Below the pieces are notes generated by a model. That model was not told the origin of the DNA. It was given only the letters and a program-made list of their open reading frames with translations, and did no database searches. The position numbers and the translations under genes were made by a program. From Methylocystis sp. MJC1 (GTDB lineage: Bacteria; Pseudomonadota; Alphaproteobacteria; Rhizobiales; Beijerinckiaceae), in the NCBI RefSeq assembly GCF_026427715.1, contig NZ_CP107558.1, forward strand, positions 1,339,001 through 1,403,000: a stretch of 64,000 bases of DNA, read 5' to 3'. This document shows, piece by piece, positions 1 to 64,000 of this stretch. Position 1 is the stretch's first letter. Each line of letters opens with the position of its first letter.

Positions 1-13
1 AGCGGAAAGCGCG

Positions 14-1870
14 CTAGAGAGCAACGGCGCCGGCGAGGATCTCCTCGTAAAGCGCCAAATCCAAGGCGGCATATATAGATCGCTCGCAAGACGCGAAAAA
101 GACAGCGTCGCCGATTGCGCGCGGATCGAAACCCTCTTCGGCAAGCTCAAGTTTGCGGTGCTTGAACGTCTCCGTGACCTGCAACGCATGCGATAGGCGC
201 AGGAAGAGCGGACGCGCATAGGCGGGCAGCTGCGCCGAAAGATGCGCATAGAGGCCTGCTACGTCGAAGCAGTCGTCCGCCACGATCGCCGCCATGCCGG
301 CGCGACCGTCGCGGCCGGGGACCTCCACGCCATAGACAGTGACGTCTAAGACACCGGGATAAGCGGCGATCGCCTGCGCGACCTCGGCCGTCGCAACATT
401 CTCGCCTTTCCAGCGGAAAGTATCGCCGACACGGTCGACAAAATAGAAGAAGCCGCGCGCATCGCGACGCATGAGGTCGCCGCTGCGCATCCAGGCGTCT
501 CCTTGCGTGAAGACGTCACGCAGGATTTTCTTTTCTGAAGCCGCGCGGTCGAGATAGCCCTCGAAGTCATTGGCGACGCGCGCGATGGCCTCGCCTGGCT
601 CGTCGGGCCCGCAGGCAACGCAGAAGCCTTCCGCGTCGCGCAGCGGCGCGTCGTTCTCGGCGTCATATCGCACGAGCTGGATCGCCCGGCTTGCCGCAAG
701 GAAGGAAGGGATGCGGCCGATGGCGCCGGGTTCGCCCTCGACATTGTAAAGCGAGAAATTGCTTTCCGTCGCTGCGTAGAATTCGAGTATGCGCGGAATG
801 GCGAAACGCTTCTGGAATACCGGCCAGACGTCCGGCCGCAGGCCATTGCCGACGGCGAGGCGCAGCCTATGTTTCGTCTCCGCTTCGCAGGGCGCTGCAT
901 GGGCGAGGTAGCGGCAGAGCTCGCCGATATATTGAAAAAGCGTGCAGCCGTAGTCGACAACGTCGTTCCAAAAGGCGCTCACCGAGAAGCGCTCGCGTAG
1001 CACGACCGAGCCGCCGCCCAGCAGCGTCGCCCAGATGGCGACGACGCCGCCGACCGAGTGATAGAGCGGCAGGCAATCATACATCCTGTCGTCGGGCGTG
1101 ACGTCGATCAGACCGCAAAACCACAGCGCCCAATTCATAATGCGGCGATGGGAGACAATCGCCGCCTTCGGCAGGCCGGTGGTGCCGGAGGTGTAGATGT
1201 AAAGCGCGTGATCCGAAAGCGTTGGGCGCGTCGCCTCATCGAGAACAAGGGGCGCGCTCGATTGCGCGACTATCTCGTTTTCGAGAGAGTCGTCGCAACG
1301 CACAAGGCGTGCATCGTCGCCGGCGAGCGCCTCGACACATTTCGCGTAATTCGTAACCGAGGCCAGGATCAAGCGCGGCGCGGCGATCTTGATGCAATGC
1401 GCGAGCGCTGGGCCGGCAAGATTATAATTGATGAGTGCGACCACGACGCCGATGCGTGTGAGCCCGAGCCAGATTGCGACGTAATCGGGCCTGCTCTCCA
1501 TGACAAGCGCGACAGCGTCGCCCTTGCGCAGACCGCGCGCCTGCGCCCAGCGCGCGTAGCGCCGGGAGCGCTCGGACAATTCGCGAAAACTGAATCCGCC
1601 GCCTTCAAAAAGGATCGCCGCGGCGTCGCCGCGCAACGCCACCATGTCGTCGAACGCGATAGCGAGCGTGCGATTGGGATCGCGCTCGATGGACGCGGAG
1701 AGCTTCAGAGCCCGCAACCAATCCTTGTTCGTCGAGCGCCCCGCGCCTTCCGCAAGTTCGCTTTTGGAAGGCCCCGCGCCCGCGCCGTAAGCCGTCATCT
1801 CTCGTCGTCGTCCGTTGAGAATGGTTAATGCGCGCCAATCGCGCAGGTCGTTCGCGATCCTATCGGACAT
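14..1870 (-). CDS. Very-long-chain acyl-CoA synthetase (FATP/FadD6-like)
   Basis: A 618-residue member of the ANL adenylating superfamily, closest in layout to fatty acid transport protein/very-long-chain acyl-CoA synthetases, which turn a fatty acid, ATP and CoA into acyl-CoA. The P-loop-like motif YTSGTTGLPKAA is at about residues 226-237, the A5-type EFYAATES at 363-370, the hinge region VGDTFRWKGENVAT at 481-494 and the C-terminal lysine motif TETFKHRK near 570. The first 50 residues look unconserved, so a later ATG (residue 25) may be the true start. It stands alone, divergent from metY. A role for this enzyme in the carrier-protein locus at 4.3-13.4 kb is possible but nothing ties them beyond proximity. 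Confidence 0.88.
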   Translation of the reverse strand: MSDRIANDLRDWRALTILNGRRREMTAYGAGAGPSKSELAEGAGRSTNKDWLRALKLSASIERDPNRTLAIAFDDMVALRGDAAAILFEGGGFSFRELSERSRRYARWAQARGLRKGDAVALVMESRPDYVAIWLGLTRIGVVVALINYNLAGPALAHCIKIAAPRLILASVTNYAKCVEALAGDDARLVRCDDSLENEIVAQSSAPLVLDEATRPTLSDHALYIYTSGTTGLPKAAIVSHRRIMNWALWFCGLIDVTPDDRMYDCLPLYHSVGGVVAIWATLLGGGSVVLRERFSVSAFWNDVVDYGCTLFQYIGELCRYLAHAAPCEAETKHRLRLAVGNGLRPDVWPVFQKRFAIPRILEFYAATESNFSLYNVEGEPGAIGRIPSFLAASRAIQLVRYDAENDAPLRDAEGFCVACGPDEPGEAIARVANDFEGYLDRAASEKKILRDVFTQGDAWMRSGDLMRRDARGFFYFVDRVGDTFRWKGENVATAEVAQAIAAYPGVLDVTVYGVEVPGRDGRAGMAAIVADDCFDVAGLYAHLSAQLPAYARPLFLRLSHALQVTETFKHRKLELAEEGFDPRAIGDAVFFASCERSIYAALDLALYEEILAGAVAL

Positions 1871-2038
1871 TCCCTGCGAAATCTCTACAAATGCAAAAGA
1901 ACCTTATTAAGCCTACCGGGCGCTTTTCGTCGCTGCGCGCGCGAAAACCGCATAAATCTTTAGGCGTTTTCTCTACGTCAATAGCCCAGCTTCACCCTCT
2001 CGACGATGCGGCCGGGCGCGCCGCAGGAGGCAAACCCA
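1871..2038 (+). promoter_or_regulatory. Structured 5' leader of metY
   Basis: The 168-bp gap upstream of metY can fold: gccta at 1911-1915 pairs with taggc at 1961-1965, enclosing an inner hairpin of ttttcg (1924-1929) with cgaaaa (1942-1947). Alphaproteobacterial metA/metY/metX leaders often carry SAM-sensing riboswitches, but I could not match this one convincingly to the SAM-II consensus. The metY ribosome binding site GCAGGAGG lies at 2023-2030. Confidence 0.35.
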
Positions 2039-3337
2039 ATGCGCAACGAAACGATAGCGGTGCATGGCGGCTTTGACGGCGATCCGGCGACGCGCGCGGT
2101 CGCGGTGCCGATCTATCAGACCGTCGCCTATGAGTTCGACAGCGCCGACCACGCGGCGGCGCTCTTCGATCTTGAAGAGGAGGGCTTCCGCTACAGCCGC
2201 ATTGCCAATCCGACCGTCGCCGTGCTGGAGAAGCGCGTCGCCCAGCTCGAGGGCGGGGTCGGCGCTCTGGCGGTCTCGACGGGGCAGGCGGCGCTCTATT
2301 ACGCTTTCGCCAATGTCGCCGATAGCGGCGGCAATATCGTCGCCGCGCCGACTCTTTACGGCACCACGCATACGCTGCTTCAGCATGTGATGGCGCGCCA
2401 GGGCGTGAAAGTTCGCTTTGCGGCGAGCGACTCTCCCGCTGATATGGCCGCGGCGATGGACGCTGACACCAAAGCGGTCTTCTGCGAAAGCGTCGGCAAT
2501 CCGGCCGGCAATATTTGCGACTTGGCCGAGATCGCCGAGGCCGCGCACGCCCATGGCGTGCCGCTCATCGTCGATAATACGGTGGCGACGCCGATCCTGT
2601 GGCGGCCCATCGAACATGGCGCAGACATCGTCGTTCATTCCATGACAAAGTTCATGGGCGGCCATGGCGCAACGCTTGGCGGGATCATCATCGACAGCGG
2701 ACGTTTTCCGTGGGCCAAATACCCCGAGCGGTTCCCGACCTTCAATGAGCCGGACGTCTCCTATCATGGCCTCGTCTATGCCGATCGCTTCAAAGAGAAC
2801 GCTTATGTCGCACGCGCCCGCAGCGTCTATCAGCGCACGACCGGCGCGGTGCTCGCGCCGTTGAACGCCTTTCTTCTCTTGCAGGGGTTGGAAACCGTCG
2901 CGTTGCGCGTCGAGCGCCATGTCGAGAATGCGCGAAAGGTCGCTGCGTTTTTGCGCGACGATCCGCGCGTCGCCTGGGTGAATTACGCCGGCTTCCCGGA
3001 GAGCCCCTATTACCCGCTCGCGCAGAAATATCTCGGCGGCCGCGTGCCCTCGCTCCTCACTTTCGGCGTAAAAGGCGGGCTCGAGGCCGGCAAGCGCGTC
3101 TATGACTCGCTGCGCATCATCAAGCGCCTCGTGAACATCGGCGACGCAAAGTCGCTCGCATGCCACCCCGCCTCGACGACGCACCGCCAAATGACGCCGG
3201 ACGAGCAGGCAAAGGCCGGGGTCTTGCCGGAGATGCTGCGCATCAGCGTCGGCATCGAGCACATAGACGACATCATCGAAGATCTGGACAATGCGCTTGC
3301 CTCCGTCAATGCGAGCATCGCCGAGGCGGCGGAATGA
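2039..3337 (+). CDS. metY: O-acetyl/O-succinylhomoserine sulfhydrylase
   Basis: A 432-residue PLP enzyme of the Cys/Met metabolism family (MetY type), which makes homocysteine directly from an activated homoserine and sulfide. The PLP lysine is K204 in VHSMTKFMGGHG; the N-terminal ETIAVHGGF, the ANPTV substrate motif and the SLACHPASTTH motif near the C-terminus are typical of O-acetylhomoserine sulfhydrylases. ATG 2039 is chosen because GCAGGAGG precedes it by 8 bases; an in-frame ATG at 2006 lacks such a site. Its stop overlaps the start of the next gene (ATGA), so the two are translationally coupled. Confidence 0.95.
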   Translation: MRNETIAVHGGFDGDPATRAVAVPIYQTVAYEFDSADHAAALFDLEEEGFRYSRIANPTVAVLEKRVAQLEGGVGALAVSTGQAALYYAFANVADSGGNIVAAPTLYGTTHTLLQHVMARQGVKVRFAASDSPADMAAAMDADTKAVFCESVGNPAGNICDLAEIAEAAHAHGVPLIVDNTVATPILWRPIEHGADIVVHSMTKFMGGHGATLGGIIIDSGRFPWAKYPERFPTFNEPDVSYHGLVYADRFKENAYVARARSVYQRTTGAVLAPLNAFLLLQGLETVALRVERHVENARKVAAFLRDDPRVAWVNYAGFPESPYYPLAQKYLGGRVPSLLTFGVKGGLEAGKRVYDSLRIIKRLVNIGDAKSLACHPASTTHRQMTPDEQAKAGVLPEMLRISVGIEHIDDIIEDLDNALASVNASIAEAAE

Positions 3338-4281
3338 CGTCGTTCTCTTTGCGCTCGCACGACGCCCTCGAAATCGCATTCGTCAATAACATGCCCGACC
3401 AAGCGCTCGCGGCGACGCGGGCGCAATTCGAGCGTCTCGTGCGCGGGGGCGCCGAGGGCCGCGAGATTAGCTGGCGTTGCTACGCGTTGCCGGGCCTGGA
3501 GCGCAGTGAAACGGCGCGCCGCTATTTGGCGCGCGACCATGAAGATATAGAGGCGCTATACAGGCGCGGCGCCGATGCGCTGATCGTCACCGGGTGCGAG
3601 CCCCGCGCAGCCCGCCTCGAGCACGAGCCATATTGGCCGCAGATTCAGACGCTCGTCGATTGGGCGCGTGCACATACCTTCTCGACTCTCTGGTCTTGCC
3701 TCGCAGCCCACGCTGCGGCGCTTCATCTTGCGGGCGTCGAACGCCGGCGAGTGACGAAAAAGATCAGCGGCGTCTACTCCTTCCAGCATCTCGCCGACGA
3801 TTGGACAGGGGAAAGAGCTGGGACTGCAATCTTGACGCCGCATTCGCGCTACAACGCGATCGACGCTGAAACGCTGGAACGCCGCGGATTCCAAATCGGC
3901 GCAGGCTCGCTGGAAGCCGGCGTTGATATGTTCTGGCGCGAAGAGCCCAGCCTCTTCGTTTTCCTGCAAGGTCATCCTGAATATGAGGCGGAGACTCTGC
4001 TGAAGGAATATCGCCGCGACGTGCTGCGCTATCTTTCCGGCGAGCGCGCGGAGTATCCTGAACAGCCCGAGAATTACTTCAGCGCCGTAACGTCCGAAAG
4101 GCTGTCGGCGCTACAAAGCCGCGTGCTTGAAAAGACCGAGAGCCATGCGGACGAGGCGCTCGCGGAAGTTCTTTCCGCCGAGAAATGCGCTCGACCCTGG
4201 GCCGATGACGCGCAGCGCCTCTACCGTTCCTGGATGAAGAATGTCGCGACCAGGGTCGAAGCCTTGCGTCACAGCGCCTGA
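3334..4281 (+). CDS. metA: Homoserine O-succinyl/acetyltransferase (MetA family)
   Basis: A 315-residue MetA-type homoserine acyltransferase, which activates homoserine for sulfhydrylation by the overlapping metY product. Seen are the nucleophile region STLWSCLAAHAAAL with C122, the KISGVYSF segment, PHSRYN, and the His-Glu pair in LQGHPEYEAETL (H214, E216). The family normally has CWGAQ at the nucleophile; here it is SCLAAH, a divergent version. Whether it uses succinyl- or acetyl-CoA cannot be told by eye. It starts inside the metY stop codon, and together they form a two-gene methionine operon. Confidence 0.88.
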   Translation: MTSFSLRSHDALEIAFVNNMPDQALAATRAQFERLVRGGAEGREISWRCYALPGLERSETARRYLARDHEDIEALYRRGADALIVTGCEPRAARLEHEPYWPQIQTLVDWARAHTFSTLWSCLAAHAAALHLAGVERRRVTKKISGVYSFQHLADDWTGERAGTAILTPHSRYNAIDAETLERRGFQIGAGSLEAGVDMFWREEPSLFVFLQGHPEYEAETLLKEYRRDVLRYLSGERAEYPEQPENYFSAVTSERLSALQSRVLEKTESHADEALAEVLSAEKCARPWADDAQRLYRSWMKNVATRVEALRHSA

Positions 4282-4323
4282 TTGAGAGGCGGCGCCGGGC
4301 AGGTCGGCGCCCCCCTCAAAATC

Positions 4324-4572
4324 TCAATGGTCGAGATCGCGCACCAACGCTTCGATATTCCCGATGGTGCGAAAATTGGCCGGAACGAGTTTCGAGCTCG
4401 GAATCGTCAAATCGAATTCCGCCTCGATCGACAGCATCAGATTCACCATTTCCATCGACGTCATCCCAAGCTCCTGCAAATCCTGGTGCGGCGGGATCTG
4501 CGAAGCATTCTTTATGAATTGGGCGACGATGGCGTTGATGCGATCGATGGATTGAACCGTTAAGACGTCCAC
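4324..4572 (-). CDS. Acyl/aminoacyl carrier protein 1
   Basis: An 82-residue four-helix carrier protein. The phosphopantetheine serine is S39 in ELGMTSMEMVNLM, a variant of the usual DSL motif, and the C-terminal IEALVRDL helix is typical of acyl carrier proteins. GTG 4572 is preferred because GGAGG (complement of 4578-4582) lies 5 bases upstream; a TTG at 4602 would add 10 residues. It is divergent from the enzyme pair at 4769-6927. In Bradyrhizobium the amino acid:[carrier protein] ligase Bll0957 also acts on a neighbouring divergent carrier protein (Blr0956), so this is the obvious acceptor for the ligase at 5977. It is unlikely to be the housekeeping AcpP. Confidence 0.9.
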   Translation of the reverse strand: MDVLTVQSIDRINAIVAQFIKNASQIPPHQDLQELGMTSMEMVNLMLSIEAEFDLTIPSSKLVPANFRTIGNIEALVRDLDH

Positions 4573-4609
4573 GCTGTCCTCCAGAACACAGGTTTCTTCC
4601 AATTGACAA

Positions 4610-4621
4610 TTAGAATTCTAA
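4610..4621. promoter_or_regulatory. 12-bp palindrome in the divergent carrier protein/ACAD promoter region
   Basis: A perfect palindrome (ttagaattctaa) lies 37 bp upstream of the carrier protein start, within an unusually AT-rich 165-bp gap between two divergent genes. It could be an operator that controls both sides. No regulator gene sits next to it. Confidence 0.3.
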
Positions 4622-4768
4622 CGACTGCCTGTAAAAAGAAGCTGCGCAACAATACATAAAATCCATTTTATTAAGGCTGACCCTGACAATTTATTCGACA
4701 AAACGGATTGTTCAGAACTGCAGCCTAGCCTCCAACAGATCAGGCAAGGGTAAGTTGAAGAGGCATCC

Positions 4769-5977
4769 ATGTTGGCCGCTGAAATTTCAAAGGCGCAGGA
4801 AGATACCGAGGCGGGCGATGATTTTTCCGCTCGAATCGGATCAGCCGTCGCCGTCGCCGCAAAATTTGCCGACGCCGTCGATGAGGGCGCGCGCTTTCCG
4901 AGAGAGGCTTTCGATGAGCTGAAAGCACAACGGCTGCTTGGGATATTGCTACCGAAGCGATTTGGCGGCGAAGACCGCAACGTCGCCGAGGCCGCGCAGG
5001 TTTGTTATGCGCTCGGTCGCGTCTGTTCCTCGAGCGCGATGATTTATGCGATGCATGCCGCAAATGTCGCGTGCGTCATGATCCATGCGGGAAACAGCGA
5101 GAAGTTTCCATACTATCTTCGTCGCATTGGCGAAGAGCAGATGCTGATTGCCTCATCGACGACTGAAGGAAAAAACGGGGCCAATGTGCGCTCCAGCGCC
5201 TCGGCAATCATCGCTTCCGATGGCGGCGTTTCTCTCGATCGCGACGCCTCAGTGGTGTCCTATGGGGCGTCTGCCGACGCCATCGTGACAACCGCGCGCC
5301 GTTCGCCCGACTCTCTACCCAGCGACCAGGTGCTCGCGCTCTTCTTCAAGGAAGACTACACGCTCGAGCGCACGTCCAAATGGAACGTGATGGGCATGCG
5401 CGGCACGTGCAGCGAAGGTTTCCATCTCCTCGCAAAAGGAGAGCTCGAGCAGGTTCTCCCAGAGGCTTACGACAAGATTCACCGCCGCTCGATGGTGCCG
5501 GTGACACATCTGCTTTGGGCGGCCTGCTGGGCGGGCGTGGCGGCTGGCGCGGTGGAGCGCGCACAGAACTTCACGCGTAAAATCTCACGCGCCCAAAAAG
5601 GCGCCTTGCCGCCGGGCGCGCCCTTCGCAACGCAGGCGTCTCTCGCCCTCATGCAGCTGATCAACCTCGTCGATTCCTCGATCGCGGATTATCTCGGCAG
5701 GGCCGAAGAACCCGATACGCTCGACGAAATCTCCTTCCAGACTTCGCTCAACCTTTTGAAGGTGAGCGCCTCCGAAATAGCGATCTCGACGGTTATGCAT
5801 GCGTTCAATGCCTGCGGAATCGCGGGCTATCGCAGCGACGGCGAATTCAGCGTCTCGCGCCCGCTGAGAGATATTCTTTCGTCGTCGGTCATGATCAACA
5901 ACAATCGGATTCTTTCGAATGTGGCCTCGTCCTGCCTGATCGGCGGCGTGCCAGACTCGATCGTGAAGCCGAGATAA
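4769..5977 (+). CDS. Acyl-CoA-dehydrogenase-fold flavoprotein
   Basis: A 402-residue protein with the acyl-CoA dehydrogenase layout: an N-terminal helical domain (LLPKRFGGED near 60), a central beta domain with a SSTTEGKNGANV stretch, and a C-terminal helical domain with HAFNACGIAGYRSDGEFSVSR. In the classical enzymes a catalytic glutamate follows the RD pair by nine residues (YEGT); here RD is R367-D368 and the equivalent position reads VMINNNR, without glutamate. It may therefore be an oxidase or monooxygenase of this fold, or place its base elsewhere. Its stop overlaps the start of the amino acid:[carrier protein] ligase, so an aminoacyl-carrier-protein substrate is likely, by analogy with prolyl-carrier-protein oxidases. 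Confidence 0.85.
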   Translation: MLAAEISKAQEDTEAGDDFSARIGSAVAVAAKFADAVDEGARFPREAFDELKAQRLLGILLPKRFGGEDRNVAEAAQVCYALGRVCSSSAMIYAMHAANVACVMIHAGNSEKFPYYLRRIGEEQMLIASSTTEGKNGANVRSSASAIIASDGGVSLDRDASVVSYGASADAIVTTARRSPDSLPSDQVLALFFKEDYTLERTSKWNVMGMRGTCSEGFHLLAKGELEQVLPEAYDKIHRRSMVPVTHLLWAACWAGVAAGAVERAQNFTRKISRAQKGALPPGAPFATQASLALMQLINLVDSSIADYLGRAEEPDTLDEISFQTSLNLLKVSASEIAISTVMHAFNACGIAGYRSDGEFSVSRPLRDILSSSVMINNNRILSNVASSCLIGGVPDSIVKPR

Positions 5978-6927
5978 TGAAACAGCCTGGGGAAGATCGT
6001 GCGATGGGTAGGATGACGTGCGCAGATCCGGTGGCGAACAGCGACCAGACGATCCTCGATTATCTCTTTCGCCCGATGGGCGTTGACGGCGTTTACGCGC
6101 GCACGCGGCGTTATGAAGATGTCGTCGATGCGCTTCAAAGCCTGATTTCAAGACATCGCCCCGATGAAGCGGTCGTCTTTCGATTTCCACCGGTGATGAG
6201 TCTGAGGCAGCTCGAGAAGCAGGGCTACCTCAACAGTTTCCCTCAACTGCTCGGCTGCGTTTGCGCCCTCCATGGCACCGAGGCCGATGTCGCCGCCGCG
6301 GTGAACCGAGCCAAGGAAGGCGAAGATTGGACGCGAGGCGCGACTTCCGCCGGTCTCGTGTTGAGCCCGGCGGCCTGTTATCCGGTCTATCCTATCGCTG
6401 CGGAAAATGGGCCGGTCCCCGAAGAGGGTCTCACCTTCGATGTCGCTGCGGACTGCTTCCGTCACGAGCCATCGAAAGATTTGGACAGGCTGCAGTCATT
6501 TCGGATGCGTGAATTCGTTCGAATTGGCGCGCCCGCGCAGATCGTCGTCTTCCGCGAGCAGTGGATGAAAATCGCGGAGTCGATCGCCGAGTCGCTTCGG
6601 CTGCCATTTGTCTTCGATCGCGCCAGCGACCCATTCTTTGGCCGGATCGGCGTGTTGATGGCCGCGAACCAGATCGAGCAGGCTCTGAAATTCGAGCTTC
6701 TCATCCCCGTGCGCGCCGATAGCGCCCCGACAGCTTGCATGAGCTTCAACTACCATCGCGAGCATTTCGGCAAGACATGGGAGCTCGTCGATCAGCAGGG
6801 CGAATTGGCGCATTCTGGTTGCGTCGCTTTCGGCATCGACCGGCTGGCGCTTGCGCTCTTTGCGATGCATGGACTTAACGTCGAGGAATGGCCCGGCGAC
6901 GTGCAGGAAATTTTGCGTTTGAAATAA
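5977..6927 (+). CDS. Amino acid:[carrier protein] ligase (SerRS-like)
   Basis: A 316-residue stand-alone class-II aminoacyl-tRNA-synthetase-like catalytic core without a tRNA-binding domain, matching the amino acid:[carrier protein] ligases described in Bradyrhizobium japonicum (Bll0957). These activate a small amino acid with ATP and transfer it to the phosphopantetheine of a carrier protein. Candidate zinc ligands are C134 (SPAACYPVYP), E179 (FRMREFVRIG) and C282 (HSGCVAFGIDR). Their spacing (45 and 103) equals the C131/E176/C279 spacing I recall for Bll0957. Motif-2-like FRHEPSKDLDRL and motif-3-like GIDRLALALF are present. The start overlaps the upstream stop (TAATG); ATG 6004, with GGGGAAG before it, is an alternative. 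The amino acid specificity cannot be read. Confidence 0.92.
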   Translation: MKQPGEDRAMGRMTCADPVANSDQTILDYLFRPMGVDGVYARTRRYEDVVDALQSLISRHRPDEAVVFRFPPVMSLRQLEKQGYLNSFPQLLGCVCALHGTEADVAAAVNRAKEGEDWTRGATSAGLVLSPAACYPVYPIAAENGPVPEEGLTFDVAADCFRHEPSKDLDRLQSFRMREFVRIGAPAQIVVFREQWMKIAESIAESLRLPFVFDRASDPFFGRIGVLMAANQIEQALKFELLIPVRADSAPTACMSFNYHREHFGKTWELVDQQGELAHSGCVAFGIDRLALALFAMHGLNVEEWPGDVQEILRLK

Positions 6928-6946
6928 CTGGCGGAAGGAAATCGCG

Positions 6947-7408
6947 ATGAGCGGTGAGGACAAAATCGTTTTTTATGAGGGCAGGAATGTCGAAATGCGG
7001 CCTTGTCCGATCAACCCTGCTTGGGTGATCGACGGCGCTCCCGTTGCGCGCAATTTCATATTGTCTCGCAGCCTCGACAACTCTGCCACCACGCTGCTTT
7101 GGGACTGCACGAAGGGCGTGTTTAACTGGCACTATGACGTGGACGAGACGGTCTATGTGCTGGAGGGTTCGGTCGTCTTGCGCGACGATGACGGCGTGGA
7201 GCATCATCTCGGGCCGGGCGACCATGTGCTTTTCCGCGCAGGCTCGCACGCGGTTTGGACCATCGACGATTATGTGCGAAAAGTCGCGTTTTGCCGCACG
7301 CCGCTGCCTGCGCCTGTGATGTTTATGGCTCGGGTCATTCGGAAGCTTGCGCGCATGATGAAGCTTACGCCGGGCGCCAATGCGCCGGCAATGTTCAACG
7401 GCGCCTAA
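6947..7408 (+). CDS. Cupin-domain protein
   Basis: A 153-residue single-domain cupin of the Cupin_3/EutQ-like type. Metal ligand candidates are H62 and E67 in WHYDVDETVYVLEG, plus H101 in RAGSHAVWTI; the GPGDHVLFRAGSHAVW stretch is the second cupin motif. The C-terminal 40 residues are basic and hydrophobic. It lies 19 bp after the carrier-protein ligase with its own GGAAGGA site and 16 bp before the aminotransferase, in the same operon. The role in the pathway (isomerase, dioxygenase or regulator) is unknown. Confidence 0.8.
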   Translation: MSGEDKIVFYEGRNVEMRPCPINPAWVIDGAPVARNFILSRSLDNSATTLLWDCTKGVFNWHYDVDETVYVLEGSVVLRDDDGVEHHLGPGDHVLFRAGSHAVWTIDDYVRKVAFCRTPLPAPVMFMARVIRKLARMMKLTPGANAPAMFNGA

Positions 7409-7424
7409 GGAGAAGGAAACGACG

Positions 7425-8321
7425 ATGTCCTCTCCTGTTCCGCTACGTCAGGTCTCGCAGACATGGACATTTTTTCAGGGTCAATGGCGCGAGGGCAATA
7501 CGCCGATACTCGGCCCGCGGACACATGGGGCTTGGCTAGGCTCGATGGTGTTCGACGGCGCTCGGGCCTTCGAAGGCGTGACGCCAGATCTCGATCTGCA
7601 TCTTGCGCGCGTCAATAATTCCGCACGTGAAATGCTGCTGGATCCTTTGTTGTCGGTCGAAGAATGGCGCGCGCTTGTCGAAGAGGGGTTGAAGAAATTC
7701 GCCCCCGACGCCCCGCTTTATATTCGCCCGATGTATTGGGCGGAGGAGGGTTTCGGCGGGGGCGTTCGCTTCGAGCCGTCCTCGACCAATTGGTGCCTGA
7801 CGATCTACGAAACGCCGATGCCGGGTCCTAAGGGAGGCGCAGTGACGCTGTCGCCGTTCCGTCGGCCAACGGCGGAAACCGCGCCAGTCGGCGCCAAGGC
7901 GAGCTGCCATTACGCCAATGGGGCGCGGGCGTTGATCGAGGCGGCAAAGCGCGGCTTCGATAATTGCCTCATGCGCGACATGCTGGGCAATATCGCGGAA
8001 TTTGCAAATTCCAACGCTTTCCTCGCCAGGAATGGCGTGGTTTTCACGCCAGCGGCGAACGGAACCTTCTTGAATGGCGTCACGCGCCAACGCGTCATCG
8101 GACTGCTCCGCGCCGATGGCGTGGAGGTGATCGAAACGACGCTTAGCTATGACGACTTCCTCGGGGCTGACGAGATTTTCTCGACCGGCAATTTCCAAAA
8201 GGTGGCACCGATGTCACGCATCGATGACCGGGTTCTGGAGGCGGGCCCGATGTATAAGCAGGCTCGCGCGCTCTACTGGGACTTCGCACATTCGCGGACG
8301 CCGCTTCGCGCCGTTTCGTGA
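7425..8321 (+). CDS. Class IV aminotransferase (branched-chain type)
   Basis: A 298-residue fold-type IV PLP enzyme related to branched-chain amino acid aminotransferases and D-amino acid transaminases. The PLP lysine is K158 in GAKASCHYANG; GNIAEFANSNAFLARNG is the phosphate/cofactor-binding segment and RQRVIGLL follows it as in IlvE. ATG 7425 follows AAGGAGAAGGAA. It is the last gene of the operon that begins at 4769 and is followed by a strong terminator. It probably makes or consumes a 2-oxo acid for this locus; a housekeeping IlvE role is possible but less likely in this context. Confidence 0.88.
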   Translation: MSSPVPLRQVSQTWTFFQGQWREGNTPILGPRTHGAWLGSMVFDGARAFEGVTPDLDLHLARVNNSAREMLLDPLLSVEEWRALVEEGLKKFAPDAPLYIRPMYWAEEGFGGGVRFEPSSTNWCLTIYETPMPGPKGGAVTLSPFRRPTAETAPVGAKASCHYANGARALIEAAKRGFDNCLMRDMLGNIAEFANSNAFLARNGVVFTPAANGTFLNGVTRQRVIGLLRADGVEVIETTLSYDDFLGADEIFSTGNFQKVAPMSRIDDRVLEAGPMYKQARALYWDFAHSRTPLRAVS

Positions 8322-8327
8322 CCCTTC

Positions 8328-8355
8328 AAAAAGGCGCCGATTGCGGCGCCTTTTT
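8328..8355. terminator. Bidirectional rho-independent terminator
   Basis: The perfect stem ggcgcc (8333-8338) with ggcgcc (8345-8350) is flanked by five A and five T, so it works in both directions. It separates the aminotransferase (+) from the convergent ThDP enzyme (-). Confidence 0.9.
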
Positions 8356-8368
8356 CCTATAGAGTAGT

Positions 8369-10042
8369 TTATTGGCGAGAAAACGCTTCGGCACGCAGCG
8401 CTGAGAGATTTGCGGTCGGCGTGATGCGATCGGGGTCCATCATCAAATGGATGATAGAGGGAAGCCCTGACGCGCGCGCGGCCTCGAAGGCTTCCGGAAA
8501 GTCCTGGGTGCGTTCGACGCGCGCGCCATATCCGCCGAAAGCGCGGGCATAGGCGGCGAAATCGGGATTGCGTAGATCCGTTCCGACCACGCGCGCGGGA
8601 TAATTGCGCTCCTGATGCATGCGGATCGTGCCATAGCTGGCGTTGTCGCAGACGACGACAATGATCGGCAGGTCGTATTGCACCGCCGTTGCGAATTCCT
8701 GGCCATTCATCAGAAAATCGCCATCTCCGTTGAGAGAGACGACCAGACGCTCGGGATAAAGCCGTTTGATCGCGACGGCCGCCGGCACGCCATATCCCAT
8801 CGTGGCCGAGGTCGGCGCGAAATGTGAATTATAGCTGCGGAAACGGAAATAGCGGTGAATCCATGACGCGTAATTTCCCGCGCCGTTGCAGATGACCGCG
8901 TCACTGGGCAGATGGTCCGAGAGCCAGATCATGGTCTGCGCCAGATCGACGTCGGCGGACGGCGCGAAGCTGCGCGAAAAGCCGAGATAGTCTTGGTGCG
9001 CCTGGCGGGTCTCTTCACGCCAGGGTCGGACGGCGGGCGGCTCTTGTTTCGCCAGCATTTCGATGAAAGCCTTTGGCGAGGCGTGAATGGCGAGCGTGGG
9101 CGCATAGACGCGGCCGAATTCCTCCCCCTGCGGATAAATATGGACGAAACGCGTTCGGGGCGCGGGAATATCGAGGAGCTTGTAGCCCTGAGAGGGAATT
9201 TCCCCCAGTCGCCCGCCGACGAGAACAAAGAGATCGCTCGCTCGGGCGCGGGCGACGAGCTTTGGATTGGCGGCAAGGCCGAGGTCGCCGGCGTAGCAAT
9301 CATGGAGAGGATCAAAGAGCGGCAGGCGTCGGTAGCTCGTCGCGACAGGCATGTCGAAAGCGCTTGCCCAATCCATCATGCGGCGGGACGCCGTTTCGTC
9401 CCAGCGCGTTCCGCCGAGGACGAATAAAGGACGCTTTGCCTCAGCGATCATTGTGGCGAGGGCGTCCATGGCCTCGGCTCCTGGCGCCGTCTCCACTGCT
9501 GCGGCAGGAGGGCAGGGGCGTGGTAGGACGCGTTCTTCGAGCATGTCTTTTGGCAAAGCGAGGGCGACGGGCCCCGGACGCCCGGCAAGCGCGACATGAA
9601 ACGCTCGCGAGACATATTCTGTCACGCGCGCGCCGTCATCGATCTCGGCCGTCCATTTGGTCTGTCCGGCGAACATTGCGCGGTAATCGACTTCCTGGAA
9701 AGCGCCGCGGTCACGATTGGAACGCTCGATCTGGCCGATGAACAAGATCATCGGCGTCGAGTCATGCTGTGCGATATGGACGCCGGCAAATGCGTTGGCG
9801 GCGCCGGGGCCGCGCGTGACGAAGCAAATGCCGGGGCGGCCGGTGGCCTTGCCATAGGCGTCCGCCATCATCGCGGCGCCGGCTTCGTTGCGGCAGACCG
9901 TGAGTTTGACGTTGCGTTCATAGCAGGCGTCGAGCACGGCGAGATAGCTTTCGCCAGGCACGCAGAAAATATGGTCGACACCATTGGCGATGAGCTGATC
10001 GACCAAGGCTTGCGCGGCGGAAATTTCAACAATGGCGTTCAT
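8369..10042 (-). CDS. Thiamine diphosphate-dependent enzyme (acetolactate-synthase-like)
   Basis: A 557-residue ThDP enzyme of the acetolactate synthase/2-oxo acid decarboxylase family. The ThDP-activating glutamate is E53 (CRNEAGAAMMADAYG), the magnesium/ThDP motif GDGDFLMNGQ begins at residue 439, and a central domain starts near residue 190. ATG 10042 is chosen because MNAIVEISAAQALVDQL aligns with the family N-terminus; the longer open frame overlaps the upstream gene. It is 7 bp downstream of the GNAT gene and probably co-transcribed. With the aminotransferase nearby it could decarboxylate, or carboligate, a 2-oxo acid. No IlvH-type regulatory subunit gene is adjacent, which argues against a housekeeping acetolactate synthase. 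Confidence 0.88.
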   Translation of the reverse strand: MNAIVEISAAQALVDQLIANGVDHIFCVPGESYLAVLDACYERNVKLTVCRNEAGAAMMADAYGKATGRPGICFVTRGPGAANAFAGVHIAQHDSTPMILFIGQIERSNRDRGAFQEVDYRAMFAGQTKWTAEIDDGARVTEYVSRAFHVALAGRPGPVALALPKDMLEERVLPRPCPPAAAVETAPGAEAMDALATMIAEAKRPLFVLGGTRWDETASRRMMDWASAFDMPVATSYRRLPLFDPLHDCYAGDLGLAANPKLVARARASDLFVLVGGRLGEIPSQGYKLLDIPAPRTRFVHIYPQGEEFGRVYAPTLAIHASPKAFIEMLAKQEPPAVRPWREETRQAHQDYLGFSRSFAPSADVDLAQTMIWLSDHLPSDAVICNGAGNYASWIHRYFRFRSYNSHFAPTSATMGYGVPAAVAIKRLYPERLVVSLNGDGDFLMNGQEFATAVQYDLPIIVVVCDNASYGTIRMHQERNYPARVVGTDLRNPDFAAYARAFGGYGARVERTQDFPEAFEAARASGLPSIIHLMMDPDRITPTANLSALRAEAFSRQ

Positions 10043-10049
10043 GCTATGC

Positions 10050-10919
10050 TCACGGTCCGAAGATGACGCTTTCGCAAAAGGCGAGATCGCCGAGCCGGGG
10101 GCGCTCGGGGCCTTTGAAATATTTGGGCCCGCGATCCGGGAGATAGATTCCGAAAAGGCCTGGAATCTTCTCTGTTGCGTCGAGAAGGACCGTGGGGTGG
10201 CCGCGTCGGAGCAGGTCGCGGCCCAAAGGCCCAGCGAAGCGTTGGAAGTCAGCAAGGTTGCGGCAGTAGATCAACTGCTGCGTGGGCACGAGGCCCTTCA
10301 ACACCCGGCGCGGCAGAAAGACGAAGGGATGCGCGTCCCGCTTTTCATGCACGATCAGCGCGAGGCAGCCGCGCTCGGCATGGGCGGTGAGGAGGGCGCG
10401 TTCTTGCGATGAAAGAGAGTCGCCATAATCGCGTAGCGCGTCGAAAGGTTTAACGCGGGCGTTGGCTGCCCAGCGCGAGAGCGCGGGAATCGTCAGCATC
10501 TGACCGTTGCAATAGCGACGGAATCCCTGCGCTTCGATCACACGCCAAGTGTGCGGCGCCGGCGACGTATTGATATAGGTGACGTCCCTATGGCGCACCG
10601 CAGCGGCGATGAGCAGCGAGGCGTAGCCGCGATAGGCCTCCTCGACATACCAGCTCGAGATATTGCAGCGAATTTTGTCCGCGCCGAGCTGGGTGAAGAT
10701 CATCAGGATGACGCCGACCGGCGCGCCCTCGTGCTCGAGGAGGTAGCCGAAACGTGGATAACCTGCGGGCGCATCGCGGCGCGCGAGCGCTTCGAGGGCG
10801 TGACTCCAATAATCGATCGTGCGCTCGGGAAAGCCTTTGGCCAGCAATTTGGCGAGCGCCGGCGCGTCGGGCTCATCGATCATTCGGCATCGAATGCGCG
10901 GCGTCGCTGGCTGAGTCAT
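10050..10919 (-). CDS. GNAT-family acyltransferase
   Basis: A 289-residue protein with an N-terminal GNAT-type acetyltransferase fold: VGVILMIF, then SSWYVEEAYRGYASLLIAAA in place of the acetyl-CoA loop, and INTSPAPHTWRVIEAQGF. The second half (from about residue 150) is less conserved and may be a second degenerate GNAT lobe. It leads the operon with the ThDP enzyme and is divergent from carrier protein 2. GNATs in such loci often transfer an acyl group from a carrier protein or CoA to an amine. The acceptor is unknown. Confidence 0.75.
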   Translation of the reverse strand: MTQPATPRIRCRMIDEPDAPALAKLLAKGFPERTIDYWSHALEALARRDAPAGYPRFGYLLEHEGAPVGVILMIFTQLGADKIRCNISSWYVEEAYRGYASLLIAAAVRHRDVTYINTSPAPHTWRVIEAQGFRRYCNGQMLTIPALSRWAANARVKPFDALRDYGDSLSSQERALLTAHAERGCLALIVHEKRDAHPFVFLPRRVLKGLVPTQQLIYCRNLADFQRFAGPLGRDLLRRGHPTVLLDATEKIPGLFGIYLPDRGPKYFKGPERPRLGDLAFCESVIFGP

Positions 10920-11023
10920 CTGGGCTTAACCTTCGTCATCGATCTTTGCGACATGGGCGAGGAATTGCTTACAAAACGACGATAGAAAGACCTTCTTAGC
11001 CGAAGATGAAAAGGCGAGTCTCG

Positions 11024-11272
11024 ATGAGCATAAGGTTAACAGTGCTTTCCGTCGTGGAAAACGTGGCCGCGGAGCAGGAAAAAAAGCTTGCGCCGCTCGA
11101 GAGCGACACGGTTCTTGCCGACTCTGGGCTAGATTCTCTGTGCTTTGCGATCATCGTCGCGCGTCTCGAAGATGCGCTCGGGGTCGATCCCTTCACAGCT
11201 TCCGAAGAGGTCTATTTTCCGGTCACCTTCGGCGATTTCGTCGCGCTTTATGAAAATGCAGCGACCGTTTGA
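11024..11272 (+). CDS. Acyl carrier protein 2
   Basis: An 82-residue carrier protein with the phosphopantetheine serine S38 in the classical DSGLDSLCFAIIVARLEDALG motif. ATG 11024 follows AAGGCGAG; ATG 11006 is an alternative. It overlaps the next gene, an AMP-forming ligase, so the two are translationally coupled and form a natural loading pair. It differs from carrier protein 1 around the serine (DSL rather than TSM), so the two probably serve different loading enzymes. Confidence 0.9.
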   Translation: MSIRLTVLSVVENVAAEQEKKLAPLESDTVLADSGLDSLCFAIIVARLEDALGVDPFTASEEVYFPVTFGDFVALYENAATV

Positions 11273-12632
11273 TCTGCGCGGTTTGGCGCGCGACTCCGTC
11301 TCTGATGGCGCCTGCGGTTTGCGGGCGCCAAATGGACAGGCGCTTTGGCGCGACGCGGTCCAGGGCACGATCTTTGGCGGCGGCAATTTGCTTGCCGGCA
11401 AATCGGTGCTTATCGGCGTATCGTCGCAATTCGACGCCGCGCTCGCCATGCTGGAGCTCGACGGGCTTGTCGCGCGCATGGTGGTCACGCCGCCGGATTT
11501 CACGACGGAGCGTCTCGCCTCGGCAATAGAGCAGGCGCAGGTCGAGGCCGTCATTTGTGACGACGACGGCAAGGATTTCGGCGTCGCGCTCCCGCGCGTT
11601 CGGGTGTCGGCGCTCGCGCCCGAGACAGTGCCGCGCCCGGCGCCGATCGAGACGGAATGGGTTCTCCCGACGTCCGGCACGACGGGGGCGCCGAAGCTTG
11701 TCGCACATCGTCTCGACGGGTTGCTCGGCACGGTTCGCGGGCGCGCCATAGGCGAGCCGGCGCCGGTTTGGGCGACCTTCTACGACATTCGCCGCTACGG
11801 CGGCATGCAGATCTTCCTGCGCGCGGCGTCGAGCGGCGCGACATTGCTGCTCACCGAGTCGAGCGAGTCTCTCGCCGATCATGTAACGCGCATGGCAGAG
11901 GCGGGCGTCACGCATCTCACGGGGACGCCGTCGCATTGGCGCCGTCTGCTGATGAGCCCTGACGCTGCGCGGATCAGCCCTAAATATGTGCGCCTTTCTG
12001 GTGAGATCGCAGACCGGGCCATCCTCGGCAATTTGGCCGTTGCCTACCCGGACGCAAAAATCATCCACGCCTATGCGTCAACGGAAGCGGGCGTCGGCTT
12101 CGAGGTGAGGGACGGGCGGGAAGGGTTCCCCGCCGCTTATCTCGATGGCGTTGGCGGCGTCGATATGCGCGTCGTCGACGGGTCCTTGCGCCTGCGCTCC
12201 CGACGCACGGCGGATCGCTATGTCGGCCGCGACGATCTCCGGCTGGCGGATGCGGAGGGTTTCGTCGACACGGATGATCTCGTCGAAAGAGTCGGCGATC
12301 GTTTTTTCTTCAAGGGGCGGCGCGCAGGAACGATCAACGTCGGCGGTCTGAAAGTTCACCCGGAGGAGGTCGAGCAGATCATTAATCTGCACGCTGCCGT
12401 GCGCATGTCGCTGGTGAAGGCGCGGCGCAATCCGATCACAGGCGATCTCATCGTCGCAGAAGTTATGCTCGCGGATAGCGATATCTCGACGGAGCAAAAG
12501 CGGGCGGTGAAAGAAGAAATCCTCCTTGCCTGCCGCGCGCGGCTCGAACGTCACAAGGTCCCCGTTTCGATCGACTTCGTCTCGTCGTTCGCCATGTCGG
12601 CGGGCGGCAAACTGCTGCGGGGGAAAGCTTGA
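11250..12632 (+). CDS. AMP-forming acyl/aryl-[carrier protein] ligase
   Basis: An ANL-family adenylating enzyme of about 460 residues. Motif A3 is PTSGTTGAPKLVAHR near residue 140, A5 is HAYASTEAGVGF, A7/A8 is TDDLVERVGDRFFFKGRRAGTINVGG, and the C-terminal lysine lies in SAGGKLLRGK. It is somewhat short at the N-terminus, like stand-alone domains that load carrier proteins. ATG 11250 or 11256 starts inside the end of the carrier protein gene. It should adenylate a carboxylic acid and load carrier protein 2; the acid is not predictable by eye. Its stop overlaps the next start (ATGA). Confidence 0.88.
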   Translation: MKMQRPFDLRGLARDSVSDGACGLRAPNGQALWRDAVQGTIFGGGNLLAGKSVLIGVSSQFDAALAMLELDGLVARMVVTPPDFTTERLASAIEQAQVEAVICDDDGKDFGVALPRVRVSALAPETVPRPAPIETEWVLPTSGTTGAPKLVAHRLDGLLGTVRGRAIGEPAPVWATFYDIRRYGGMQIFLRAASSGATLLLTESSESLADHVTRMAEAGVTHLTGTPSHWRRLLMSPDAARISPKYVRLSGEIADRAILGNLAVAYPDAKIIHAYASTEAGVGFEVRDGREGFPAAYLDGVGGVDMRVVDGSLRLRSRRTADRYVGRDDLRLADAEGFVDTDDLVERVGDRFFFKGRRAGTINVGGLKVHPEEVEQIINLHAAVRMSLVKARRNPITGDLIVAEVMLADSDISTEQKRAVKEEILLACRARLERHKVPVSIDFVSSFAMSAGGKLLRGKA

Positions 12633-13357
12633 TGCGCAATGTGATCGTCACCGGCGGCAGTCGTGGTCTCGGCTTGGCGATTTCCCGTCGCCTTGTCGCC
12701 GACGGCTTTCACGTCGTCGCTGTGGCGCGAAAGCCAAGCGAGGCTCTCGAAGAGGAGATCGCTCGCGCATCGGGCGCGCTTTCCTTCGCTGCGCTCGATC
12801 TATCTGACGTCGACGCGATCCCGGATTTCGTCTTACGGCTCAAGAAGGAGTTCGGCGCGCCTTATGGGCTCGTCAATAATGCTGGGCTCGGCACGGAAGG
12901 CTTGCTCGCCACCATGCATAATTCGCAGATCGAGATGCTCACCCGCGTAAATGTGACTGCGCCGATCGTTCTGACGAAATATGTCGTGCGCAATATGATG
13001 TCGGCGGGCGCGGGCGGTCGCATCGTGAATATGTCCTCCATCATCGCCTCGACCGGCTACAACGCGCTTTCGGTCTATGGCGCGACGAAAGCGGCGCTCA
13101 TTGGCTTCACCAAGTCTCTGTCGCGCGAAGTCGGGCGGATGGGCGTCACCGTCAATGCGGTAGCGCCGGGTTTCGTCGAGACGGAGATGACGGCTTCGCT
13201 TGGCGACGCGGATCGCGGTAAAATTGCCGCACGCGCGGCCTTGCGCAGGTTGGCGATGCCGGAGGATGTCGCGAACGCGGTCTCTTTCCTGCTCGACGAC
13301 AAGGCGCGCAACATTACCGGAACGGTGGTGACGGTGGATGCGGGGGCAACGGCGTGA
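12632..13357 (+). CDS. 3-oxoacyl-[carrier protein] reductase-like SDR
   Basis: A 241-residue classical short-chain dehydrogenase/reductase with the FabG layout. The cofactor motif is TGGSRGLG (residues 7-14), NNAG lies at 82-85, catalytic S136, Y149 and K153 are present (YGATK), and the C-terminus ends ITGTVVTVDAG as in FabG. It is translationally coupled to the ligase gene, so it likely reduces a keto group on a substrate held by carrier protein 2. It is the last gene of the locus; a terminator lies 120 bp downstream. Confidence 0.92.
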   Translation: MRNVIVTGGSRGLGLAISRRLVADGFHVVAVARKPSEALEEEIARASGALSFAALDLSDVDAIPDFVLRLKKEFGAPYGLVNNAGLGTEGLLATMHNSQIEMLTRVNVTAPIVLTKYVVRNMMSAGAGGRIVNMSSIIASTGYNALSVYGATKAALIGFTKSLSREVGRMGVTVNAVAPGFVETEMTASLGDADRGKIAARAALRRLAMPEDVANAVSFLLDDKARNITGTVVTVDAGATA

Positions 13358-13477
13358 CGCAAGGCGCGCTCGGGCGGCAGTCGTTAACCGCCTGTTAACC
13401 ATCCGGTTGCATCCTGGGCTTCGCCAGCGTGTTTCGGTTGCTTCAGGCAGAGCCGAAACTGGCTGTGTTTTCGGTGA

Positions 13478-13521
13478 CGGCCCGCGACCTCGGATGTAAA
13501 GGCGCGGGCCGCTCGTTTTTT
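13478..13521 (+). terminator. Rho-independent terminator after the carrier-protein locus
   Basis: A perfect 9-bp GC stem, cggcccgcg (13478-13486) with cgcgggccg (13503-13511), and a 16-base loop, followed shortly by six T (13516-13521). It closes the SDR operon. The rest of 13358-13624 shows no gene I can support. Confidence 0.7.
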
Positions 13522-13624
13522 ACGAAGCGATTTTGACTGGGCCTCATGCTGCGACTACCAACTCCCGCCGCCATAGGCCGAGCCCAGTAGGCGGCGAGTG
13601 CGGCGTAACGCGATCTCTTTGCCT

Positions 13625-13858
13625 TCAAGGGTGGCTTCCCGACGCAGGTCGCTCGGTTAGATCGAAGACATGTTGTGAAGGGCGATAGTTCAACACGGGA
13701 ACAACGCGCGAATAGCCGTTGTCACCGTAGAAAACGCCCCCGCCACCGTAGAAGCCGCCGTCGTTGCGAAAGCGACTCCCGCCTCTCCCGCCGCCGGATG
13801 CTGGCGTAACGGACATTGCGATCGCGAAGGCGATGACCAGAAACGACACTCGAGACAT
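13625..13858 (-). CDS. Small secreted glycine-rich protein
   Basis: A 77-residue protein with a predicted signal peptide (MSRVSFLVIAFAIAMSVTPASG) followed by a Gly/Arg/Tyr-rich stretch (GGGRGGSRF, YGGGGVFYGDNGY) and a polar tail. Start ATG 13858 places the signal peptide at the N-terminus. No recognised family. Confidence 0.5.
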   Translation of the reverse strand: MSRVSFLVIAFAIAMSVTPASGGGRGGSRFRNDGGFYGGGGVFYGDNGYSRVVPVLNYRPSQHVFDLTERPASGSHP

Positions 13859-14002
13859 CTGCTCAGCTACCCGCTTCACTTGCAATGACGCCGCCGCTCC
13901 GCATAGCCAATCGAGCATGAACAGCGCCTATCCGGCGCGTTCATTTGGCGTTCAGCGAAATGCGGCGCAGGGCGTGATACGAGATCTGCTTGATTAGTCG
14001 GT

Positions 14003-14139
14003 GTCATTCCCGACGCCGGCGCAGCGAGCGATGGGGAATCCAGAGCAAAACCAGCGAACTTTTGTGGGCTCTGGATTCCCGGTCGGGCTCTCAGCCCGCC
14101 GGGAATGACAAGGCCCAATGCGAGCTGTTCAAGCGGAAA
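14003..14139. repeat. Dispersed palindromic repeat, copy A
   Basis: An imperfect palindrome (14003-14109) opens with gtcattcccgacg and closes with cgggaatgac, with an inner pair of gaatccagagc and gctctggattc. An asymmetric tail runs on to 14139. Related copies lie at 23850-23978 and, inverted, at 59711-59843. It fills much of the gap 13859-14166, where I see no gene. Confidence 0.85.
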
Positions 14140-14166
14140 AGTTTTGAATCGCTCTCGGCTAGCCGC

Positions 14167-14583
14167 TCATCCCGCCGGCGTAAAGGATTCCGTGCGCGCC
14201 AGGCGCAGAACCTCGAGCCTGATCCTGTCGCCATGGCAGGGGCGCTGCGGGCGCGTGGGCGGCTCGGCGCACCAGCAGCGTAAGGCAATTTTCTCGCCCC
14301 TGCGCAATCGATACGCGATCTTTTCGATTTCTCGAGTCTTTGGGCCGCGTTCGGCGAGATCGCAATCGAGATCGCGTTCGTAGGCGGCGATCACGCGCAG
14401 CCGCTCCTGCATGTCTCGATGGTCGCGAAGCACATGCGGATTGCCGAGAATCGGATTGCTACGATCCACGTCGATAATTGTTTCGTCGGGGGCCGCCTGG
14501 AGCCCTCCTTTGCGCTTGGAAACAACTCGGATTCGCGCCCCATAATCGGTGGGTGGTTTGCTGGATTTGAAGAGATCGTCCAA
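14167..14583 (-). CDS. DUF4326-domain protein
   Basis: A 138-residue protein with the DUF4326 hallmarks: VDRSNPILGNP in the N-terminal half and the C-terminal ALRCWCAEPPTRPQRPCHGDRI, corresponding to the family's CWC..P..CHGD signature. The Cys/His pattern suggests metal or nucleic acid binding, but the function is unknown. The start is a TTG at 14583, supported by AGGAG 8 bases upstream. Such proteins are common in phages and in islands. Confidence 0.75.
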   Translation of the reverse strand: MDDLFKSSKPPTDYGARIRVVSKRKGGLQAAPDETIIDVDRSNPILGNPHVLRDHRDMQERLRVIAAYERDLDCDLAERGPKTREIEKIAYRLRRGEKIALRCWCAEPPTRPQRPCHGDRIRLEVLRLARTESFTPAG

Positions 14584-14928
14584 GGATGCTTCTCCTGCGC
14601 CGAAAAATCCGATGATCTTCGAACCCGAGGCTACGTATTTTTGGCAGCTTGAATGGCCCGCGCTTGCAGGTCACCCTGGTCGATCGCCTCATTGCACAAT
14701 GAGAACGCCATGATCGACTTGCTCTATATCGCCCGGCTGGACTTCCTTATCAAAATCCGCAGCTCGCAGGAATGCGAGCTCCCGAGGCCGCGCGCTCGGT
14801 TTGTCCCCATAGACAATGGCGACGCATCTAGAGTTCCTCTCGCTCAAAGACGCTCGCGGCAACAAAAAAAGGCCGCCCCTTAATTGCCTGCGCCGGGCAG
14901 CCTCGTGCAAGGACGTCGATGCGCCCGC
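14584..14928. other. Gap without a confident gene
   Basis: A 345-base stretch between two small minus-strand genes. An open frame at 14689-14910 (-), starting at TTG, ends with a plausible polar segment, but it has no clear ribosome binding site or family and is not called. Confidence 0.4.
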
Positions 14929-15111
14929 TCAACTCTGGTGCGGCCCGAGCATTTGATACAATGCGGCTTCGATCCGTCGCCAGTTTTTGGCCTGCTCGGT
15001 CTCGCCGCTCTGCTCTAAAGTGGCCGCCTTTTGCGCCGCTTCGGCGACGGACTTGTCGCCATGCGCCTCGAACAGCCGCCGCGCATAGTCTTGGATGTCG
15101 AGTTCTTCCAA
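14929..15111 (-). CDS. Small conserved alphaproteobacterial protein
   Basis: A 60-residue acidic, helical protein beginning MEELDIQDYARRLFEAHG and ending ALYQMLGPHQS, with an Ala/Glu-rich centre (AEAAQKAATLEQSGE). This pattern is typical of short uncharacterised Rhizobiales proteins. The start is TTG 15111, with GGAG 8 bases upstream. No function known. Confidence 0.6.
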   Translation of the reverse strand: MEELDIQDYARRLFEAHGDKSVAEAAQKAATLEQSGETEQAKNWRRIEAALYQMLGPHQS

Positions 15112-15294
15112 TTGGACGGCTCCGCTTTGGTTGGGTTGAACCTAGAAGTCGCGTCAACGTTTATTGCAACGAAATTCGGCGGAATCTGTTCCTGCCTGCC
15201 AGAAATCCAGACGCGCTGTTGTCGAGGCGGTGATCGGGAACCGCGCGTGCGATCGCTCGTTGAAGCTGCTCTGAAAAGGCTTGAGGAGGGCGCG

Positions 15295-15729
15295 GTGGCG
15301 TTGCTCGAGGATCTGCCCGTACCCAAGAGCGTTCTTGGGCTGGGCCTGGCCATCGTGGCCTTGCCTTTCGCCTTTCCCTCATTGCGCCCGCTCTGGGGGA
15401 CGGCGGTCAAAGGCGGCGTGAAGCTTTACCTGGAGGCGAACGCCGAGGCGCAGGACGGCCTTATCGACACGCTCGTCGAGGGCGCCGTCGACCAGCTTGT
15501 CGACGCCATCGCAAAGCCGGTAGAAGAGCGAGACGAGAAAATCCCGGAGATTGTTTCCAATTTCAAGGCCAAAGCGCGCCGGCGATCCAACCGCAAGGGA
15601 CGGGCCCCCAAAGATCGCGAGTTGCTTTACGATCGACACAAGTCGAAGCTTCGGTGCAGGCTGGCGCGCCTGGATAACAACCCGTCGACGCAGCCACACA
15701 TGGAAGAGATCATGAAAAGCGTCCGCTAG
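15295..15729 (+). CDS. DUF5132-like membrane-associated protein
   Basis: A 144-residue protein: [12 protein letters not shown], a hydrophobic helix ([18 protein letters not shown]), a [16 protein letters not shown] segment and a basic C-terminal tail rich in Arg/Lys. The helix plus the KGG..LY pattern resembles DUF5132 proteins. GTG 15295 is preferred because GGAGGG (15285-15290) is just upstream, although the frame stays open further 5'. Function unknown. Confidence 0.6.
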
Positions 15730-15768
15730 GCTGCTAGTGGATTCCGTCCGGCTCTCTTCCGAACGTGA

Positions 15769-15794
15769 AGAAGGCCCCGAAGGGGGCCTTTTCT
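15769..15794. terminator. Bidirectional terminator between DUF5132 gene and tRNA-Pro
   Basis: The stem aaggcccc (15771-15778) with ggggcctt (15783-15790) and a 4-base loop, with a T run on + and an A-T rich flank for the minus direction. It sits between convergent transcripts. Confidence 0.75.
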
Positions 15795-15820
15795 GACGCT
15801 TTGGTTTGCGGGATTTAAAT

Positions 15821-15897
15821 TGGTCGGAGTGAGAGGATTCGAACCTCCGACCCCCTCGTCCCGAACGAGGTGCGCTACCAGGCTGCGCTACACTCCG
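15821..15897 (-). tRNA. tRNA-Pro (CGG)
   Basis: A full cloverleaf on the minus strand. The acceptor CGGAGTG pairs with CACTCCG, and the anticodon stem CCTCG/CGAGG holds the loop TTCGGGA with anticodon CGG. The T-arm contains GGTTCGAATCC. The discriminator is A and CCA is encoded (15821-15823). Confidence 0.97.
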
Positions 15898-15972
15898 ATC
15901 CAACGGCCGCGTGGGCCGCTTTCGAGGGGCCTTATAGCCATAGTGGGGCGGAGCCGCAACTAGTTTCGCCGT

Positions 15973-16503
15973 TTAATTTGTCGCTTCTCCACCGTGGCGA
16001 CGGCGTAGCGTCACGAAGGAAAAATCCGCCTCGTCCGTTTCGCCGCGCGGCGGCGTCTCGCGGGCGATTTCCTCCCAATCCAGCGGTGAAAGCTCCGGGA
16101 AATGGGCGTCTCCCGGAATGTCGAGCGCGACTTCAGTGAGCTCGATCATTTGCGTCTCGCCGAGCAGCGCCCGATAGATTTCGGCGCCGCCAGCGACAAT
16201 GATTTCGGGCGCCGACATTTCGGCGGCGAGGCGCCGGGCGATGGCGAGCGATTCGGCAAGGCTCGTCGCCACATGCGCGCCGGGCGCGGCGTAGCCGGGG
16301 CTCCGCGTGACGACGACGCTCTCGCGGCCAGGCAGGGGGCGGCCGATCGATTCCCAAGTGCGGCGGCCCATGATCATGGGCCGGCCCCAGGTGCGCGCCT
16401 TATAGCGCTGGAGATCGCTGGAGAGACGCCAGGGGAGGCCATTACCGACCCCGATGACGCCGTTCTGGGCCCGGGCGACGACGGCGACGAGTTTGGGGGT
16501 CAT
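15973..16503 (-). CDS. folA: Dihydrofolate reductase
   Basis: A 176-residue DHFR that reduces dihydrofolate to tetrahydrofolate with NADPH. Seen are LVAVVARAQNGVIGVGNGLPWRL at the N-terminus, including the GLPW motif, then MIMGRRTWESIGRPLPGR and the C-terminal GGAEIYRALL. It follows thyA by 9 bp on the same strand; the pair regenerates the dihydrofolate that ThyA produces. Confidence 0.97.
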   Translation of the reverse strand: MTPKLVAVVARAQNGVIGVGNGLPWRLSSDLQRYKARTWGRPMIMGRRTWESIGRPLPGRESVVVTRSPGYAAPGAHVATSLAESLAIARRLAAEMSAPEIIVAGGAEIYRALLGETQMIELTEVALDIPGDAHFPELSPLDWEEIARETPPRGETDEADFSFVTLRRRHGGEATN

Positions 16504-16512
16504 GCGACTCCT

Positions 16513-17319
16513 TTATACGGCAATCGGCGCGGCAATGGCCGGCCAGGGGTCGTAGCCTTCTACCGCAATGTCTTCATAGCGGAAGTCGAGGAGCGAGGCT
16601 GCTTCGGGGTTCAGCGCGAGGCGGGGCAGGGGCCGAGGCACGCGCGTGAGCTGCAGGTGGGCCTGCTCGATGTGGTTGAGATAGAGATGCGCGTCGCCGA
16701 GGCTGTGGATGAAATCGCCGGCGACGCAGCCGGTGGCCTGCGCGACCATGTGCGTGAGCAGCGCATAGCTCGCAATATTGAAGGGCACGCCGAGAAAGAC
16801 GTCCCCCGAGCGCTGATAGAGCTGGCAGGACAAGCGCTTTTGTCCGTCCACCTCCGCCACATGGAATTGGAAAAGGCAATGGCAGGGCGCGAGCGCCATT
16901 TTGTCGATTTCGGCCGGATTCCAGGCCGTGACGACGAGGCGGCGCGAGAAGGGGTTTCGCTTTATTTCCTCGATCAGCCAGCCGATCTGGTCGATCGTTT
17001 CCCCGCCGGGCGAGGGCCAGGCGCGCCACTGCGCGCCATAGACGGGCCCGAGATCGCCCTTCTCATCGGCCCATTCGTCCCAGATAGTGACGCCGTTTTC
17101 CTTCAGATAGCCGATGTTGGTCTCGCCCTTGAGGAACCAGAGCAGCTCGTGGATCAGGGATTTCAGATGCACCCGCTTGGTGGTGACGAGCGGAAAGCCC
17201 GCCGAGAGATCGAAGCGCATCTGATGGCCGAAGATGGAGAGCGTGCCTGTCCCCGTGCGGTCCTCCTTGCGGACGCCCTCGCGCAGGATCTTGTCGAGAA
17301 GGGAGAGATATTGGCGCAT
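16513..17319 (-). CDS. thyA: Thymidylate synthase
   Basis: A 268-residue ThyA, close to the 264 residues of E. coli. It methylates dUMP with methylenetetrahydrofolate. Visible are [38 protein letters not shown], the catalytic cysteine in [10 protein letters not shown], and [21 protein letters not shown]. Start ATG 17319 (MRQYLSLL) matches the family; the open frame upstream only runs through the palindromic repeat at 17384-17539 and is not real. Confidence 0.97.
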
Positions 17320-17383
17320 GGGGTATTTAAGGGGCCCGGGGGCGGGAGTCTTGGAGTTGGGAAGATTTACTTGGGGGAAAAGG

Positions 17384-17539
17384 GCCCTCATCCGACCCTC
17401 GCTGACGCGAGGGCCACCTTCTCCCGCGAGCGGGAGAAGGAGAGAACCCCTCGGTTGCCGATGATCCAGAAATCTGCCGCCGCGACTCCTTCTCCCGCGC
17501 GCGGGAGAAGGTGGCCGCCGAAGGCGGTCGGATGAGGGC
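17384..17539. repeat. Palindromic repeat family 2, copy 1
   Basis: A 156-bp element bounded by gccctcatccgacc and its complement ggtcggatgagggc, with internal hairpins of ccttctcccgc type. A second copy with the same ends lies at 63501-63658. It sits 65 bp upstream of thyA. Confidence 0.85.
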
Positions 17540-17641
17540 GACATCCCAATTCCCCCGCCCCCGCCTTTGCAGCTCCGTCATCCTCTCCCTATATTCTCTC
17601 CCCGAGGGGAGCGACGCTCCCCAATAAGAGGGAAAACTCAT

Positions 17642-18643
17642 ATGCTGCGGTTTCTTGCGCAAAAGCGCGGATCGCTGATTTCATTGGCTTTCGCGGCGCT
17701 GTTGGCGCTGGCGCCGGCAATTGCCGAGGCGCGCATGGGCGGAGGCGGGAGCGTCGGCTCGCGCGGCTCCAAGACTTGGTCGGCGCCGCCGTCGACCCGC
17801 ACGGCGCCCGGAACGGCCTCGCCATTCGAGCGCAGCGAGACGCCGCGCCCGAGCTATGGCCAGAGCCAGCCGGGTTACAATAATCCGGCTATCGGCGGTT
17901 CGTCCTTCGGCCGCGGCCTGCTTGGCGGTCTCGCCGGGGGCCTGCTCGGGGCGGGGCTCTTTGGTCTCCTGACCGGCAACGGGTTCTTCGGCGGCATGGG
18001 CGGCTTCATGTCGATCATCGGCCTGCTGTTTCAGATCGCGTTGGTCGCCTTCCTGGCCCGCATGGCCTTCGTCTGGTGGCAGAGGCGCAATGCGCCGGCC
18101 GGCGTCGGTCCTCAGGGCTCGACCTTCGGCTTCATGGGCGGCGCGCCTTTCGGCGGGCGTCCGATGGGCGGCTCCGGCGCGGGCCCGATGGGCTTTGGCG
18201 GCGGGGCGCCGCAGCGTCCGCGCGCGACGCCGATACAGATCGCGGCCGCAGACTTCAACGCCTTCGAGCGCCTGCTCGGCCAATCGCAGGCCGCCTATAG
18301 CCGCGAGGACGCCGGCGCGCTGGGCCAGATCGCTACGCCGGAAATGGTCCGCCATTTCGACGACGAGCTGGACACGAACCGCCGCAAGGGCGTCGTCAAC
18401 CGCGTGACCGACGTCAAGCTTCTGCAGGGAGACCTCTCGGAAGCCTGGCGCGAGGGCTCGGATGAATATGCGAGCGTCGCCATGCGCTTCTCGCTGAACG
18501 ACGTCCTGGAGGATCGCGCCACCGGCAAGCCGACGCCGGGCTCCACTGGCCCGACTGAGGCGACCGAGGTCTGGACCTTCCGCCGCCCGGCGGGCGCCGG
18601 CCCCGACGCCTGGAAGCTTTCGGCGATCCAGCAGGCGGCGTAA
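17642..18643 (+). CDS. Tim44-like domain protein
   Basis: A 333-residue protein: N-terminal signal/anchor (SLISLAFAALLALAPAIAEA), a Gly/Ser/Pro-rich linker, a glycine-zipper-like stretch (GLLGGLAGGLLGAGLFGLL), a membrane helix (FMSIIGLLFQIALVAFLARMAF), then a C-terminal Tim44/NTF2-like domain from about residue 200 (FNAFERLLGQSQAAYSREDAG to the end). Alphaproteobacterial Tim44-like proteins are inner membrane proteins of unclear role. ATG 17642 follows GAGGGA. A strong terminator follows. Confidence 0.88.
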   Translation: MLRFLAQKRGSLISLAFAALLALAPAIAEARMGGGGSVGSRGSKTWSAPPSTRTAPGTASPFERSETPRPSYGQSQPGYNNPAIGGSSFGRGLLGGLAGGLLGAGLFGLLTGNGFFGGMGGFMSIIGLLFQIALVAFLARMAFVWWQRRNAPAGVGPQGSTFGFMGGAPFGGRPMGGSGAGPMGFGGGAPQRPRATPIQIAAADFNAFERLLGQSQAAYSREDAGALGQIATPEMVRHFDDELDTNRRKGVVNRVTDVKLLQGDLSEAWREGSDEYASVAMRFSLNDVLEDRATGKPTPGSTGPTEATEVWTFRRPAGAGPDAWKLSAIQQAA

Positions 18644-18663
18644 GGCAAAGACTGCTATTGAGA

Positions 18664-18697
18664 GGCGCTCCCTCCGTGAGGAGGGAGCGCCTTTTTT
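18664..18697 (+). terminator. Rho-independent terminator after the Tim44-like gene
   Basis: A perfect 12-bp stem, ggcgctccctcc (18664-18675) with ggagggagcgcc (18680-18691), a gtga loop and six T. Confidence 0.95.
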
Positions 18698-18744
18698 GTG
18701 ATCTGCGGTCGGGCGAGTAGCAATCTGGCGCCGTGAGCCACTCA

Positions 18745-18873
18745 ACCTCCCCTTTACGGGGAGGTCGGCGGTCGAAGACCGACGGGTGGGGCTCTCGCCG
18801 CTACGACAAGGGTTGGGGCGTTACCCCACCCAACCGCGCTTGCGCGGGGCCACCCTCCCCGTAAAGGGGAGGG
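18745..18873. repeat. Palindromic repeat element upstream of hrpB
   Basis: Terminal hairpins of cctccccttta/ccccgtaaagggg type at 18746-18764 and 18853-18873 enclose further inverted pairs (ggtcggcggtcgaagaccga). It resembles the intergenic palindromic elements common in Rhizobiales and ends 50 bp before hrpB. Confidence 0.75.
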
Positions 18874-18922
18874 ATGAGCTCGCGCCCGGCATTCGCCAGA
18901 TTGCCTCGTTGTCGAGACGAAG

Positions 18923-21526
18923 TTGACACGCCCACAGGACGCTCTCCCCATCGACGCCATGCTGTCCGATATTCGGGCGGCGCTCTCGGCCTCTCCTAAT
19001 CTCGTGATCGTCGCGCCGCCCGGCGCCGGCAAGACCACGCGCGTTCCGCTGGCGCTGCTCGACGCGCCATGGGCGAGGGGCGGGAAGCTCATCCTGCTGG
19101 AGCCGCGCCGCCTTGCCGCCCGCGCCGCCGCGAGCCGCATGGCGGCGACGCTTGGCGAGCAGATCGGCGAGACCGTGGGCCTGCGCATGCGGCTCGAGTC
19201 CAGGGTCTCGGCCAAGACTCGCATCGAAGTCGTCACCGAAGGCGTCTTCGCGCGCATGATCCTCGACGATTCGGCGCTCGATGGCGTCGCCGGCGTGCTC
19301 TTCGACGAATATCATGAGCGCTCGCTCGACGCGGACTTGGGCCTCGCTCTGGCGCACGACGCTCAATCGGGGTTGCGCGACGATCTGCGGCTTATCGCCA
19401 TGTCAGCGACGCTCGACGGCGCGCGCGTCTCCGCCTTGATGGGTGACGCGCCGACGGTCGTCTCCGAGGGGCGCGCCTTCAATGTCGAGACGCGCTATCT
19501 GGGCCGCGATCCCAATGAGCGCATGGAGGACGCCGTCGCCCGCGCCGTGCTGCGCGCCCTCCATGAGGAGAAAGGCTCGGTGCTGGCCTTTCTGCCAGGG
19601 CAGGGCGAGATCCTGCGGACTGCCTCCCGCCTTGCAGAGGCGCGGTTGGAGGACGTGGACATCGCGCCGCTCTATGGCGCGCTTGATCGCGGCGAGCAGG
19701 ACCGCGCCATTTCGCCCTCGCCTCCAGGGAGGCGCAAGGTCGTGCTCGCGACCTCCATCGCCGAGACGTCGCTGACCATCGAAGGCGTGCGCGTCGTCGT
19801 GGATTGCGGCCTGTCGCGCGTGCAGCTTTACGAGCCGGATTTGGGCCTCTCGCGCCTCGAAACGGTGCGCGCCGCGCGCGCCAGCGTCGATCAACGGCGC
19901 GGCCGCGCCGGGCGCACGGAGCCGGGCGTTTGCTACCGCCTTTGGGACGAGCCGCAGACGGCGTCGCTTCCCGCCTTCGCCGCGCCTGAGATATTGGCGG
20001 CTGATTTGTCGAGCCTCGTGCTCGATCTCGCCGCTTGGGGCGTGGCCGATCCGGGTCAGCTCGCCTGGCTCGACCCGCCGCCGGCGCCGGCCTGGAAGGA
20101 AGCCGTGGCGCTGGCCCAGGAGCTTGGGGCGCTCGACGCCGATGGGCGGCTCACGGAAGAGGGCAGGGCGTTGCGCGCGCTTCCGCTGCCGCCGCGCCTT
20201 GCGCGCATGGTGCTGGAGGCGGCGCGCCATGGGGAGGCCGAGCGGGCTGCGGAGCTCGCCATGCTGCTGTCCGAGCGCGGGCTCGGGGGGAATGACGCGG
20301 ATTTGTCGCATCGGCTGGACCGGCTGCAGTCGGATGGCTCGAAGCGGGCGAAGGACGCGAGAAGGTTGGCGGGAAATTGGGCGAGGATGGCGAAGGCGGC
20401 TTTGCCCCCTCCCCAACCCTCCCCCGCTAAAGCGGGAGAGGGAGCAGATCGCGGCCTTCATCGAGAGTGTGGCAGTGCTGATCGCGAGCGTTCCCTCTCC
20501 CGCGAGAGCGGGGGAGGGACAGGGAGGGGGCCTATCCGCAACGCCACCGCCGCGCCTCTCTCCGACGGCGCCCTCATTGCGCTTGCCTATCCCGACCGCA
20601 TCGCCAAATCGCGGGGGGCCAATGGCGATTTCCTCATGGCCAATGGCCGCGCCGCTAGCCTTCCGGTCGAAGACCCACTGTCGCGCGCGCCCTTTCTCGC
20701 CGTCGCAGAGCTGACGGGCCGCGCGGCCCAGGCGCGTATTCTTGCGGCCTGCGCCCTCGACGCGGAGGAGGTGGAGAGAATCGCCGGCGCGCGTATCGAG
20801 GCGCGCGACGAGACAGTCTTCGACCCTGCGACCGCAAGCCTGCGACGGCGCCGCTTTCGCCGCCTCGGCGCGATCCGCTTGAGCGAGCAGAACCTCTCCG
20901 TCGAGGCCGACGAGGAGAGCGCGCGGGCGCTGGCGCGGGGGATCGCCGCGCTCGGCGTCTCGCGCCTGCCCTGGACCAAGGGTCAGACGCAGCTTCGCGA
21001 CCGCGTGGCTTTCTTGCGCCGGGCGGAGGGTGAGGAGTGGCCCGACGTCTCGGACGCGGCGCTGGCCGAAGGCGTCGAGGCGTGGCTCGCGCCTTACATC
21101 GTCGGCCGCGTCAGGCTGGGCGACATCGCCCCGGGCGATCTCGACGCGGCGCTTACCCATCTCTTGCCCTATGATCTCATGCGCCGCCTCGACGCCGAAG
21201 CGCCCACGCATTTCGAGACGCCGGCGGGCTCCCGCCATGCGCTCGATTACGCCGCGCCCAACGGGCCGCTGCTCTCCGTGCGGGTGCAGGAGCTTTACGG
21301 CCTTTCGCAGCATCCGGCGCTGGCGCGCGGCCGGGTTCCGCTGACATTGGAGCTGCTCTCGCCAGCGCATCGGCCGATCCAGACGACGTGCGACCTGCCG
21401 AGCTTTTGGGCGGGCTCGTGGAACGACGTGAAAAAAGAGATGAAGGGCCGCTATCCGCGCCATCTTTGGCCGGACGAGCCGGCCAAAGCCTTGCCGACCA
21501 CGCGAGCGAAGCCGCGAGGAACATAG
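18923..21526 (+). CDS. hrpB: ATP-dependent helicase HrpB
   Basis: An 867-residue DEAH-box helicase of the HrpB family. Walker A is APPGAGKTTRVP (about 32-43), motif II is the variant DEYHE (about 127-131), SAT is in LIAMSATLDG, and motif VI is QRRGRAGRTEPG (about 323-334). The HrpB-specific C-terminal domain reaches LWPDEPAKALP. Residues 495-536 are encoded by a 126-bp palindromic repeat inserted in frame (see 20405-20530), which explains the unusual PPPQPSPAKAGEG segment. The start is TTG 18923; ATG 18959 is an alternative. The cellular role of HrpB is poorly known. Confidence 0.93.
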   Translation: MTRPQDALPIDAMLSDIRAALSASPNLVIVAPPGAGKTTRVPLALLDAPWARGGKLILLEPRRLAARAAASRMAATLGEQIGETVGLRMRLESRVSAKTRIEVVTEGVFARMILDDSALDGVAGVLFDEYHERSLDADLGLALAHDAQSGLRDDLRLIAMSATLDGARVSALMGDAPTVVSEGRAFNVETRYLGRDPNERMEDAVARAVLRALHEEKGSVLAFLPGQGEILRTASRLAEARLEDVDIAPLYGALDRGEQDRAISPSPPGRRKVVLATSIAETSLTIEGVRVVVDCGLSRVQLYEPDLGLSRLETVRAARASVDQRRGRAGRTEPGVCYRLWDEPQTASLPAFAAPEILAADLSSLVLDLAAWGVADPGQLAWLDPPPAPAWKEAVALAQELGALDADGRLTEEGRALRALPLPPRLARMVLEAARHGEAERAAELAMLLSERGLGGNDADLSHRLDRLQSDGSKRAKDARRLAGNWARMAKAALPPPQPSPAKAGEGADRGLHRECGSADRERSLSRESGGGTGRGPIRNATAAPLSDGALIALAYPDRIAKSRGANGDFLMANGRAASLPVEDPLSRAPFLAVAELTGRAAQARILAACALDAEEVERIAGARIEARDETVFDPATASLRRRRFRRLGAIRLSEQNLSVEADEESARALARGIAALGVSRLPWTKGQTQLRDRVAFLRRAEGEEWPDVSDAALAEGVEAWLAPYIVGRVRLGDIAPGDLDAALTHLLPYDLMRRLDAEAPTHFETPAGSRHALDYAAPNGPLLSVRVQELYGLSQHPALARGRVPLTLELLSPAHRPIQTTCDLPSFWAGSWNDVKKEMKGRYPRHLWPDEPAKALPTTRAKPRGT
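20405..20530. repeat. Palindromic repeat inserted in frame within hrpB
   Basis: A 126-bp element (exactly 42 codons) with ends ccccctccc and gggaggggg. Two inner hairpins of type tccccc-gctaaagc-gggaga and ctcccgcgagagcggggg flank a non-palindromic core. It keeps the helicase frame open. The encoded stretch is Pro/Gly/Arg-rich, unlike the flanking helicase. Confidence 0.85.
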
Positions 21527-21630
21527 GAAACCCGTGACTCCTGCCGGCCGTTTAAGAGGCTCGCAAACTTTTGTCCCGACGATGGCGCGAGGCCTATTCG
21601 CCAGCTCGCATCGGCACGCCAGGGGGCGTC

Positions 21631-22179
21631 ATGCTCGGAAAGCAAGTTTCATATGCGGTGATCGCAGTGGTCGTCAGCGTGATCGCGGCGAATGTGCTCA
21701 TGCGTCTTGGTCCTCGTTTGGGCGCAGACGTTGCGCCGCAGAACGCCAAGCCGCGGCCCGTCGCTCAGACTGTGGCGCCCACGCGCGCCGCGCTCCCTCT
21801 GCGCATGGGAGAAATGCGCATCTCGGCCGATCGGAGAGGGCAATTCTCGACCGACGCCGAAATCAATGGCGCCCGCATCTCTGGCATGATGGTCGATACC
21901 GGCGCGACACTCGTCGCGCTCTCATATGAGGATGCTTCTGCCGCCGGTCTCTTTCCGGCGCCGGCGGACTATAAGTATCAGGTCAACACAGCAAATGGCG
22001 TCGCCCATGTGGCGCGTGCAACCCTCAACGACGTGCGCATCGGCAATATCGTGGTTCATAATGTAGAGGCGGTGGTCGGCGAGCGCGGCGCGCTGTCAGG
22101 GAGCCTCTTGGGCATGGCCTTCCTCTCCAAACTGTCGCGCTTCTCCGTGGAATCGGGAGCGCTGGTGCTGCAGCAATAG
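21631..22179 (+). CDS. Retropepsin-like aspartic protease (TIGR02281 type)
   Basis: A 182-residue protein: an N-terminal membrane anchor (VIAVVVSVIAANVLM) followed by a clan AA aspartic protease domain. The active-site motif is VDTGATLVALS with D89, and the flap region and C-terminal SLLGMAFLSKLSRFSVESGALVL match the bacterial TIGR02281 family. ATG 21631 follows AGGGGGC. A periplasmic or membrane-linked protease; the substrate is unknown. Confidence 0.88.
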   Translation: MLGKQVSYAVIAVVVSVIAANVLMRLGPRLGADVAPQNAKPRPVAQTVAPTRAALPLRMGEMRISADRRGQFSTDAEINGARISGMMVDTGATLVALSYEDASAAGLFPAPADYKYQVNTANGVAHVARATLNDVRIGNIVVHNVEAVVGERGALSGSLLGMAFLSKLSRFSVESGALVLQQ

Positions 22180-22273
22180 CTTAGGCTTAACGGTCTGGGG
22201 GATGAGGAAAATTTGGCCGGCGCGGCGGGACGGTGTAAAGGGAGCGCCGTCGTTTAGCTCGCAAGGACCACCC

Positions 22274-23773
22274 ATGCTGCCCAAGCCCGTTTCAGCATTG
22301 ACTCCAAATACTTTCGAATATGAACAAAAGCCTCTTGTGAAGCCGACAGGCTTTCGCGAATACGATGCGCGTTGGCTGTTCGGGCCCGAACTTAATCTGA
22401 TGGGCGTGCAAGCGCTCGGCATGGGTCTCGGCACGTTGATCCACGAAATGGGCGTCGCGCCGGACATTGTTACCGGCCATGATTATCGCGCCTATTCTTC
22501 CTCCATCAAGCTCGCCTTGGTCGCCGGCCTCATGGCCTCGGGCGTGCGTGTGCGCGACATCGGCCTCGCCCTTTCGCCCATGGCCTATTTCGCGCAATTC
22601 GAGCTCGACGCCCCCGCCGTCGCCATGGTCACAGCATCGCATAACGACAATGGCTGGACCGGCGTGAAGATGGGCGCGCAGCGGCCCGTGACTTTCGGAC
22701 CGGACGAGATGAGCCGCCTGAAAGAGATTGTGCTGTCCGGCAAGTTCCGGCAAGCGGGCGGCGGCTCGTACCACTTCATCGAGAATTTCGGCGCGCGCTA
22801 TCTCGACGATCTGACCCGCCGTCCGGCCTTTGGGCGCAAGATGAAAGTCGTCGCCGCCTGCGGAAACGGCACGGCCGGCGCCTTCGCGCCGCAGATGCTC
22901 GAACGTCTGGGTTGCGAGGTGATACCCCTCGACGTCGAGCCTGACTATAACTTCCCGCGTTACAATCCCAATCCCGAAGACATGGAGATGCTGCACGCCA
23001 TCGCGCATAAGGTGCGCGAGACGGGCGCCGACGTCGGGCTCGGCTTCGATGGCGACGGCGACCGCTGCGGCGTCGTCGACAACAATGGCGAGGAGATTTT
23101 CGCCGATAAGATCGGCGTGATGCTCGCGCGCGATCTCTCCAAGGTCTATCCCGGCGCGAAATTCGTCGTGGATGTGAAGTCGACGGGCCTCTTCGCGACC
23201 GACCCCGAACTCGTGTCGCGCGGCGTGCACACAGATTATTGGAAGACCGGCCATTCCTATATCAAGCGCCGCGTGAACGACCTCAACGCGCTCGCCGGCT
23301 TCGAGAAGTCGGGTCATTTCTTCTTCAACGCGCCGATCGGCCGCGGCTATGACGACGGGCTGCTAACGGCCGTGCATGTTCTGGAGATGCTCGACCGCAA
23401 CCCCGACAAGAGCATGGCTGATCTCTACACCGACCTGCCGAAGACCTGGGGCTCGCCGACCATGTCGCCGCATTGCGACGACGAAAAGAAATATGAGGTC
23501 GTGAAAAAGGTGACCGCGCGCATCGAAGCCATGAAGGCGCGTGGCGAGACGCTCATCGGCCAGCCGATCCGCGATGTTGTGACGGTTAATGGCGTGCGCG
23601 TGACCGTCGCTGACGGCACATGGGGGCTGGTGCGCGCCTCGTCCAACAAGCCGGAGCTGGTTGTCGTGGTCGAGAGCCCGGCGTCGGAAACGCAGCTGCG
23701 CGAAATGTTCGGCGCGGTGGACGCTATCCTTCGCGAAAATCCTGAAGTCGGCGCCTATAATCAGACGATTTGA
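22274..23773 (+). CDS. Phosphomannomutase/phosphoglucomutase
   Basis: A 499-residue alpha-D-phosphohexomutase (AlgC/ManB type) that interconverts hexose 1- and 6-phosphates for sugar nucleotide synthesis. The phosphoserine is S122 in TASHNDNGWTGVK, the magnesium loop is GFDGDGDRCG (D259, D261, D263), the sugar-binding loop is FEKSGHFFF, and the phosphate-binding C-terminal domain reads WGLVRASSNKPELV. ATG 22274 follows AAGGAC. It stands alone; the product may feed surface polysaccharide or glycan genes elsewhere. Confidence 0.93.
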   Translation: MLPKPVSALTPNTFEYEQKPLVKPTGFREYDARWLFGPELNLMGVQALGMGLGTLIHEMGVAPDIVTGHDYRAYSSSIKLALVAGLMASGVRVRDIGLALSPMAYFAQFELDAPAVAMVTASHNDNGWTGVKMGAQRPVTFGPDEMSRLKEIVLSGKFRQAGGGSYHFIENFGARYLDDLTRRPAFGRKMKVVAACGNGTAGAFAPQMLERLGCEVIPLDVEPDYNFPRYNPNPEDMEMLHAIAHKVRETGADVGLGFDGDGDRCGVVDNNGEEIFADKIGVMLARDLSKVYPGAKFVVDVKSTGLFATDPELVSRGVHTDYWKTGHSYIKRRVNDLNALAGFEKSGHFFFNAPIGRGYDDGLLTAVHVLEMLDRNPDKSMADLYTDLPKTWGSPTMSPHCDDEKKYEVVKKVTARIEAMKARGETLIGQPIRDVVTVNGVRVTVADGTWGLVRASSNKPELVVVVESPASETQLREMFGAVDAILRENPEVGAYNQTI

Positions 23774-23849
23774 TCACCCGGCCACCAAAAGGCTGGCGCT
23801 CGCACGCCCGCCTTTTTTAATTGATGGAATCGGCTTCGTTTGGTCTGCC

Positions 23850-23978
23850 GTCATTCCCGACGCTCGCGAATCGAGTGATCGGGAATCGAGAGCAAAACTA
23901 GCGCATTTTGGCACTGGATTTCCCGGCGGGCTTTCAGCCCGCCGGGAATGATTCGGCTAGCAAGCCTTCCAACGGAAA
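23850..23978. repeat. Dispersed palindromic repeat, copy B
   Basis: Same family and orientation as 14003-14139: it begins gtcattcccgacgctcgcg and its palindrome closes with gcccgccgggaatga (to 23951), followed by a diverged tail. It lies between convergent genes. Confidence 0.8.
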
Positions 23979-23983
23979 TCGCA

Positions 23984-24703
23984 TCATGGCGTCGAGCCGT
24001 TACAATTCGTTCCCGACGTCATGTAATACTGAATGTGAGGGGGTGAATATGTGTTGCGGACAGGCCCATAGCTCGTTCGCTGCATGACCCAGGTCGGCGA
24101 CGAGCTCCATTTGAACATCTCGAAATGCACGCCCGGCGTGTAGGCGTAGACAACGTCGGCGACGATCATCGGCCCCGTGGTCGGATTGACGCCATTCGTG
24201 ACCTGAACATAACTCGTCGGGATCGTCGTGACGGACACGGGCGCCACATCCGCCGGCGAGAGAACCTGGCAGGGGCGCGCCGTCGCGCCGTTGCGGGTGA
24301 CCGACCAGCTTGTTTTCCCCTGCCATGTGGTTGCCGTCACCGCGGTGATGTTCACCTCGGAAATCGTCATTTTCATAGACGTGTCGGTGGTTGGCAGCCC
24401 CATCAACACATTCGCAGCCGAAAAGATCGACGTGATGTCCGCTTCGCTCAAACCCGCTTGCCCGCTTGCGCAAGTCGTAGCGGAATTGCCCGCCGCGGGA
24501 TTCGGGCAATCGATCTTTTGAGCCGTCAGATCGGCGAGCGTGTGCGCGACGAGATCTAGCCTCTGAGAGGTGCGCATGCCGCGCGACAATTCGACGAGCC
24601 CCATATAGATCACGAGCATCAGGGGCAGGATCAAGGCGAACTCGACGGCCGCCATGCCGCTGTCGTTGAGATTTGGCCGGCGGCTGTTTCCACTAATACG
24701 CAT
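23984..24703 (-). CDS. TadE-like pilus assembly protein
   Basis: A 239-residue pseudopilin-like protein. The N-terminal membrane segment GMAAVEFALILPLMLVIYMGLVEL carries the TadE family glutamate (VEF), followed by a periplasmic domain with two cysteines near positions 65-80 and two more further on. ATG 24703 is preferred over TTG 24709 because AGGA is well spaced from it. It follows another TadE-like gene by 6 bp, in the operon divergent from flp-cpaA. Confidence 0.85.
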   Translation of the reverse strand: MRISGNSRRPNLNDSGMAAVEFALILPLMLVIYMGLVELSRGMRTSQRLDLVAHTLADLTAQKIDCPNPAAGNSATTCASGQAGLSEADITSIFSAANVLMGLPTTDTSMKMTISEVNITAVTATTWQGKTSWSVTRNGATARPCQVLSPADVAPVSVTTIPTSYVQVTNGVNPTTGPMIVADVVYAYTPGVHFEMFKWSSSPTWVMQRTSYGPVRNTYSPPHIQYYMTSGTNCNGSTP

Positions 24704-24709
24704 CGTCAA

Positions 24710-25357
24710 TTATCCTGGCTCGACACGGAATGCGGCGATCCCCATGATCATATAGCTCCAGGCGCCGTTATATTGGGTTTGACCATTGCGGATTTGCGAG
24801 AAGCCGCCGCCTCCGGCAAGCGTGCTGCCGCCCAGGAAGCCCATGATCACCGAGGTCGGATAGACGACACGGACGATGGCGATTTGTCCGGCAGTGGGCA
24901 TTGTGATCGTGGTCGAGCGGGGAGCCGCAGTAAAGGTGTTGCCGGTGCTCGCGGTCGCCCAGCTCGTGGGACTGCTGATGTCGACCATAAGTTGCGAGCA
25001 GTCGAACATGGTAGACAAGGTCCCAGGCTTGACCACGCCGCTGGCCTGCCAGGTACAGAGATATTGATCGACAAATTGCTGGTAGGTCAGATTCGCGGCC
25101 GTGCTATGCGTCAGCACTGCGCGACTTGCCATCTCGGTTGCCATCTGCAATTGAGCGGTCCGAAAATAAACTGTGCCGGTCTCGAAGATGGCGCCGATGA
25201 GCCCGATGAAGGGCACGCTGATCATCGCAAATTCGACGGCGGTCACGCCCCTGCGGTCGACAAGGAAGCGTTTTGGCGCCAGTCGCACTGCGTATCGTAT
25301 GAGTCTGTTCGTCAAGCGAGCCGCCATCTCTATTTCCAGCGCGTTCCTTCGAAACAA
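24710..25357 (-). CDS. TadE-like pilus assembly protein
   Basis: A 215-residue protein with the TadE-type N-terminal segment GVTAVEFAMISVPFIGLIGAIFE after a basic cytoplasmic stretch, and a periplasmic domain. An internal ATG at 25327 (MAARL) is an alternative start. It differs enough from its neighbour at 23984 to be a distinct minor pseudopilin. The pair probably corresponds to TadE/TadF of other tad loci. Confidence 0.85.
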   Translation of the reverse strand: MFRRNALEIEMAARLTNRLIRYAVRLAPKRFLVDRRGVTAVEFAMISVPFIGLIGAIFETGTVYFRTAQLQMATEMASRAVLTHSTAANLTYQQFVDQYLCTWQASGVVKPGTLSTMFDCSQLMVDISSPTSWATASTGNTFTAAPRSTTITMPTAGQIAIVRVVYPTSVIMGFLGGSTLAGGGGFSQIRNGQTQYNGAWSYMIMGIAAFRVEPG

Positions 25358-25449
25358 GCTGGCGCCTGAGGGTTTCCGACCCGTTACGAAATCTTCGCTG
25401 TTGCGGTCTGTATCGATCGAATTCTTGGCTACGGCTTCCGTAGCCCACT

Positions 25450-25938
25450 TCAGCGACGCGCAGACGACGCGGCGGCGTCATGCGCCTTAACCGCGTCGAT
25501 CGTCGTATTCATATATTGCACGTCATCCGCCAGATCGACGGCCTTCGCACATCTTGGATTGCAGGAGAGCGACTCGCGATGCAGCCCTCGTTGAACGACG
25601 ATCTTGTCTTCCGAGGGCACGACAGTGACGATAGACTCGCCGACCTGCGCGCCGCTGCGATCGAGAACGATGAGATTCGTCGAGCCGAAGCTCTTCCCCG
25701 TGATGACCATGAGCGGGCTGTTCTTGAGCATCGTCACGTCGGCGATCAGCGGATTGCCGATCACCAGTGTCTGCGCGCCTTGGGGGATCTTCACGATACG
25801 CGCATAGTCGATGTCCACGCGAATGGCGCGGTCATCGGCGGGCGCGGCCGATGCTGCCGCGTGAAATCCTGCGACGCTGACGATCACAAGCAAAGCCTCA
25901 CGCAAGAGAAGCAGAGACAGATTCATTCGGTTCACCAT
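25450..25938 (-). CDS. Pilus assembly protein, CpaC N-terminal-domain type
   Basis: A protein of about 162 residues with a signal peptide (NLSLLLLREALLVIVSVAGFHAAASA) and then a domain equal to the N-terminal domain of CpaC secretins: VDIDYARIVKIPQGAQTLVIGNPLIADVTML, GKSFGSTNLIVLDRSG. It ends in a Cys-containing tail and lacks any secretin barrel. Such single-domain proteins occur in alphaproteobacterial tad loci. The start (25938 or 25926) is uncertain. Confidence 0.8.
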   Translation of the reverse strand: MVNRMNLSLLLLREALLVIVSVAGFHAAASAAPADDRAIRVDIDYARIVKIPQGAQTLVIGNPLIADVTMLKNSPLMVITGKSFGSTNLIVLDRSGAQVGESIVTVVPSEDKIVVQRGLHRESLSCNPRCAKAVDLADDVQYMNTTIDAVKAHDAAASSARR

Positions 25939-26304
25939 GCAGCGGGCCTGTCGGCGGCTTCCCGCGGGCTGGAGGCTTCCGCGCTGTTCGGGTGAACGAA
26001 AAAGCGAGGCGGCTCCGCTGATCAACTAAACCAGCTAATGGTGAAGGGATCGCTAAAAATGTATCGATTTCAATCCGAGATCCGAGGCATGCGAACAACG
26101 ACGAAAGAAGCTAGAATTTTCTCGGTTAAACAAGCGAATGGATGAGGCGTCTTCACGCCAATGACGCAAACAAAAACATGGCGCTACGCTCCGAATGCGA
26201 TCAACGAACTTGAAAGGTTTGCAGGGTAGCTTGCAATTATTCGCTCGAGCCAAGACACACGGAGCGGCTCGACGGATCGGGAAAAACAATTCGGAGCAGG
26301 GAAT

Positions 26305-26469
26305 ATGAACAAGATCTTCGCGCGTTTCGTGAAGGATGAGTCTGGCGCCACCGCGATCGAATACGGCCTGATTGCGTCGCTCATCGGCGTCGTCATCATT
26401 GGCGCAATCACGACCCTCGGCACCAAGCTTTCGGGAACCTTTTCGAAGGTTGCCGGCAACCTCGCCTAA
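26305..26469 (+). CDS. flp: Flp/Fap-type major pilin
   Basis: A 54-residue prepilin. The leader MNKIFARFVKDESG is followed by the Flp signature ATAIEYGLIASLIGVVII. Prepilin peptidase should cut after G14, leaving the conserved glutamate at mature position 5 (E19) next to tyrosine. GGAGCAGGG stands before ATG 26305. It is the first gene of the + strand tad locus and is processed by CpaA, encoded next. Confidence 0.96.
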   Translation: MNKIFARFVKDESGATAIEYGLIASLIGVVIIGAITTLGTKLSGTFSKVAGNLA

Positions 26470-26495
26470 CGACCTCCTTCTCATGGAAGCTTGGG

Positions 26496-26524
26496 GACGG
26501 CCCCGCGACGGGGCCGTCGTCGTT
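26496..26524 (+). terminator. Terminator or attenuator after flp
   Basis: A perfect 9-bp stem, gacggcccc (26496-26504) with ggggccgtc (26510-26518), followed by gtcgttt. Weak T run; it probably lowers read-through from the highly expressed pilin gene into cpaA. Confidence 0.6.
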
Positions 26525-26634
26525 TCGAGCTGTATATTTCCTCCTGCGTGCTTAACGGCAGGTTAATGGTTCAATCATAATTTTGCCCGCGGCGCCTTCA
26601 CACGCCCTCCCTTGCGATTCCAGGCAGGACCTAC

Positions 26635-27141
26635 ATGATCGAGACAGCCGCACTCATCATCTTCCCGACACTGATGATCTTTGCGGCCTTCTCCGACCTT
26701 TTCACCATGACGATCCCGAACCGCGTTTCGCTCATTCTCATCGTCGTCTATTTCGCTCTCGCGGCCTATATCCCGCTTTCCTGGAACACGGTTGCGGTGC
26801 ATGTCTCTTGCGGGCTTGCCGTTCTGGCGCTGACTTTCGTGCTTTTTCAGCGCGGCTGGGTCGGCGGTGGCGACGCCAAGCTCGCGTCGGCGACCGCGCT
26901 CTGGCTCGGATGGGAGAATCTGCTCGACTATGGCCTTATCGCATCCATTGCCGGCGGCGCGCTCACCCTCGTGATCCTAATCATGCGTTGGAACGAGCTG
27001 CCCAACCGCTTGCTCGCCGTAAAATTCATCGCGCGTCTTGCCGAAAAAACGAATGGCGTGCCTTATGGAATCGCGCTGGCGATCGCCGGCCTGCTCATCT
27101 ATCCGCAGACCGCGCTCTGGAGCCGCCTCGGCGGGCTGTAA
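26635..27141 (+). CDS. cpaA: Prepilin peptidase CpaA/TadV
   Basis: A 168-residue A24 family membrane aspartic protease that cleaves Flp prepilin. The two catalytic aspartates are D21 in FSDLFTMTIPN and D80 in VGGGDAKLAS, both in family position. Four or five membrane helices are visible. It lacks the methylase domain of type IV pilus PilD, as usual for TadV. Confidence 0.94.
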   Translation: MIETAALIIFPTLMIFAAFSDLFTMTIPNRVSLILIVVYFALAAYIPLSWNTVAVHVSCGLAVLALTFVLFQRGWVGGGDAKLASATALWLGWENLLDYGLIASIAGGALTLVILIMRWNELPNRLLAVKFIARLAEKTNGVPYGIALAIAGLLIYPQTALWSRLGGL

Positions 27142-27333
27142 TCGTCCACGCTTGATTGGCGTCCGCGCCAACACTCTTACCTCTCTGCAAACAAGTTGCA
27201 TGAGGATTTGCCTCCTCGCAGAGGCTAAACCGCGAAAAATACTAATCTCGTAAGAACTAATTAACCCTAATTTGACTTTTCTGCGCTTGAATTTCAACCA
27301 ACCGCGGTGTGGCGGGGCGTTGGATTCGGCACG

Positions 27334-28140
27334 ATGAATAAAGCACAAATCGTAGTTCTGGCCGTCGCGGTCGCCGCTGGCGGCGCGGCGTTCATGATGA
27401 TGAACGCCTCCAGCCCGCCCTCGTCTCCCGTCGAAGTCGCAGCGCCTCCGCCGCCGGTCAACGTCGATCAAGTGCTCGTCGCCGCCCGCGATCTTCCTTA
27501 CGGGACGGAGATCGCCGACGCCGACACAAATTGGGTCGATTGGCCAACTGCCGCTCTTCCTCCGGGCGCACTGACGAAAAGCGCGGCGCCGAACGCCAAA
27601 GAGGATGTGAAATCCTCTTATGTGCGTATCCCCGTCTCCGCGAATGAGCCTGTGCGCAAGGAGCGCCTGGTCAAGGGCGTTACTGCCGGTCTGATGTCGA
27701 CCATGGTGGCGCCCGGAAAGCGCGCCGTGGCCATCGATGTGACGCTCAACAACACGGCCGGCGGCTTCATCCTTCCCAACGATCGTGTCGACGTCATCCG
27801 CACTTATCGCGACGTAGAGGCCACAAAAGATCTGGGGCATGAGGTCTATGGCTCGGAGGTCGTCCTTTCCAATGTGCGGGTCCTGGCGATGGGCCAGACC
27901 ATCGAGAAAAAAGGCTCGGAGCCCGTTGTAACCGGTTCGACGGCCACTCTGGAACTCGATCCCCATCAGGCCGAGCTCGTCGTGCTCGCTCAGCGCACGG
28001 GCCAGCTCGTCCTTACCCTACGACCAATCACCGACGCGATTGCAAAGGATGCGTCGGCCGAAGCCCCAAACGACGGCTCGGTCGAGGACAGCTTGACGGT
28101 CGTCAAGCATGGCGTCTCAACAAATCTTCGAATGAAGTGA
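27334..28140 (+). CDS. cpaB: Pilus assembly protein CpaB/RcpC
   Basis: A 268-residue protein with an N-terminal membrane helix (IVVLAVAVAAGGAAFMMM), a proline-rich linker, an SAF-like domain (VLVAARDLPYGTEIADADTNWVDWP) and a C-terminal CpaB domain (GKRAVAIDVTLNNTAGGFILPNDRVDVI). CpaB works with the CpaC secretin in the outer part of the Tad machine. ATG 27334 is internal to a GTG-led longer frame. Confidence 0.93.
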   Translation: MNKAQIVVLAVAVAAGGAAFMMMNASSPPSSPVEVAAPPPPVNVDQVLVAARDLPYGTEIADADTNWVDWPTAALPPGALTKSAAPNAKEDVKSSYVRIPVSANEPVRKERLVKGVTAGLMSTMVAPGKRAVAIDVTLNNTAGGFILPNDRVDVIRTYRDVEATKDLGHEVYGSEVVLSNVRVLAMGQTIEKKGSEPVVTGSTATLELDPHQAELVVLAQRTGQLVLTLRPITDAIAKDASAEAPNDGSVEDSLTVVKHGVSTNLRMK

Positions 28141-28193
28141 GCGCCCTCGATGAAAGCCTTGGCCCTGTTCCAACAACTTTTCGCGGAGCGCCC

Positions 28194-29675
28194 ATGAGCC
28201 GTTTGACGCATAATCTGATCGGCGCGGCAATGGCCTCGATTGCGATCATCTCCGGCGCCGGCGCGCCAGCATTGGCGCAGGGGCCGCTTCCAGGCGGAAT
28301 CGAATTGGATAGCGGCGCCACGCTTTCGCGCCGCATCATGATGGGCGTCGGCAAATCCATGATCGTCGATTTGCCGCGCGATGTCTCCGAGGTGATCGTC
28401 GGCAATCCGAAAGTCGCCGACGCGGTCGTTCGCACGCCGCGCAAGATATATTTGATTGGCGGTGAAAACGGCCAAACGACTGTCATCGGGCTGGATGCGA
28501 ACGGGCGGCAGGTGGCCAATCTCGAAATCAGCGTCGGGCGCGACGTTGGAGAATTGATGCCTCTGCTGAAAGCGGCGTTGCCGAAGTCGAACATCATCGC
28601 GCGCACCGTCAACGACGTCATTATTCTCACCGGCAATGTCGGTTCCGCCGGCGAAGCTCAGCGCGCCGTGGATATCGCCAAAGGCTTTGCCTCTCGGGTC
28701 ATGGGTTCGTCGGGCGGGGGAGGCGCAGCTTCGTCTCCCGTGCAGGGCGGCGCCTCGGCGGCCGATGGATATGTCGTCAACGCGATGACCATTCGCGGCG
28801 AAGAGCAGGTGATGCTCAAGGTCACTGTCGCCGAGGTCAACCGAAACGTCATAAAGCAGCTCGGTTTCTCGCCGCAAGCGGGTGGCGATCTGCTGTTGAA
28901 TGGCGGTTGGGGCAAATTCGTGCAGGAAAATCCCTTCGCCGTGAACGGCGGATTGAGCGGCACCGCCCTTACGATCAACGGACCCAACAACACGGCCGCG
29001 ACGCTGAAGGCGTTCGAGCGTTACGGCGTGTCGCGCATCCTCGCCGAACCGACAGTCACGGCAATCTCGGGCGAGCAGGCGAAAATGCTCGTCGGCGGCG
29101 AAATTCCCGTGCCTGGGTCCTGCGGCGCGACGTCGAGCGGCTTCTGCGTGAACCCCGGCATCGTGTTCAAGCCCTATGGCGTGTCGTTGAACTTCATTCC
29201 AGTCGTGCTTTCCGAGGGGCGAATCTCCTTGCGGCTGTCGACCGAAATCACCGAGGTCGACAAGCAGAATTCCTACACTTACGCCAATGTGACCGTTCCC
29301 GGTTTCAAGAGCCGCAAGAATGAAACGACGGTCGAGCTACCATCGGGAGGCTCGATCGCCACTGCGGGGCTGCTCTCGCATTACACTCAGCAAGCGATAA
29401 ACGGCGTTCCGGGTCTTCTCAACCTGCCCATTCTCGGCACGCTATTCCGATCCCGCGACTATCAGCGCAACGAGTCGGAGCTGCTCATCATCGTCACGCC
29501 CTATGCTGCGCGCGCGCTTACCCAGCAGGAGATTTCGAGACCCGATGACGGTTTCGCCGACGCGTCGGACCCGCAGGCCTGGTTGCTGGGGCGCGTTAAC
29601 CGCATTTATTCGACCCGCAGCAATCCGCAAATGATGCAGAACTTCAAGGGTCGCATCGGCTTCATTCACGACTGA
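28194..29675 (+). CDS. cpaC: Tad secretin CpaC
   Basis: A 493-residue type II/III secretin family protein that forms the outer membrane pore for Flp pili. It has a signal peptide ending ALA, the pilus-assembly N-domain (IVDLPRDVSEVIVGNPKVADAVV), a BON-like segment (TVNDVIILTGNVGSAGEAQRAVDIA), then the secretin core with VTAISGEQAKMLVGGEIPVP and LPILGTLFRSRDYQRNESELLIIVTP. ATG 28194 is preferred. Confidence 0.95.
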   Translation: MSRLTHNLIGAAMASIAIISGAGAPALAQGPLPGGIELDSGATLSRRIMMGVGKSMIVDLPRDVSEVIVGNPKVADAVVRTPRKIYLIGGENGQTTVIGLDANGRQVANLEISVGRDVGELMPLLKAALPKSNIIARTVNDVIILTGNVGSAGEAQRAVDIAKGFASRVMGSSGGGGAASSPVQGGASAADGYVVNAMTIRGEEQVMLKVTVAEVNRNVIKQLGFSPQAGGDLLLNGGWGKFVQENPFAVNGGLSGTALTINGPNNTAATLKAFERYGVSRILAEPTVTAISGEQAKMLVGGEIPVPGSCGATSSGFCVNPGIVFKPYGVSLNFIPVVLSEGRISLRLSTEITEVDKQNSYTYANVTVPGFKSRKNETTVELPSGGSIATAGLLSHYTQQAINGVPGLLNLPILGTLFRSRDYQRNESELLIIVTPYAARALTQQEISRPDDGFADASDPQAWLLGRVNRIYSTRSNPQMMQNFKGRIGFIHD

Positions 29676-29694
29676 CGCGCGACGGCCGCGAGGG

Positions 29695-30474
29695 ATGAAA
29701 AATATGTCCATGCAGATGCAGACTGCGAAGGCCCCCGGCGTCTTCGCGCAGAAATCCGGGCCCAGCGCGAGACGCCTCAGCGGGATTTTGGCGGCGCTTC
29801 TTGCGGCGCCTCTCGGCGCCTGTGGGGTTCAGCGGACCTTGCCGCCCCCGGTGACGCCTTACGATCATCATGACCGGCATCCTGTCGTGCTGAGCGACGC
29901 GCCGCAGGTTCTCGATATATTTCCCTCGTCGCTGCACGGTCGGATCGACAATGACACGCAGGGACGCATCAACGAATTCGCAGCGCGTTACAGGCAATTT
30001 GGACACGGTCAGATCACCATGTTGACTCCCGTTGGAAGCCCTGCGGCTGTTGCGAGCGCCGGGGAGGCGAATGCGGTGCGCCGCGCGCTCGCTTTCGCGG
30101 GGCTTGGCGGAAATTTCACCACGGGCACCTACCCGGTCACCGATCCAAAGCTCGCCGCGCCCATCCGTCTCTCTTTTCAATCCTTGAAAGCGAAGGTCGC
30201 TGGTCGTTGCGGCGAATGGCCAAGGGATCTTGCGTCGGGTTCATCTGTGGACGGCTGGGAAAACCAGACCTATTGGAATTTTGGCTGCGCCTCGCAGGCG
30301 ACGCTCTCCGCGCAGATCGCCGATCCACGGGATCTTGCCAATCCGCGCGGCGAAACGCCATCTGATATCGAGCTGCGCATGCGCAACATCAATAAAATGC
30401 GCCGCGGCGAAGAACCAAGCACAATGTGGCGGCTCAAGGCGACCGACATCAGCCAGGTCGGCGGAGGAAGCTAA
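29695..30474 (+). CDS. cpaD: CpaD-type pilus assembly lipoprotein
   Basis: A 259-residue CpaD family protein. The lipobox LGAC follows a hydrophobic stretch (ILAALLAAPLGAC), then YDHHDRHPVVLSDAP, FAARYRQFGHGQ and WENQTYWNFGCASQATLSAQIADPRDLANPR, which is the CpaD hallmark. It sits 19 bp after cpaC and 2 bp before cpaE. Confidence 0.92.
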   Translation: MKNMSMQMQTAKAPGVFAQKSGPSARRLSGILAALLAAPLGACGVQRTLPPPVTPYDHHDRHPVVLSDAPQVLDIFPSSLHGRIDNDTQGRINEFAARYRQFGHGQITMLTPVGSPAAVASAGEANAVRRALAFAGLGGNFTTGTYPVTDPKLAAPIRLSFQSLKAKVAGRCGEWPRDLASGSSVDGWENQTYWNFGCASQATLSAQIADPRDLANPRGETPSDIELRMRNINKMRRGEEPSTMWRLKATDISQVGGGS

Positions 30475-30476
30475 TC

Positions 30477-31736
30477 ATGTCCGACAAGCACAGCGAACGC
30501 GCATATGGCGACGCTGGGACTCAGATCGCGCCGGTGCCGCGGATTTCGATTCAGGGATTCTGCGAATCTCAGGACGTCGCGCAGGTGATCGAAAACGCGG
30601 CGAGCGATCGCCGAATGAGCAAAGCCCATGTGAAGGTTCACATGGGCGGCATCGCCGCCGCCATCGAAGCCTATCGTACCGCCCCGACTCCCAATCTGAT
30701 CGTCCTCGAGACTTTCGCGGATCGGGCGGTGCTGACGGAGCAGCTCGATAGCCTTGCCGAGTTTTGCGACTCGGGAACGAAGGTGATGGTCATCGGCCAT
30801 GAAAACGATATTGCGCTTTATCGTGAGCTGACGGCGCGCGGCGTCAGCGATTATGTCGTGGCGCCGCTCGATGTTCTCACCTTCATCGCTCAGGTGTCGC
30901 ACCTCTATAACGGCCCTCACGCCGAAGTAATTGGGAAACTGATCGCGGTCGTTGGCGTCAAGGGCGGCGTCGGCGCTTCGACAATCTGCCACAACCTTGC
31001 TTGGTCGGTGTCGCGGCAGCTCGAGTGCCAGACCGTCATCGTCGATCTCGATTTGCCATTTGGCACCGCGGGGCTCGATTTTAATCAGGACCCGCCGCAA
31101 GGCATAGCAGACGCCGTGTTCTCGCCGGAGCGGTTGGATACGGCCTTTGTCGATCGCCTTCTGTCGAAATGTAGCGATACGCTCAGCATTCTGGCCGCCC
31201 CGGCTACTGTGGAGCGCCTTTACGATCTCCAGGAGCAGGCCTTCGACGCGACGCTCGATATTCTACGATCGACGACGCCGTGCTCGATCTTGGATGTCCC
31301 ACATCAATGGTCGGGCTGGACGAAGCGCGTGCTGGTCGCGGCGGACGAAGTGGTTCTCGTGGCCTCGCCCGATCTCGCTAATCTGCGAAATGCGAAGACG
31401 CTTATGGATGCGCTTCGCGCCCAGCGCGTAAATGATCCAACCCCTCGGCTCGTGCTCAACATGGTTGGCGTTCCCCGGCGCCCGGAAATCGCCATCGCGG
31501 AATTCGCAAAGGCGATAGAGGTGGAGCCTGTCGGCATCGTTCCATTCGAGCCGAAGCTTTTCGGCACGGCGGCGAATAACGGCCAGATGCTCGCGGAGGT
31601 CGAGGCGGGTTCGAAAATCGTCGAAGCGCTCGATGACATCGCCCGGCAACTGATGGGGCGCGTTGCGGTGCGGCGCGCCAAGAAAACGCTGCTCGCGCCG
31701 CTGCTGGAACATTTCGTGCGCAAGAAGGCGAGCTGA
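30477..31736 (+). CDS. cpaE: Tad localisation ATPase CpaE/TadZ
   Basis: A 419-residue protein with an N-terminal receiver-like domain and a MinD/ParA-like ATPase domain with the deviant Walker A GVKGGVGASTICHN near residue 165. TadZ/CpaE positions the pilus machine at the pole. GGAGGAAG precedes ATG 30477. Confidence 0.92.
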   Translation: MSDKHSERAYGDAGTQIAPVPRISIQGFCESQDVAQVIENAASDRRMSKAHVKVHMGGIAAAIEAYRTAPTPNLIVLETFADRAVLTEQLDSLAEFCDSGTKVMVIGHENDIALYRELTARGVSDYVVAPLDVLTFIAQVSHLYNGPHAEVIGKLIAVVGVKGGVGASTICHNLAWSVSRQLECQTVIVDLDLPFGTAGLDFNQDPPQGIADAVFSPERLDTAFVDRLLSKCSDTLSILAAPATVERLYDLQEQAFDATLDILRSTTPCSILDVPHQWSGWTKRVLVAADEVVLVASPDLANLRNAKTLMDALRAQRVNDPTPRLVLNMVGVPRRPEIAIAEFAKAIEVEPVGIVPFEPKLFGTAANNGQMLAEVEAGSKIVEALDDIARQLMGRVAVRRAKKTLLAPLLEHFVRKKAS

Positions 31737-31780
31737 AGATCTTCCAAAACATCCTAAGCGCGGGCCAAGGATAATCGGCA

Positions 31781-33223
31781 ATGTTCGGAAAGCGTACGAG
31801 TGTCGGCGATATGGCGCAGCGGCCCCGCGGGCCGGCTTCTGCGTCCATGGCCAAGCCGCAACTGCCTTTGCCTGCGGCTCCAAGCTATGAAGCTTCGGTC
31901 CCGGCCCCCGCTCCGGCGCCCGAGCAAAAGAAGTCCGAAGAATATTATCTGACGAAGAGCGTCATCTTCGGCGCGCTGATCGAGGCGATCGATCTGGCGC
32001 AGCTGTCGAAGCTCGACCCGGAGAACGCACGCGAAGAAATCCGAGACATCGTCAACGAAATCGTCGCCATCAAAAATGTCGTGATGTCGATCGCCGAGCA
32101 GGAGGAGCTGCTCGACGACATCTGCAACGATGTTCTGGGATATGGCCCGCTCGAGCCCTTGCTCGCCCGCGACGATATCGCGGACATCATGGTCAATGGC
32201 GCCTTCAGGACCTATATCGAAGTCGGCGGCAAGATCCAGCTGACGAACATACGCTTTCGCGATAATTCGCAGCTGATGAATATCTGCCAGCGTATCGTGT
32301 CCCAGGTTGGCCGCCGTGTCGATGAATCGTCGCCGATTTGCGACGCGCGCCTGCTCGACGGTTCTCGCGTCAACGTCATTGCCCCGCCGCTTGCGATCGA
32401 TGGCCCGGCGCTGACAATTCGTAAGTTCAAGAAGGACAAGCTCACCCTCGACCAGCTGATGCGCTTTGGCGCAATTTCGGCGGAAGGCGGCGAGGTGCTC
32501 AAGATTATCGGCCGGGTTCGCTGCAACGTGCTCATCTCCGGCGGCACAGGCTCGGGCAAGACGACGTTGCTGAACTGTATGACGAATTACATTGACGGCG
32601 ACGAGCGCGTCATCACCTGTGAGGATGCCGCGGAACTGCAACTCCAGCAAGCGCATGTCGTCCGACTTGAAACCCGTCCGCCGAATCTCGAAGGGCAGGG
32701 CGCGGTCACGATGCGCGATCTGGTCAAGAACTGCCTGCGTATGCGCCCCGAGCGCATCATCGTCGGCGAGGTTCGCGGACCGGAAGCGTTCGATCTTTTG
32801 CAAGCGATGAACACCGGTCACGACGGCTCGATGGGCACTCTCCATGCCAATTCGCCACGCGAGGCTCTCGGCCGCCTCGAGTCGATGATCACCATGGGCG
32901 GGTTCTCGCTGCCGGCGAAGACCATCCGGGACATGATCGTCTCGTCTATCGATGTGATTATTCAGGCCGCTCGCTTACGTGACGGCTCGCGTCGCATCAC
33001 ACATATCACCGAAGTGCTCGGCCTCGAAGGCGACGTCGTAACGATGCAAGATCTTTTCGTTTACGAAATCCTCGGTGAAGACGCGAATGGAAAGATCATC
33101 GGCCGACATCGTTCGACAGGCATCGGCCGTCCAAGATTCTGGGAACGCGCGCGGTACTATGGCGAAGACGAACGACTCGCGGCCGCGCTCGACGCCGCGG
33201 AAGTCGACGACCTAGAAAAGTAA
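31781..33223 (+). CDS. cpaF: Tad secretion ATPase CpaF/TadA
   Basis: A 480-residue hexameric type II/IV secretion ATPase. Walker A is [13 protein letters not shown] near residues 252-264, the Asp box is [12 protein letters not shown], Walker B is [30 protein letters not shown] with the His box, and [12 protein letters not shown] follows. It drives Flp pilus assembly. Confidence 0.96.
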
Positions 33224-33243
33224 ACTTGCTGAGGGGCGAGGGT

Positions 33244-34218
33244 ATGGATCGGCAGATTATTGTCGTGGCGTTGATTGGGGTCGCCGTCGCGGGCCTGATG
33301 TACGCCTTCGTCTATCCCTATCTCTCGGGAGATATCAAAGCCCAAAAGCGTCAGGCGGCCTTGGTCGGCGGCCCCTCTGACCGTGCAGCCAACACGAGAG
33401 TCGGCGATCCGGCGAAGCGGCGCAAGGCGATCGCGGACAGCTTGAAGGAAGTCGAGGATCGCAACAAGAAGCAGCGGGTCACGCTCGAGCAAAGTATCGC
33501 CCAAGCGGGTTTGACCTGGTCGAAAACGGCTTTTCTTGCCGGGTCGGTTGGGTTTGGGCTGCTTGTTGGATTTCTGGTGTTCGTCGTCAACGGCGACATG
33601 CTCGTCGCATTGGGCGCCGCCGCCGTCGGCATATTCGGATTGCCGAACTGGATGCTCTCATTCTTGCGCAAGCGTCGCATTATGAAGTTCGTGGACGAGT
33701 TTCCGGGGGCGATTGAGGTGATCATCCGCGGCGTCAAGGCGGGTCTGCCGGTAGCAGATTGCTTCCGCATTATTGCGTCGGAGGGTCAGGAGCCGGTTCG
33801 CAGCGAATTCCGACGCATTGTCGAATCTCAAGCGATTGGTCTTTCGCTCGGCGAAGCAGTCGACCGCTTCACCGAGCGCGTTCCTGTGGCCGAAGTGTCG
33901 TTCTTTTCTATCGTGATCAACATTCAGCAGAAGTCGGGCGGCAATCTTTCGGAGACGCTGTCAAATCTGTCCGGTGTCCTTCGTGATCGCAAGAAGATGA
34001 AGGGAAAGGTGCAGGCGATGTCGTCCGAAGCAAAGGCTTCCGCAGGCATCATCGGCAGCCTGCCTTTCCTCGTCGGCGGAGCGGTGTTTTTTACGACGCC
34101 GTCCTACATGATGATCCTGTTCACAACTACGATCGGCAAAATCATCATTGGAGTATGTCTTTTGTGGATGGCTATGGGCGTGTTCATCATGCGTAAGATG
34201 ATCAATTTCGATATGTGA
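33244..34218 (+). CDS. tadB: Tad inner membrane protein TadB
   Basis: A 324-residue GspF-like protein with a T2SSF domain in the C-terminal half (FVDEFPGAIEVIIRGVKAGLPV, FFSIVINIQQKSGGNLSETLSNLSGVLRDRKKMKGKV). Membrane helices lie at the N-terminus, around 110-150 and near the C-terminus. ATG 33244 follows GAGGGGCGAGGG. It pairs with TadC to form the platform. Confidence 0.94.
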   Translation: MDRQIIVVALIGVAVAGLMYAFVYPYLSGDIKAQKRQAALVGGPSDRAANTRVGDPAKRRKAIADSLKEVEDRNKKQRVTLEQSIAQAGLTWSKTAFLAGSVGFGLLVGFLVFVVNGDMLVALGAAAVGIFGLPNWMLSFLRKRRIMKFVDEFPGAIEVIIRGVKAGLPVADCFRIIASEGQEPVRSEFRRIVESQAIGLSLGEAVDRFTERVPVAEVSFFSIVINIQQKSGGNLSETLSNLSGVLRDRKKMKGKVQAMSSEAKASAGIIGSLPFLVGGAVFFTTPSYMMILFTTTIGKIIIGVCLLWMAMGVFIMRKMINFDM

Positions 34219-34246
34219 AAAAAGATAGTAATGCGAGGGCGGCGAG

Positions 34247-35224
34247 ATGGACGGGATTGTAGAGAAGATCACAAACACGCATTTCCTCGTCAGCGCGCTG
34301 ACGGCGATTGCGGTGATCGCGACCATCATAACGCTGGCCATGCCGCTGCTGAGCGACGACTCGCTCGCCAAGCGTATGAAAAGCGTCTCCAGCGAGCGTG
34401 AGAGAATCCGTCAGCGCGAACGCGCGGCCGCAAAGAGCCAGCAGCAGATCAAGGGCCTTCGCCACGAGTCGAAGACCTATATGAAGAATGTTGTCGATAG
34501 ATTTTCCCTATCGAAATGGCTGAATACGGAGGACGCGAAAATGAAGCTCGCGTCTGCGGGCTTTCGCGGGCCGCAGGCGGAGATTGCGTTTTTGTTCTTT
34601 CGGCTCGTGACTCCGATCGGTTTTTTCCTTGGGGCGCTTTTTTGGGTTCTTGTCCTCAGCGACCCCGAGACGGGTATGCTTTTCAAGGTCGGCGTCGTGC
34701 TCGCGGCGACCTATCTCGGCATCAAGGCGCCGGAGCTGTTCATCAGCAATACGATCGCCCACCGTCAGCAATCGATGCAAAAGGCCTTTCCGGATGCGCT
34801 CGACCTGATGCTGATCTGCGTCGAATCCGGCATGTCGATCGAGCACGCTTTTCGCAAGGTCGGCCAGGAGATCGGCGCGCAATCGCTTCCGCTCGCTGAG
34901 GAGTTCGCGCTCGCGACGGCTGAGCTTTCCTATCTTCCCGACCGGCGCACGGCCTACACCAATCTTGCGGCGCGCACGGGTCTTGACGGCGTGAAGCAGA
35001 TCTCCACTGTTCTGATCCAAGCCGAGAAATATGGCACGCCCCTCGGTCAAGCGCTGCGCATCACGGCGCAGGAAAGCCGCGACCATCGCCTGATGGAGGC
35101 GGAAAAGAAAGCCGCAGCCTTGCCGCCGAAATTGACCGTGCCGATGATCATCTTCTTTCTGCCGGTGCTGATGGTTGTCGTGCTGGCGCCCGCGGCGATT
35201 CAAGTCATGCAGACGTCCGGCTGA
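34247..35224 (+). CDS. tadC: Tad inner membrane protein TadC
   Basis: A 325-residue T2SSF domain protein: an N-terminal helix, a charged cytoplasmic stretch, two central helices and the core FPDALDLMLICVESGMSIEHAFRKVGQEIG, TNLAARTGLDGVKQISTVLIQAEKYGTPLGQALRITAQESRDHR. The C-terminal helix is IIFFLPVLMVVVLAPAAI. It is the last tad gene; cobS begins 6 bp further on. Confidence 0.94.
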   Translation: MDGIVEKITNTHFLVSALTAIAVIATIITLAMPLLSDDSLAKRMKSVSSERERIRQRERAAAKSQQQIKGLRHESKTYMKNVVDRFSLSKWLNTEDAKMKLASAGFRGPQAEIAFLFFRLVTPIGFFLGALFWVLVLSDPETGMLFKVGVVLAATYLGIKAPELFISNTIAHRQQSMQKAFPDALDLMLICVESGMSIEHAFRKVGQEIGAQSLPLAEEFALATAELSYLPDRRTAYTNLAARTGLDGVKQISTVLIQAEKYGTPLGQALRITAQESRDHRLMEAEKKAAALPPKLTVPMIIFFLPVLMVVVLAPAAIQVMQTSG

Positions 35225-35230
35225 CGCTTC

Positions 35231-36052
35231 ATGGACGAGGCGCTCGACAAAAAGCGGCGCCTCGTTCATGAAGCGCGCATGGCCTCGACCTTTGTCCGTG
35301 ATATTCGCGCTTGTCTGCGGTTTTATTCACGTCTTCCGGTTCCCCTGGGAGACGACGGCCACGCAATGCCTGATTTCGCGCGCGTGAGCTGGGCTGCGCC
35401 TTTTGCGGGGGGCGTTATCGGGGCTATCGGCGCCGGCGTGGTCTTGATAGGCGTATTCCTGCATCTGCCGAGCCTTGTCGTTGCGGCCTGTGCAGTGGGC
35501 GCGCTGACCTTGGCGACGGGTGGGTTGCATGAAGACGGTCTTGCTGATCTCGCGGATGGATTCGGTGGAGGCGCGACGCGCGAACAGAAACTCGCCATCA
35601 TGCGCGACAGCCGGCTGGGCGCCTATGGCGCGCTCGCGCTCTGCTTATCGCTGCTGCTGCGTGTTGTGGCGGTAGCGGCGACGCTCGACCGAAGCGCGCT
35701 CTTGGCGGCTTTTGCCATAGTCTCGGCGTCGGCGCTCTCCCGGGCGGTGGGGCTTATCCCGATGATCGCGCTTTTACCCGCGCGGATCGACGGCGCCGGC
35801 GCCTCGGCTCCGACGCCTTCGTCCTCGGCCATGCGGCGGGCTCTTTTAATCGGAAGCATCATCGCGCTGGCGCCCTGGCTTTTCGGCGCCACTTTGGCCC
35901 AGACTGTCGTCGCGCAGATAGCGGCGATGACGGCGACGCTTGCTGTAACCAAATTGGCCCAGCGACAGATTGGCGGCTATACGGGCGACGTGCTCGGCGC
36001 ATCGCAGCAGGCTGCCGAGATTGCTCTGGTCGTGGCTATTTCAGCGGCATAA
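35231..36052 (+). CDS. cobS: Adenosylcobinamide-GDP ribazoletransferase
   Basis: A 273-residue integral membrane CobS, which joins adenosylcobinamide-GDP and alpha-ribazole in the last steps of cobalamin synthesis. The signature [18 protein letters not shown] is at residues 97-114, with [10 protein letters not shown] near 31-40 and RDSRLGAYG after it. It is only 6 bp after tadC, which suggests read-through from the pilus operon. No other cobalamin gene is in the window, and I saw no cobalamin riboswitch. Confidence 0.94.
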
Positions 36053-36055
36053 GCG

Positions 36056-37081
36056 TCAGGCGGCGGCCTCGCGCATGCGCGCCACCGCGCTTTTGACTTC
36101 CGCGACCGCGGCCTCCAGAACCTCGACGCCTGCTCCCGGCCCCACGGCTTCGAGCGCCAGACGCCGGCGAAAAGCGCGGGCGCCCGGAAGGCCGTTGAAG
36201 AGACCGAGCATGTGCCGGGTCATATTGGAAAGCTTTTCCCCTTTGCCAAGCTCGCGCTCGATGTAAGGCGCATAGGCGTCGACAGCCGCGAATATGTCCG
36301 GGTAGGGCGCTTCCTCGTGGAAGAATTCGGGATCGACCGACAGGAGGAGGCCGGGGTCGTGATAGGCGGCGCGGCCGATCATCACGCCGTCCATGGTCTC
36401 CAGCTGCTCGTGCATTTCGGGCAGGCGCGTCAATCCGCCATTGATCGAGATAAGCGTTTGAGGGAAAGCGCGCTTGAGCTTGTGCACAAGCGCATAGTCG
36501 AGCGGCGGCACATCGCGGTTCTCTTTGGGCGAAAGCCCCTTGAGCCAGGCTTTGCGCGCATGGACGACAAGCGCGTCGACGCCCGCGTCGACGCAGTGCT
36601 GCGCCATTGTGAAGAGCGCCGCCTCCGGTTCTTGATCATCGACCCCGATGCGGCATTTCACGGTCACGGGCAAAGCGACGGCGTCTTTCATCGCCTTCAC
36701 GCAATCGGCGACGAGGGCAGGGCGCAACATGAGGCAGGCGCCGAAGGCGCCGTTCTGCACGCGATCGGACGGGCAGCCGACGTTGAGATTGACTTCGCAA
36801 TAGCCGAAGTCTTCGACAATCTTGGCCGCGCGCGCCAGCTCCGCCGGGTCAGAGCCGCCGAGCTGAAAGGCGACTGGCTGTTCAAAGGGGTCGAAGCTCA
36901 TGAGACGGACCCGATCGCCGTGGATGACGGCGCCGGTCGTCAGCATCTCCGTGTAGAGGCGCGCGCGGCGCGTCAGTAGCCGATGGAAGGAACGGCAGTG
37001 CCGGTCCGTCCAATCCATCATAGGCGCGACAGAGAAGCGGACGTCGCTGTTTTTGATTGTTTGTTGTTTTGTTTCAGTCAT
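36056..37081 (-). CDS. dusA: tRNA-dihydrouridine synthase A
   Basis: A 341-residue FMN enzyme that reduces uridines in the tRNA D-loop. RFSVAPMMDWTDRHCR at the N-terminus is the DusA signature; ANVGCPSD-like NLNVGCPSDRVQNGAFGACLM holds the active-site cysteine, and VKCRIGVDD and ISINGGL follow. ATG 37081 (MTETKQQ) is given; an in-frame ATG at 37135 would add 18 residues. The gene's 5' end is a known target for a family of integrases, and an integrase remnant lies divergently just upstream. Confidence 0.95.
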   Translation of the reverse strand: MTETKQQTIKNSDVRFSVAPMMDWTDRHCRSFHRLLTRRARLYTEMLTTGAVIHGDRVRLMSFDPFEQPVAFQLGGSDPAELARAAKIVEDFGYCEVNLNVGCPSDRVQNGAFGACLMLRPALVADCVKAMKDAVALPVTVKCRIGVDDQEPEAALFTMAQHCVDAGVDALVVHARKAWLKGLSPKENRDVPPLDYALVHKLKRAFPQTLISINGGLTRLPEMHEQLETMDGVMIGRAAYHDPGLLLSVDPEFFHEEAPYPDIFAAVDAYAPYIERELGKGEKLSNMTRHMLGLFNGLPGARAFRRRLALEAVGPGAGVEVLEAAVAEVKSAVARMREAAA

Positions 37082-37176
37082 TTGGTTTCTCGGAAATCGC
37101 CCGATTTGTTCCGGCTTTATTCCGATTTTGCTCATTTTGGGTCCGGGGTTACAGCATGCTCTAACTTTGAGGGCTC

Positions 37177-37485
37177 GTGCTGTCGTTGGGAGCCGTCATC
37201 CCGCAGAAGCGCAAGGACGGCTCGATTGGCTTTATGGCGCAAACAGCGATCCGACGCGATGGTCATGTCCAACGTGAGACAAAGACTTTTGACCACAAGC
37301 AGGCCGCCTTCAGCGGGCTCGAAATACGCGAGCACGAGCTTGAGAAGCTAGGAGCCATAGAGCAAGCCAAGGGCGCGGACCCCATCTTGGCTGAGACGAA
37401 GGGCGTTCACATCGACGACTTGGCAAACTGGATCGACGAGCGGCGCGCGGCCGCCATGAAGGAGTTGAAGAAGATGACGGAGTAG
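37177..37485 (+). pseudogene. Truncated tyrosine-recombinase integrase (N-terminal part)
   Basis: About 102 codons resembling the N-terminal DNA-binding arm of phage-type integrases: GAVIPQKRKDGSIGFMAQTA, RRDGHVQRETKTFDHKQAA, and IREHELEKLG. The core-binding and catalytic domains (R..HxxR..Y) are missing. The former start is probably the TTG at 37189 (GAVIPQKRKDG); the open frame also begins at GTG 37177. The adjoining dusA 5' end makes a DusA-targeting integrase likely. It is now a relic. Confidence 0.6.
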
Positions 37486-37924
37486 GGCGGCTTCAAGAGC
37501 GTCGATGTCGGAGTTAGCAATGCGCCAGAAGCGGACGATCGGGCTCGGCTGATGTGCCAAAAACGGGCATTCCAAGAGGCGTGCTCCTGCGTGTCGCGGC
37601 GCCTACCGCAGCCGTGCCTCGCTTCAATTGCGCGGGCGCCAAGGACGCGGCCTGGGTCAAAGGCGAGCTCAATCGCAATCAGGCGCGCCATCCGCCGCCA
37701 GAAAGAGGAGAGGCGCTAGCGCGAGAATTCGCCCAAAGCGGCTAACTCCTTTGCGTTCGCCCGATTCTGGCGCGGCGCGCCACCGCCGCAAGCCTGCATG
37801 GCACGTTGTTTGAAGCCCTCCCGGTCGAGGCTCGCCGCAATTCCATTTTGGAACAGGGAGGGAAGCCCTACGTCAGCGCGGAAGCCATCGCTCAACTGAC
37901 GTTCTCGCAGAGGAGTAGCTCTCA
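37486..37924 (+). pseudogene. Decayed sequence between integrase relic and HO-fold gene
   Basis: No intact gene. Fragments look coding but lack starts or context. One frame (stop at 37926-37928, open from 37746) reads LFEALPVEARRNSILEQGGK, and another near 37610-37745 reads KDAAWVKGELNRNQ. They are probably eroded remains of the element that carried the integrase. Confidence 0.4.
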
Positions 37925-38602
37925 ATGAGCATCGGAGTGCAAGAAGCGGCTATCGAGCGCAACTATAAGGAATGCTCGGAGGAGTCCTACCAACAGACCA
38001 TCGATGAAATCTGCGATCTCAATTGGAGCGGCCTCTCGCGTGAGGACCTCATCAACACGGCCTGGACCTATTACTATTTCTCAGTTCAGTTCCGCGAGAA
38101 CGTCGGCATCGCGCGCCGCATGTTTCCCGACGACGCTCTCCTCGCGGAACTCGACGCCGGCGAGCGCAACACCGACAATCTCTCGCCTTGTCCCGGCGTT
38201 GTCGCCGTCGGCGAGCGCGTGGACCATGACGAATTTATGCGACGCACGCTGCAGCTTGAATCTATTGATCCCGTGCGCGAGCGTCGACTGAAGGCGATCG
38301 GCGAAGCCTATCTCGCACAGGCCCGCGCCGTAGACGACAAAACTCGCGTGCTGAGCCTCGCAAGCTACGAGGACGGCGGGTTGGAACGAACCTTCCGCGC
38401 GATATTGCAGGCCAAGCGCTGGGACGGCCCGTTGCTACACGCGTTCAAGCATTTCCTTGAGGGACATGTCACACTCGATAGCGATCCCGATCATGGGCAT
38501 GGCTCGCTGTGCCGACACTTCATACCAAGCAAGCACGTCTACGACCTCTGGGTCGCGTTCAAGGAGAGCCTCATCGCTGGCGCGCCGGGATTGGTGAAGT
38601 AG
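37925..38602 (+). CDS. Haem-oxygenase-fold (HDO-like) protein
   Basis: A 225-residue all-helical acidic protein. The C-terminal segment LLHAFKHFLEGHVTLDSDPDHGHGSL is the pattern (His, Glu-x-x-His, Asp, His) seen in haem-oxygenase-like iron proteins, including di-iron oxidases and DUF3050-type families. Earlier acidic helix residues (QFRENVGIARRMFPDD) could supply other ligands. The substrate is unknown. It stands alone between the integrase relic and small secreted proteins; ATG 37925 follows GAGGAG, and stays open to a clean stop. Confidence 0.7.
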   Translation: MSIGVQEAAIERNYKECSEESYQQTIDEICDLNWSGLSREDLINTAWTYYYFSVQFRENVGIARRMFPDDALLAELDAGERNTDNLSPCPGVVAVGERVDHDEFMRRTLQLESIDPVRERRLKAIGEAYLAQARAVDDKTRVLSLASYEDGGLERTFRAILQAKRWDGPLLHAFKHFLEGHVTLDSDPDHGHGSLCRHFIPSKHVYDLWVAFKESLIAGAPGLVK

Positions 38603-38844
38603 CTTTAGGGCGCAACGCCGCGCTTTGCCTTTGCGTCCCGCGGCGGCGCTTGCCTTAAGCTCTAAGTGCTTGGTTCCAAGTGCTGGCTCAACCAAGGCTA
38701 TGGGAAGGTCCGCATCGGTCTCAGGAGCGGCCTTTCGTGTAAGATTGCCAAGCCCACGGTGCTGAGGGTCCAGCCTCCTCGCCTATGCGCTCGTCAGCAA
38801 GTGTCGCGGCGAGTTGCCAGCATTCAGATGAATGCACGTTGAAT

Positions 38845-39090
38845 TCAGCGAGGGACCGGTCGTCGCCCGCTTTGAAATGGGCTGGTGGTCGGCGGCTCGT
38901 TTTTGCATGTGTTCACGATGCGCCAATTTCGGCCTGTCCAAACCCGCGTCATGCATTCGAAGCATCGCAGCGACTGGGACCTGTCGCCGCCCCATGGACA
39001 ATAGTCGTCACCCTGAGCCGCGGCCGAAAACGTAAGGCCAAGCGTCGATGTTGCGATCACGCACAGAATGATGATGCTTGTTCTTTTCAT
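38845..39090 (-). CDS. Small secreted cysteine-rich protein, paralogue 1
   Basis: An 81-residue protein with a signal peptide (MKRTSIIILCVIATSTLGLTFSAAA) and the pattern CPWGGDRSQSLRCFECMTRVW, then WRIVNTCK. The same pattern occurs in the neighbour at 39420, so the two are tandem duplicates. ATG 39090 puts the signal peptide at the start. No known family. The flanks 38603-38844 and 39091-39419 hold nothing else I can support. Confidence 0.6.
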   Translation of the reverse strand: MKRTSIIILCVIATSTLGLTFSAAAQGDDYCPWGGDRSQSLRCFECMTRVWTGRNWRIVNTCKNEPPTTSPFQSGRRPVPR

Positions 39091-39419
39091 AGATGCCGCC
39101 TGCGCTCCGCACTCATACATGAGACCCCGTATTCGGGGCTTATAACCTATGTAGGGCGGGCGGCGGATCCATTCGCATCTTCAGCGCGACCGAGAAAGGG
39201 GCGTTGCCGATGCTATGCGCACTCGAAGTCGCTCGCGTGCCCGCAGATCTCATGGCGCTTGGGCAAACCACGAGCACAGCGATCGTATTCACGCGCAGTC
39301 CGACAAGAGCCCCCCTCGGAAAGGGCTTGGGCTTATGGCTTTCCGCTCGCATGGTCTCATGCGAGCGACAGGACGCCGCGCATTCTTCCACTTATGAGGA
39401 ATGCGCTCTGACGCGCGCC

Positions 39420-39647
39420 TCAGTTCGGCTCGTAGCCGAAGTAAAACACTCGATGCGGCGCCTTGCAGGTGTTGACCCAACGCCACTCGCCGGCGACCTG
39501 CACGAGCCTCTGGCAGTCAAAGCATTTCATGGATTCGCCGTTGTCGCCGCCCCAACGGCAGACGTCATCCTCCGCCGCAGTGGATACGCCGAGGCCGAGG
39601 ACCGAAAAGGCGATCAAGCCGGCGAGGGTCAAGGCAAAATTCCTCAT
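39420..39647 (-). CDS. Small secreted cysteine-rich protein, paralogue 2
   Basis: A 75-residue protein with a signal peptide (MRNFALTLAGLIAFSVLGLGVSTAA) and CRWGGDNGESMKCFDCQRLV, then WRWVNTCK. AAGGAG is 8 bases before ATG 39647. Four cysteines (three in the C.WGGD..CF.C unit, one in NTCK) are shared with 38845-39090, which could form two disulfides in the periplasm. Function unknown. Confidence 0.7.
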   Translation of the reverse strand: MRNFALTLAGLIAFSVLGLGVSTAAEDDVCRWGGDNGESMKCFDCQRLVQVAGEWRWVNTCKAPHRVFYFGYEPN

Positions 39648-40150
39648 ATCCAGCACTCCTTGTGTGACAGTATTATGAAGATGTGACGATTTGTGGCGGC
39701 TTGCAAGCAAAAAAAGGTTTTCTTTAGGTCGTCGACCAGGAAGCTAAGCGCGGGCGCTAGGGCGGCGCCATGAGCGATAAGTGACGCTAACGCCTCAATT
39801 CTTGGGCCTCGCGTCTTCTCGGCAAAACGGCGCCTTGGCTGGGGCAATTGGGGTCTATGCGTAGGCCTGAAGCCAAACAGCGCGCTTGGGAGCTTTTCTG
39901 AGACGCATCCGGCCAAGCTTTGCTCCGATTCGCCGCCACCCCCGAGAAGGCATTCGCGGCTAAACGCCAAATATGACAGTGATCTGTTGGAACTCTGCAA
40001 CAGTTGTAGTGATAAATTTGCAACGCTTGGGCTTTTGTTAATTTCTCTTCTCCGATGGCTCCGCCAAAGCCGTCGTTTGACACGGAACTGTCATGAACGG
40101 CGCCGTAAAGCTCGCACATAGACTTGTGCCTAACCATTGGGGGAAAGAAG
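39648..40150. other. Long intergenic region upstream of the porin
   Basis: A 503-base region with no convincing gene. The last 200 bases are the most AT-rich and presumably hold the porin promoter and a long leader; I could not assign promoter boxes. Confidence 0.4.
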
Positions 40151-41845
40151 ATGCGACACAAGGTTGACTGGCGAGCGCTCAGTATCGCTGCTTTTGGAAT
40201 GATCGCGGCGTTGCCCGCGACCAGCGCCTCGGCTGAAAGCACCAGCGAAGAAATTCGCCTGCTGAAGGCTCGGCTGAAACAGCTCGAGGCCAAGGTCGGC
40301 CAGCAGGAGCGCGCGGCGAAGGTCGAAAAGGCGCGTCCTGGCCATGCGGCTCCGGGCGTTGTCGTCGCGGGCCTTCCTGGTCCCGACCACATTTACTTCA
40401 AGGGTCTCGAAGTCACGCCCGGCGGCTTCTTCGCGGCCGAGACGGTCTATCGCGACCATTGGATGGGCGCGGACATCAACACGCCGTACCAGAACATTCC
40501 GTACGGCTTCCTCTCCAGCGCGCATACGTCCGAATGGCGCGCCAGCGCCCGTCCGTCGCGTCCGGCCATCATGATCAAGGCCGATCTCGACAAGCAGACG
40601 CACGTGATGGCTTATGGCGAAGTCGACTTCCTCGGCGCCGCCCAGACCGCGAACTCGAACGGTTCGAACTCCTATAACCTCCGCCTGCGTCAGGCGTACG
40701 GCAACGTCGACTTCGACGAATGGGGTTTGCACGCCGCCGCCGGCCAGATGTGGTCGCTCGTGACGATGAACTCGGTCGGCATCCGCCCGGATACGTCCCT
40801 GCAGCCGCCGGTCATCGACCACCAATACCTGCCGGGCTACAACTGGGCCCGCCAGGCCGGCTTCCGCATCACCAAGGACATCAACAAGCAGTTCTGGGCT
40901 TCGTTTGCGGTCGAAAGCGGCGCGACGACGATCGCCGCTCCGGGCGGCGCGTTTGCTCCCACCCCTGGATTGGCCGTCACTAACGGCATCTTTGGCCCCG
41001 TGGCCGGCGTCTATCCGACCGTCCTGTCGGCTCCGGCTGGCGGCGGTCTGTTCTTCAACGGCAACAACTATTCCTACAACCGCCTCCCCGACTTTATCGG
41101 CAAGCTGGCGTGGGATGGTCAGTTGATCGACCGCAAGATCCATGTCGAAGGATTCGGCATTCTGCGTGACGCCACCAGCCGCGTCTACGGCGGCAATCAC
41201 AGCCAGTGGGGCGGCGGCGGCGGCGGCGGCGTCGTTGTCCAGCTGATGCCGAAGCTGCTCGACTTCCAGTTCTCTGGCATGATCGGCAATGGCATCGGCC
41301 GTTATGGCTCGGGCGGTCTGGCGGACGCCACCTGGACGCTCACGGGCGCACCTAAGTTCCTCTTCCAGCGCACTGTAATGGCGGGCCTGACCTTGCACGC
41401 CACGCCGCAGACGGACGTCTATGCCTTCGCGGGCGGCGAATTCTCCAGCGGCGCCTCGCAAGTGGCTCGGGTCGGCAATACGCTTTTCGCCTCCGGCTAC
41501 GGCAATCCGCTCTACAACAACCTGGGTTGCGGCGTGGAGCCCGGCACGGTTGCGGCGGCCAACGGCGTGGCGTCTGCTGGCGTCCTCGGCGCCTTCGGCG
41601 GCTTCAACTTCCAGTGCGTCGGCCAGACGAAGGCCCTGCGTCAGCTGACCGGCGGCGTGTGGCATACGTTCTACAACGGCCCCGCCGGCAAGATCAGAGG
41701 CGGCATCCAGTATTCTTATACTGTGAGAAACGGCTTCGACGGCTACGGCGGCGCGCCGCGCGGCGTCGAGAACATGGTCTTCACCAGCCTTCGCTACTAC
41801 CCCTTCGACGGCACGATGCCGACGCCGGTGCTCGCGAAATACTGA
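40151..41845 (+). CDS. Outer membrane porin with N-terminal coiled coil
   Basis: A 564-residue porin: a signal peptide ending SASA, a short coiled coil (EEIRLLKARLKQLEAKVGQQE), then a beta-barrel with alternating aromatic strands to the end (SLRYYPFDGTMPTPVLAKY). The coiled coil is of the type that binds peptidoglycan or trimerises porins. A run of seven GGC codons gives GGGGGGG near residue 356. GGGAAAGAAG precedes ATG 40151. Common in methylotrophic Rhizobiales and likely abundant, with a strong terminator. Confidence 0.88.
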   Translation: MRHKVDWRALSIAAFGMIAALPATSASAESTSEEIRLLKARLKQLEAKVGQQERAAKVEKARPGHAAPGVVVAGLPGPDHIYFKGLEVTPGGFFAAETVYRDHWMGADINTPYQNIPYGFLSSAHTSEWRASARPSRPAIMIKADLDKQTHVMAYGEVDFLGAAQTANSNGSNSYNLRLRQAYGNVDFDEWGLHAAAGQMWSLVTMNSVGIRPDTSLQPPVIDHQYLPGYNWARQAGFRITKDINKQFWASFAVESGATTIAAPGGAFAPTPGLAVTNGIFGPVAGVYPTVLSAPAGGGLFFNGNNYSYNRLPDFIGKLAWDGQLIDRKIHVEGFGILRDATSRVYGGNHSQWGGGGGGGVVVQLMPKLLDFQFSGMIGNGIGRYGSGGLADATWTLTGAPKFLFQRTVMAGLTLHATPQTDVYAFAGGEFSSGASQVARVGNTLFASGYGNPLYNNLGCGVEPGTVAAANGVASAGVLGAFGGFNFQCVGQTKALRQLTGGVWHTFYNGPAGKIRGGIQYSYTVRNGFDGYGGAPRGVENMVFTSLRYYPFDGTMPTPVLAKY

Positions 41846-41871
41846 GCTGGATAAAGCCAGACACAGGAAAG

Positions 41872-41906
41872 GAGCCTCGGCCGAATGGCCGGGGCTCAAT
41901 TTTTTT
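41872..41906 (+). terminator. Rho-independent terminator after the porin gene
   Basis: An 11-bp stem (one G-T pair), gagcctcggcc (41872-41882) with ggccggggctc (41887-41897), a gaat loop and aattttttt. The rest of 41907-42149 holds nothing I can support. Confidence 0.95.
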
Positions 41907-42149
41907 ATTCGGGCGTTCCGACTCGTTTTTTTAAGCGCTTGTGCTTTGAGGATTGATTAGGCGCGAGGGCAGAGCGCGGAAAAACGCACATTGCCGAGCG
42001 GGCGCCGGCAAAAGGCGATCGCCAAGGAGGACGCAGCCCCGCGCGTTTTTATGCCGATCCATGATGCTTGAAGATAGGCGCTAACGCGGCTTGTCGAACG
42101 CGGCCCAGCAATCGCTGGGCCGCCGCAGATCCATATTCACGGATGCGCG

Positions 42150-42398
42150 TCAGTACTCGTCAAACATGAAGCATTCGAAATCACGATCATCGCCATAACG
42201 TGGCGGCTCTCTGTGGGGGGCGCGTTCGTTGGAATCGCATTGGCCCGCATAGTGGCGGGCGCTTGTCGTTTCGTTGGTATGCCGCTCGAAGTTTCGGTTG
42301 GGCTGTGCGCTCAAAGCCCCTGTGACAGATATCAAAAGGGCTATAGCCGAAGGAACGACAGCCCTGAGCCTAAGACGTGAAAGAATTCGATAGCTCAT
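42150..42398 (-). CDS. Small secreted protein
   Basis: An 82-residue protein with an Arg-rich signal peptide (RLRLRAVVPSAIALLISVTGALSAQ) and a polar His/Arg/Asp-rich mature part ending RDFECFMFDEY with two cysteines. GGAAGGAAAG precedes ATG 42398. It shares no clear pattern with the pair at 38845-39647. Function unknown. Confidence 0.6.
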   Translation of the reverse strand: MSYRILSRLRLRAVVPSAIALLISVTGALSAQPNRNFERHTNETTSARHYAGQCDSNERAPHREPPRYGDDRDFECFMFDEY

Positions 42399-43005
42399 TG
42401 CGTCTTTCCTTCCTTAAAGGCAACGCAATTAGATTTATATGGAGCGCGTCTAACTCTGCGACTAAATTTTTTTTTATTTAAAACAGCAAAGAGTCTGATG
42501 CTTAGCTTCGGGAATGAGTTTCACTTCATCTGGATTGCTGAAGGTCAAGCGATAATTGCCGGGGGCAGGATCGGACCCGTTAGTCTTGTGACGCGACGCG
42601 GCGGGCGTGGCCACGATGACGCGCTCTGCGCAACTTACTTCGATGGTGGAGAGGTCGAGCGGCGGGCGTGAGGGGTTGCGCGAGCAGGGGGAGGTCCACG
42701 AGCTGCAGCCGGGATGGACTCTCCGTTGGCTCTCAAGCGCACGCTCGATGGTGGCGTTTTCGAAGCTCGAGTTCCGATTTTGGCGCGATCGAGTTGGCGC
42801 CCTTATCGTGCGTCGTCTGCCTGCGCTTTTTAATGCGCTCTGGCGCAGCCGCTCATGTGCCAGCTATCGGAACCCGGATGAGCGTCCGACCGACTCTTGG
42901 CATGGTATCGGGCGGCGCCGCACTCAAAGCATGCCGCGAGCGAAAAAGCGTTCGTCGTCGACACGGCGATCTAATAGCCAAGAGCCCAGGGCGCACCGAA
43001 GGGCT
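42399..43005. other. Gap with a possible decayed minus-strand frame
   Basis: A 607-base region. On the minus strand a frame ending at 42474 and open to about 42790 reads plausibly near its end (APGNYRLTFSNPDEVKLIPE) but has no good start. The plus-strand frames here are Arg/Ser-rich and look non-coding. Local base use is more AT-rich at 42420-42560. Confidence 0.35.
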
Positions 43006-43806
43006 TTATGTTTGTGACCTTTGTTGGAAGGCTCTCAGGAAGGTGGAAACGCCTGCCTCCATCACTCTTCGGGCTTCCTCCTCGTTGGGGAGGTCGAGGC
43101 CCAGGGCGACGCGCATCGGCAAATCGCATAATACCAGATTGAGAAACTGATTTGCGGCGACATGAGCGTCGTCGAAGGCCAGCGCGCCCGTCGCTTTGGC
43201 TTCCTCAAGAAAAGCGGCGACGAAATCCACGGCCCTCTCTCGCCCAGTGTTGAAAAAAAGTCGGCACAGTTCGGGGAAACGCGCGCGTTCGCTGGACACA
43301 GCCTGGAAAAAGGCCGTCTCATCCTTGACGAGAAAATGGGTCACGAATTTCATGCCCATGGTGCGTAGCGCCCCCTCGATGCCGTCATCTAGAGACGGCG
43401 CCGTGAAGAGGATGCGTTTCGCTTCGCATTCGTGCCCGATCAGATGGCTGAATAGGGCCTCTTTACTGGGGAAATAGGCATAGAGCGTCGCTTTCGACAC
43501 ATTTGCGGCGCGCGCGATCGCCTCCATGCTCGTCTCCGAGAAGCCTTGCTGGAGAAACGCAGTTCGAGCCGCATTCACGATCTGCGCCTCTTTGGGGCTC
43601 GAGCAGTTTTCGGGCGCATGCGTTGGATCTGGCGTCAATGCGTTCATTCCGAACGATCCGAGCCTAAATATCGCTTGTTCGCCATCGGCGACGTTCCTCT
43701 CCCTCTCGCGGCGACCGCCGCCGTTCCCCGGGCGCGCGCCGGCCTTTTCTTTATCCTGTTCAACAGGATGAGTGCGATCAAATTTCATTTTCTCACTCCC
43801 GCTCAC
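43006..43806 (-). CDS. TetR-family transcriptional repressor
   Basis: A 266-residue TetR family regulator. The helix-turn-helix is at about residues 75-120 (IVNAARTAFLQQGFSETSMEAIARAANVSKATLYAYFPSKEALF), followed by an AefR-like ligand-binding domain. GTG 43806 is supported by AGGAG 8 bases before it; ATG 43788 and ATG 43647 are alternatives, and the first 50 residues look unconserved. It is divergent from an RND efflux operon, with two operator-like palindromes between them, so it probably represses that operon and itself. Confidence 0.9.
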   Translation of the reverse strand: MSGSEKMKFDRTHPVEQDKEKAGARPGNGGGRRERERNVADGEQAIFRLGSFGMNALTPDPTHAPENCSSPKEAQIVNAARTAFLQQGFSETSMEAIARAANVSKATLYAYFPSKEALFSHLIGHECEAKRILFTAPSLDDGIEGALRTMGMKFVTHFLVKDETAFFQAVSSERARFPELCRLFFNTGRERAVDFVAAFLEEAKATGALAFDDAHVAANQFLNLVLCDLPMRVALGLDLPNEEEARRVMEAGVSTFLRAFQQRSQT

Positions 43807-43817
43807 GGGAATTTCTC

Positions 43818-43896
43818 CTAAACTGCACCGTTCAGTTTAGCATTGACTTGGCCGCCGCGCAGCAGCATATTCTGCCAAACTAAACGGTTCAGTTTA
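43818..43896. promoter_or_regulatory. Twin TetR operator-like palindromes
   Basis: Two related 21-bp sites: taaactgcaccgttcagttta (43819-43839, arms ctaaactg/cagtttag with a 7-base spacer) and caaactaaacggttcagttta (43876-43896). They lie in the 106-bp gap between the tetR gene and the RND operon. Confidence 0.8.
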
Positions 43897-43912
43897 ATCT
43901 TGAGCAGGATCA

Positions 43913-45583
43913 ATGGCGCGCGCAACTATTTATTTTTCAGCGGCTTCTCGGCTGCGTGCCGGTAGCGGTCGGCGAGAGCTGGACCGTGACGAGTCGCCGC
44001 CGGAGAGGGCTCCGGCGGTCAGGCGCGCCGTTCCTTTCGTTGCCTGCGCTGTCGCCGCCACCCTCGGCGGATGCGCGGTGGGACCCGATTTCGTTGAACC
44101 TGCCGCGCCCGAGGGCGCTGGATACGCCCGAAAGCTATCGAAGGGCGTTGCAGATTCGCAGACGCCAGGGGGCGTCGGGCAGCGGCTCGAGCTGGGTCGC
44201 GACGTGCCGGGCGAATGGTGGAAGCTTTTCCGCTCGAAGCAGATCTCGGCGCTGATCGCCGAGGCGGTTCAGAATCACCCCAATATCGCTTCGGCCGAGG
44301 CGGCGTTGCGCCAGGCGCGCGAAACGCTGGAGGCTGACGCGGCGTCCTTTTTGCCCTCCGCGACAGGGACCAGCGCCGTTACTCGCCAGCAGCTTTCTCC
44401 GGCGCAGTATGGTTCGTCGGGCTCGAGCTCGTCCTCGTTTTCGACGCTCTATACGCTGTTCAACTCCAACGTCGCTGTCTCCTTCACTCCGGACGTTTTC
44501 GGCAAGACGATCCGCACGGTCGAGGGCGACGCCGCCGCGGCCGAATATCAGCGCTTCCAACTGGAGGCCACTTATATCGCGTTGACGGCTAATGTGGTCT
44601 CGGCCGCCATCACCGACGCGTCCTATGCCCAGCAGATCAAAGTCACTGAGGGGCTCGTCTCCGATTATCGCGCCCAGCTCGACATTCTCCAGAAGCGGTT
44701 CGACCTCGGCGCCGTCAGTCTCGCCGACGTCACGTCCGAGCGCACATTGCTTGCGCAGGCCGAAGCGACATTGCCGCCCTTGCAGAAGGCGCGGGCGCAA
44801 ACGCGCAATCAGCTGATGGCCTATCTCGGCCGCTTCCCAAATGAAGATAAAGGCGAGGCGATCGATCTCGAAAATTTGCATTTGCCCAAGGATCTGCCGC
44901 TCAGCCTTCCCTCGAAGCTGGTGCGGCAGCGCCCGGACATTCTCGCCGCCGAAAGTCAGCTGCATCAGGCCAGCGCCAATGTCGGCGTCGCCACCGCGAA
45001 TATGTTGCCCCAGCTCACGCTATCTGCTTCCGGCGGCAGCCAGGCGCTGACGGCGGCGCAGCTCTTCTCGCCGCAAACCATGGCTTATAGTCTGGGCGCT
45101 TCCGTCTCCGGCCAGATCTTTGACGGCGGCGGCTTGTTCCATAAGCGCGAGGCGAAGGTTGCCGCTTTCGAGCAGGCGATGGCGCAGTATCAGGGGACGG
45201 TTCTGACCGCCTTCCAGAATGTCGCCGACGCGCTGCAGGCAATCAAGCATGACGCCGCGACGCTGCGGGCGCAGGTCGCGGCCGAGAAGGCCGCCGCCGA
45301 AAGCTTCCAGATCGCGCAGATCCAGTATCGCGCCGGTTCAACGACCTATCCGACGGTCATCAATTCCGAGCAGAGCCTGCTCAACGCCCGCCTCAACCGC
45401 GTGAAGGCCCAGGCGGCGCGTTTCTCCGACACGGTGGCGCTGCTGCAAGCCTTGGGCGGCGGCTGGTGGAATCGCAACGACGAAACGCCCGCCGCACGCG
45501 CGAAACCTACCGATCCCATTTCGATGTCGCCGATAGCCGCTGCCTTGCGCGCGCAGGCGGAGGAGTCAACCAATGCTCACTAG
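43913..45583 (+). CDS. RND efflux outer membrane factor (NodT family lipoprotein)
   Basis: A 556-residue TolC-like outer membrane channel of the OprM/NodT type. A lipobox LGGC follows FVACAVAATLGGC; two outer membrane efflux domains follow (IAEAVQNHPNIASAEAALRQARET, LVRQRPDILAAESQLHQASANVGVATANMLPQLTLSASGG). It is the first gene of the operon, before the adaptor and the pump, which is not the most common order. It overlaps the next gene by 11 bp. Confidence 0.93.
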   Translation: MARATIYFSAASRLRAGSGRRELDRDESPPERAPAVRRAVPFVACAVAATLGGCAVGPDFVEPAAPEGAGYARKLSKGVADSQTPGGVGQRLELGRDVPGEWWKLFRSKQISALIAEAVQNHPNIASAEAALRQARETLEADAASFLPSATGTSAVTRQQLSPAQYGSSGSSSSSFSTLYTLFNSNVAVSFTPDVFGKTIRTVEGDAAAAEYQRFQLEATYIALTANVVSAAITDASYAQQIKVTEGLVSDYRAQLDILQKRFDLGAVSLADVTSERTLLAQAEATLPPLQKARAQTRNQLMAYLGRFPNEDKGEAIDLENLHLPKDLPLSLPSKLVRQRPDILAAESQLHQASANVGVATANMLPQLTLSASGGSQALTAAQLFSPQTMAYSLGASVSGQIFDGGGLFHKREAKVAAFEQAMAQYQGTVLTAFQNVADALQAIKHDAATLRAQVAAEKAAAESFQIAQIQYRAGSTTYPTVINSEQSLLNARLNRVKAQAARFSDTVALLQALGGGWWNRNDETPAARAKPTDPISMSPIAAALRAQAEESTNAH

Positions 45584-46760
45584 CACTCGGACAATTGCAA
45601 AAGATCGCCTGGGGTCGTCGCTCAAGCCCATGCTCATCATGCTGGCGAGCGTCGGCCTTGTCTTCGCCGGCCTTTACGGCTTCATCACCTTCCGATCGAT
45701 CATGATCGGGCGGTTTCTCGCCTCGATGGCCAATCCGCCGCAGACCGTTTCGGTCACGACCGCGAAACTGGAGGAATGGCGGCCGACGCTGGCGGCGATC
45801 GGCACCTTCAGGGCCGTCAGCGGCGCCGATCTCGCGCTCGAAGCCTCCGGCGTCGTCGAGAAAATATTGTTCAAGTCGGGCGAGGATGTCGCCGCCGGCC
45901 AGATTCTTCTGGAGCTGCGGAAAGACACTGACAATGCGCGACTGGAATCGCTCAAAGCGACGGCGGAGCTCAACGAGATCAATTTGCGCCGCGATCAGGC
46001 GCAATTGAAGCTCAAGGCGGTGAGCCAGGCGACCGTCGATTCCGACCTTGCGAATCTGAGGAGCGCAAAGGCCGAGGTCGCGCAGCAGGAAGCCGTGATC
46101 GCGCAGAAGACTTTGCGCGCGCCTTTCGCTGGACGGCTCGGCATTCGCTCCGTGGACGTCGGGCAATATATGAGCGCGGGCACGGTCGTCGTCACCCTGC
46201 AAGCGATCGACATTCTCTATCTGGACTTCGTTCTGCCCCAACAGAATTTGAACGGCCTCGACGTTGGGCAAAGCGTCTCGGCTGCTATCGACGCCTATCC
46301 GGGACAGAGCTTCGTCGGCCAAATCACGGCGATCAACTCGAAGGTCGACCAGGCCAGCCGAAACGTCCAGATTCGCGCCACCTTCCCCAATCCCGACCGC
46401 AAGCTGAGGCCGGGCATGTTCGCCTCTGTCTCGATCTCCGTCGGCAAGTCCGAGCGCCTCGTCACTGTGCCGCAAACCGCCATCGTCCATGCGCCCTATG
46501 GCGCGTCGGTCTTCCTTGCGCAAAAGAACGCATCGGGAGGGGAGGCGGCGAATGCCGAGGGCGGCGGCCTCGTTGCGCGGCAGAGCTTCGTGCAGCTTGG
46601 CGCGACGCGCGGCGATGAGATTGCGGTGGTCGAGGGTCTCAAAGCCGGCGAGGTCGTCGTCACCGCCGGCCAAATGAAGCTGCGCAACGACGTGCCGCTC
46701 AAGATCAGCAGCACGCCTCATCCGCCCGTCAATCCCGATCCGAAGCCGGTCGACCGCTAA
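45573..46760 (+). CDS. RND efflux periplasmic adaptor
   Basis: A 395-residue membrane fusion protein. An N-terminal membrane helix (LIMLASVGLVFAGLYGFI) is followed by a lipoyl-like half (VEKILFKSGEDVAAGQILLELR), an alpha hairpin, the second half (LRAPFAGRLGIRSVDVGQYMSAG) and beta domains to GEVVVTAGQMKLRNDVPLKI. It links the pump at 46775 to the channel encoded before it. It overlaps the upstream gene. Confidence 0.94.
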   Translation: MLTSTRTIAKDRLGSSLKPMLIMLASVGLVFAGLYGFITFRSIMIGRFLASMANPPQTVSVTTAKLEEWRPTLAAIGTFRAVSGADLALEASGVVEKILFKSGEDVAAGQILLELRKDTDNARLESLKATAELNEINLRRDQAQLKLKAVSQATVDSDLANLRSAKAEVAQQEAVIAQKTLRAPFAGRLGIRSVDVGQYMSAGTVVVTLQAIDILYLDFVLPQQNLNGLDVGQSVSAAIDAYPGQSFVGQITAINSKVDQASRNVQIRATFPNPDRKLRPGMFASVSISVGKSERLVTVPQTAIVHAPYGASVFLAQKNASGGEAANAEGGGLVARQSFVQLGATRGDEIAVVEGLKAGEVVVTAGQMKLRNDVPLKISSTPHPPVNPDPKPVDR

Positions 46761-46774
46761 AGGGAAAGCCGCCG

Positions 46775-49700
46775 ATGTCTTTTACCGACATTTTCGTTCG
46801 ACGCCCGGTCCTGGCCACCGTGGTGAGCCTGTTCATTCTCGTGCTCGGTCTGCGATCGCTGAGCGTTTTGCCAGTGCTGGAATATCCGCGCACGCAAAAC
46901 GCCGTCGTCACCATCTCCACGCAGTATTTCGGCGCCGATCCCGCGACGGTCGCGGGCTTCGTCACCACGCCGCTGGAGAATGTCATCGCGCAGGCCGACG
47001 GCATCGACTATATGACGTCGACGAGCCAGATCGGCACGAGCACAATCACTGCCTATCTGCGGTTGAACTTCGACTCCGGCAAAGCGCTGACGCAGATCAG
47101 CACCAAGGTCGACTCGGTGCTCAATCAATTGCCGGCCAATGTTCAGCGCCCCGTCATCACCGTCAAGATCGGGCAGTCTACCGACGCCATGTATATCGGC
47201 TTTCGAAGCGACATCCTCTCGCCGAGTCAGGTCACCGATTATCTGATCCGCGTCGTGCAGCCACGGCTGCAGTCTGTGACGGGCGTGCAGACCGCCGAGC
47301 TCATCGGCGCCAAGACCTTCGCGCTTCGCGCCTGGCTCGACCCGGAGAAGCTTGCGGCTTACGGCCTCACCGCCACCGAAATCTCCGCCGCGATCTCCGG
47401 CAATGACTATATCGCCGGTCTCGGCTCGACCAAGGGAGAAATGATCCAGGTGAATTTGGCGGCGTCGACGTCGCTGCATACGCTGGAGGAGTTTCGCAAT
47501 CTCGTCGTCAAACAGGTCAATGGCGCGAATGTGAAGTTGAGGGACGTCGCCAATGTAACTCTCGGGTCGGACGACTATGACTCCTCTGTGTCCTTCAATG
47601 GGAAACAGGCCGTCTATATCGGGATCCAAATCGCGCCGACGGCCAATCTGCTCGACGTCATCAAAGGCGTAAAGGACGTCTATCCCCAGATCGAGAAGGC
47701 GCTGCCTGCGGGGCTCACGAGCGAGGTCGTCTATGACTCGACGGACTTTGTGAACAGCTCCATCGACGAAGTCGTCCATACGCTTATCGAGGCGGTCCTG
47801 ATCGTGACCGGCGTGGTCTTTCTTTTCCTTGGCTCGTGGCGATCGGTGCTGATTCCAATCGTGGCGATCCCGCTTTCGCTCGTTGGCGCTTTCACGATCC
47901 TGCTCGCCTTCGGCTTCTCAATCAATCTTTTGACCTTGCTGGCGCTGGTGCTGGCGATCGGGCTCGTGGTCGATGACGCGATCATCGTCGTCGAGAACGT
48001 CAACCGCCATTTGGCGGACGGCATGACGCCCTTCAACGCCGCGCTGCAATCGGCGCGCGAGCTGACCGGTCCGATCATCGCGATGACGATCGTGCTGATC
48101 GCGGTCTATGTGCCGATTGGATTCCAAAGCGGTCTCACAGGCGCCCTTTTCGTTGAATTCGCCTTCACGCTCGCTGGCGCGGTCGCTGTCTCCGCGATCA
48201 TCGCTTTGACGCTCTCGCCGGTTAGTTGCTCGGTGATCCTCAGGGTTCCGCAGCCCGAGACCTTGGAAGCGCGGATCGTTGCGGCGATCGACCAGACGAT
48301 GGACCGCCTGCGCGAACGCTATGTCCATCTCCTTGGCGCCTCGCTGCGGCATATGCCTGTGACGCTGACCTTCGGCGCGCTGGTGCTGCTGAGCACCTAT
48401 TGGCTTTACGCGAATTCCAAAAGCGAGCTCGCGCCAGAAGAGGACAAGGGCCTTATTCTCACGCAATCGACCCCGGCGCCGAACGCGACGCTGAAGCAGA
48501 AGCTGTTCTATGGCGATCAGCTCTACAAAATCATGGCGAAACATCCCGAGACAGATAGCGTCTTCCAGATCAACTCGGCCGCGATGAATCTTTCGGGCAT
48601 GGTGCTGAAACCGGCCGACAAGCGCGACACCGGGGCAGGGGCGCTCCAACGCATCATCCAGGGCGAGCTCTCGGAGGTCCCGGGCTTGCGCATCGTCGCC
48701 TTCCAGGAGCCGCCATTGCCCGGCGCGATGGGCCTGCCGATCCAATTCGTCATCCAGAGCCCGGATTCCTTCGACAAGATGGACGCCGTGGCGCGCGATC
48801 TGATGTCGCAGGCGATGGCGACGGGCAAGTTCATGTTTCTGGATACGGACCTCAAGATCGACCAGCCGCAGGAAAAGCTCGTCATCGATCGTGAGAAGGC
48901 GGCGCAGCTGGGCCTCAGGATGAACGACGTCGGCGGCGCGCTGACCATGGCGCTCAGCGGCGGTTACACGCAATATTTCGACCTCGACGGACGTTCCTAT
49001 AAAGTCGTGCCGCAGGTTGCCCAGCGCTTCCGACTGAACGCGGATCAAGTGCTGAATTACTACATCAAGACCGGCGACGGCTCGTCCGTGCCTCTGTCGA
49101 CGGTCGCGAAGCTGCGCGCCACGACCGAACCCGAGTCGCTCAACCACTTTCAGCAGGCGAACGCCGTCACCATTTCCGGCGTCGCCGCGCCCGGCGTCAT
49201 CGCGGGCGAAGCGCTCGATACTTTGAAGGAGATCACCAATCGCGTCTTGCCGCCTGGCTATATCGTCGACTACGCCGGTCCGTCGCGCCAGTTCATTCAG
49301 GAGTCGAGCGGCTTTGCGACCACTTTCGGATTCGCGCTCATCATCATCTTCCTCGCCCTCGCAGCGCAGTTCGAAAGCTTTCGCGACCCGCTGATCATCC
49401 TCGTCTCGGTTCCTATGTCGATCGCGGGCGCGCTCGTTTTCATCATGTTGGGCTTTGGCGGCGCCAGCATCAATATCTACACGCAGGTCGGCCTCGTGAC
49501 GCTGATGGGCCTGATCAGCAAACACGGCATATTGATTGTGGAATTCGCCAATGAGCTGCAGGAAACCGGCATGGGGCGGCGGGAGGCGATCATAGAGGCG
49601 GCGTCCATCCGCCTGCGACCGATTCTCATGACGACGGCCGCCATGGTGCTCGGCGTTCTGCCGCTGATCACCGCCAGCGGCGCGGGCGCAGCCTCTCGCT

Positions 49701-49852
49701 ATAATATCGGGCTCGTGATCGCGTCCGGATTGTCGCTCGGCACGCTATTCACCTTGTTCGTGCTGCCGGCGGTCTATCTGGCGTTGGCGGCGCGGCATAC
49801 GCACGCAGCTTCGGCTCGGGATGTCGAAGCATCGCATCTGGCAGGCGCATGA
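46775..49852 (+). CDS. RND multidrug efflux permease
   Basis: A 1025-residue inner membrane proton/drug antiporter of the HAE1 (AcrB/MexF/MdtB) type. SFTDIFVRRPVLATVVSLFILVLG opens TM1, and the proton-relay aspartates lie in LAIGLVVDDAIIVVENVNRHL of TM4. Two large periplasmic loops and twelve membrane helices are seen. The C-terminus is short and hydrophilic. Substrates cannot be predicted. Confidence 0.95.
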   Translation: MSFTDIFVRRPVLATVVSLFILVLGLRSLSVLPVLEYPRTQNAVVTISTQYFGADPATVAGFVTTPLENVIAQADGIDYMTSTSQIGTSTITAYLRLNFDSGKALTQISTKVDSVLNQLPANVQRPVITVKIGQSTDAMYIGFRSDILSPSQVTDYLIRVVQPRLQSVTGVQTAELIGAKTFALRAWLDPEKLAAYGLTATEISAAISGNDYIAGLGSTKGEMIQVNLAASTSLHTLEEFRNLVVKQVNGANVKLRDVANVTLGSDDYDSSVSFNGKQAVYIGIQIAPTANLLDVIKGVKDVYPQIEKALPAGLTSEVVYDSTDFVNSSIDEVVHTLIEAVLIVTGVVFLFLGSWRSVLIPIVAIPLSLVGAFTILLAFGFSINLLTLLALVLAIGLVVDDAIIVVENVNRHLADGMTPFNAALQSARELTGPIIAMTIVLIAVYVPIGFQSGLTGALFVEFAFTLAGAVAVSAIIALTLSPVSCSVILRVPQPETLEARIVAAIDQTMDRLRERYVHLLGASLRHMPVTLTFGALVLLSTYWLYANSKSELAPEEDKGLILTQSTPAPNATLKQKLFYGDQLYKIMAKHPETDSVFQINSAAMNLSGMVLKPADKRDTGAGALQRIIQGELSEVPGLRIVAFQEPPLPGAMGLPIQFVIQSPDSFDKMDAVARDLMSQAMATGKFMFLDTDLKIDQPQEKLVIDREKAAQLGLRMNDVGGALTMALSGGYTQYFDLDGRSYKVVPQVAQRFRLNADQVLNYYIKTGDGSSVPLSTVAKLRATTEPESLNHFQQANAVTISGVAAPGVIAGEALDTLKEITNRVLPPGYIVDYAGPSRQFIQESSGFATTFGFALIIIFLALAAQFESFRDPLIILVSVPMSIAGALVFIMLGFGGASINIYTQVGLVTLMGLISKHGILIVEFANELQETGMGRREAIIEAASIRLRPILMTTAAMVLGVLPLITASGAGAASRYNIGLVIASGLSLGTLFTLFVLPAVYLALAARHTHAASARDVEASHLAGA

Positions 49853-49861
49853 TCACGATAT

Positions 49862-50545
49862 TCAATCGCGCAGAAGGTCTATGCGGCCGTCGACGAGGTT
49901 ATACACGCGGTCGGCGAAGTTGCGGGCTTTGGGGTCATGGCTCGCCATAATGACGGCCTTGCCCTTCTGCTTGGCGAAATGGCGCAACAGGTTGAAGACC
50001 ATTTCGCCATTCGCCGTGTCGAGACTTGCCGTCGGTTCGTCGGCAAGCAGGATGAATGGGTCGCCGGCGAAGGCGCGGGCGATGGCGACGCGTTGCTTTT
50101 CGCCGCCGCTCAAGCTGGCCGGATAAAAATCCATCCGGTCTTCGAGGCCGCAATGCGTCAGAAGCTCGGTCGCCCGTTCCCGGCGAGGTCCGGCGGCGAC
50201 ATTTCGCAGCCGCAATGCCGCTTCGACGTTTTCGCGCGCCGTGAGAAACGGGAAGAGGTGAAAGGATTGAAACACGAATCCGAAGCACCTCGCACGAATG
50301 CGCGGCAGATACTGGTCCGGTAGGTTGCTGACATCGTGGCCGCCCAGCTGGATTGCGCCGGAGGAGGGGCGGAGGATGCAGCCGAGCATCGACAGCAGTG
50401 TCGACTTGCCGGAACCCGAGGGCCCGATGATCAGGGCGATCTCGCCTTTGGCGAGCGAGAATGAAACAGACTCGACCGCGGCGACCGCCACCGAGCCTTG
50501 CTGGTAATGTTTGGAAAGCGCGCGGGCTTCGAGCAGCGGTCTCAT
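49862..50545 (-). CDS. ABC transporter ATP-binding protein (DevA/LolD type)
   Basis: A 227-residue MacB/LolD/DevA-like ATPase. Walker A is IIGPSGSGKSTLLSML (about 41-56), the signature is SLSGGEKQRVAIARA, Walker B is FILLADEPTASLD. It lies 1 bp after the DevC-like permease gene, and convergent with the RND operon. Confidence 0.93.
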   Translation of the reverse strand: MRPLLEARALSKHYQQGSVAVAAVESVSFSLAKGEIALIIGPSGSGKSTLLSMLGCILRPSSGAIQLGGHDVSNLPDQYLPRIRARCFGFVFQSFHLFPFLTARENVEAALRLRNVAAGPRRERATELLTHCGLEDRMDFYPASLSGGEKQRVAIARAFAGDPFILLADEPTASLDTANGEMVFNLLRHFAKQKGKAVIMASHDPKARNFADRVYNLVDGRIDLLRD

Positions 50546-50546
50546 T

Positions 50547-51677
50547 CTAGCTCCTGAAGATCGTCGCTGGATCGAGTTTTTGCACGCGCCGAATCGAGAA
50601 ATAAGCGGCCGCCAGCGCCGTCACGAGCGTGATCGCGAAGAGGCTGGCGACGAGCGTCAAATCGATTGCGAGCGTAACCCCCGTTTTCTCCAGAGGCGCT
50701 TTGCTGAGCAGCGCCAAGGGGACAGCGATCCCGAAGCCCAAACTCGCGTCGATCGCTGCCTGGGCCAGAATGATCGTATTGAGATCGCGTGCGGTCGCAC
50801 CCATCGCTTTGAGGGTCGCGAACTCGCGCAGATGCTCCATCGTATTGGCGAAGACAGTCTGGCCGATCGTTCCGGCCCCGACGACGAGGCCGAGCAGCGC
50901 CGTCAGACAGAAGGCCGCGCCCATTCCGGTCTGCACCGTCCAATAAAGGATGGTCCGCTCGACGAAGGCGCGCGTCGTCAAAACCTCTTTGTCCTTGAAT
51001 TCGGCCCGCAGGCTGTCGGCGACACGCTCGATGTCGGCGGGGTTGCGGAGCTTCAAGGCAAAATAAGCGGCGGCCGTCTGATGGGAGATGTCGGGCGACA
51101 GTTCCTGCGCAAGCTGGTAGGAGGTGAAGACGACCGGCGCCGTGGTGAAGGTCCTCGCCGAACGGGACAGGCCCACAAGCTTGAGCGAGCGGTCATTGAG
51201 CTCCCAGGCGCTGCCGAGGCGAAGCTCCCCCAGTCGCTGGGCGGCGCTCTCATCGACAATCATCTTGTCCCCGTCGCCCACGTCGCGCGCGGCGCCGCGG
51301 GCCATTTCCCAAGGCCCACCCACCGGGGCCGCGGGGTCGTAGCCGATGATTTCGACGAGCTCCTGGGCGCCGTCGGGAAGCTTCAGAAAGCCCCAGCTCA
51401 GGCTGATCGGCTTTGCCCATGACAACTCTGCGCGCCCCTCGAGCGATTTTATGCGCGCGTCGGGAAAGGGTCTGGCGAAGTCAAAATTCTGAACCCCCTT
51501 GGACGCCACCCACAGATCGGCGCCCGCATGGCGGATGACGGAGGTCGCCGTATCCATCATCCCGATGTAGAGGGCGGTTTCCGTGAGCGTCAGATAGGCG
51601 GAGAACACGACGCCGAAGAGCGTCGCCGCAAGCCGCGCGCGATTGTGAAACGCAAGACGCGTCGCGAGCCAAATCAT
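50547..51677 (-). CDS. ABC transporter permease (DevC/FtsX family)
   Basis: A 376-residue protein with an N-terminal membrane helix, a large periplasmic MacB_PCD-like domain (residues 40-230) and three C-terminal helices in an FtsX domain (FCLTALLGLVVGAGTIGQTVF, then ATLKAMGATARDLNTIILAQA). The layout is that of DevC permeases, which pump through a DevB adaptor and TolC. No DevB-type adaptor is in this operon. Confidence 0.88.
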   Translation of the reverse strand: MIWLATRLAFHNRARLAATLFGVVFSAYLTLTETALYIGMMDTATSVIRHAGADLWVASKGVQNFDFARPFPDARIKSLEGRAELSWAKPISLSWGFLKLPDGAQELVEIIGYDPAAPVGGPWEMARGAARDVGDGDKMIVDESAAQRLGELRLGSAWELNDRSLKLVGLSRSARTFTTAPVVFTSYQLAQELSPDISHQTAAAYFALKLRNPADIERVADSLRAEFKDKEVLTTRAFVERTILYWTVQTGMGAAFCLTALLGLVVGAGTIGQTVFANTMEHLREFATLKAMGATARDLNTIILAQAAIDASLGFGIAVPLALLSKAPLEKTGVTLAIDLTLVASLFAITLVTALAAAYFSIRRVQKLDPATIFRS

Positions 51678-52016
51678 GGCTTTCCGTGTCCATGCCAGAA
51701 TAAAGAGGCGCGGAACTGCAAGGTTACGACCAAGTTTTGGCTGGGCCGGAAAGTGGCCGTAGGCCGGCGCACGCCAGAAGAACCGGGCGCATCGCGCCCG
51801 TCAGTCGATCACAAAATTTCATTGCCCGCCCGCCCTGGCCGGAGGAGGTCCCGCCCGCCCCCCGGTGTCTGGCTCTGCAATATACGTCCAATAGCGCTCG
51901 TCAAGCGCTCCCACGCTCCCGCCGGCTTTGTGAGGGCTGGGCGAACGCCGTCGCCAGCCTGAAGACAGCGCTGGCGCAGATGGTCTGGAAGGGAGAGCAG
52001 CAAGAAGGGAAAAGCC
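51678..52016. other. Gap between ABC permease and ATP-grasp gene
   Basis: A 339-base divergent promoter region. It contains a GC hairpin (cgggcgc atc gcgcccg near 51785-51801) without a T run. The small frames here look non-coding. Confidence 0.4.
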
Positions 52017-53231
52017 GTGGTTAGGTTCGTGGGTGCGCTCGACAAAGAGCCCGAATGTGCTGCGTCGATCCTGGGGCTGGCGACGATCGCGCGAATGGCC
52101 ACCAATGGCGTCGATCTGGCGCCGCTCAAGACGGAGCTCGTGCAGAAGGCGGCGCGAGAGGGCGAGGCGGGCGCCTTGTTCGATCTTTCGATTATCGAGA
52201 GGCTGAGCGGCAATCCCGAGTCGGCGGACGTCTTTCAGGCGGCGGCGCTGCAGAGAGGACGACGGTTTCTGGCGCCATTGGCCCGGGACGCGGTCGACCC
52301 GGTTCGCGTGCTCGCTTTGGCGGCGCCGGGCGACTTCATGTCGAATACGCCGCTCGAGTTTCTCGTCGAAGGCCACAACTTGGCGCTCGAGACGCTCTAT
52401 TTGCGCCCCGACGAAGATTTCCCCGCGACTTTGCCGGAGCATGACGTCACATTCGTCGCCGTTGCGGAGATGGACGCCAATCAGATCATTCTGGAAAAGA
52501 TCGATGGGGCGATGCGGGCGTCGGCGCGCAACATTGTTAATCAACCGAGCCTGATTGCGCGGCTGACGCGCGACGGCGCATGGAGCCTTCTCCACGACGC
52601 GCCAGGGGTATCGTTTCCGCCGAATGCGCGCGTCGATCGCCAGCGCCTCGTCGCGATGGCGAACGGGGATGTTTCCGTCCTTTATCCGATCATTGCTCGA
52701 CCGGTCGGCTCACACGCTGGCGACGGTCTGCGCAAGATCGACAGCGCGAAGGAGATCGTTGCGTTCCTCGGTGAGCAATCCGCCTCGCAGTTCTATATCG
52801 CGCCTTTCGTGGATTACCGCAGCGGCGATGGCTTGTTCCGCAAATATCGGATCGTGCTGATCGAGGGCGTCCCCTATGCCGTTCATATGGCCGTTTCCAA
52901 GAATTGGATGGTCCATTATCTCAACGCGGACATGTTCGAAAATGAAGCGAACCGCGCGGAAGAAGCGCATTTCATGGCGGCCTTCGATGCGGAATTTGCG
53001 ACACGGCACGCTGTCGCTCTGGCGGAGGTTCACCGCCGGACAGGACTGGATTACGTGCTTCTGGATTGTTCAGAGACGCGCGACGGCAAGCTGCTGATCT
53101 TCGAGGCGGGGACGGCGATGGTCATCCATACGCTCGATCCCGACGTCGTCTTTCCCTATAAGCGGCCCCAGATGGAGAAGATATTCGACGCTTTCGAGCA
53201 AATGCTTCGGCGAAGAGTGCCGGGGTGCTGA
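52017..53231 (+). CDS. ATP-grasp (RimK-like) domain protein
   Basis: A 404-residue protein. The N-terminal 90 residues are helical and repeat-like (TPR-like). From about residue 220 there is an ATP-grasp fold: VLYPIIARPVGSHAGDGLRKI (nucleotide-binding Lys region), QFYIAPFVDYRSGDGLFRKYRI and VLLDCSETRDGKLLIFEAGTAM as the metal-binding region. The start is GTG 52017 after AGAAGGGA. ATP-grasp enzymes ligate carboxylates to amines or thiols; the substrate is unknown, and no precursor peptide is evident beside it. Confidence 0.75.
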   Translation: MVRFVGALDKEPECAASILGLATIARMATNGVDLAPLKTELVQKAAREGEAGALFDLSIIERLSGNPESADVFQAAALQRGRRFLAPLARDAVDPVRVLALAAPGDFMSNTPLEFLVEGHNLALETLYLRPDEDFPATLPEHDVTFVAVAEMDANQIILEKIDGAMRASARNIVNQPSLIARLTRDGAWSLLHDAPGVSFPPNARVDRQRLVAMANGDVSVLYPIIARPVGSHAGDGLRKIDSAKEIVAFLGEQSASQFYIAPFVDYRSGDGLFRKYRIVLIEGVPYAVHMAVSKNWMVHYLNADMFENEANRAEEAHFMAAFDAEFATRHAVALAEVHRRTGLDYVLLDCSETRDGKLLIFEAGTAMVIHTLDPDVVFPYKRPQMEKIFDAFEQMLRRRVPGC

Positions 53232-53264
53232 GTTTTCTGCTTGAATTGGGCGTTGATGCCCCTC

Positions 53265-53385
53265 GCGCTTCGAGACGGCTGCTGCGCAGCCTCCTCAGCA
53301 TGAGGGGCTTCTGCATTCTACGTGAAACACTTAGGCGTCATCCTGAGGAGCGAGCGAAGCTCGCGTCTCGAAGGACGAGGCCGCT
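53265..53385. repeat. Palindromic intergenic repeat
   Basis: An inverted arrangement of cgcttcgagacggc...cctcctcagcatgagg and cgtcatcctgaggagc...gtctcgaaggacgagg. It is a single copy in this window, of a type widespread in Rhizobiales genomes. It lies between convergent genes. Confidence 0.65.
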
Positions 53386-53415
53386 TCGGAAGTTTGCCAA
53401 CAAACTGACGGCTCC

Positions 53416-55800
53416 TCAGGCGGCCGCCATTTCCAACTCCTTGGGAGCGCGGTCGACGATATCGAGGAAGGCGTCGATACAGGCGGGTTTTCCAATCAGA
53501 TACCCCTGAGCTTCGTCGCAGTGCTCGCCTGCGAGGAAGCGCAGCTCCTCCGGCGTTTCGACGCCCTCGGCGACGACGGGCAGGCCGAGGCTGCGCCCGA
53601 GACCGAGCACGGCGCGCACGATGGTGGCCGATTGATCGCAATTCGTGACCGAGCCGATGAAGGTGCGGTCGATCTTCAATCGGTCGAAGGGAAAGGTCCG
53701 CAGATAGGTCAGCGACGAATAGCCCGTGCCGAAGTCATCCATCGCGATCCTGACTCCCATCGCCTTGACGCTCAGCATTGTCTCGAGCGCCCGCTCGAAA
53801 TCCGCGATCAGCGTCGTCTCCGTGACTTCCAACTCGAGGCGCGCGGGATTGAGGCCAGACACAGAGAGGATGTTCTGCAGGATCGTCGGGAAGTGGCGGT
53901 TGTGCAGGCTGGCGGCCGAAATATTGACGGAGATCGAGAGCGGGTTGCGCCATTTGGCGGCTTCGCGGCAGGCGGCGGCCAGCACCCATTCGTCGAGACG
54001 CAGCATGATCCGGCTCTCCTCGGCGATCGGGATGAAATCCGCGGGGGGAATGTTGCCGCGCATAGGATGCGTCCAGCGCAGCAGCGCTTCGAAACCGACG
54101 ATTTGGTTCGTCGATATGTCCGTCTGGGGCTGATAGACGAGATGCAGCTCGTCGCCGTCAATGGCGTTGCGAAGGTCCTGTTCGATGGCGCGACGGTCGT
54201 GAATTCTCACCGCCATGACCGGGTCGAAGAGTCGATAGCCGCCGCGCTTCTCCGCCTTCGTCTGATAAAGCGCCATATCCGCATGGGCGAGCAGGGATTC
54301 GCGGTCGCGGCCGTCAGCGGGATGAACCGCGACGCCAATGCTTGCCGACATGACAGCGCGCGATTGGCTCGCCTGGTTCTCGGCCCGGATCGCGTCGATG
54401 ATCGCCTGCGCGACGCGCACGGCGGCGTCACGATCGGCGATATCGGGCAGGATGGCGGCGAATTCGTCGCCGCCGAGGCGGGCGAGCGTTCCGCTCGGGC
54501 CCAACACGGAGGAGACGACGCGGGCGAAGGATTTGAGCATGGCGTCGCCTTCGGCGTGCCCGAAGAGGTCGTTCACTTCCTTGAAGTGATCGAGATCGAT
54601 GACCATCGCGGCCATACGCCCGTTTGAATGGACCGATCGGGCGATCTCACGGTCGAGGATATCGTAGCAATGGCTGCGGTTGGGTAGACCGGTCAGGACG
54701 TCGTGATGCGCCAGAAAGCGGATGTGATTTTCGGCTTCTCGCCGCCATCTTATGTCGCGAACAGCTATGGCGATATGCGGGTCGCCGCCGAAGTCGATCA
54801 TCCGACACAACAGTTCGACGCGGATTCGAATGCCGTTTTTGCAGGCGAGAACGGTTTCGACAGGGATTTTGCTTTCAGCGTCTTCAATCTCGCGGATGGC
54901 CTCTGCGGGAAAGAAGGCCGAGAGATTTGCGCCTCGGATGGTCGCGAGATCCATGCCGACAAGAGCGAGAAAACTGTCATTGGCGGTCGTGACCACGCCT
55001 TTGCAGCACACGAGAAGCCCTTCGACCGCTGCGTTGGCAAGGCCACGCATCCGCTCGGCCTCCGCCGCGCGGCGCCGACGATCGTTCTCATATAAAAGGC
55101 CGAAGAGCGAAAACGTCATGATCAATATGCTCAACACCGCGCCCGCGATCGCCACCGCCGATTGGGGAATCGTGTTTTGAGGAATGGCGATGGTTGGGTC
55201 CGGGGCAATGGACATGGCGGACATGCTGGCGAAATGGAGACCGCCGACCGCAGCCATCAAGAAGAGCGTCGCCGCGGCCATCATGGAGTTGGCGCGAAGG
55301 GCCGCGCTCACGCCAAGCGTTGAAAAGACTGCGCTGATGAGGAGCGAGGCGACGACGAGCGCGTCATCCCAGTGAATCCGGCCCGCCACCTTGAAGGCCG
55401 CCATCCCGAGATAATGCGTCACCGCCAGGCCGATCCCGAGGAGCAGGCCGCCGAGAAGCGCATTAAATGCGGACGGCGCCGAAAGGGCCACCCGGAAAGC
55501 AAGCATGGTCACTGCGACTGACGCAGCGAGAGAGGCAAATGTGAGTGTGGCGTCGTAGCCGTGATCGACGCCTGGGGAATAGGCCAGCATGGCGATGAAA
55601 TGGGTGGACCAGACGCCGAGTCCGATGGCCATGGCGGCGACGGTCAGCCAGGACGGGCGTTTGCCTGCGCTCGTCTCAGCCGCATGAGCGAGCAGTTTGA
55701 CGGCTGCGAATGAGGTCAGCGCACAAACGCATGCGGCCACGAAGACGAGCCAAGGATCGTGCTGCTCTAGCGTAAAGATGACAGACATGAGCGGGTTCAC
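53416..55800 (-). CDS. MHYT-GGDEF-EAL c-di-GMP signalling protein
   Basis: A 794-residue membrane protein. Seven N-terminal helices contain MHYT-type motifs (WSTHFIAML, THYLGM, LHFASMSAM); a PAS-like domain lies at about 250-360, a GGDEF domain with intact RLGGDEFAAIL at about 365-530, and an EAL domain to the end with GFEALLRW, EVTET, DDFGTGYSSL and VVAEGVET. Both active sites look complete, so it may make and break c-di-GMP. The MHYT domain is thought to sense a small gas or copper ligand. Confidence 0.94.
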   Translation of the reverse strand: MNPLMSVIFTLEQHDPWLVFVAACVCALTSFAAVKLLAHAAETSAGKRPSWLTVAAMAIGLGVWSTHFIAMLAYSPGVDHGYDATLTFASLAASVAVTMLAFRVALSAPSAFNALLGGLLLGIGLAVTHYLGMAAFKVAGRIHWDDALVVASLLISAVFSTLGVSAALRANSMMAAATLFLMAAVGGLHFASMSAMSIAPDPTIAIPQNTIPQSAVAIAGAVLSILIMTFSLFGLLYENDRRRRAAEAERMRGLANAAVEGLLVCCKGVVTTANDSFLALVGMDLATIRGANLSAFFPAEAIREIEDAESKIPVETVLACKNGIRIRVELLCRMIDFGGDPHIAIAVRDIRWRREAENHIRFLAHHDVLTGLPNRSHCYDILDREIARSVHSNGRMAAMVIDLDHFKEVNDLFGHAEGDAMLKSFARVVSSVLGPSGTLARLGGDEFAAILPDIADRDAAVRVAQAIIDAIRAENQASQSRAVMSASIGVAVHPADGRDRESLLAHADMALYQTKAEKRGGYRLFDPVMAVRIHDRRAIEQDLRNAIDGDELHLVYQPQTDISTNQIVGFEALLRWTHPMRGNIPPADFIPIAEESRIMLRLDEWVLAAACREAAKWRNPLSISVNISAASLHNRHFPTILQNILSVSGLNPARLELEVTETTLIADFERALETMLSVKAMGVRIAMDDFGTGYSSLTYLRTFPFDRLKIDRTFIGSVTNCDQSATIVRAVLGLGRSLGLPVVAEGVETPEELRFLAGEHCDEAQGYLIGKPACIDAFLDIVDRAPKELEMAAA

Positions 55801-56165
55801 CTCCGGCTGTCGCGGGCCGGGGCGGGAAAAACCGCGCCGTTCATGTCCGTCAACTGTGCGGCGTCATGCCGAGGGGCGGAATGCCCCTGTCCAGTCTTTT
55901 TTTTGAGCATCGCGGGTGGGAGCCTTCCGCGACGTTAAAACAAACAGAAAAACTCTCGCGCAATCAACGAAGGGTCGACTGAGGTTAACGACTAGCGGAT
56001 TCCGCCAAGCCGGAAAGCGGACGTCGATTATGCCTCTCGCCGTTTTCGCGGTCGCCACCCTCCTACTGTTACGCTATAGACATAAATCAACTTTACCTAC
56101 TTCCCGTCGCCGTTACAGTCTGGGAAGAATTTCCGTTCTTAGGGCGGAAAGAGTTGGCGCGAACC
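55801..56165. other. Divergent promoter gap
   Basis: A 365-base region between the c-di-GMP gene and the outer membrane barrel/porin gene. It becomes more AT-rich near 56070-56100. I see no gene and could not place promoter boxes with confidence. Confidence 0.4.
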
Positions 56166-58298
56166 ATGCACTTCATCGGAAAAATCCAACTGCCCCGTGC
56201 GCAGGCGCGCCTTGTTTTCCTAGGCGCGGCCAACGCTCTTCTCGCGCCGTTTTCCGCGATCGCCGCGGATGCGCCGCCGCCCGTTTTCAACTGGGGTGGC
56301 CTTTACCTTGGCGCGAGCTTCGGCGCCGGCATTCCTCTCCACCGCGGAGAGCGGCTGCAGGCGGGAAGCGGCTTCACGTCGACTATCTATGACCTCTACC
56401 CGGCGAGCCATACGCGCACTGGCGTCACGGTCGGCGCTCAAGTCGGCTATAATTGGCAGCGTGGCTCTTGGGTCTGGGGTTTCGAGACGGATTTGAGCCT
56501 GCTCGACGGCCGCCGCACGCCCAGCGGCGTTTTCCCCACATCTTTGGCCTATCCGGGCGCGCCATTCTTCACGATGTCCGCAAATGCGAACGCCACTTAT
56601 TTCGCGAGCATTCGCGCCCGATTTGGTTTCGCCTATGACCGTGCGTTGTTCTATCTGACCGGCGGCGTTGCGGCGGGCGGCGCACGCGGGCCGGCAAAGC
56701 TTTCCTTCGGCCCCGGCGTCGATTTCACGGCGGACTGGTCGCAGTCGTCGCGCGCGAAATACGCCGTCGGCGGCGGCTTCGAATACGCCTTCGCCGCCGA
56801 TTGGTCGGCGCGCGCGGAATATCTCTTTCTCAGCCAGTCTTTGAACACGCAGGTTTTCAACAACGGCTCCAACAATCAATATTTCTCGCGCATTCGCAAC
56901 GAGAACCATATTCTGCGCTTCGGCTTGAACTACCACTTCGGCGAGAACGAGTTCATCCCCGGTCAGTTGGAGTATGGCGGCCGCAGAAGCGCCGACGCGG
57001 GCGATAAGGAAGAAGTCAAGACGGAGCGCTACAGCGTCCATGCCCAGTCAACCAATGTCGTTCAGGCGATTCCGAAATTCTATGCCAGATATGACGGGCC
57101 CAAGAGCTTTCCCTCCAAGGGCGTGGGCGATGTTTTGACCCAGAACGATCTCTTCCTGGGGCTTCGCCTTTGGGAAGGCGGGGCCGTCTATGTCAATCCG
57201 GAGATCAACCTGGGTTATGGGCCGGGGAATTCGACGGGCTCCGCCGCTTATCCGGACGGGCTCGCCCAAAAGATCGGCCGCGATGCTCCCTATATGCGCT
57301 TCCAGCGTTATTTCCTGCGGCAGATCATCGGGCTGGATTCGAGCGGCGATCGCGTCAACGATCCTGACGAAGGTTCGCGGAGCGAAGTGCTGGAATCGGT
57401 GCAGAACCAGGTTTCCGGCAAGGTCGACAAGGACCGTATCATCATCACGCTCGGCAAGTTTTCGGTGGGCGACGTCTTCGACGACAACGTCTATGCTCAT
57501 GATCCCACGACCGGCTTCATGAGCTTCGCGTTCAATTATATGGGCGCCTTCGATTACGTGTCCGACGCCTGGGGTTACACCAATGGGCTTGCCGTCGAGT
57601 GGAAGCAGAATTGGTGGACGCTGCGCGCCGGGACGTTCCAGCAATCAACCGTTCCCAACGGCAACGACATCGAGCCTCGACTGTTCAACCAATATATGGG
57701 CGTTCTCGAATTCGAAGCGCGCTACGAGCTTCTCGGCCAGCCCGGCGCGATCAAGTTTCTTGCCTATGGCGACAACGGCCGTTTCGCTAAATTTCAGGAC
57801 GTGATCAATCTCGCCTTGGCGACCGGCAATCTGCCGCCGGACGTCACCGCGCTTCAGCAACGTCACTTCAAGGCGGGCGGCGGCATCAATATCAAGCAGC
57901 AGGTTATGGATAATGTGGGTTTCTTCCTGCGCGCGAGCATGGCGGACGGGCGTTATCAGACCGTCGACTATATCGATAACGACCGTCAGGTCTCTGCCGG
58001 CTTTGTCTTCGACGGCTCGCTTTGGAACCGTCGCGACGACGAGATCGGCATCGCGGGCGCGATGGCGGGGCTTCACGGCGACCATGTGCGTTATTTCGAG
58101 CTTGGCGGCATCGGCACCTATATCGGCGACGGCGCGATGAGCTACGGCGGCGAAAAGAATATGGAGACCTACTACAAGCTCGGTCTCAGCAAGAATTTCG
58201 ACGTTACCTTCGACTATCAGTTTTTTGTCAATCCGGGGCACAACATGGCGCGCGGGCCGGTCAACGTCTTCAGCCTGCGCGCGCGTGCGGCCTTCTGA
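56166..58298 (+). CDS. Outer membrane beta-barrel fused to OprB-type carbohydrate porin
   Basis: A 710-residue protein with two barrels in tandem. After a signal peptide (ending SAIAA) comes an OmpA/Omp25-like 8-strand barrel (NWGGLYLGASFGAG to FGLNYHFGENEF, to about 260). A linker follows, then an OprB-type carbohydrate-selective porin (FYARYDGPKSFPSKGVGDVL to the end, SLRARAAF). ATG 56166 is given; TTG 56154 is an alternative. Such fusions occur in Rhizobiales, but two barrels in one chain is unusual. Confidence 0.85.
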   Translation: MHFIGKIQLPRAQARLVFLGAANALLAPFSAIAADAPPPVFNWGGLYLGASFGAGIPLHRGERLQAGSGFTSTIYDLYPASHTRTGVTVGAQVGYNWQRGSWVWGFETDLSLLDGRRTPSGVFPTSLAYPGAPFFTMSANANATYFASIRARFGFAYDRALFYLTGGVAAGGARGPAKLSFGPGVDFTADWSQSSRAKYAVGGGFEYAFAADWSARAEYLFLSQSLNTQVFNNGSNNQYFSRIRNENHILRFGLNYHFGENEFIPGQLEYGGRRSADAGDKEEVKTERYSVHAQSTNVVQAIPKFYARYDGPKSFPSKGVGDVLTQNDLFLGLRLWEGGAVYVNPEINLGYGPGNSTGSAAYPDGLAQKIGRDAPYMRFQRYFLRQIIGLDSSGDRVNDPDEGSRSEVLESVQNQVSGKVDKDRIIITLGKFSVGDVFDDNVYAHDPTTGFMSFAFNYMGAFDYVSDAWGYTNGLAVEWKQNWWTLRAGTFQQSTVPNGNDIEPRLFNQYMGVLEFEARYELLGQPGAIKFLAYGDNGRFAKFQDVINLALATGNLPPDVTALQQRHFKAGGGINIKQQVMDNVGFFLRASMADGRYQTVDYIDNDRQVSAGFVFDGSLWNRRDDEIGIAGAMAGLHGDHVRYFELGGIGTYIGDGAMSYGGEKNMETYYKLGLSKNFDVTFDYQFFVNPGHNMARGPVNVFSLRARAAF

Positions 58299-58378
58299 GG
58301 CGCCGCAACGCGCGTGATTGCAAATGATGGATAATGCGATTATGCGGGGCAAATCCTTCGGAGAGCCCGTGACCGCGC

Positions 58379-59695
58379 ATGACTCGCTTTGACGACCAGG
58401 ATCGAATTGACGACTACCTAAGACGCCAGGTCTTCGAGGAAGAATGTTTTCTTCGCGCCTATGAGATGGACCCCTATACGCGGATCGTTTATCGGCGTCT
58501 TCGCGAGCTGTATTGGACTGTTTCGAGGCTTTTGAAACGTGATAACCACGCGACGGCGTCGAGCGCGTTTGGCAAGCCGATCTTTGCGGGCGTTGCGCAG
58601 CTCCTGCCAGGACCGCGCATCTTCATCGACGCGACGGATCTCGTGAGAAGCGGCAAGGCGACGGGCATTCAGCGCGTCGTCAAGGAGATTTCCGTCAACG
58701 CCGCTGCGCTCGGTCTGGGGCTGCCCGTTGTCGTTCAGGACGGGCGGCTTGCGGCGGCTTGCGCAGGGTTCGAGAAAATCGAGTGCCGAGAGGGCGACAT
58801 ATTGCTGCTGCTCGACGCCGGCTGGAACCGGCTCGACGAATATACGCAGCTCCGGCAGGATTTCCGAGCGCGGGGCGGTAAGATCGTCGCCTGCCTCTAC
58901 GATCTCTTCCCGCTGCTTTATCCGACACTTTACAACCCGACGCTGATTGCGAATTTCCAGGCCTGGACGCATCGAGTCTTGCTGGATTGCGACGCGATCG
59001 TCGCGATCTCGAAGAGCGTGGCCGATCGTTTCGCCATCTATATCAAAGGGCTCGAGCGCGAGCCGCGAGATGGTATGAAGCTGGGGTGGTGGCGGCTCGG
59101 CGCGGATTTCAAGCAAGAAGACAATAAAGCTCCCGCCGCTTCGGTTGAGGCGCTCGCGCGGCGCGCGCCGTTTTTTCTGAGCGTCGGCACCGTCGAGACG
59201 CGCAAAGGCTATCCGGTGGCCTTGGAGGCTTTCGAAAGGCTCTGGGCCGAGGGCGTAGACGCGAATTTCATCATCGTCGGTCGTCCGGGTTGGAACGCGG
59301 CGGCCTTCGAAAATCGGCTACGCGGGCATCACGAGAAAGGGCGTCGGCTTTTCTGGCTCGACGATGCAAGCGACGAGGATTTGGCTTTTCTGTATCGGGA
59401 AGCGCGTGCAGTGGTTCTGCCGACGATGGCGGAAGGCTTCGGTCTGCCGCTGGTCGAGGCGGCGCATTTCGGCGCGCCTGTGATCGCGAGCGACATTGAT
59501 GTGTTTCGTGAGATCGGGGGCGACGCCGCGTGTTATTTCGATCTTCTCGACGCGGGGAGCCTTGTCGAGCGAATTCGCCAAATGCTCGCCACGGAGAAAT
59601 ACGCGCCGGATATCCCCTCGTTGAGTTGGCGCGACTCAACTGTCGAGCTGATGAAGATGCTGCGCGAGGGTCGGTACCAGCGCAGCCTCGGTTGA
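58379..59695 (+). CDS. Glycosyltransferase family 4
   Basis: A 438-residue GT-B enzyme. FLSVGTVETRKGYPVALEAF (donor-binding domain start), FIIVGRPGW and VVLPTMAEGFGLPLVEAAHFGAPVIASD (E-x7-E region) are clear. The N-terminal half holds an acceptor domain with a LVRSGKATGIQRVVKEI segment, found in mannosyltransferase-type GT4 enzymes. It may work on a surface polysaccharide; the sugar is unknown. Confidence 0.9.
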   Translation: MTRFDDQDRIDDYLRRQVFEEECFLRAYEMDPYTRIVYRRLRELYWTVSRLLKRDNHATASSAFGKPIFAGVAQLLPGPRIFIDATDLVRSGKATGIQRVVKEISVNAAALGLGLPVVVQDGRLAAACAGFEKIECREGDILLLLDAGWNRLDEYTQLRQDFRARGGKIVACLYDLFPLLYPTLYNPTLIANFQAWTHRVLLDCDAIVAISKSVADRFAIYIKGLEREPRDGMKLGWWRLGADFKQEDNKAPAASVEALARRAPFFLSVGTVETRKGYPVALEAFERLWAEGVDANFIIVGRPGWNAAAFENRLRGHHEKGRRLFWLDDASDEDLAFLYREARAVVLPTMAEGFGLPLVEAAHFGAPVIASDIDVFREIGGDAACYFDLLDAGSLVERIRQMLATEKYAPDIPSLSWRDSTVELMKMLREGRYQRSLG

Positions 59696-59710
59696 TCGCG
59701 TCTCATATCA

Positions 59711-59843
59711 TTTCCGTTTGAACAGCTCGCATTGGGGCTTGTCATTCCCGGCGGGCTGAAAGCCCGACCGGGAATCCAGAGCCACAAAAGCGCTGGTTTT
59801 GCTCTGGATTCCCGATCGCTCGCTTTGCGAGCGTCGGAATGAC
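59711..59843. repeat. Dispersed palindromic repeat, copy C (inverted)
   Basis: The reverse orientation of copies A and B: a tail from tttccgtttgaacagctcgc, then gtcattcccggcggg (59741) to gcgtcggaatgac (59843). The tail matches the complement of the copy A tail closely, so the unit is about 135 bp and not only a hairpin. Confidence 0.85.
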
Positions 59844-59869
59844 ACTGAACCAATCAAGCGGCTCTCGTA

Positions 59870-60769
59870 TCAGAAGCGGAAAGCCCCGAGAATGTAATCT
59901 GGTTGTTTCGGCGAGCAGGGCGCGTCCAGCGGCGTCGGAAAGGTTTCCTGGCTCGGCTCGAAGCGATAGCGCGCTCTGCTGGCGAACGAGATTTCCAGAA
60001 CGTCTGGGAGCGGAATATTCGCGATGAGACTATAGGGCACGCAATTATTTGCGTGCACATGCGTCACGGCAAAAAGCCGGTGGAGCTTTTCTAAGACGCG
60101 CTTGGCGCGGAAATAGAAATGCGGCGAGGCAAGCTGCGAGAGGTCGTGAAATTCGCAGACGATCTGCGCGTGCTTTGCGAGAAGATGGTCCGGAGTAGCG
60201 TCGAAGACCTCCCATTCCCATCCTTCGATGTCCATTTTTAAGAAAAGGTCGGGCGCGTCGCTCTTGGAAAATTCCGAGACGAGCGCCGCAAGCGACTCGC
60301 TGTCCGGGCCCGGCTGGGCCGTAATCATCTTGCGGTGGAAGCGCAGGAGCGGGTGCGATGAAGGCGCGTTCTCGACCGAGTGGTCGAATTGCTCGACAGG
60401 AACGCCAGCCTGCGCCATCGCAAGATCCCAGGCGTCATCGTCGCAAACGCCGAAGGAAAAAGCGTGGATCACGCCGGCAAGATCGTCGAGCTGAACATAG
60501 CCGCCATCGCCGGCCGAGCCGACGCGCGCCTTGGCGACGCCGATGGCCTTTTGAGGCTCGAGCAGGCGTAGCGTCGCGCGTAATTCATCTTGCAGCGCCT
60601 GCGTCCAGCTCGTCGAACTTTGCGGGAAATGAGGGACCAGCAGATCTTTTATCTCGATGAGGCGTGCTCGAATTTCCTCGTGACGCCAATCCGCGTCATC
60701 AATCGATTGCGGCAAAGTCTTGCGTCGCCATTCGTTGTATTTCTTTCCGAGCTCCCCCAGCGTGGTCAT
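59870..60769 (-). CDS. FkbM-family methyltransferase
   Basis: A 299-residue SAM-dependent methyltransferase of the FkbM type. GSAGDGGYVQLDDL holds the SAM-binding glycines, LFLKMDIEGWEWEVFDA is the FkbM signature (DIEG.E), and the C-terminus contains a HANNCVP segment. It is 18 bp upstream, in - orientation, of the OpgD-like gene end. The acceptor (often a glycan or polyketide hydroxyl) is unknown. Confidence 0.85.
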   Translation of the reverse strand: MTTLGELGKKYNEWRRKTLPQSIDDADWRHEEIRARLIEIKDLLVPHFPQSSTSWTQALQDELRATLRLLEPQKAIGVAKARVGSAGDGGYVQLDDLAGVIHAFSFGVCDDDAWDLAMAQAGVPVEQFDHSVENAPSSHPLLRFHRKMITAQPGPDSESLAALVSEFSKSDAPDLFLKMDIEGWEWEVFDATPDHLLAKHAQIVCEFHDLSQLASPHFYFRAKRVLEKLHRLFAVTHVHANNCVPYSLIANIPLPDVLEISFASRARYRFEPSQETFPTPLDAPCSPKQPDYILGAFRF

Positions 60770-60787
60770 TTAGCCCCCTCAGCCCCG

Positions 60788-62374
60788 TCAGAACGGGTGA
60801 TATTGGTACAACCAATTCTCCGAAATCACTGTATCGCCGTTCTTCAGGTAGAGGCGCATCTCCACCGGGTCGGTCCCGTCGACGGTGAGGTCGAATTGGG
60901 CGCGCCAATGGCCGGGCACGCCGTCAAAAACCGCTTCCGTATAGATGTAGGAGAAGCTCCCGCGCGAGGCCCAGAGGATCGGCTCGGGCTTCACGCCGAA
61001 GGGGAGCTTGGCAAGCGGCTCGCCCAGAAACTCTACCATGAATTTACGCACGCCCTTGGGCCGGGGCTTGCCCGGCTGGCCGCCATTGCCGAGCCGCGTC
61101 GCGACGCAGCGCGCAAGACCGCTGGGGTAGGGCTCGTCGGCGAGCCAATGTAGGCGATAGGAGAATTCAAAAGCCGCGCCGGGAACCGCGGGCTTTTCGG
61201 GAACCCAGATGGCGACGATATTGTCGTGAATTTCGTCGTCGGTCGGGATCTCGATGAGCTGGACGGCGCCCTCGCCCCAATCGCCCTTCGGCTCGACCCA
61301 GACGCTCGGACGACGGTCGTAGAAGACATTGTCCTGGTAGTGGTCGTAACTGCGGTCGCGCTGCATCAGGCCGAAGCCCTTCGGATTATTGTCGCCGAAG
61401 GCCGAGGCGATGACGCGCGGCGGGTTGTTGAGCGGCCGCCACAGGCGCTCGCCGCTCCCGGTCCACATGCTGAGGCCGTCCGAGTCGTGCACCTCTGGAC
61501 GCCAATCCACGGCGGTCGGCTTCACGGTCTCGGAGAACCAATACATGGAGGTGAGCGGGGCAATGCCGAAACGGGTGAATTTGCCGCGCAGATAAAGCGC
61601 GCAGTCGATGTCCATCACGACGCCCTTGCCGCGCGTCATGAGGAACTTATAGGCGCCGACGATCGACGGGCCTTCGAGCAGGGCGTGGAGCACCACGCCG
61701 TCCTCAGTCTCCGGGCCGACATAGATATGCGTGAAATCGGGGAATTCCTCGCTGGCGCCCGCCTGCCAGGTATCGAGCGCGACGCCGCGCGCCGACAGGC
61801 CATATTGGCGCAATTCGCCGATGGCGCGGAAATAGGAGGCCCCGAGAAAAGCGACCCAGTCGTTCTTCTTCCAGTCGAGCGAGCCTTCCTTCGATTCCTG
61901 GATGCGGAACCCCGCGAAGCCCGCCCCCGGCGGCAGCTGCCGCGCAACGGAATCCTCGGGCATGTTGAAATAGCTCGTGTCGTAAAGGATCTCACGCGCC
62001 GCGCCGTTTTCGACGACGTGGATATGCACGGCCTTTTTGAAGAACATGCCGAGATGGAAAAACTCGATCGGAAACCGCTCCTTCGTGTCGGCGAAGAGCG
62101 CGTGATCGGTGTTGTAGGTGATATGACCCCATTTCTCGTAGTCGATCTGCGAGGTGATTTCCGGGGCGGGGATATTGGGCTTGCGGTAGGTCTCCCTGAC
62201 GAGCCGCTGCGCTTCCTGTTTCAGGGCATCGTAGGAGAAGGGCGCTGGCTCGCCGAGCTTGACGTTGGAGATGCGCGACGCCGCGGCTTCGGCCGGCCGG
62301 GCGCCGACGGCGCCGAGCGCGCCCGTCGCGGCCGCGACTTTGAGGAAGGAACGGCGGTCCTGCTTCTCGATCAT
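60788..62374 (-). CDS. Periplasmic glucan biosynthesis protein, OpgD/OpgG family
   Basis: A 528-residue MdoG/MdoD-type protein for osmoregulated periplasmic glucans. A Tat signal DRRSFLKVAAATGALG is at the N-terminus, as in OpgD. Then APFSYDALKQEAQRLV, FFHLGMFFKKAVHIHVVE, RGVALDTWQAGASEEFPDFTHIY, and the C-terminal immunoglobulin-like domain to NWLYQYHPF. ATG 62374 follows GGGA. The Tat signal favours OpgD, though OpgG cannot be excluded. Confidence 0.92.
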   Translation of the reverse strand: MIEKQDRRSFLKVAAATGALGAVGARPAEAAASRISNVKLGEPAPFSYDALKQEAQRLVRETYRKPNIPAPEITSQIDYEKWGHITYNTDHALFADTKERFPIEFFHLGMFFKKAVHIHVVENGAAREILYDTSYFNMPEDSVARQLPPGAGFAGFRIQESKEGSLDWKKNDWVAFLGASYFRAIGELRQYGLSARGVALDTWQAGASEEFPDFTHIYVGPETEDGVVLHALLEGPSIVGAYKFLMTRGKGVVMDIDCALYLRGKFTRFGIAPLTSMYWFSETVKPTAVDWRPEVHDSDGLSMWTGSGERLWRPLNNPPRVIASAFGDNNPKGFGLMQRDRSYDHYQDNVFYDRRPSVWVEPKGDWGEGAVQLIEIPTDDEIHDNIVAIWVPEKPAVPGAAFEFSYRLHWLADEPYPSGLARCVATRLGNGGQPGKPRPKGVRKFMVEFLGEPLAKLPFGVKPEPILWASRGSFSYIYTEAVFDGVPGHWRAQFDLTVDGTDPVEMRLYLKNGDTVISENWLYQYHPF

Positions 62375-62473
62375 CTCAAGTTCCCTATCGACGAAAACCA
62401 AGGAGCCTATGGCGTCGCAATGCGGCGCTCTCTGGGCGGAACGCTTGACGCTTCAACGAGGGTTTTGGCGCTT

Positions 62474-62707
62474 TCAGCCGCGGATCGGCTCGTTGCGGAT
62501 CGCGGTCTTCATGAAGAAATAGAGGCCGATGAGGCCAAATGCGGCGAAGACGATCTCCAGGCCATGGCTGATCATCGGATCGAGCTGGAACAGACCGCCG
62601 AGCGCCCAGCCGGCCGCCCAGGACGCGCCGACAAGCTCCGTCCCGACGAGGATCGCGACGGCGACCAGCGTGGAAAGGTGCAGGTAATTGATCGGCTTCT
62701 GGCTCAT
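62474..62707 (-). CDS. Small two-helix membrane protein
   Basis: A 77-residue protein with two membrane segments (LSTLVAVAILVGTELVGASWAAGWALGG and LEIVFAAFGLIGLYFFMKTA) and a short basic tail. It follows, on the same strand, ssb, with which it may share no transcript. No known family. Confidence 0.65.
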   Translation of the reverse strand: MSQKPINYLHLSTLVAVAILVGTELVGASWAAGWALGGLFQLDPMISHGLEIVFAAFGLIGLYFFMKTAIRNEPIRG

Positions 62708-62817
62708 GTCCGGCTCTCGAGGGCGGCGCGGCGCCGCGTGCCGCGCATAAGCCCTGCTATATCAAAGGAAGGCGCGAGGCAATACCGCGCCTCCCACGGC
62801 GGGTCGCTCGGCGTGGC

Positions 62818-63339
62818 TCAGAACGGAATGTCGTCGTCGAGCTGGTCGGAGAGGCGGCCGCCGCCCGCGGGCGGGGCCGGGCGGCGCTCGGCTGGCGCGC
62901 GCTCCATGGGGGAGGAGCGGCCGAAGGAGCCGCCGCCGCTCTGGCCATAGCCGCCGCCTTCGTAATCGCCCTCGCCGCGGCCGCCGCCCTTGCTGTCGAG
63001 CAGCGTCATCTCGCCCCGGAAACGCGGCACGACGACTTCGGTCACGCGACGCTGATTGCCGTCCTTGTCCGTATATTCGCGGGTCTGGAGCTGGCCCTCG
63101 AGATAGATCTTGGCGCCCTTGCGGCAATATTGCTCGGCGATCTTGCCCAGAGCCTCGTTGAAGATCTGGATATTGTGCCACTCGGTGCGGTCCTTGCGCT
63201 CGCCCGTGCTCTTGTCCCGCCAGGACTCGGTGGTGGCGAGCGAGAAGGAAACGACGCGGTCGCCTGACGGGAAGGTCCGCACTTCCGGATCGCGGCCCAG
63301 ATTGCCGACCAGAATGACCTTGTTCACGCTACCCGCCAT
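62818..63339 (-). CDS. ssb: Single-stranded DNA-binding protein
   Basis: A 173-residue SSB. The N-terminal OB fold begins AGSVNKVILVGNLGRDPEVR and includes WRDKSTGERKDRTEWHNI; a Gly/Arg-rich linker ends in the partner-binding tip LDDDIPF. ATG 63339 follows GGAGAGAG; a longer frame starting at 63369 is less likely. Confidence 0.96.
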   Translation of the reverse strand: MAGSVNKVILVGNLGRDPEVRTFPSGDRVVSFSLATTESWRDKSTGERKDRTEWHNIQIFNEALGKIAEQYCRKGAKIYLEGQLQTREYTDKDGNQRRVTEVVVPRFRGEMTLLDSKGGGRGEGDYEGGGYGQSGGGSFGRSSPMERAPAERRPAPPAGGGRLSDQLDDDIPF

Positions 63340-63500
63340 GTCTCTCTCCACTTGCTTTCTGCGGAGCACTCTAGTGCAACGGTTTGCCTATCTCGCGCGC
63401 GGGAATCATTTGTCCACAGATGTTGGACGTCGCAAGGCTTATGTTCTTTTTTTGTTCTAGCATCCGGTAAGCGTCGGCGCAAGCGTCATTGACTTGGTTC

Positions 63501-63658
63501 GCCCTCATCCGACCCTCGCTGACGCGAGGGCCACCTTCTCCCGCGTGCGGGAGAAGGAGACGCGTTGAAAGATTTGTGATCCGAAACTTGGACGGCTCTC
63601 CCTTCTCCCGTTTACGGGAGAAGGTGGCCCCTGCGTCAGCAGGGGTCGGATGGGGGCG
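63501..63658. repeat. Palindromic repeat family 2, copy 2
   Basis: A 158-bp element with the same ends as 17384-17539 (gccctcatccgacc and ggtcggatgggggc) and ccttctcccg-type inner hairpins. The centres differ in sequence. It lies between the ssb gene and the dctA-like gene. Confidence 0.85.
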
Positions 63659-63665
63659 CTCCACT

Positions 63666-64000
63666 TCAGGCGGACGGCGACGCCAGCTCCTGTTTCAGCT
63701 TCTCCCGGTCGAGCTCGCCCTCCCATGCCGAGACCACGATCGTCGCCACGCCATTGCCGATGAAATTGGTCAGCGCGCGGCATTCGCTCATGAATTTGTC
63801 GATCCCCAGCACGAAGGACATGCCCGGCGCCAGCGACGGATCGACGGCGGTGAGCGTCGCTAACAGCGTCACGAAGCCCGCGCCGGAGACCCCGCTCGCG
63901 CCCTTGGAGGTCAGCATGGCGACGACAAGGATCGTCGCCTGATGGGTGAAATCCAGCTCGGCGCCCATGGCGCGAGCGATGAATAGGGTGGTCAGCGTCA
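63666..64000 (-). CDS. dctA: Dicarboxylate/amino acid:cation symporter, C-terminal part
   Basis: The C-terminal 111 codons of a DctA/GltP-type (DAACS family) membrane symporter, cut by the window edge. [38 protein letters not shown] (the SKGxxGVxG signature), [34 protein letters not shown] match the family. DctA takes up succinate, fumarate and malate with protons or sodium. The start lies beyond 64000. Confidence 0.9.

Follow-up and report, generated by a model that had tools for sequence, protein, structure and literature searches.

A stand-alone amino acid:[carrier protein] ligase, its carrier protein and an ACAD-fold enzyme with changed catalytic-base positions belong to a co-inherited set of thirteen genes

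The window analysed here is a stretch of 64,000 nucleotides from Methylocystis sp. MJC1 (contig NZ_CP107558.1, positions 1,339,001 to 1,403,000), whose genome amounts to 4.54 Mb in four contigs. It carries the following thirteen genes, with model scores given against the cut-off of each model:

14..1870, minus strand: FadD, long-chain-acyl-CoA synthetase (PRK08279, 718 bits against 625); recurs with the set
2006..3337, plus strand: MetY, O-acetylhomoserine sulfhydrylase family (TIGR01326, 585 bits against 495.1); adjoins HTS in the window and in linked loci
3334..4281, plus strand: HTS, paralogue of homoserine O-acyltransferase, MetA-like (PRK05368, 350.5 bits against 358); co-occurs with the type-B ligase (see below)
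4324..4602, minus strand: ACP1, carrier protein of the ligase (PP-binding, 2.7e-10); the true start is possibly a later codon
4769..5977, plus strand: ACAD-fold flavoenzyme with changed catalytic-base positions (Pfam Acyl-CoA_dh_N, 2.3e-12)
5977..6927, plus strand: SerRS-like amino acid:[carrier protein] ligase, type B, 316 aa (NF005479, 434.6 bits against 357)
6947..7408, plus strand: cupin, EutQ-like (Pfam); recurs with the set
7425..8321, plus strand: AT4, class-IV aminotransferase (PRK13356, 462.6 bits against 262); recurs
8369..10042, minus strand: TPP enzyme, acetolactate-synthase-like (PRK08199, 833 bits against 539); recurs
10050..10919, minus strand: GNAT-fold acyltransferase of the tandem type (model pLDDT 90.2; best matches are tandem GNATs)
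11006..11272, plus strand: ACP2, second carrier protein (PP-binding, 4.6e-5); adjoins AMPL and SDR in relatives
11256..12632, plus strand: AMPL, small stand-alone AMP-forming ligase (AMP-binding, 1.5e-18); start uncertain
12629..13357, plus strand: SDR reductase, FabG-like (adh_short, 2.4e-51); adjoins AMPL in relatives

The GNAT (10050..10919) has no Pfam match. The same gene row was found in Methylocystis sp. Sn-Cys (L002) by a contig scan with the window ligase, the ligase there being 87% identical. Downstream of the set, a DUF4326 protein is encoded at 14170-14583 on the minus strand, with no link seen. A second GNAT copy, 43% identical, lies on another contig of the genome (G000:C2; L178 9740-10576), with no other members of the set nearby. 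A single match to an ACPS/phosphopantetheinyl-transferase was found in the genome (G000:C1:424232-424513, 71.5 bits), so that ACP1 and ACP2 would both depend on this enzyme unless a divergent one was missed.

A preliminary description of this DNA had singled out three genes, namely a stand-alone SerRS-like ligase, a carrier protein divergent from it and an acyl-CoA-dehydrogenase-like gene overlapping the ligase start, and profile matches, strands and the overlap itself bear out their reality, position and kind. The ligase exceeds the cut-off of the NCBIfam model NF005479, 'amino acid--[acyl-carrier-protein] ligase', and its match to type-2 SerRS is confined to the C-terminal core (3w3s residues 309-507), the tRNA-binding domain being absent. 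Its residues 19-315 align without a gap (297 residues, E 1.5e-121) to Bll0957 (3mey chain residues 36-332), of which, by this alignment and the family score, it is an ortholog. C134, E179 and C282 fall at a constant offset on the C, E and C that we take to be the zinc ligands of Bll0957, exactly the spacing proposed earlier, and this Cys/Glu/Cys triad is invariant in 92/92 ligases (60 of type A, 19 of type B and 13 of type C, as defined below; two fragments of less than 250 aa, L101 and L154, were left out of the alignment). The best PDB match of ACP1 is 'Aminoacyl carrier protein 1' (4h2s, 5.5e-14; next best 6.3e-4), which supports its assignment as the cognate carrier of the ligase. ACP1, on the minus strand, is divergent from the ACAD-fold gene on the plus strand, whose TAA stop overlaps the ATG of the ligase by one base.

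Ligases of the Bll0957-type family load Gly or Ala, according to PMC5370406, and a 2022 review calls their biological role unknown. In Bradyrhizobium diazoefficiens, bll0957 and bll0958, the latter encoding an ACAD, are neighbours by locus tag, and in PMC10888616 both are listed as raised in a phaR mutant at the transcript and protein level, each 3.0-fold in the first column of the phaR-mutant table. This joint rise fits a joint role of ligase and ACAD.

The predicted structure of the ACAD-fold protein (pLDDT 92.1) adopts the acyl-CoA dehydrogenase fold and was matched by Foldseek to TdsC/DszC at 4e-17 and to ACADs at 2e-16. I376 and T246 occupy two positions that we take to be the known sites of the Glu base in acyl-CoA dehydrogenases, the C-terminal one being also seen aligned. 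Throughout 42/42 homologues, position 376 is I/V and position 246 is S/A/T/C, never Glu. His247 is invariant in the same 42/42, as are, among the homologues, W205..G209-M210-R211..T213..S215, residues that are common to TdsC. Since both Glu base positions are changed, ordinary dehydrogenation is doubtful, and hydroxylation or amine oxidation looks likelier. The preliminary description had expected the unit to oxidise the aminoacyl thioester or otherwise change it; the changed positions leave oxidation of the acyl-CoA-dehydrogenase type unsupported, and the looser second option may still hold. For the same reason, the name 'acyl-CoA dehydrogenase' was rejected as proof of dehydrogenation. The enzyme scores 43.6 against the DszC NCBIfam cut-off of 850. 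Six relatives have a linked flavin reductase gene; a search of the window's own genome with the reductase family of these linked genes gave no match at E 1e-10.

The ligase was surveyed in three overlapping samples at the order (297 genomes, 70 matches, 64 over the cut-off), class (289 genomes, 13 matches, 7 over the cut-off) and phylum level (398 genomes, 44 matches, 28 over the cut-off). Gene neighbourhoods were collected for each of the 70 order genomes (69 and the window) and for 7 of the 10 new class and 12 of the 23 new phylum genomes (20 loci), including every new one over the cut-off; three named plasmids were added, and neighbouring genes were counted by tblastn. A tree of 92 ligases comprises 60 of type A, 19 of type B (support 0.95) and 13 of a remoter type C, whose members fall outside a single clade when the tree is midpoint-rooted; the type-B clade holds the window ligase and the Bll0957-like genes. 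An ACAD adjoins the ligase in 59/60 type-A and 19/19 type-B loci (78/79 in total) and in 0/13 type-C loci. The carrier gene is co-directional in 60/60 type-A loci and divergent in 17/19 type-B loci, no carrier having been found in the other two (L044 and L045). The Bradyrhizobium-like arrangement invoked in the preliminary description, with ACP divergent from ACAD-ligase-GNAT, recurs in six loci (L063, L064, L067, L069, L070 and L145), and the L069 ligase matches Bll0957 at 712.9 bits.

The family thus splits by partners: type A keeps DUF1839 (59/60 loci, and 0 type-B loci) and a GH2-like gene (57/60), type B the thirteen-gene set, and type C a DltB-like MBOAT. The latter adjoins the ligase in 9/15 type-C loci (L046, L047, L048, L049, L100, L101, L146, L147 and L151); among these 15 loci, 7 encode a 743-aa protein without a Pfam match and 9 an ACP-like gene, two of them weak. 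Type-C loci possibly represent a Dlt-like system with a SerRS-like loading enzyme instead of DltA. Only one type-A ligase, that of L136 (G426), has neither an ACAD nor a DUF1839 neighbour that was recognised; the carrier is kept there.

The unit has to be enlarged beyond the three genes of the preliminary description: the conserved trio belongs to the set of thirteen (FadD, MetY, HTS, ACP1, ACAD, ligase, cupin, class-IV aminotransferase, TPP enzyme, GNAT, ACP2, AMP-ligase and SDR), spread over one to three loci yet co-inherited. Rearranged versions of much of the window row also occur in further bacterial families, and L138 shows one in a different taxonomic order. With the genes sought varying between genomes, we found AT4, FadD, MetY and HTS outside the ligase locus of the same genome in G106 and G070; FadD, HTS, MetY, cupin, AT4 and TPP enzyme away from it in G196 and G272; TPP enzyme, GNAT, ACP2, AMPL, SDR and FadD in G147 and G042; and FadD-ACP2-AMPL-SDR and MetY-HTS in the Bradyrhizobium-like G035 and G112. 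In G218, the members are split over three loci. An esterase-like gene, HSL, joins the set in L039-L042, L138, L170 and L174 and is absent from the window block.

Presence across genomes follows the ligase type. In the order sample, AMPL (E 1e-40 or better) occurs in 16/16 type-B genomes vs 2/281 others (Fisher p 1.3e-24, for related genomes that are not independent), as scored on the best five first-look candidates per genome, so that a miss is possible; the 19 fully scored genomes agree. In these 19, which we chose ourselves, HTS is present in 14/14 type-B genomes and 0/5 others, GNAT in 14/14 and 1/5, and AMPL, with all candidates scored, likewise in 14/14 and 1/5. The two AMPL genomes without a type-B ligase, G188 (no ligase match) and G255 (type A), carry a block of ACP2, AMPL, SDR, GNAT and FadD (L188 8767-13794; L160 9023-14062), so that the set consists of at least two separable modules.

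A hint at the destination of the product comes from the surroundings of the ligases. Ten neighbour families are recurrent. Eight of them have Pfam matches, without exception to polysaccharide-type families: two glycosyltransferases, Wzx, Wzy, Wzz-like, WecG, an initiating sugar transferase and GH5. With eleven probes, taken from the ligase loci themselves, a glycan-gene match was obtained in 33/57 type-A loci (the three on plasmids being excluded) and 7/19 type-B loci vs 0/20 control regions, which were placed at fixed positions in 20 of these genomes. When each type was searched solely with probes derived from the other, the counts were 6/57 for A (p 0.15) and 4/19 for B (p 0.047), vs 0/20 controls. 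No glycan-probe match was found in the first 16.4 kb of the window, in L002 or in L043. Given that type-A ligases often lie among polysaccharide genes, the product may decorate a surface glycan; for the window, this reading is an extrapolation. On Roseateles and Shinella plasmids (L155 11965-14330 and L156 11965-14342), a GINT1-like gene directly follows a relative of the GNAT, the pair adjoining glycosyltransferase and lipopolysaccharide genes, and the rest of the set is absent from the stretch.

Collectively, the explanation that we favour, tentatively and at somewhat under an even chance, is that a carrier-bound amino acid is altered by the ACAD-fold enzyme as one branch of a thirteen-gene pathway. 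The ligase would, very probably, use ATP to activate glycine (or alanine) and transfer it as a thioester to the phosphopantetheine arm of ACP1. The ACAD-fold flavoenzyme would then probably alter the ACP1-bound amino acid, and we lean towards flavin-dependent hydroxylation or amine oxidation over ordinary alpha,beta-dehydrogenation. A substituted homoserine-type amino acid would come from HTS and MetY, and a second carrier-bound acyl group, in reduced form, from AMPL, ACP2 and SDR; the attachment of an acyl group would fall to FadD and the tandem GNAT. The likeliest product, though at less than an even chance, is a decoration for a cell-surface glycan or glycolipid. What the genes encode, which catalytic residues they keep or have lost, and how they are linked and co-inherited are computed observations, from which we infer the amino acid, the ACAD reaction, the order of steps, the product and its destination.

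Several alternatives have to be weighed against this pathway. A chance neighbourhood, in which MetY and HTS serve ordinary methionine metabolism and the other genes have unrelated metabolic roles, is in keeping with a MetY over its family cut-off (585 vs 495) and with the catalytic Cys and GHPEY of HTS, kept in 7/7 linked copies. Yet a MetX match of 468-490 bits, below the model cut-off of 500, lies elsewhere in 18/19 chosen genomes (in 14 named control genomes, no MetX match reaches 500 bits either), the nineteenth, G186, has a 427.6-bit HTS elsewhere, and the own genome holds five Cys/Met-PLP genes over the cut-off. Because all 19 genomes thus contain a MetX match or another HTS, the HTS of the set seems, from these matches, not to be the housekeeping gene, and plain methionine genes were rejected as a reading of HTS and MetY. 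With HTS and AMPL both tracking the type-B ligase, a chance neighbourhood is highly improbable. As to model scores, the HTS copies of the window and L138 (346.6 bits) stay below the PRK05368 cut-off of 358, part of a Bradyrhizobium-like copy in L164 scores 427.2 bits with the same model, and MetY is below the narrower PRK06084 model (622 vs 790).

The set could instead make a membrane lipid with the ligase branch providing an amino acid head, ACP2, AMPL, SDR, GNAT and FadD being akin to the acyl-carrier, acyl-ligase, reductase and N-acyltransferase genes that bacteria use to make sphingolipids. FadD exceeds the long-chain-acyl-CoA synthetase cut-off and the five genes form a ligase-free block in L188 and L160, but none of the annotated genes of the set was recognised as serine-palmitoyltransferase-like, and on two plasmids the GNAT relative adjoins the GINT1-like gene among polysaccharide genes; we consider a lipid unlikely. 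A true dehydrogenase, yielding dehydro- or iminoacyl-ACP1 and ultimately a small diffusible metabolite, has precedents in the prolyl-carrier (PigA, RedW) and cysteinyl-carrier (CaeB1/ColB1) dehydrogenases. However, CaeB1 reportedly has Glu372 as its likely base, whereas here the base positions hold I/V and S/A/T/C in 42/42; the PigA and RedW NCBIfam cut-offs are not reached (37.6 vs 500 and 33.6 vs 650), and glycine lacks a beta carbon for alpha,beta-dehydrogenation. We consider this option rather unlikely. Returning to the carrier-bound alteration, its most specific version would have glycine N- or C-hydroxylated on the carrier by a base-less ACAD-fold monooxygenase, combined with a unit derived from homoserine and a further acyl group from the second carrier, and put on a surface glycan by the tandem GNAT. 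Across the ligase family, papain-like DUF1839, tandem GNAT and DltB-like MBOAT would then be three unrelated transferases serving the same end, an aminoacyl-type decoration of the envelope, and this would supply the physiological role that these ligases have so far lacked; as a whole, the conjecture is rather unlikely.

The observation of the preliminary description is confirmed, and its interpretation partly supported and enlarged: an ACAD-fold family without the usual catalytic base still stays with the ligase, and the co-inherited set of thirteen genes makes the purpose of these ligases testable. Each enzyme of the set is a member of a known family or fold. No description of the gene combination or its product was found in open-licence PMC papers, subscription papers lying mostly outside the search. 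DltABCD D-alanylation offers a parallel as an idea, in that an aminoacyl carrier protein feeds envelope modification, but no MBOAT adjoins the window ligase, which belongs to a superfamily other than that of DltA. CaeB1/ColB1 and PigA/RedW share with the window enzyme the ACAD fold and the expected substrate, a carrier-bound amino acid, and differ in that the window enzyme has its catalytic Glu replaced and falls far below the PigA/RedW cut-offs. The flavin monooxygenases DszC/TdsC share the fold and the W..GMR.T.S residues and narrowly lead the Foldseek E-values; they are set apart by the DszC model score (43.6 vs 850) and by a flavin reductase partner for which the own genome gave no match at E 1e-10 in the one reductase family searched. 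Also among the closest known systems is Bll0957 with its carrier (PDB 3mey, 4h2s), which has in common with the window the ungapped ligase match, the C/E/C residues, the best-matching carrier and, in Bradyrhizobium-like loci, the divergent carrier gene; unlike G035 and G112, where HTS, MetY and the AMPL module are found elsewhere in the genome, the window brings them together in one gene block.
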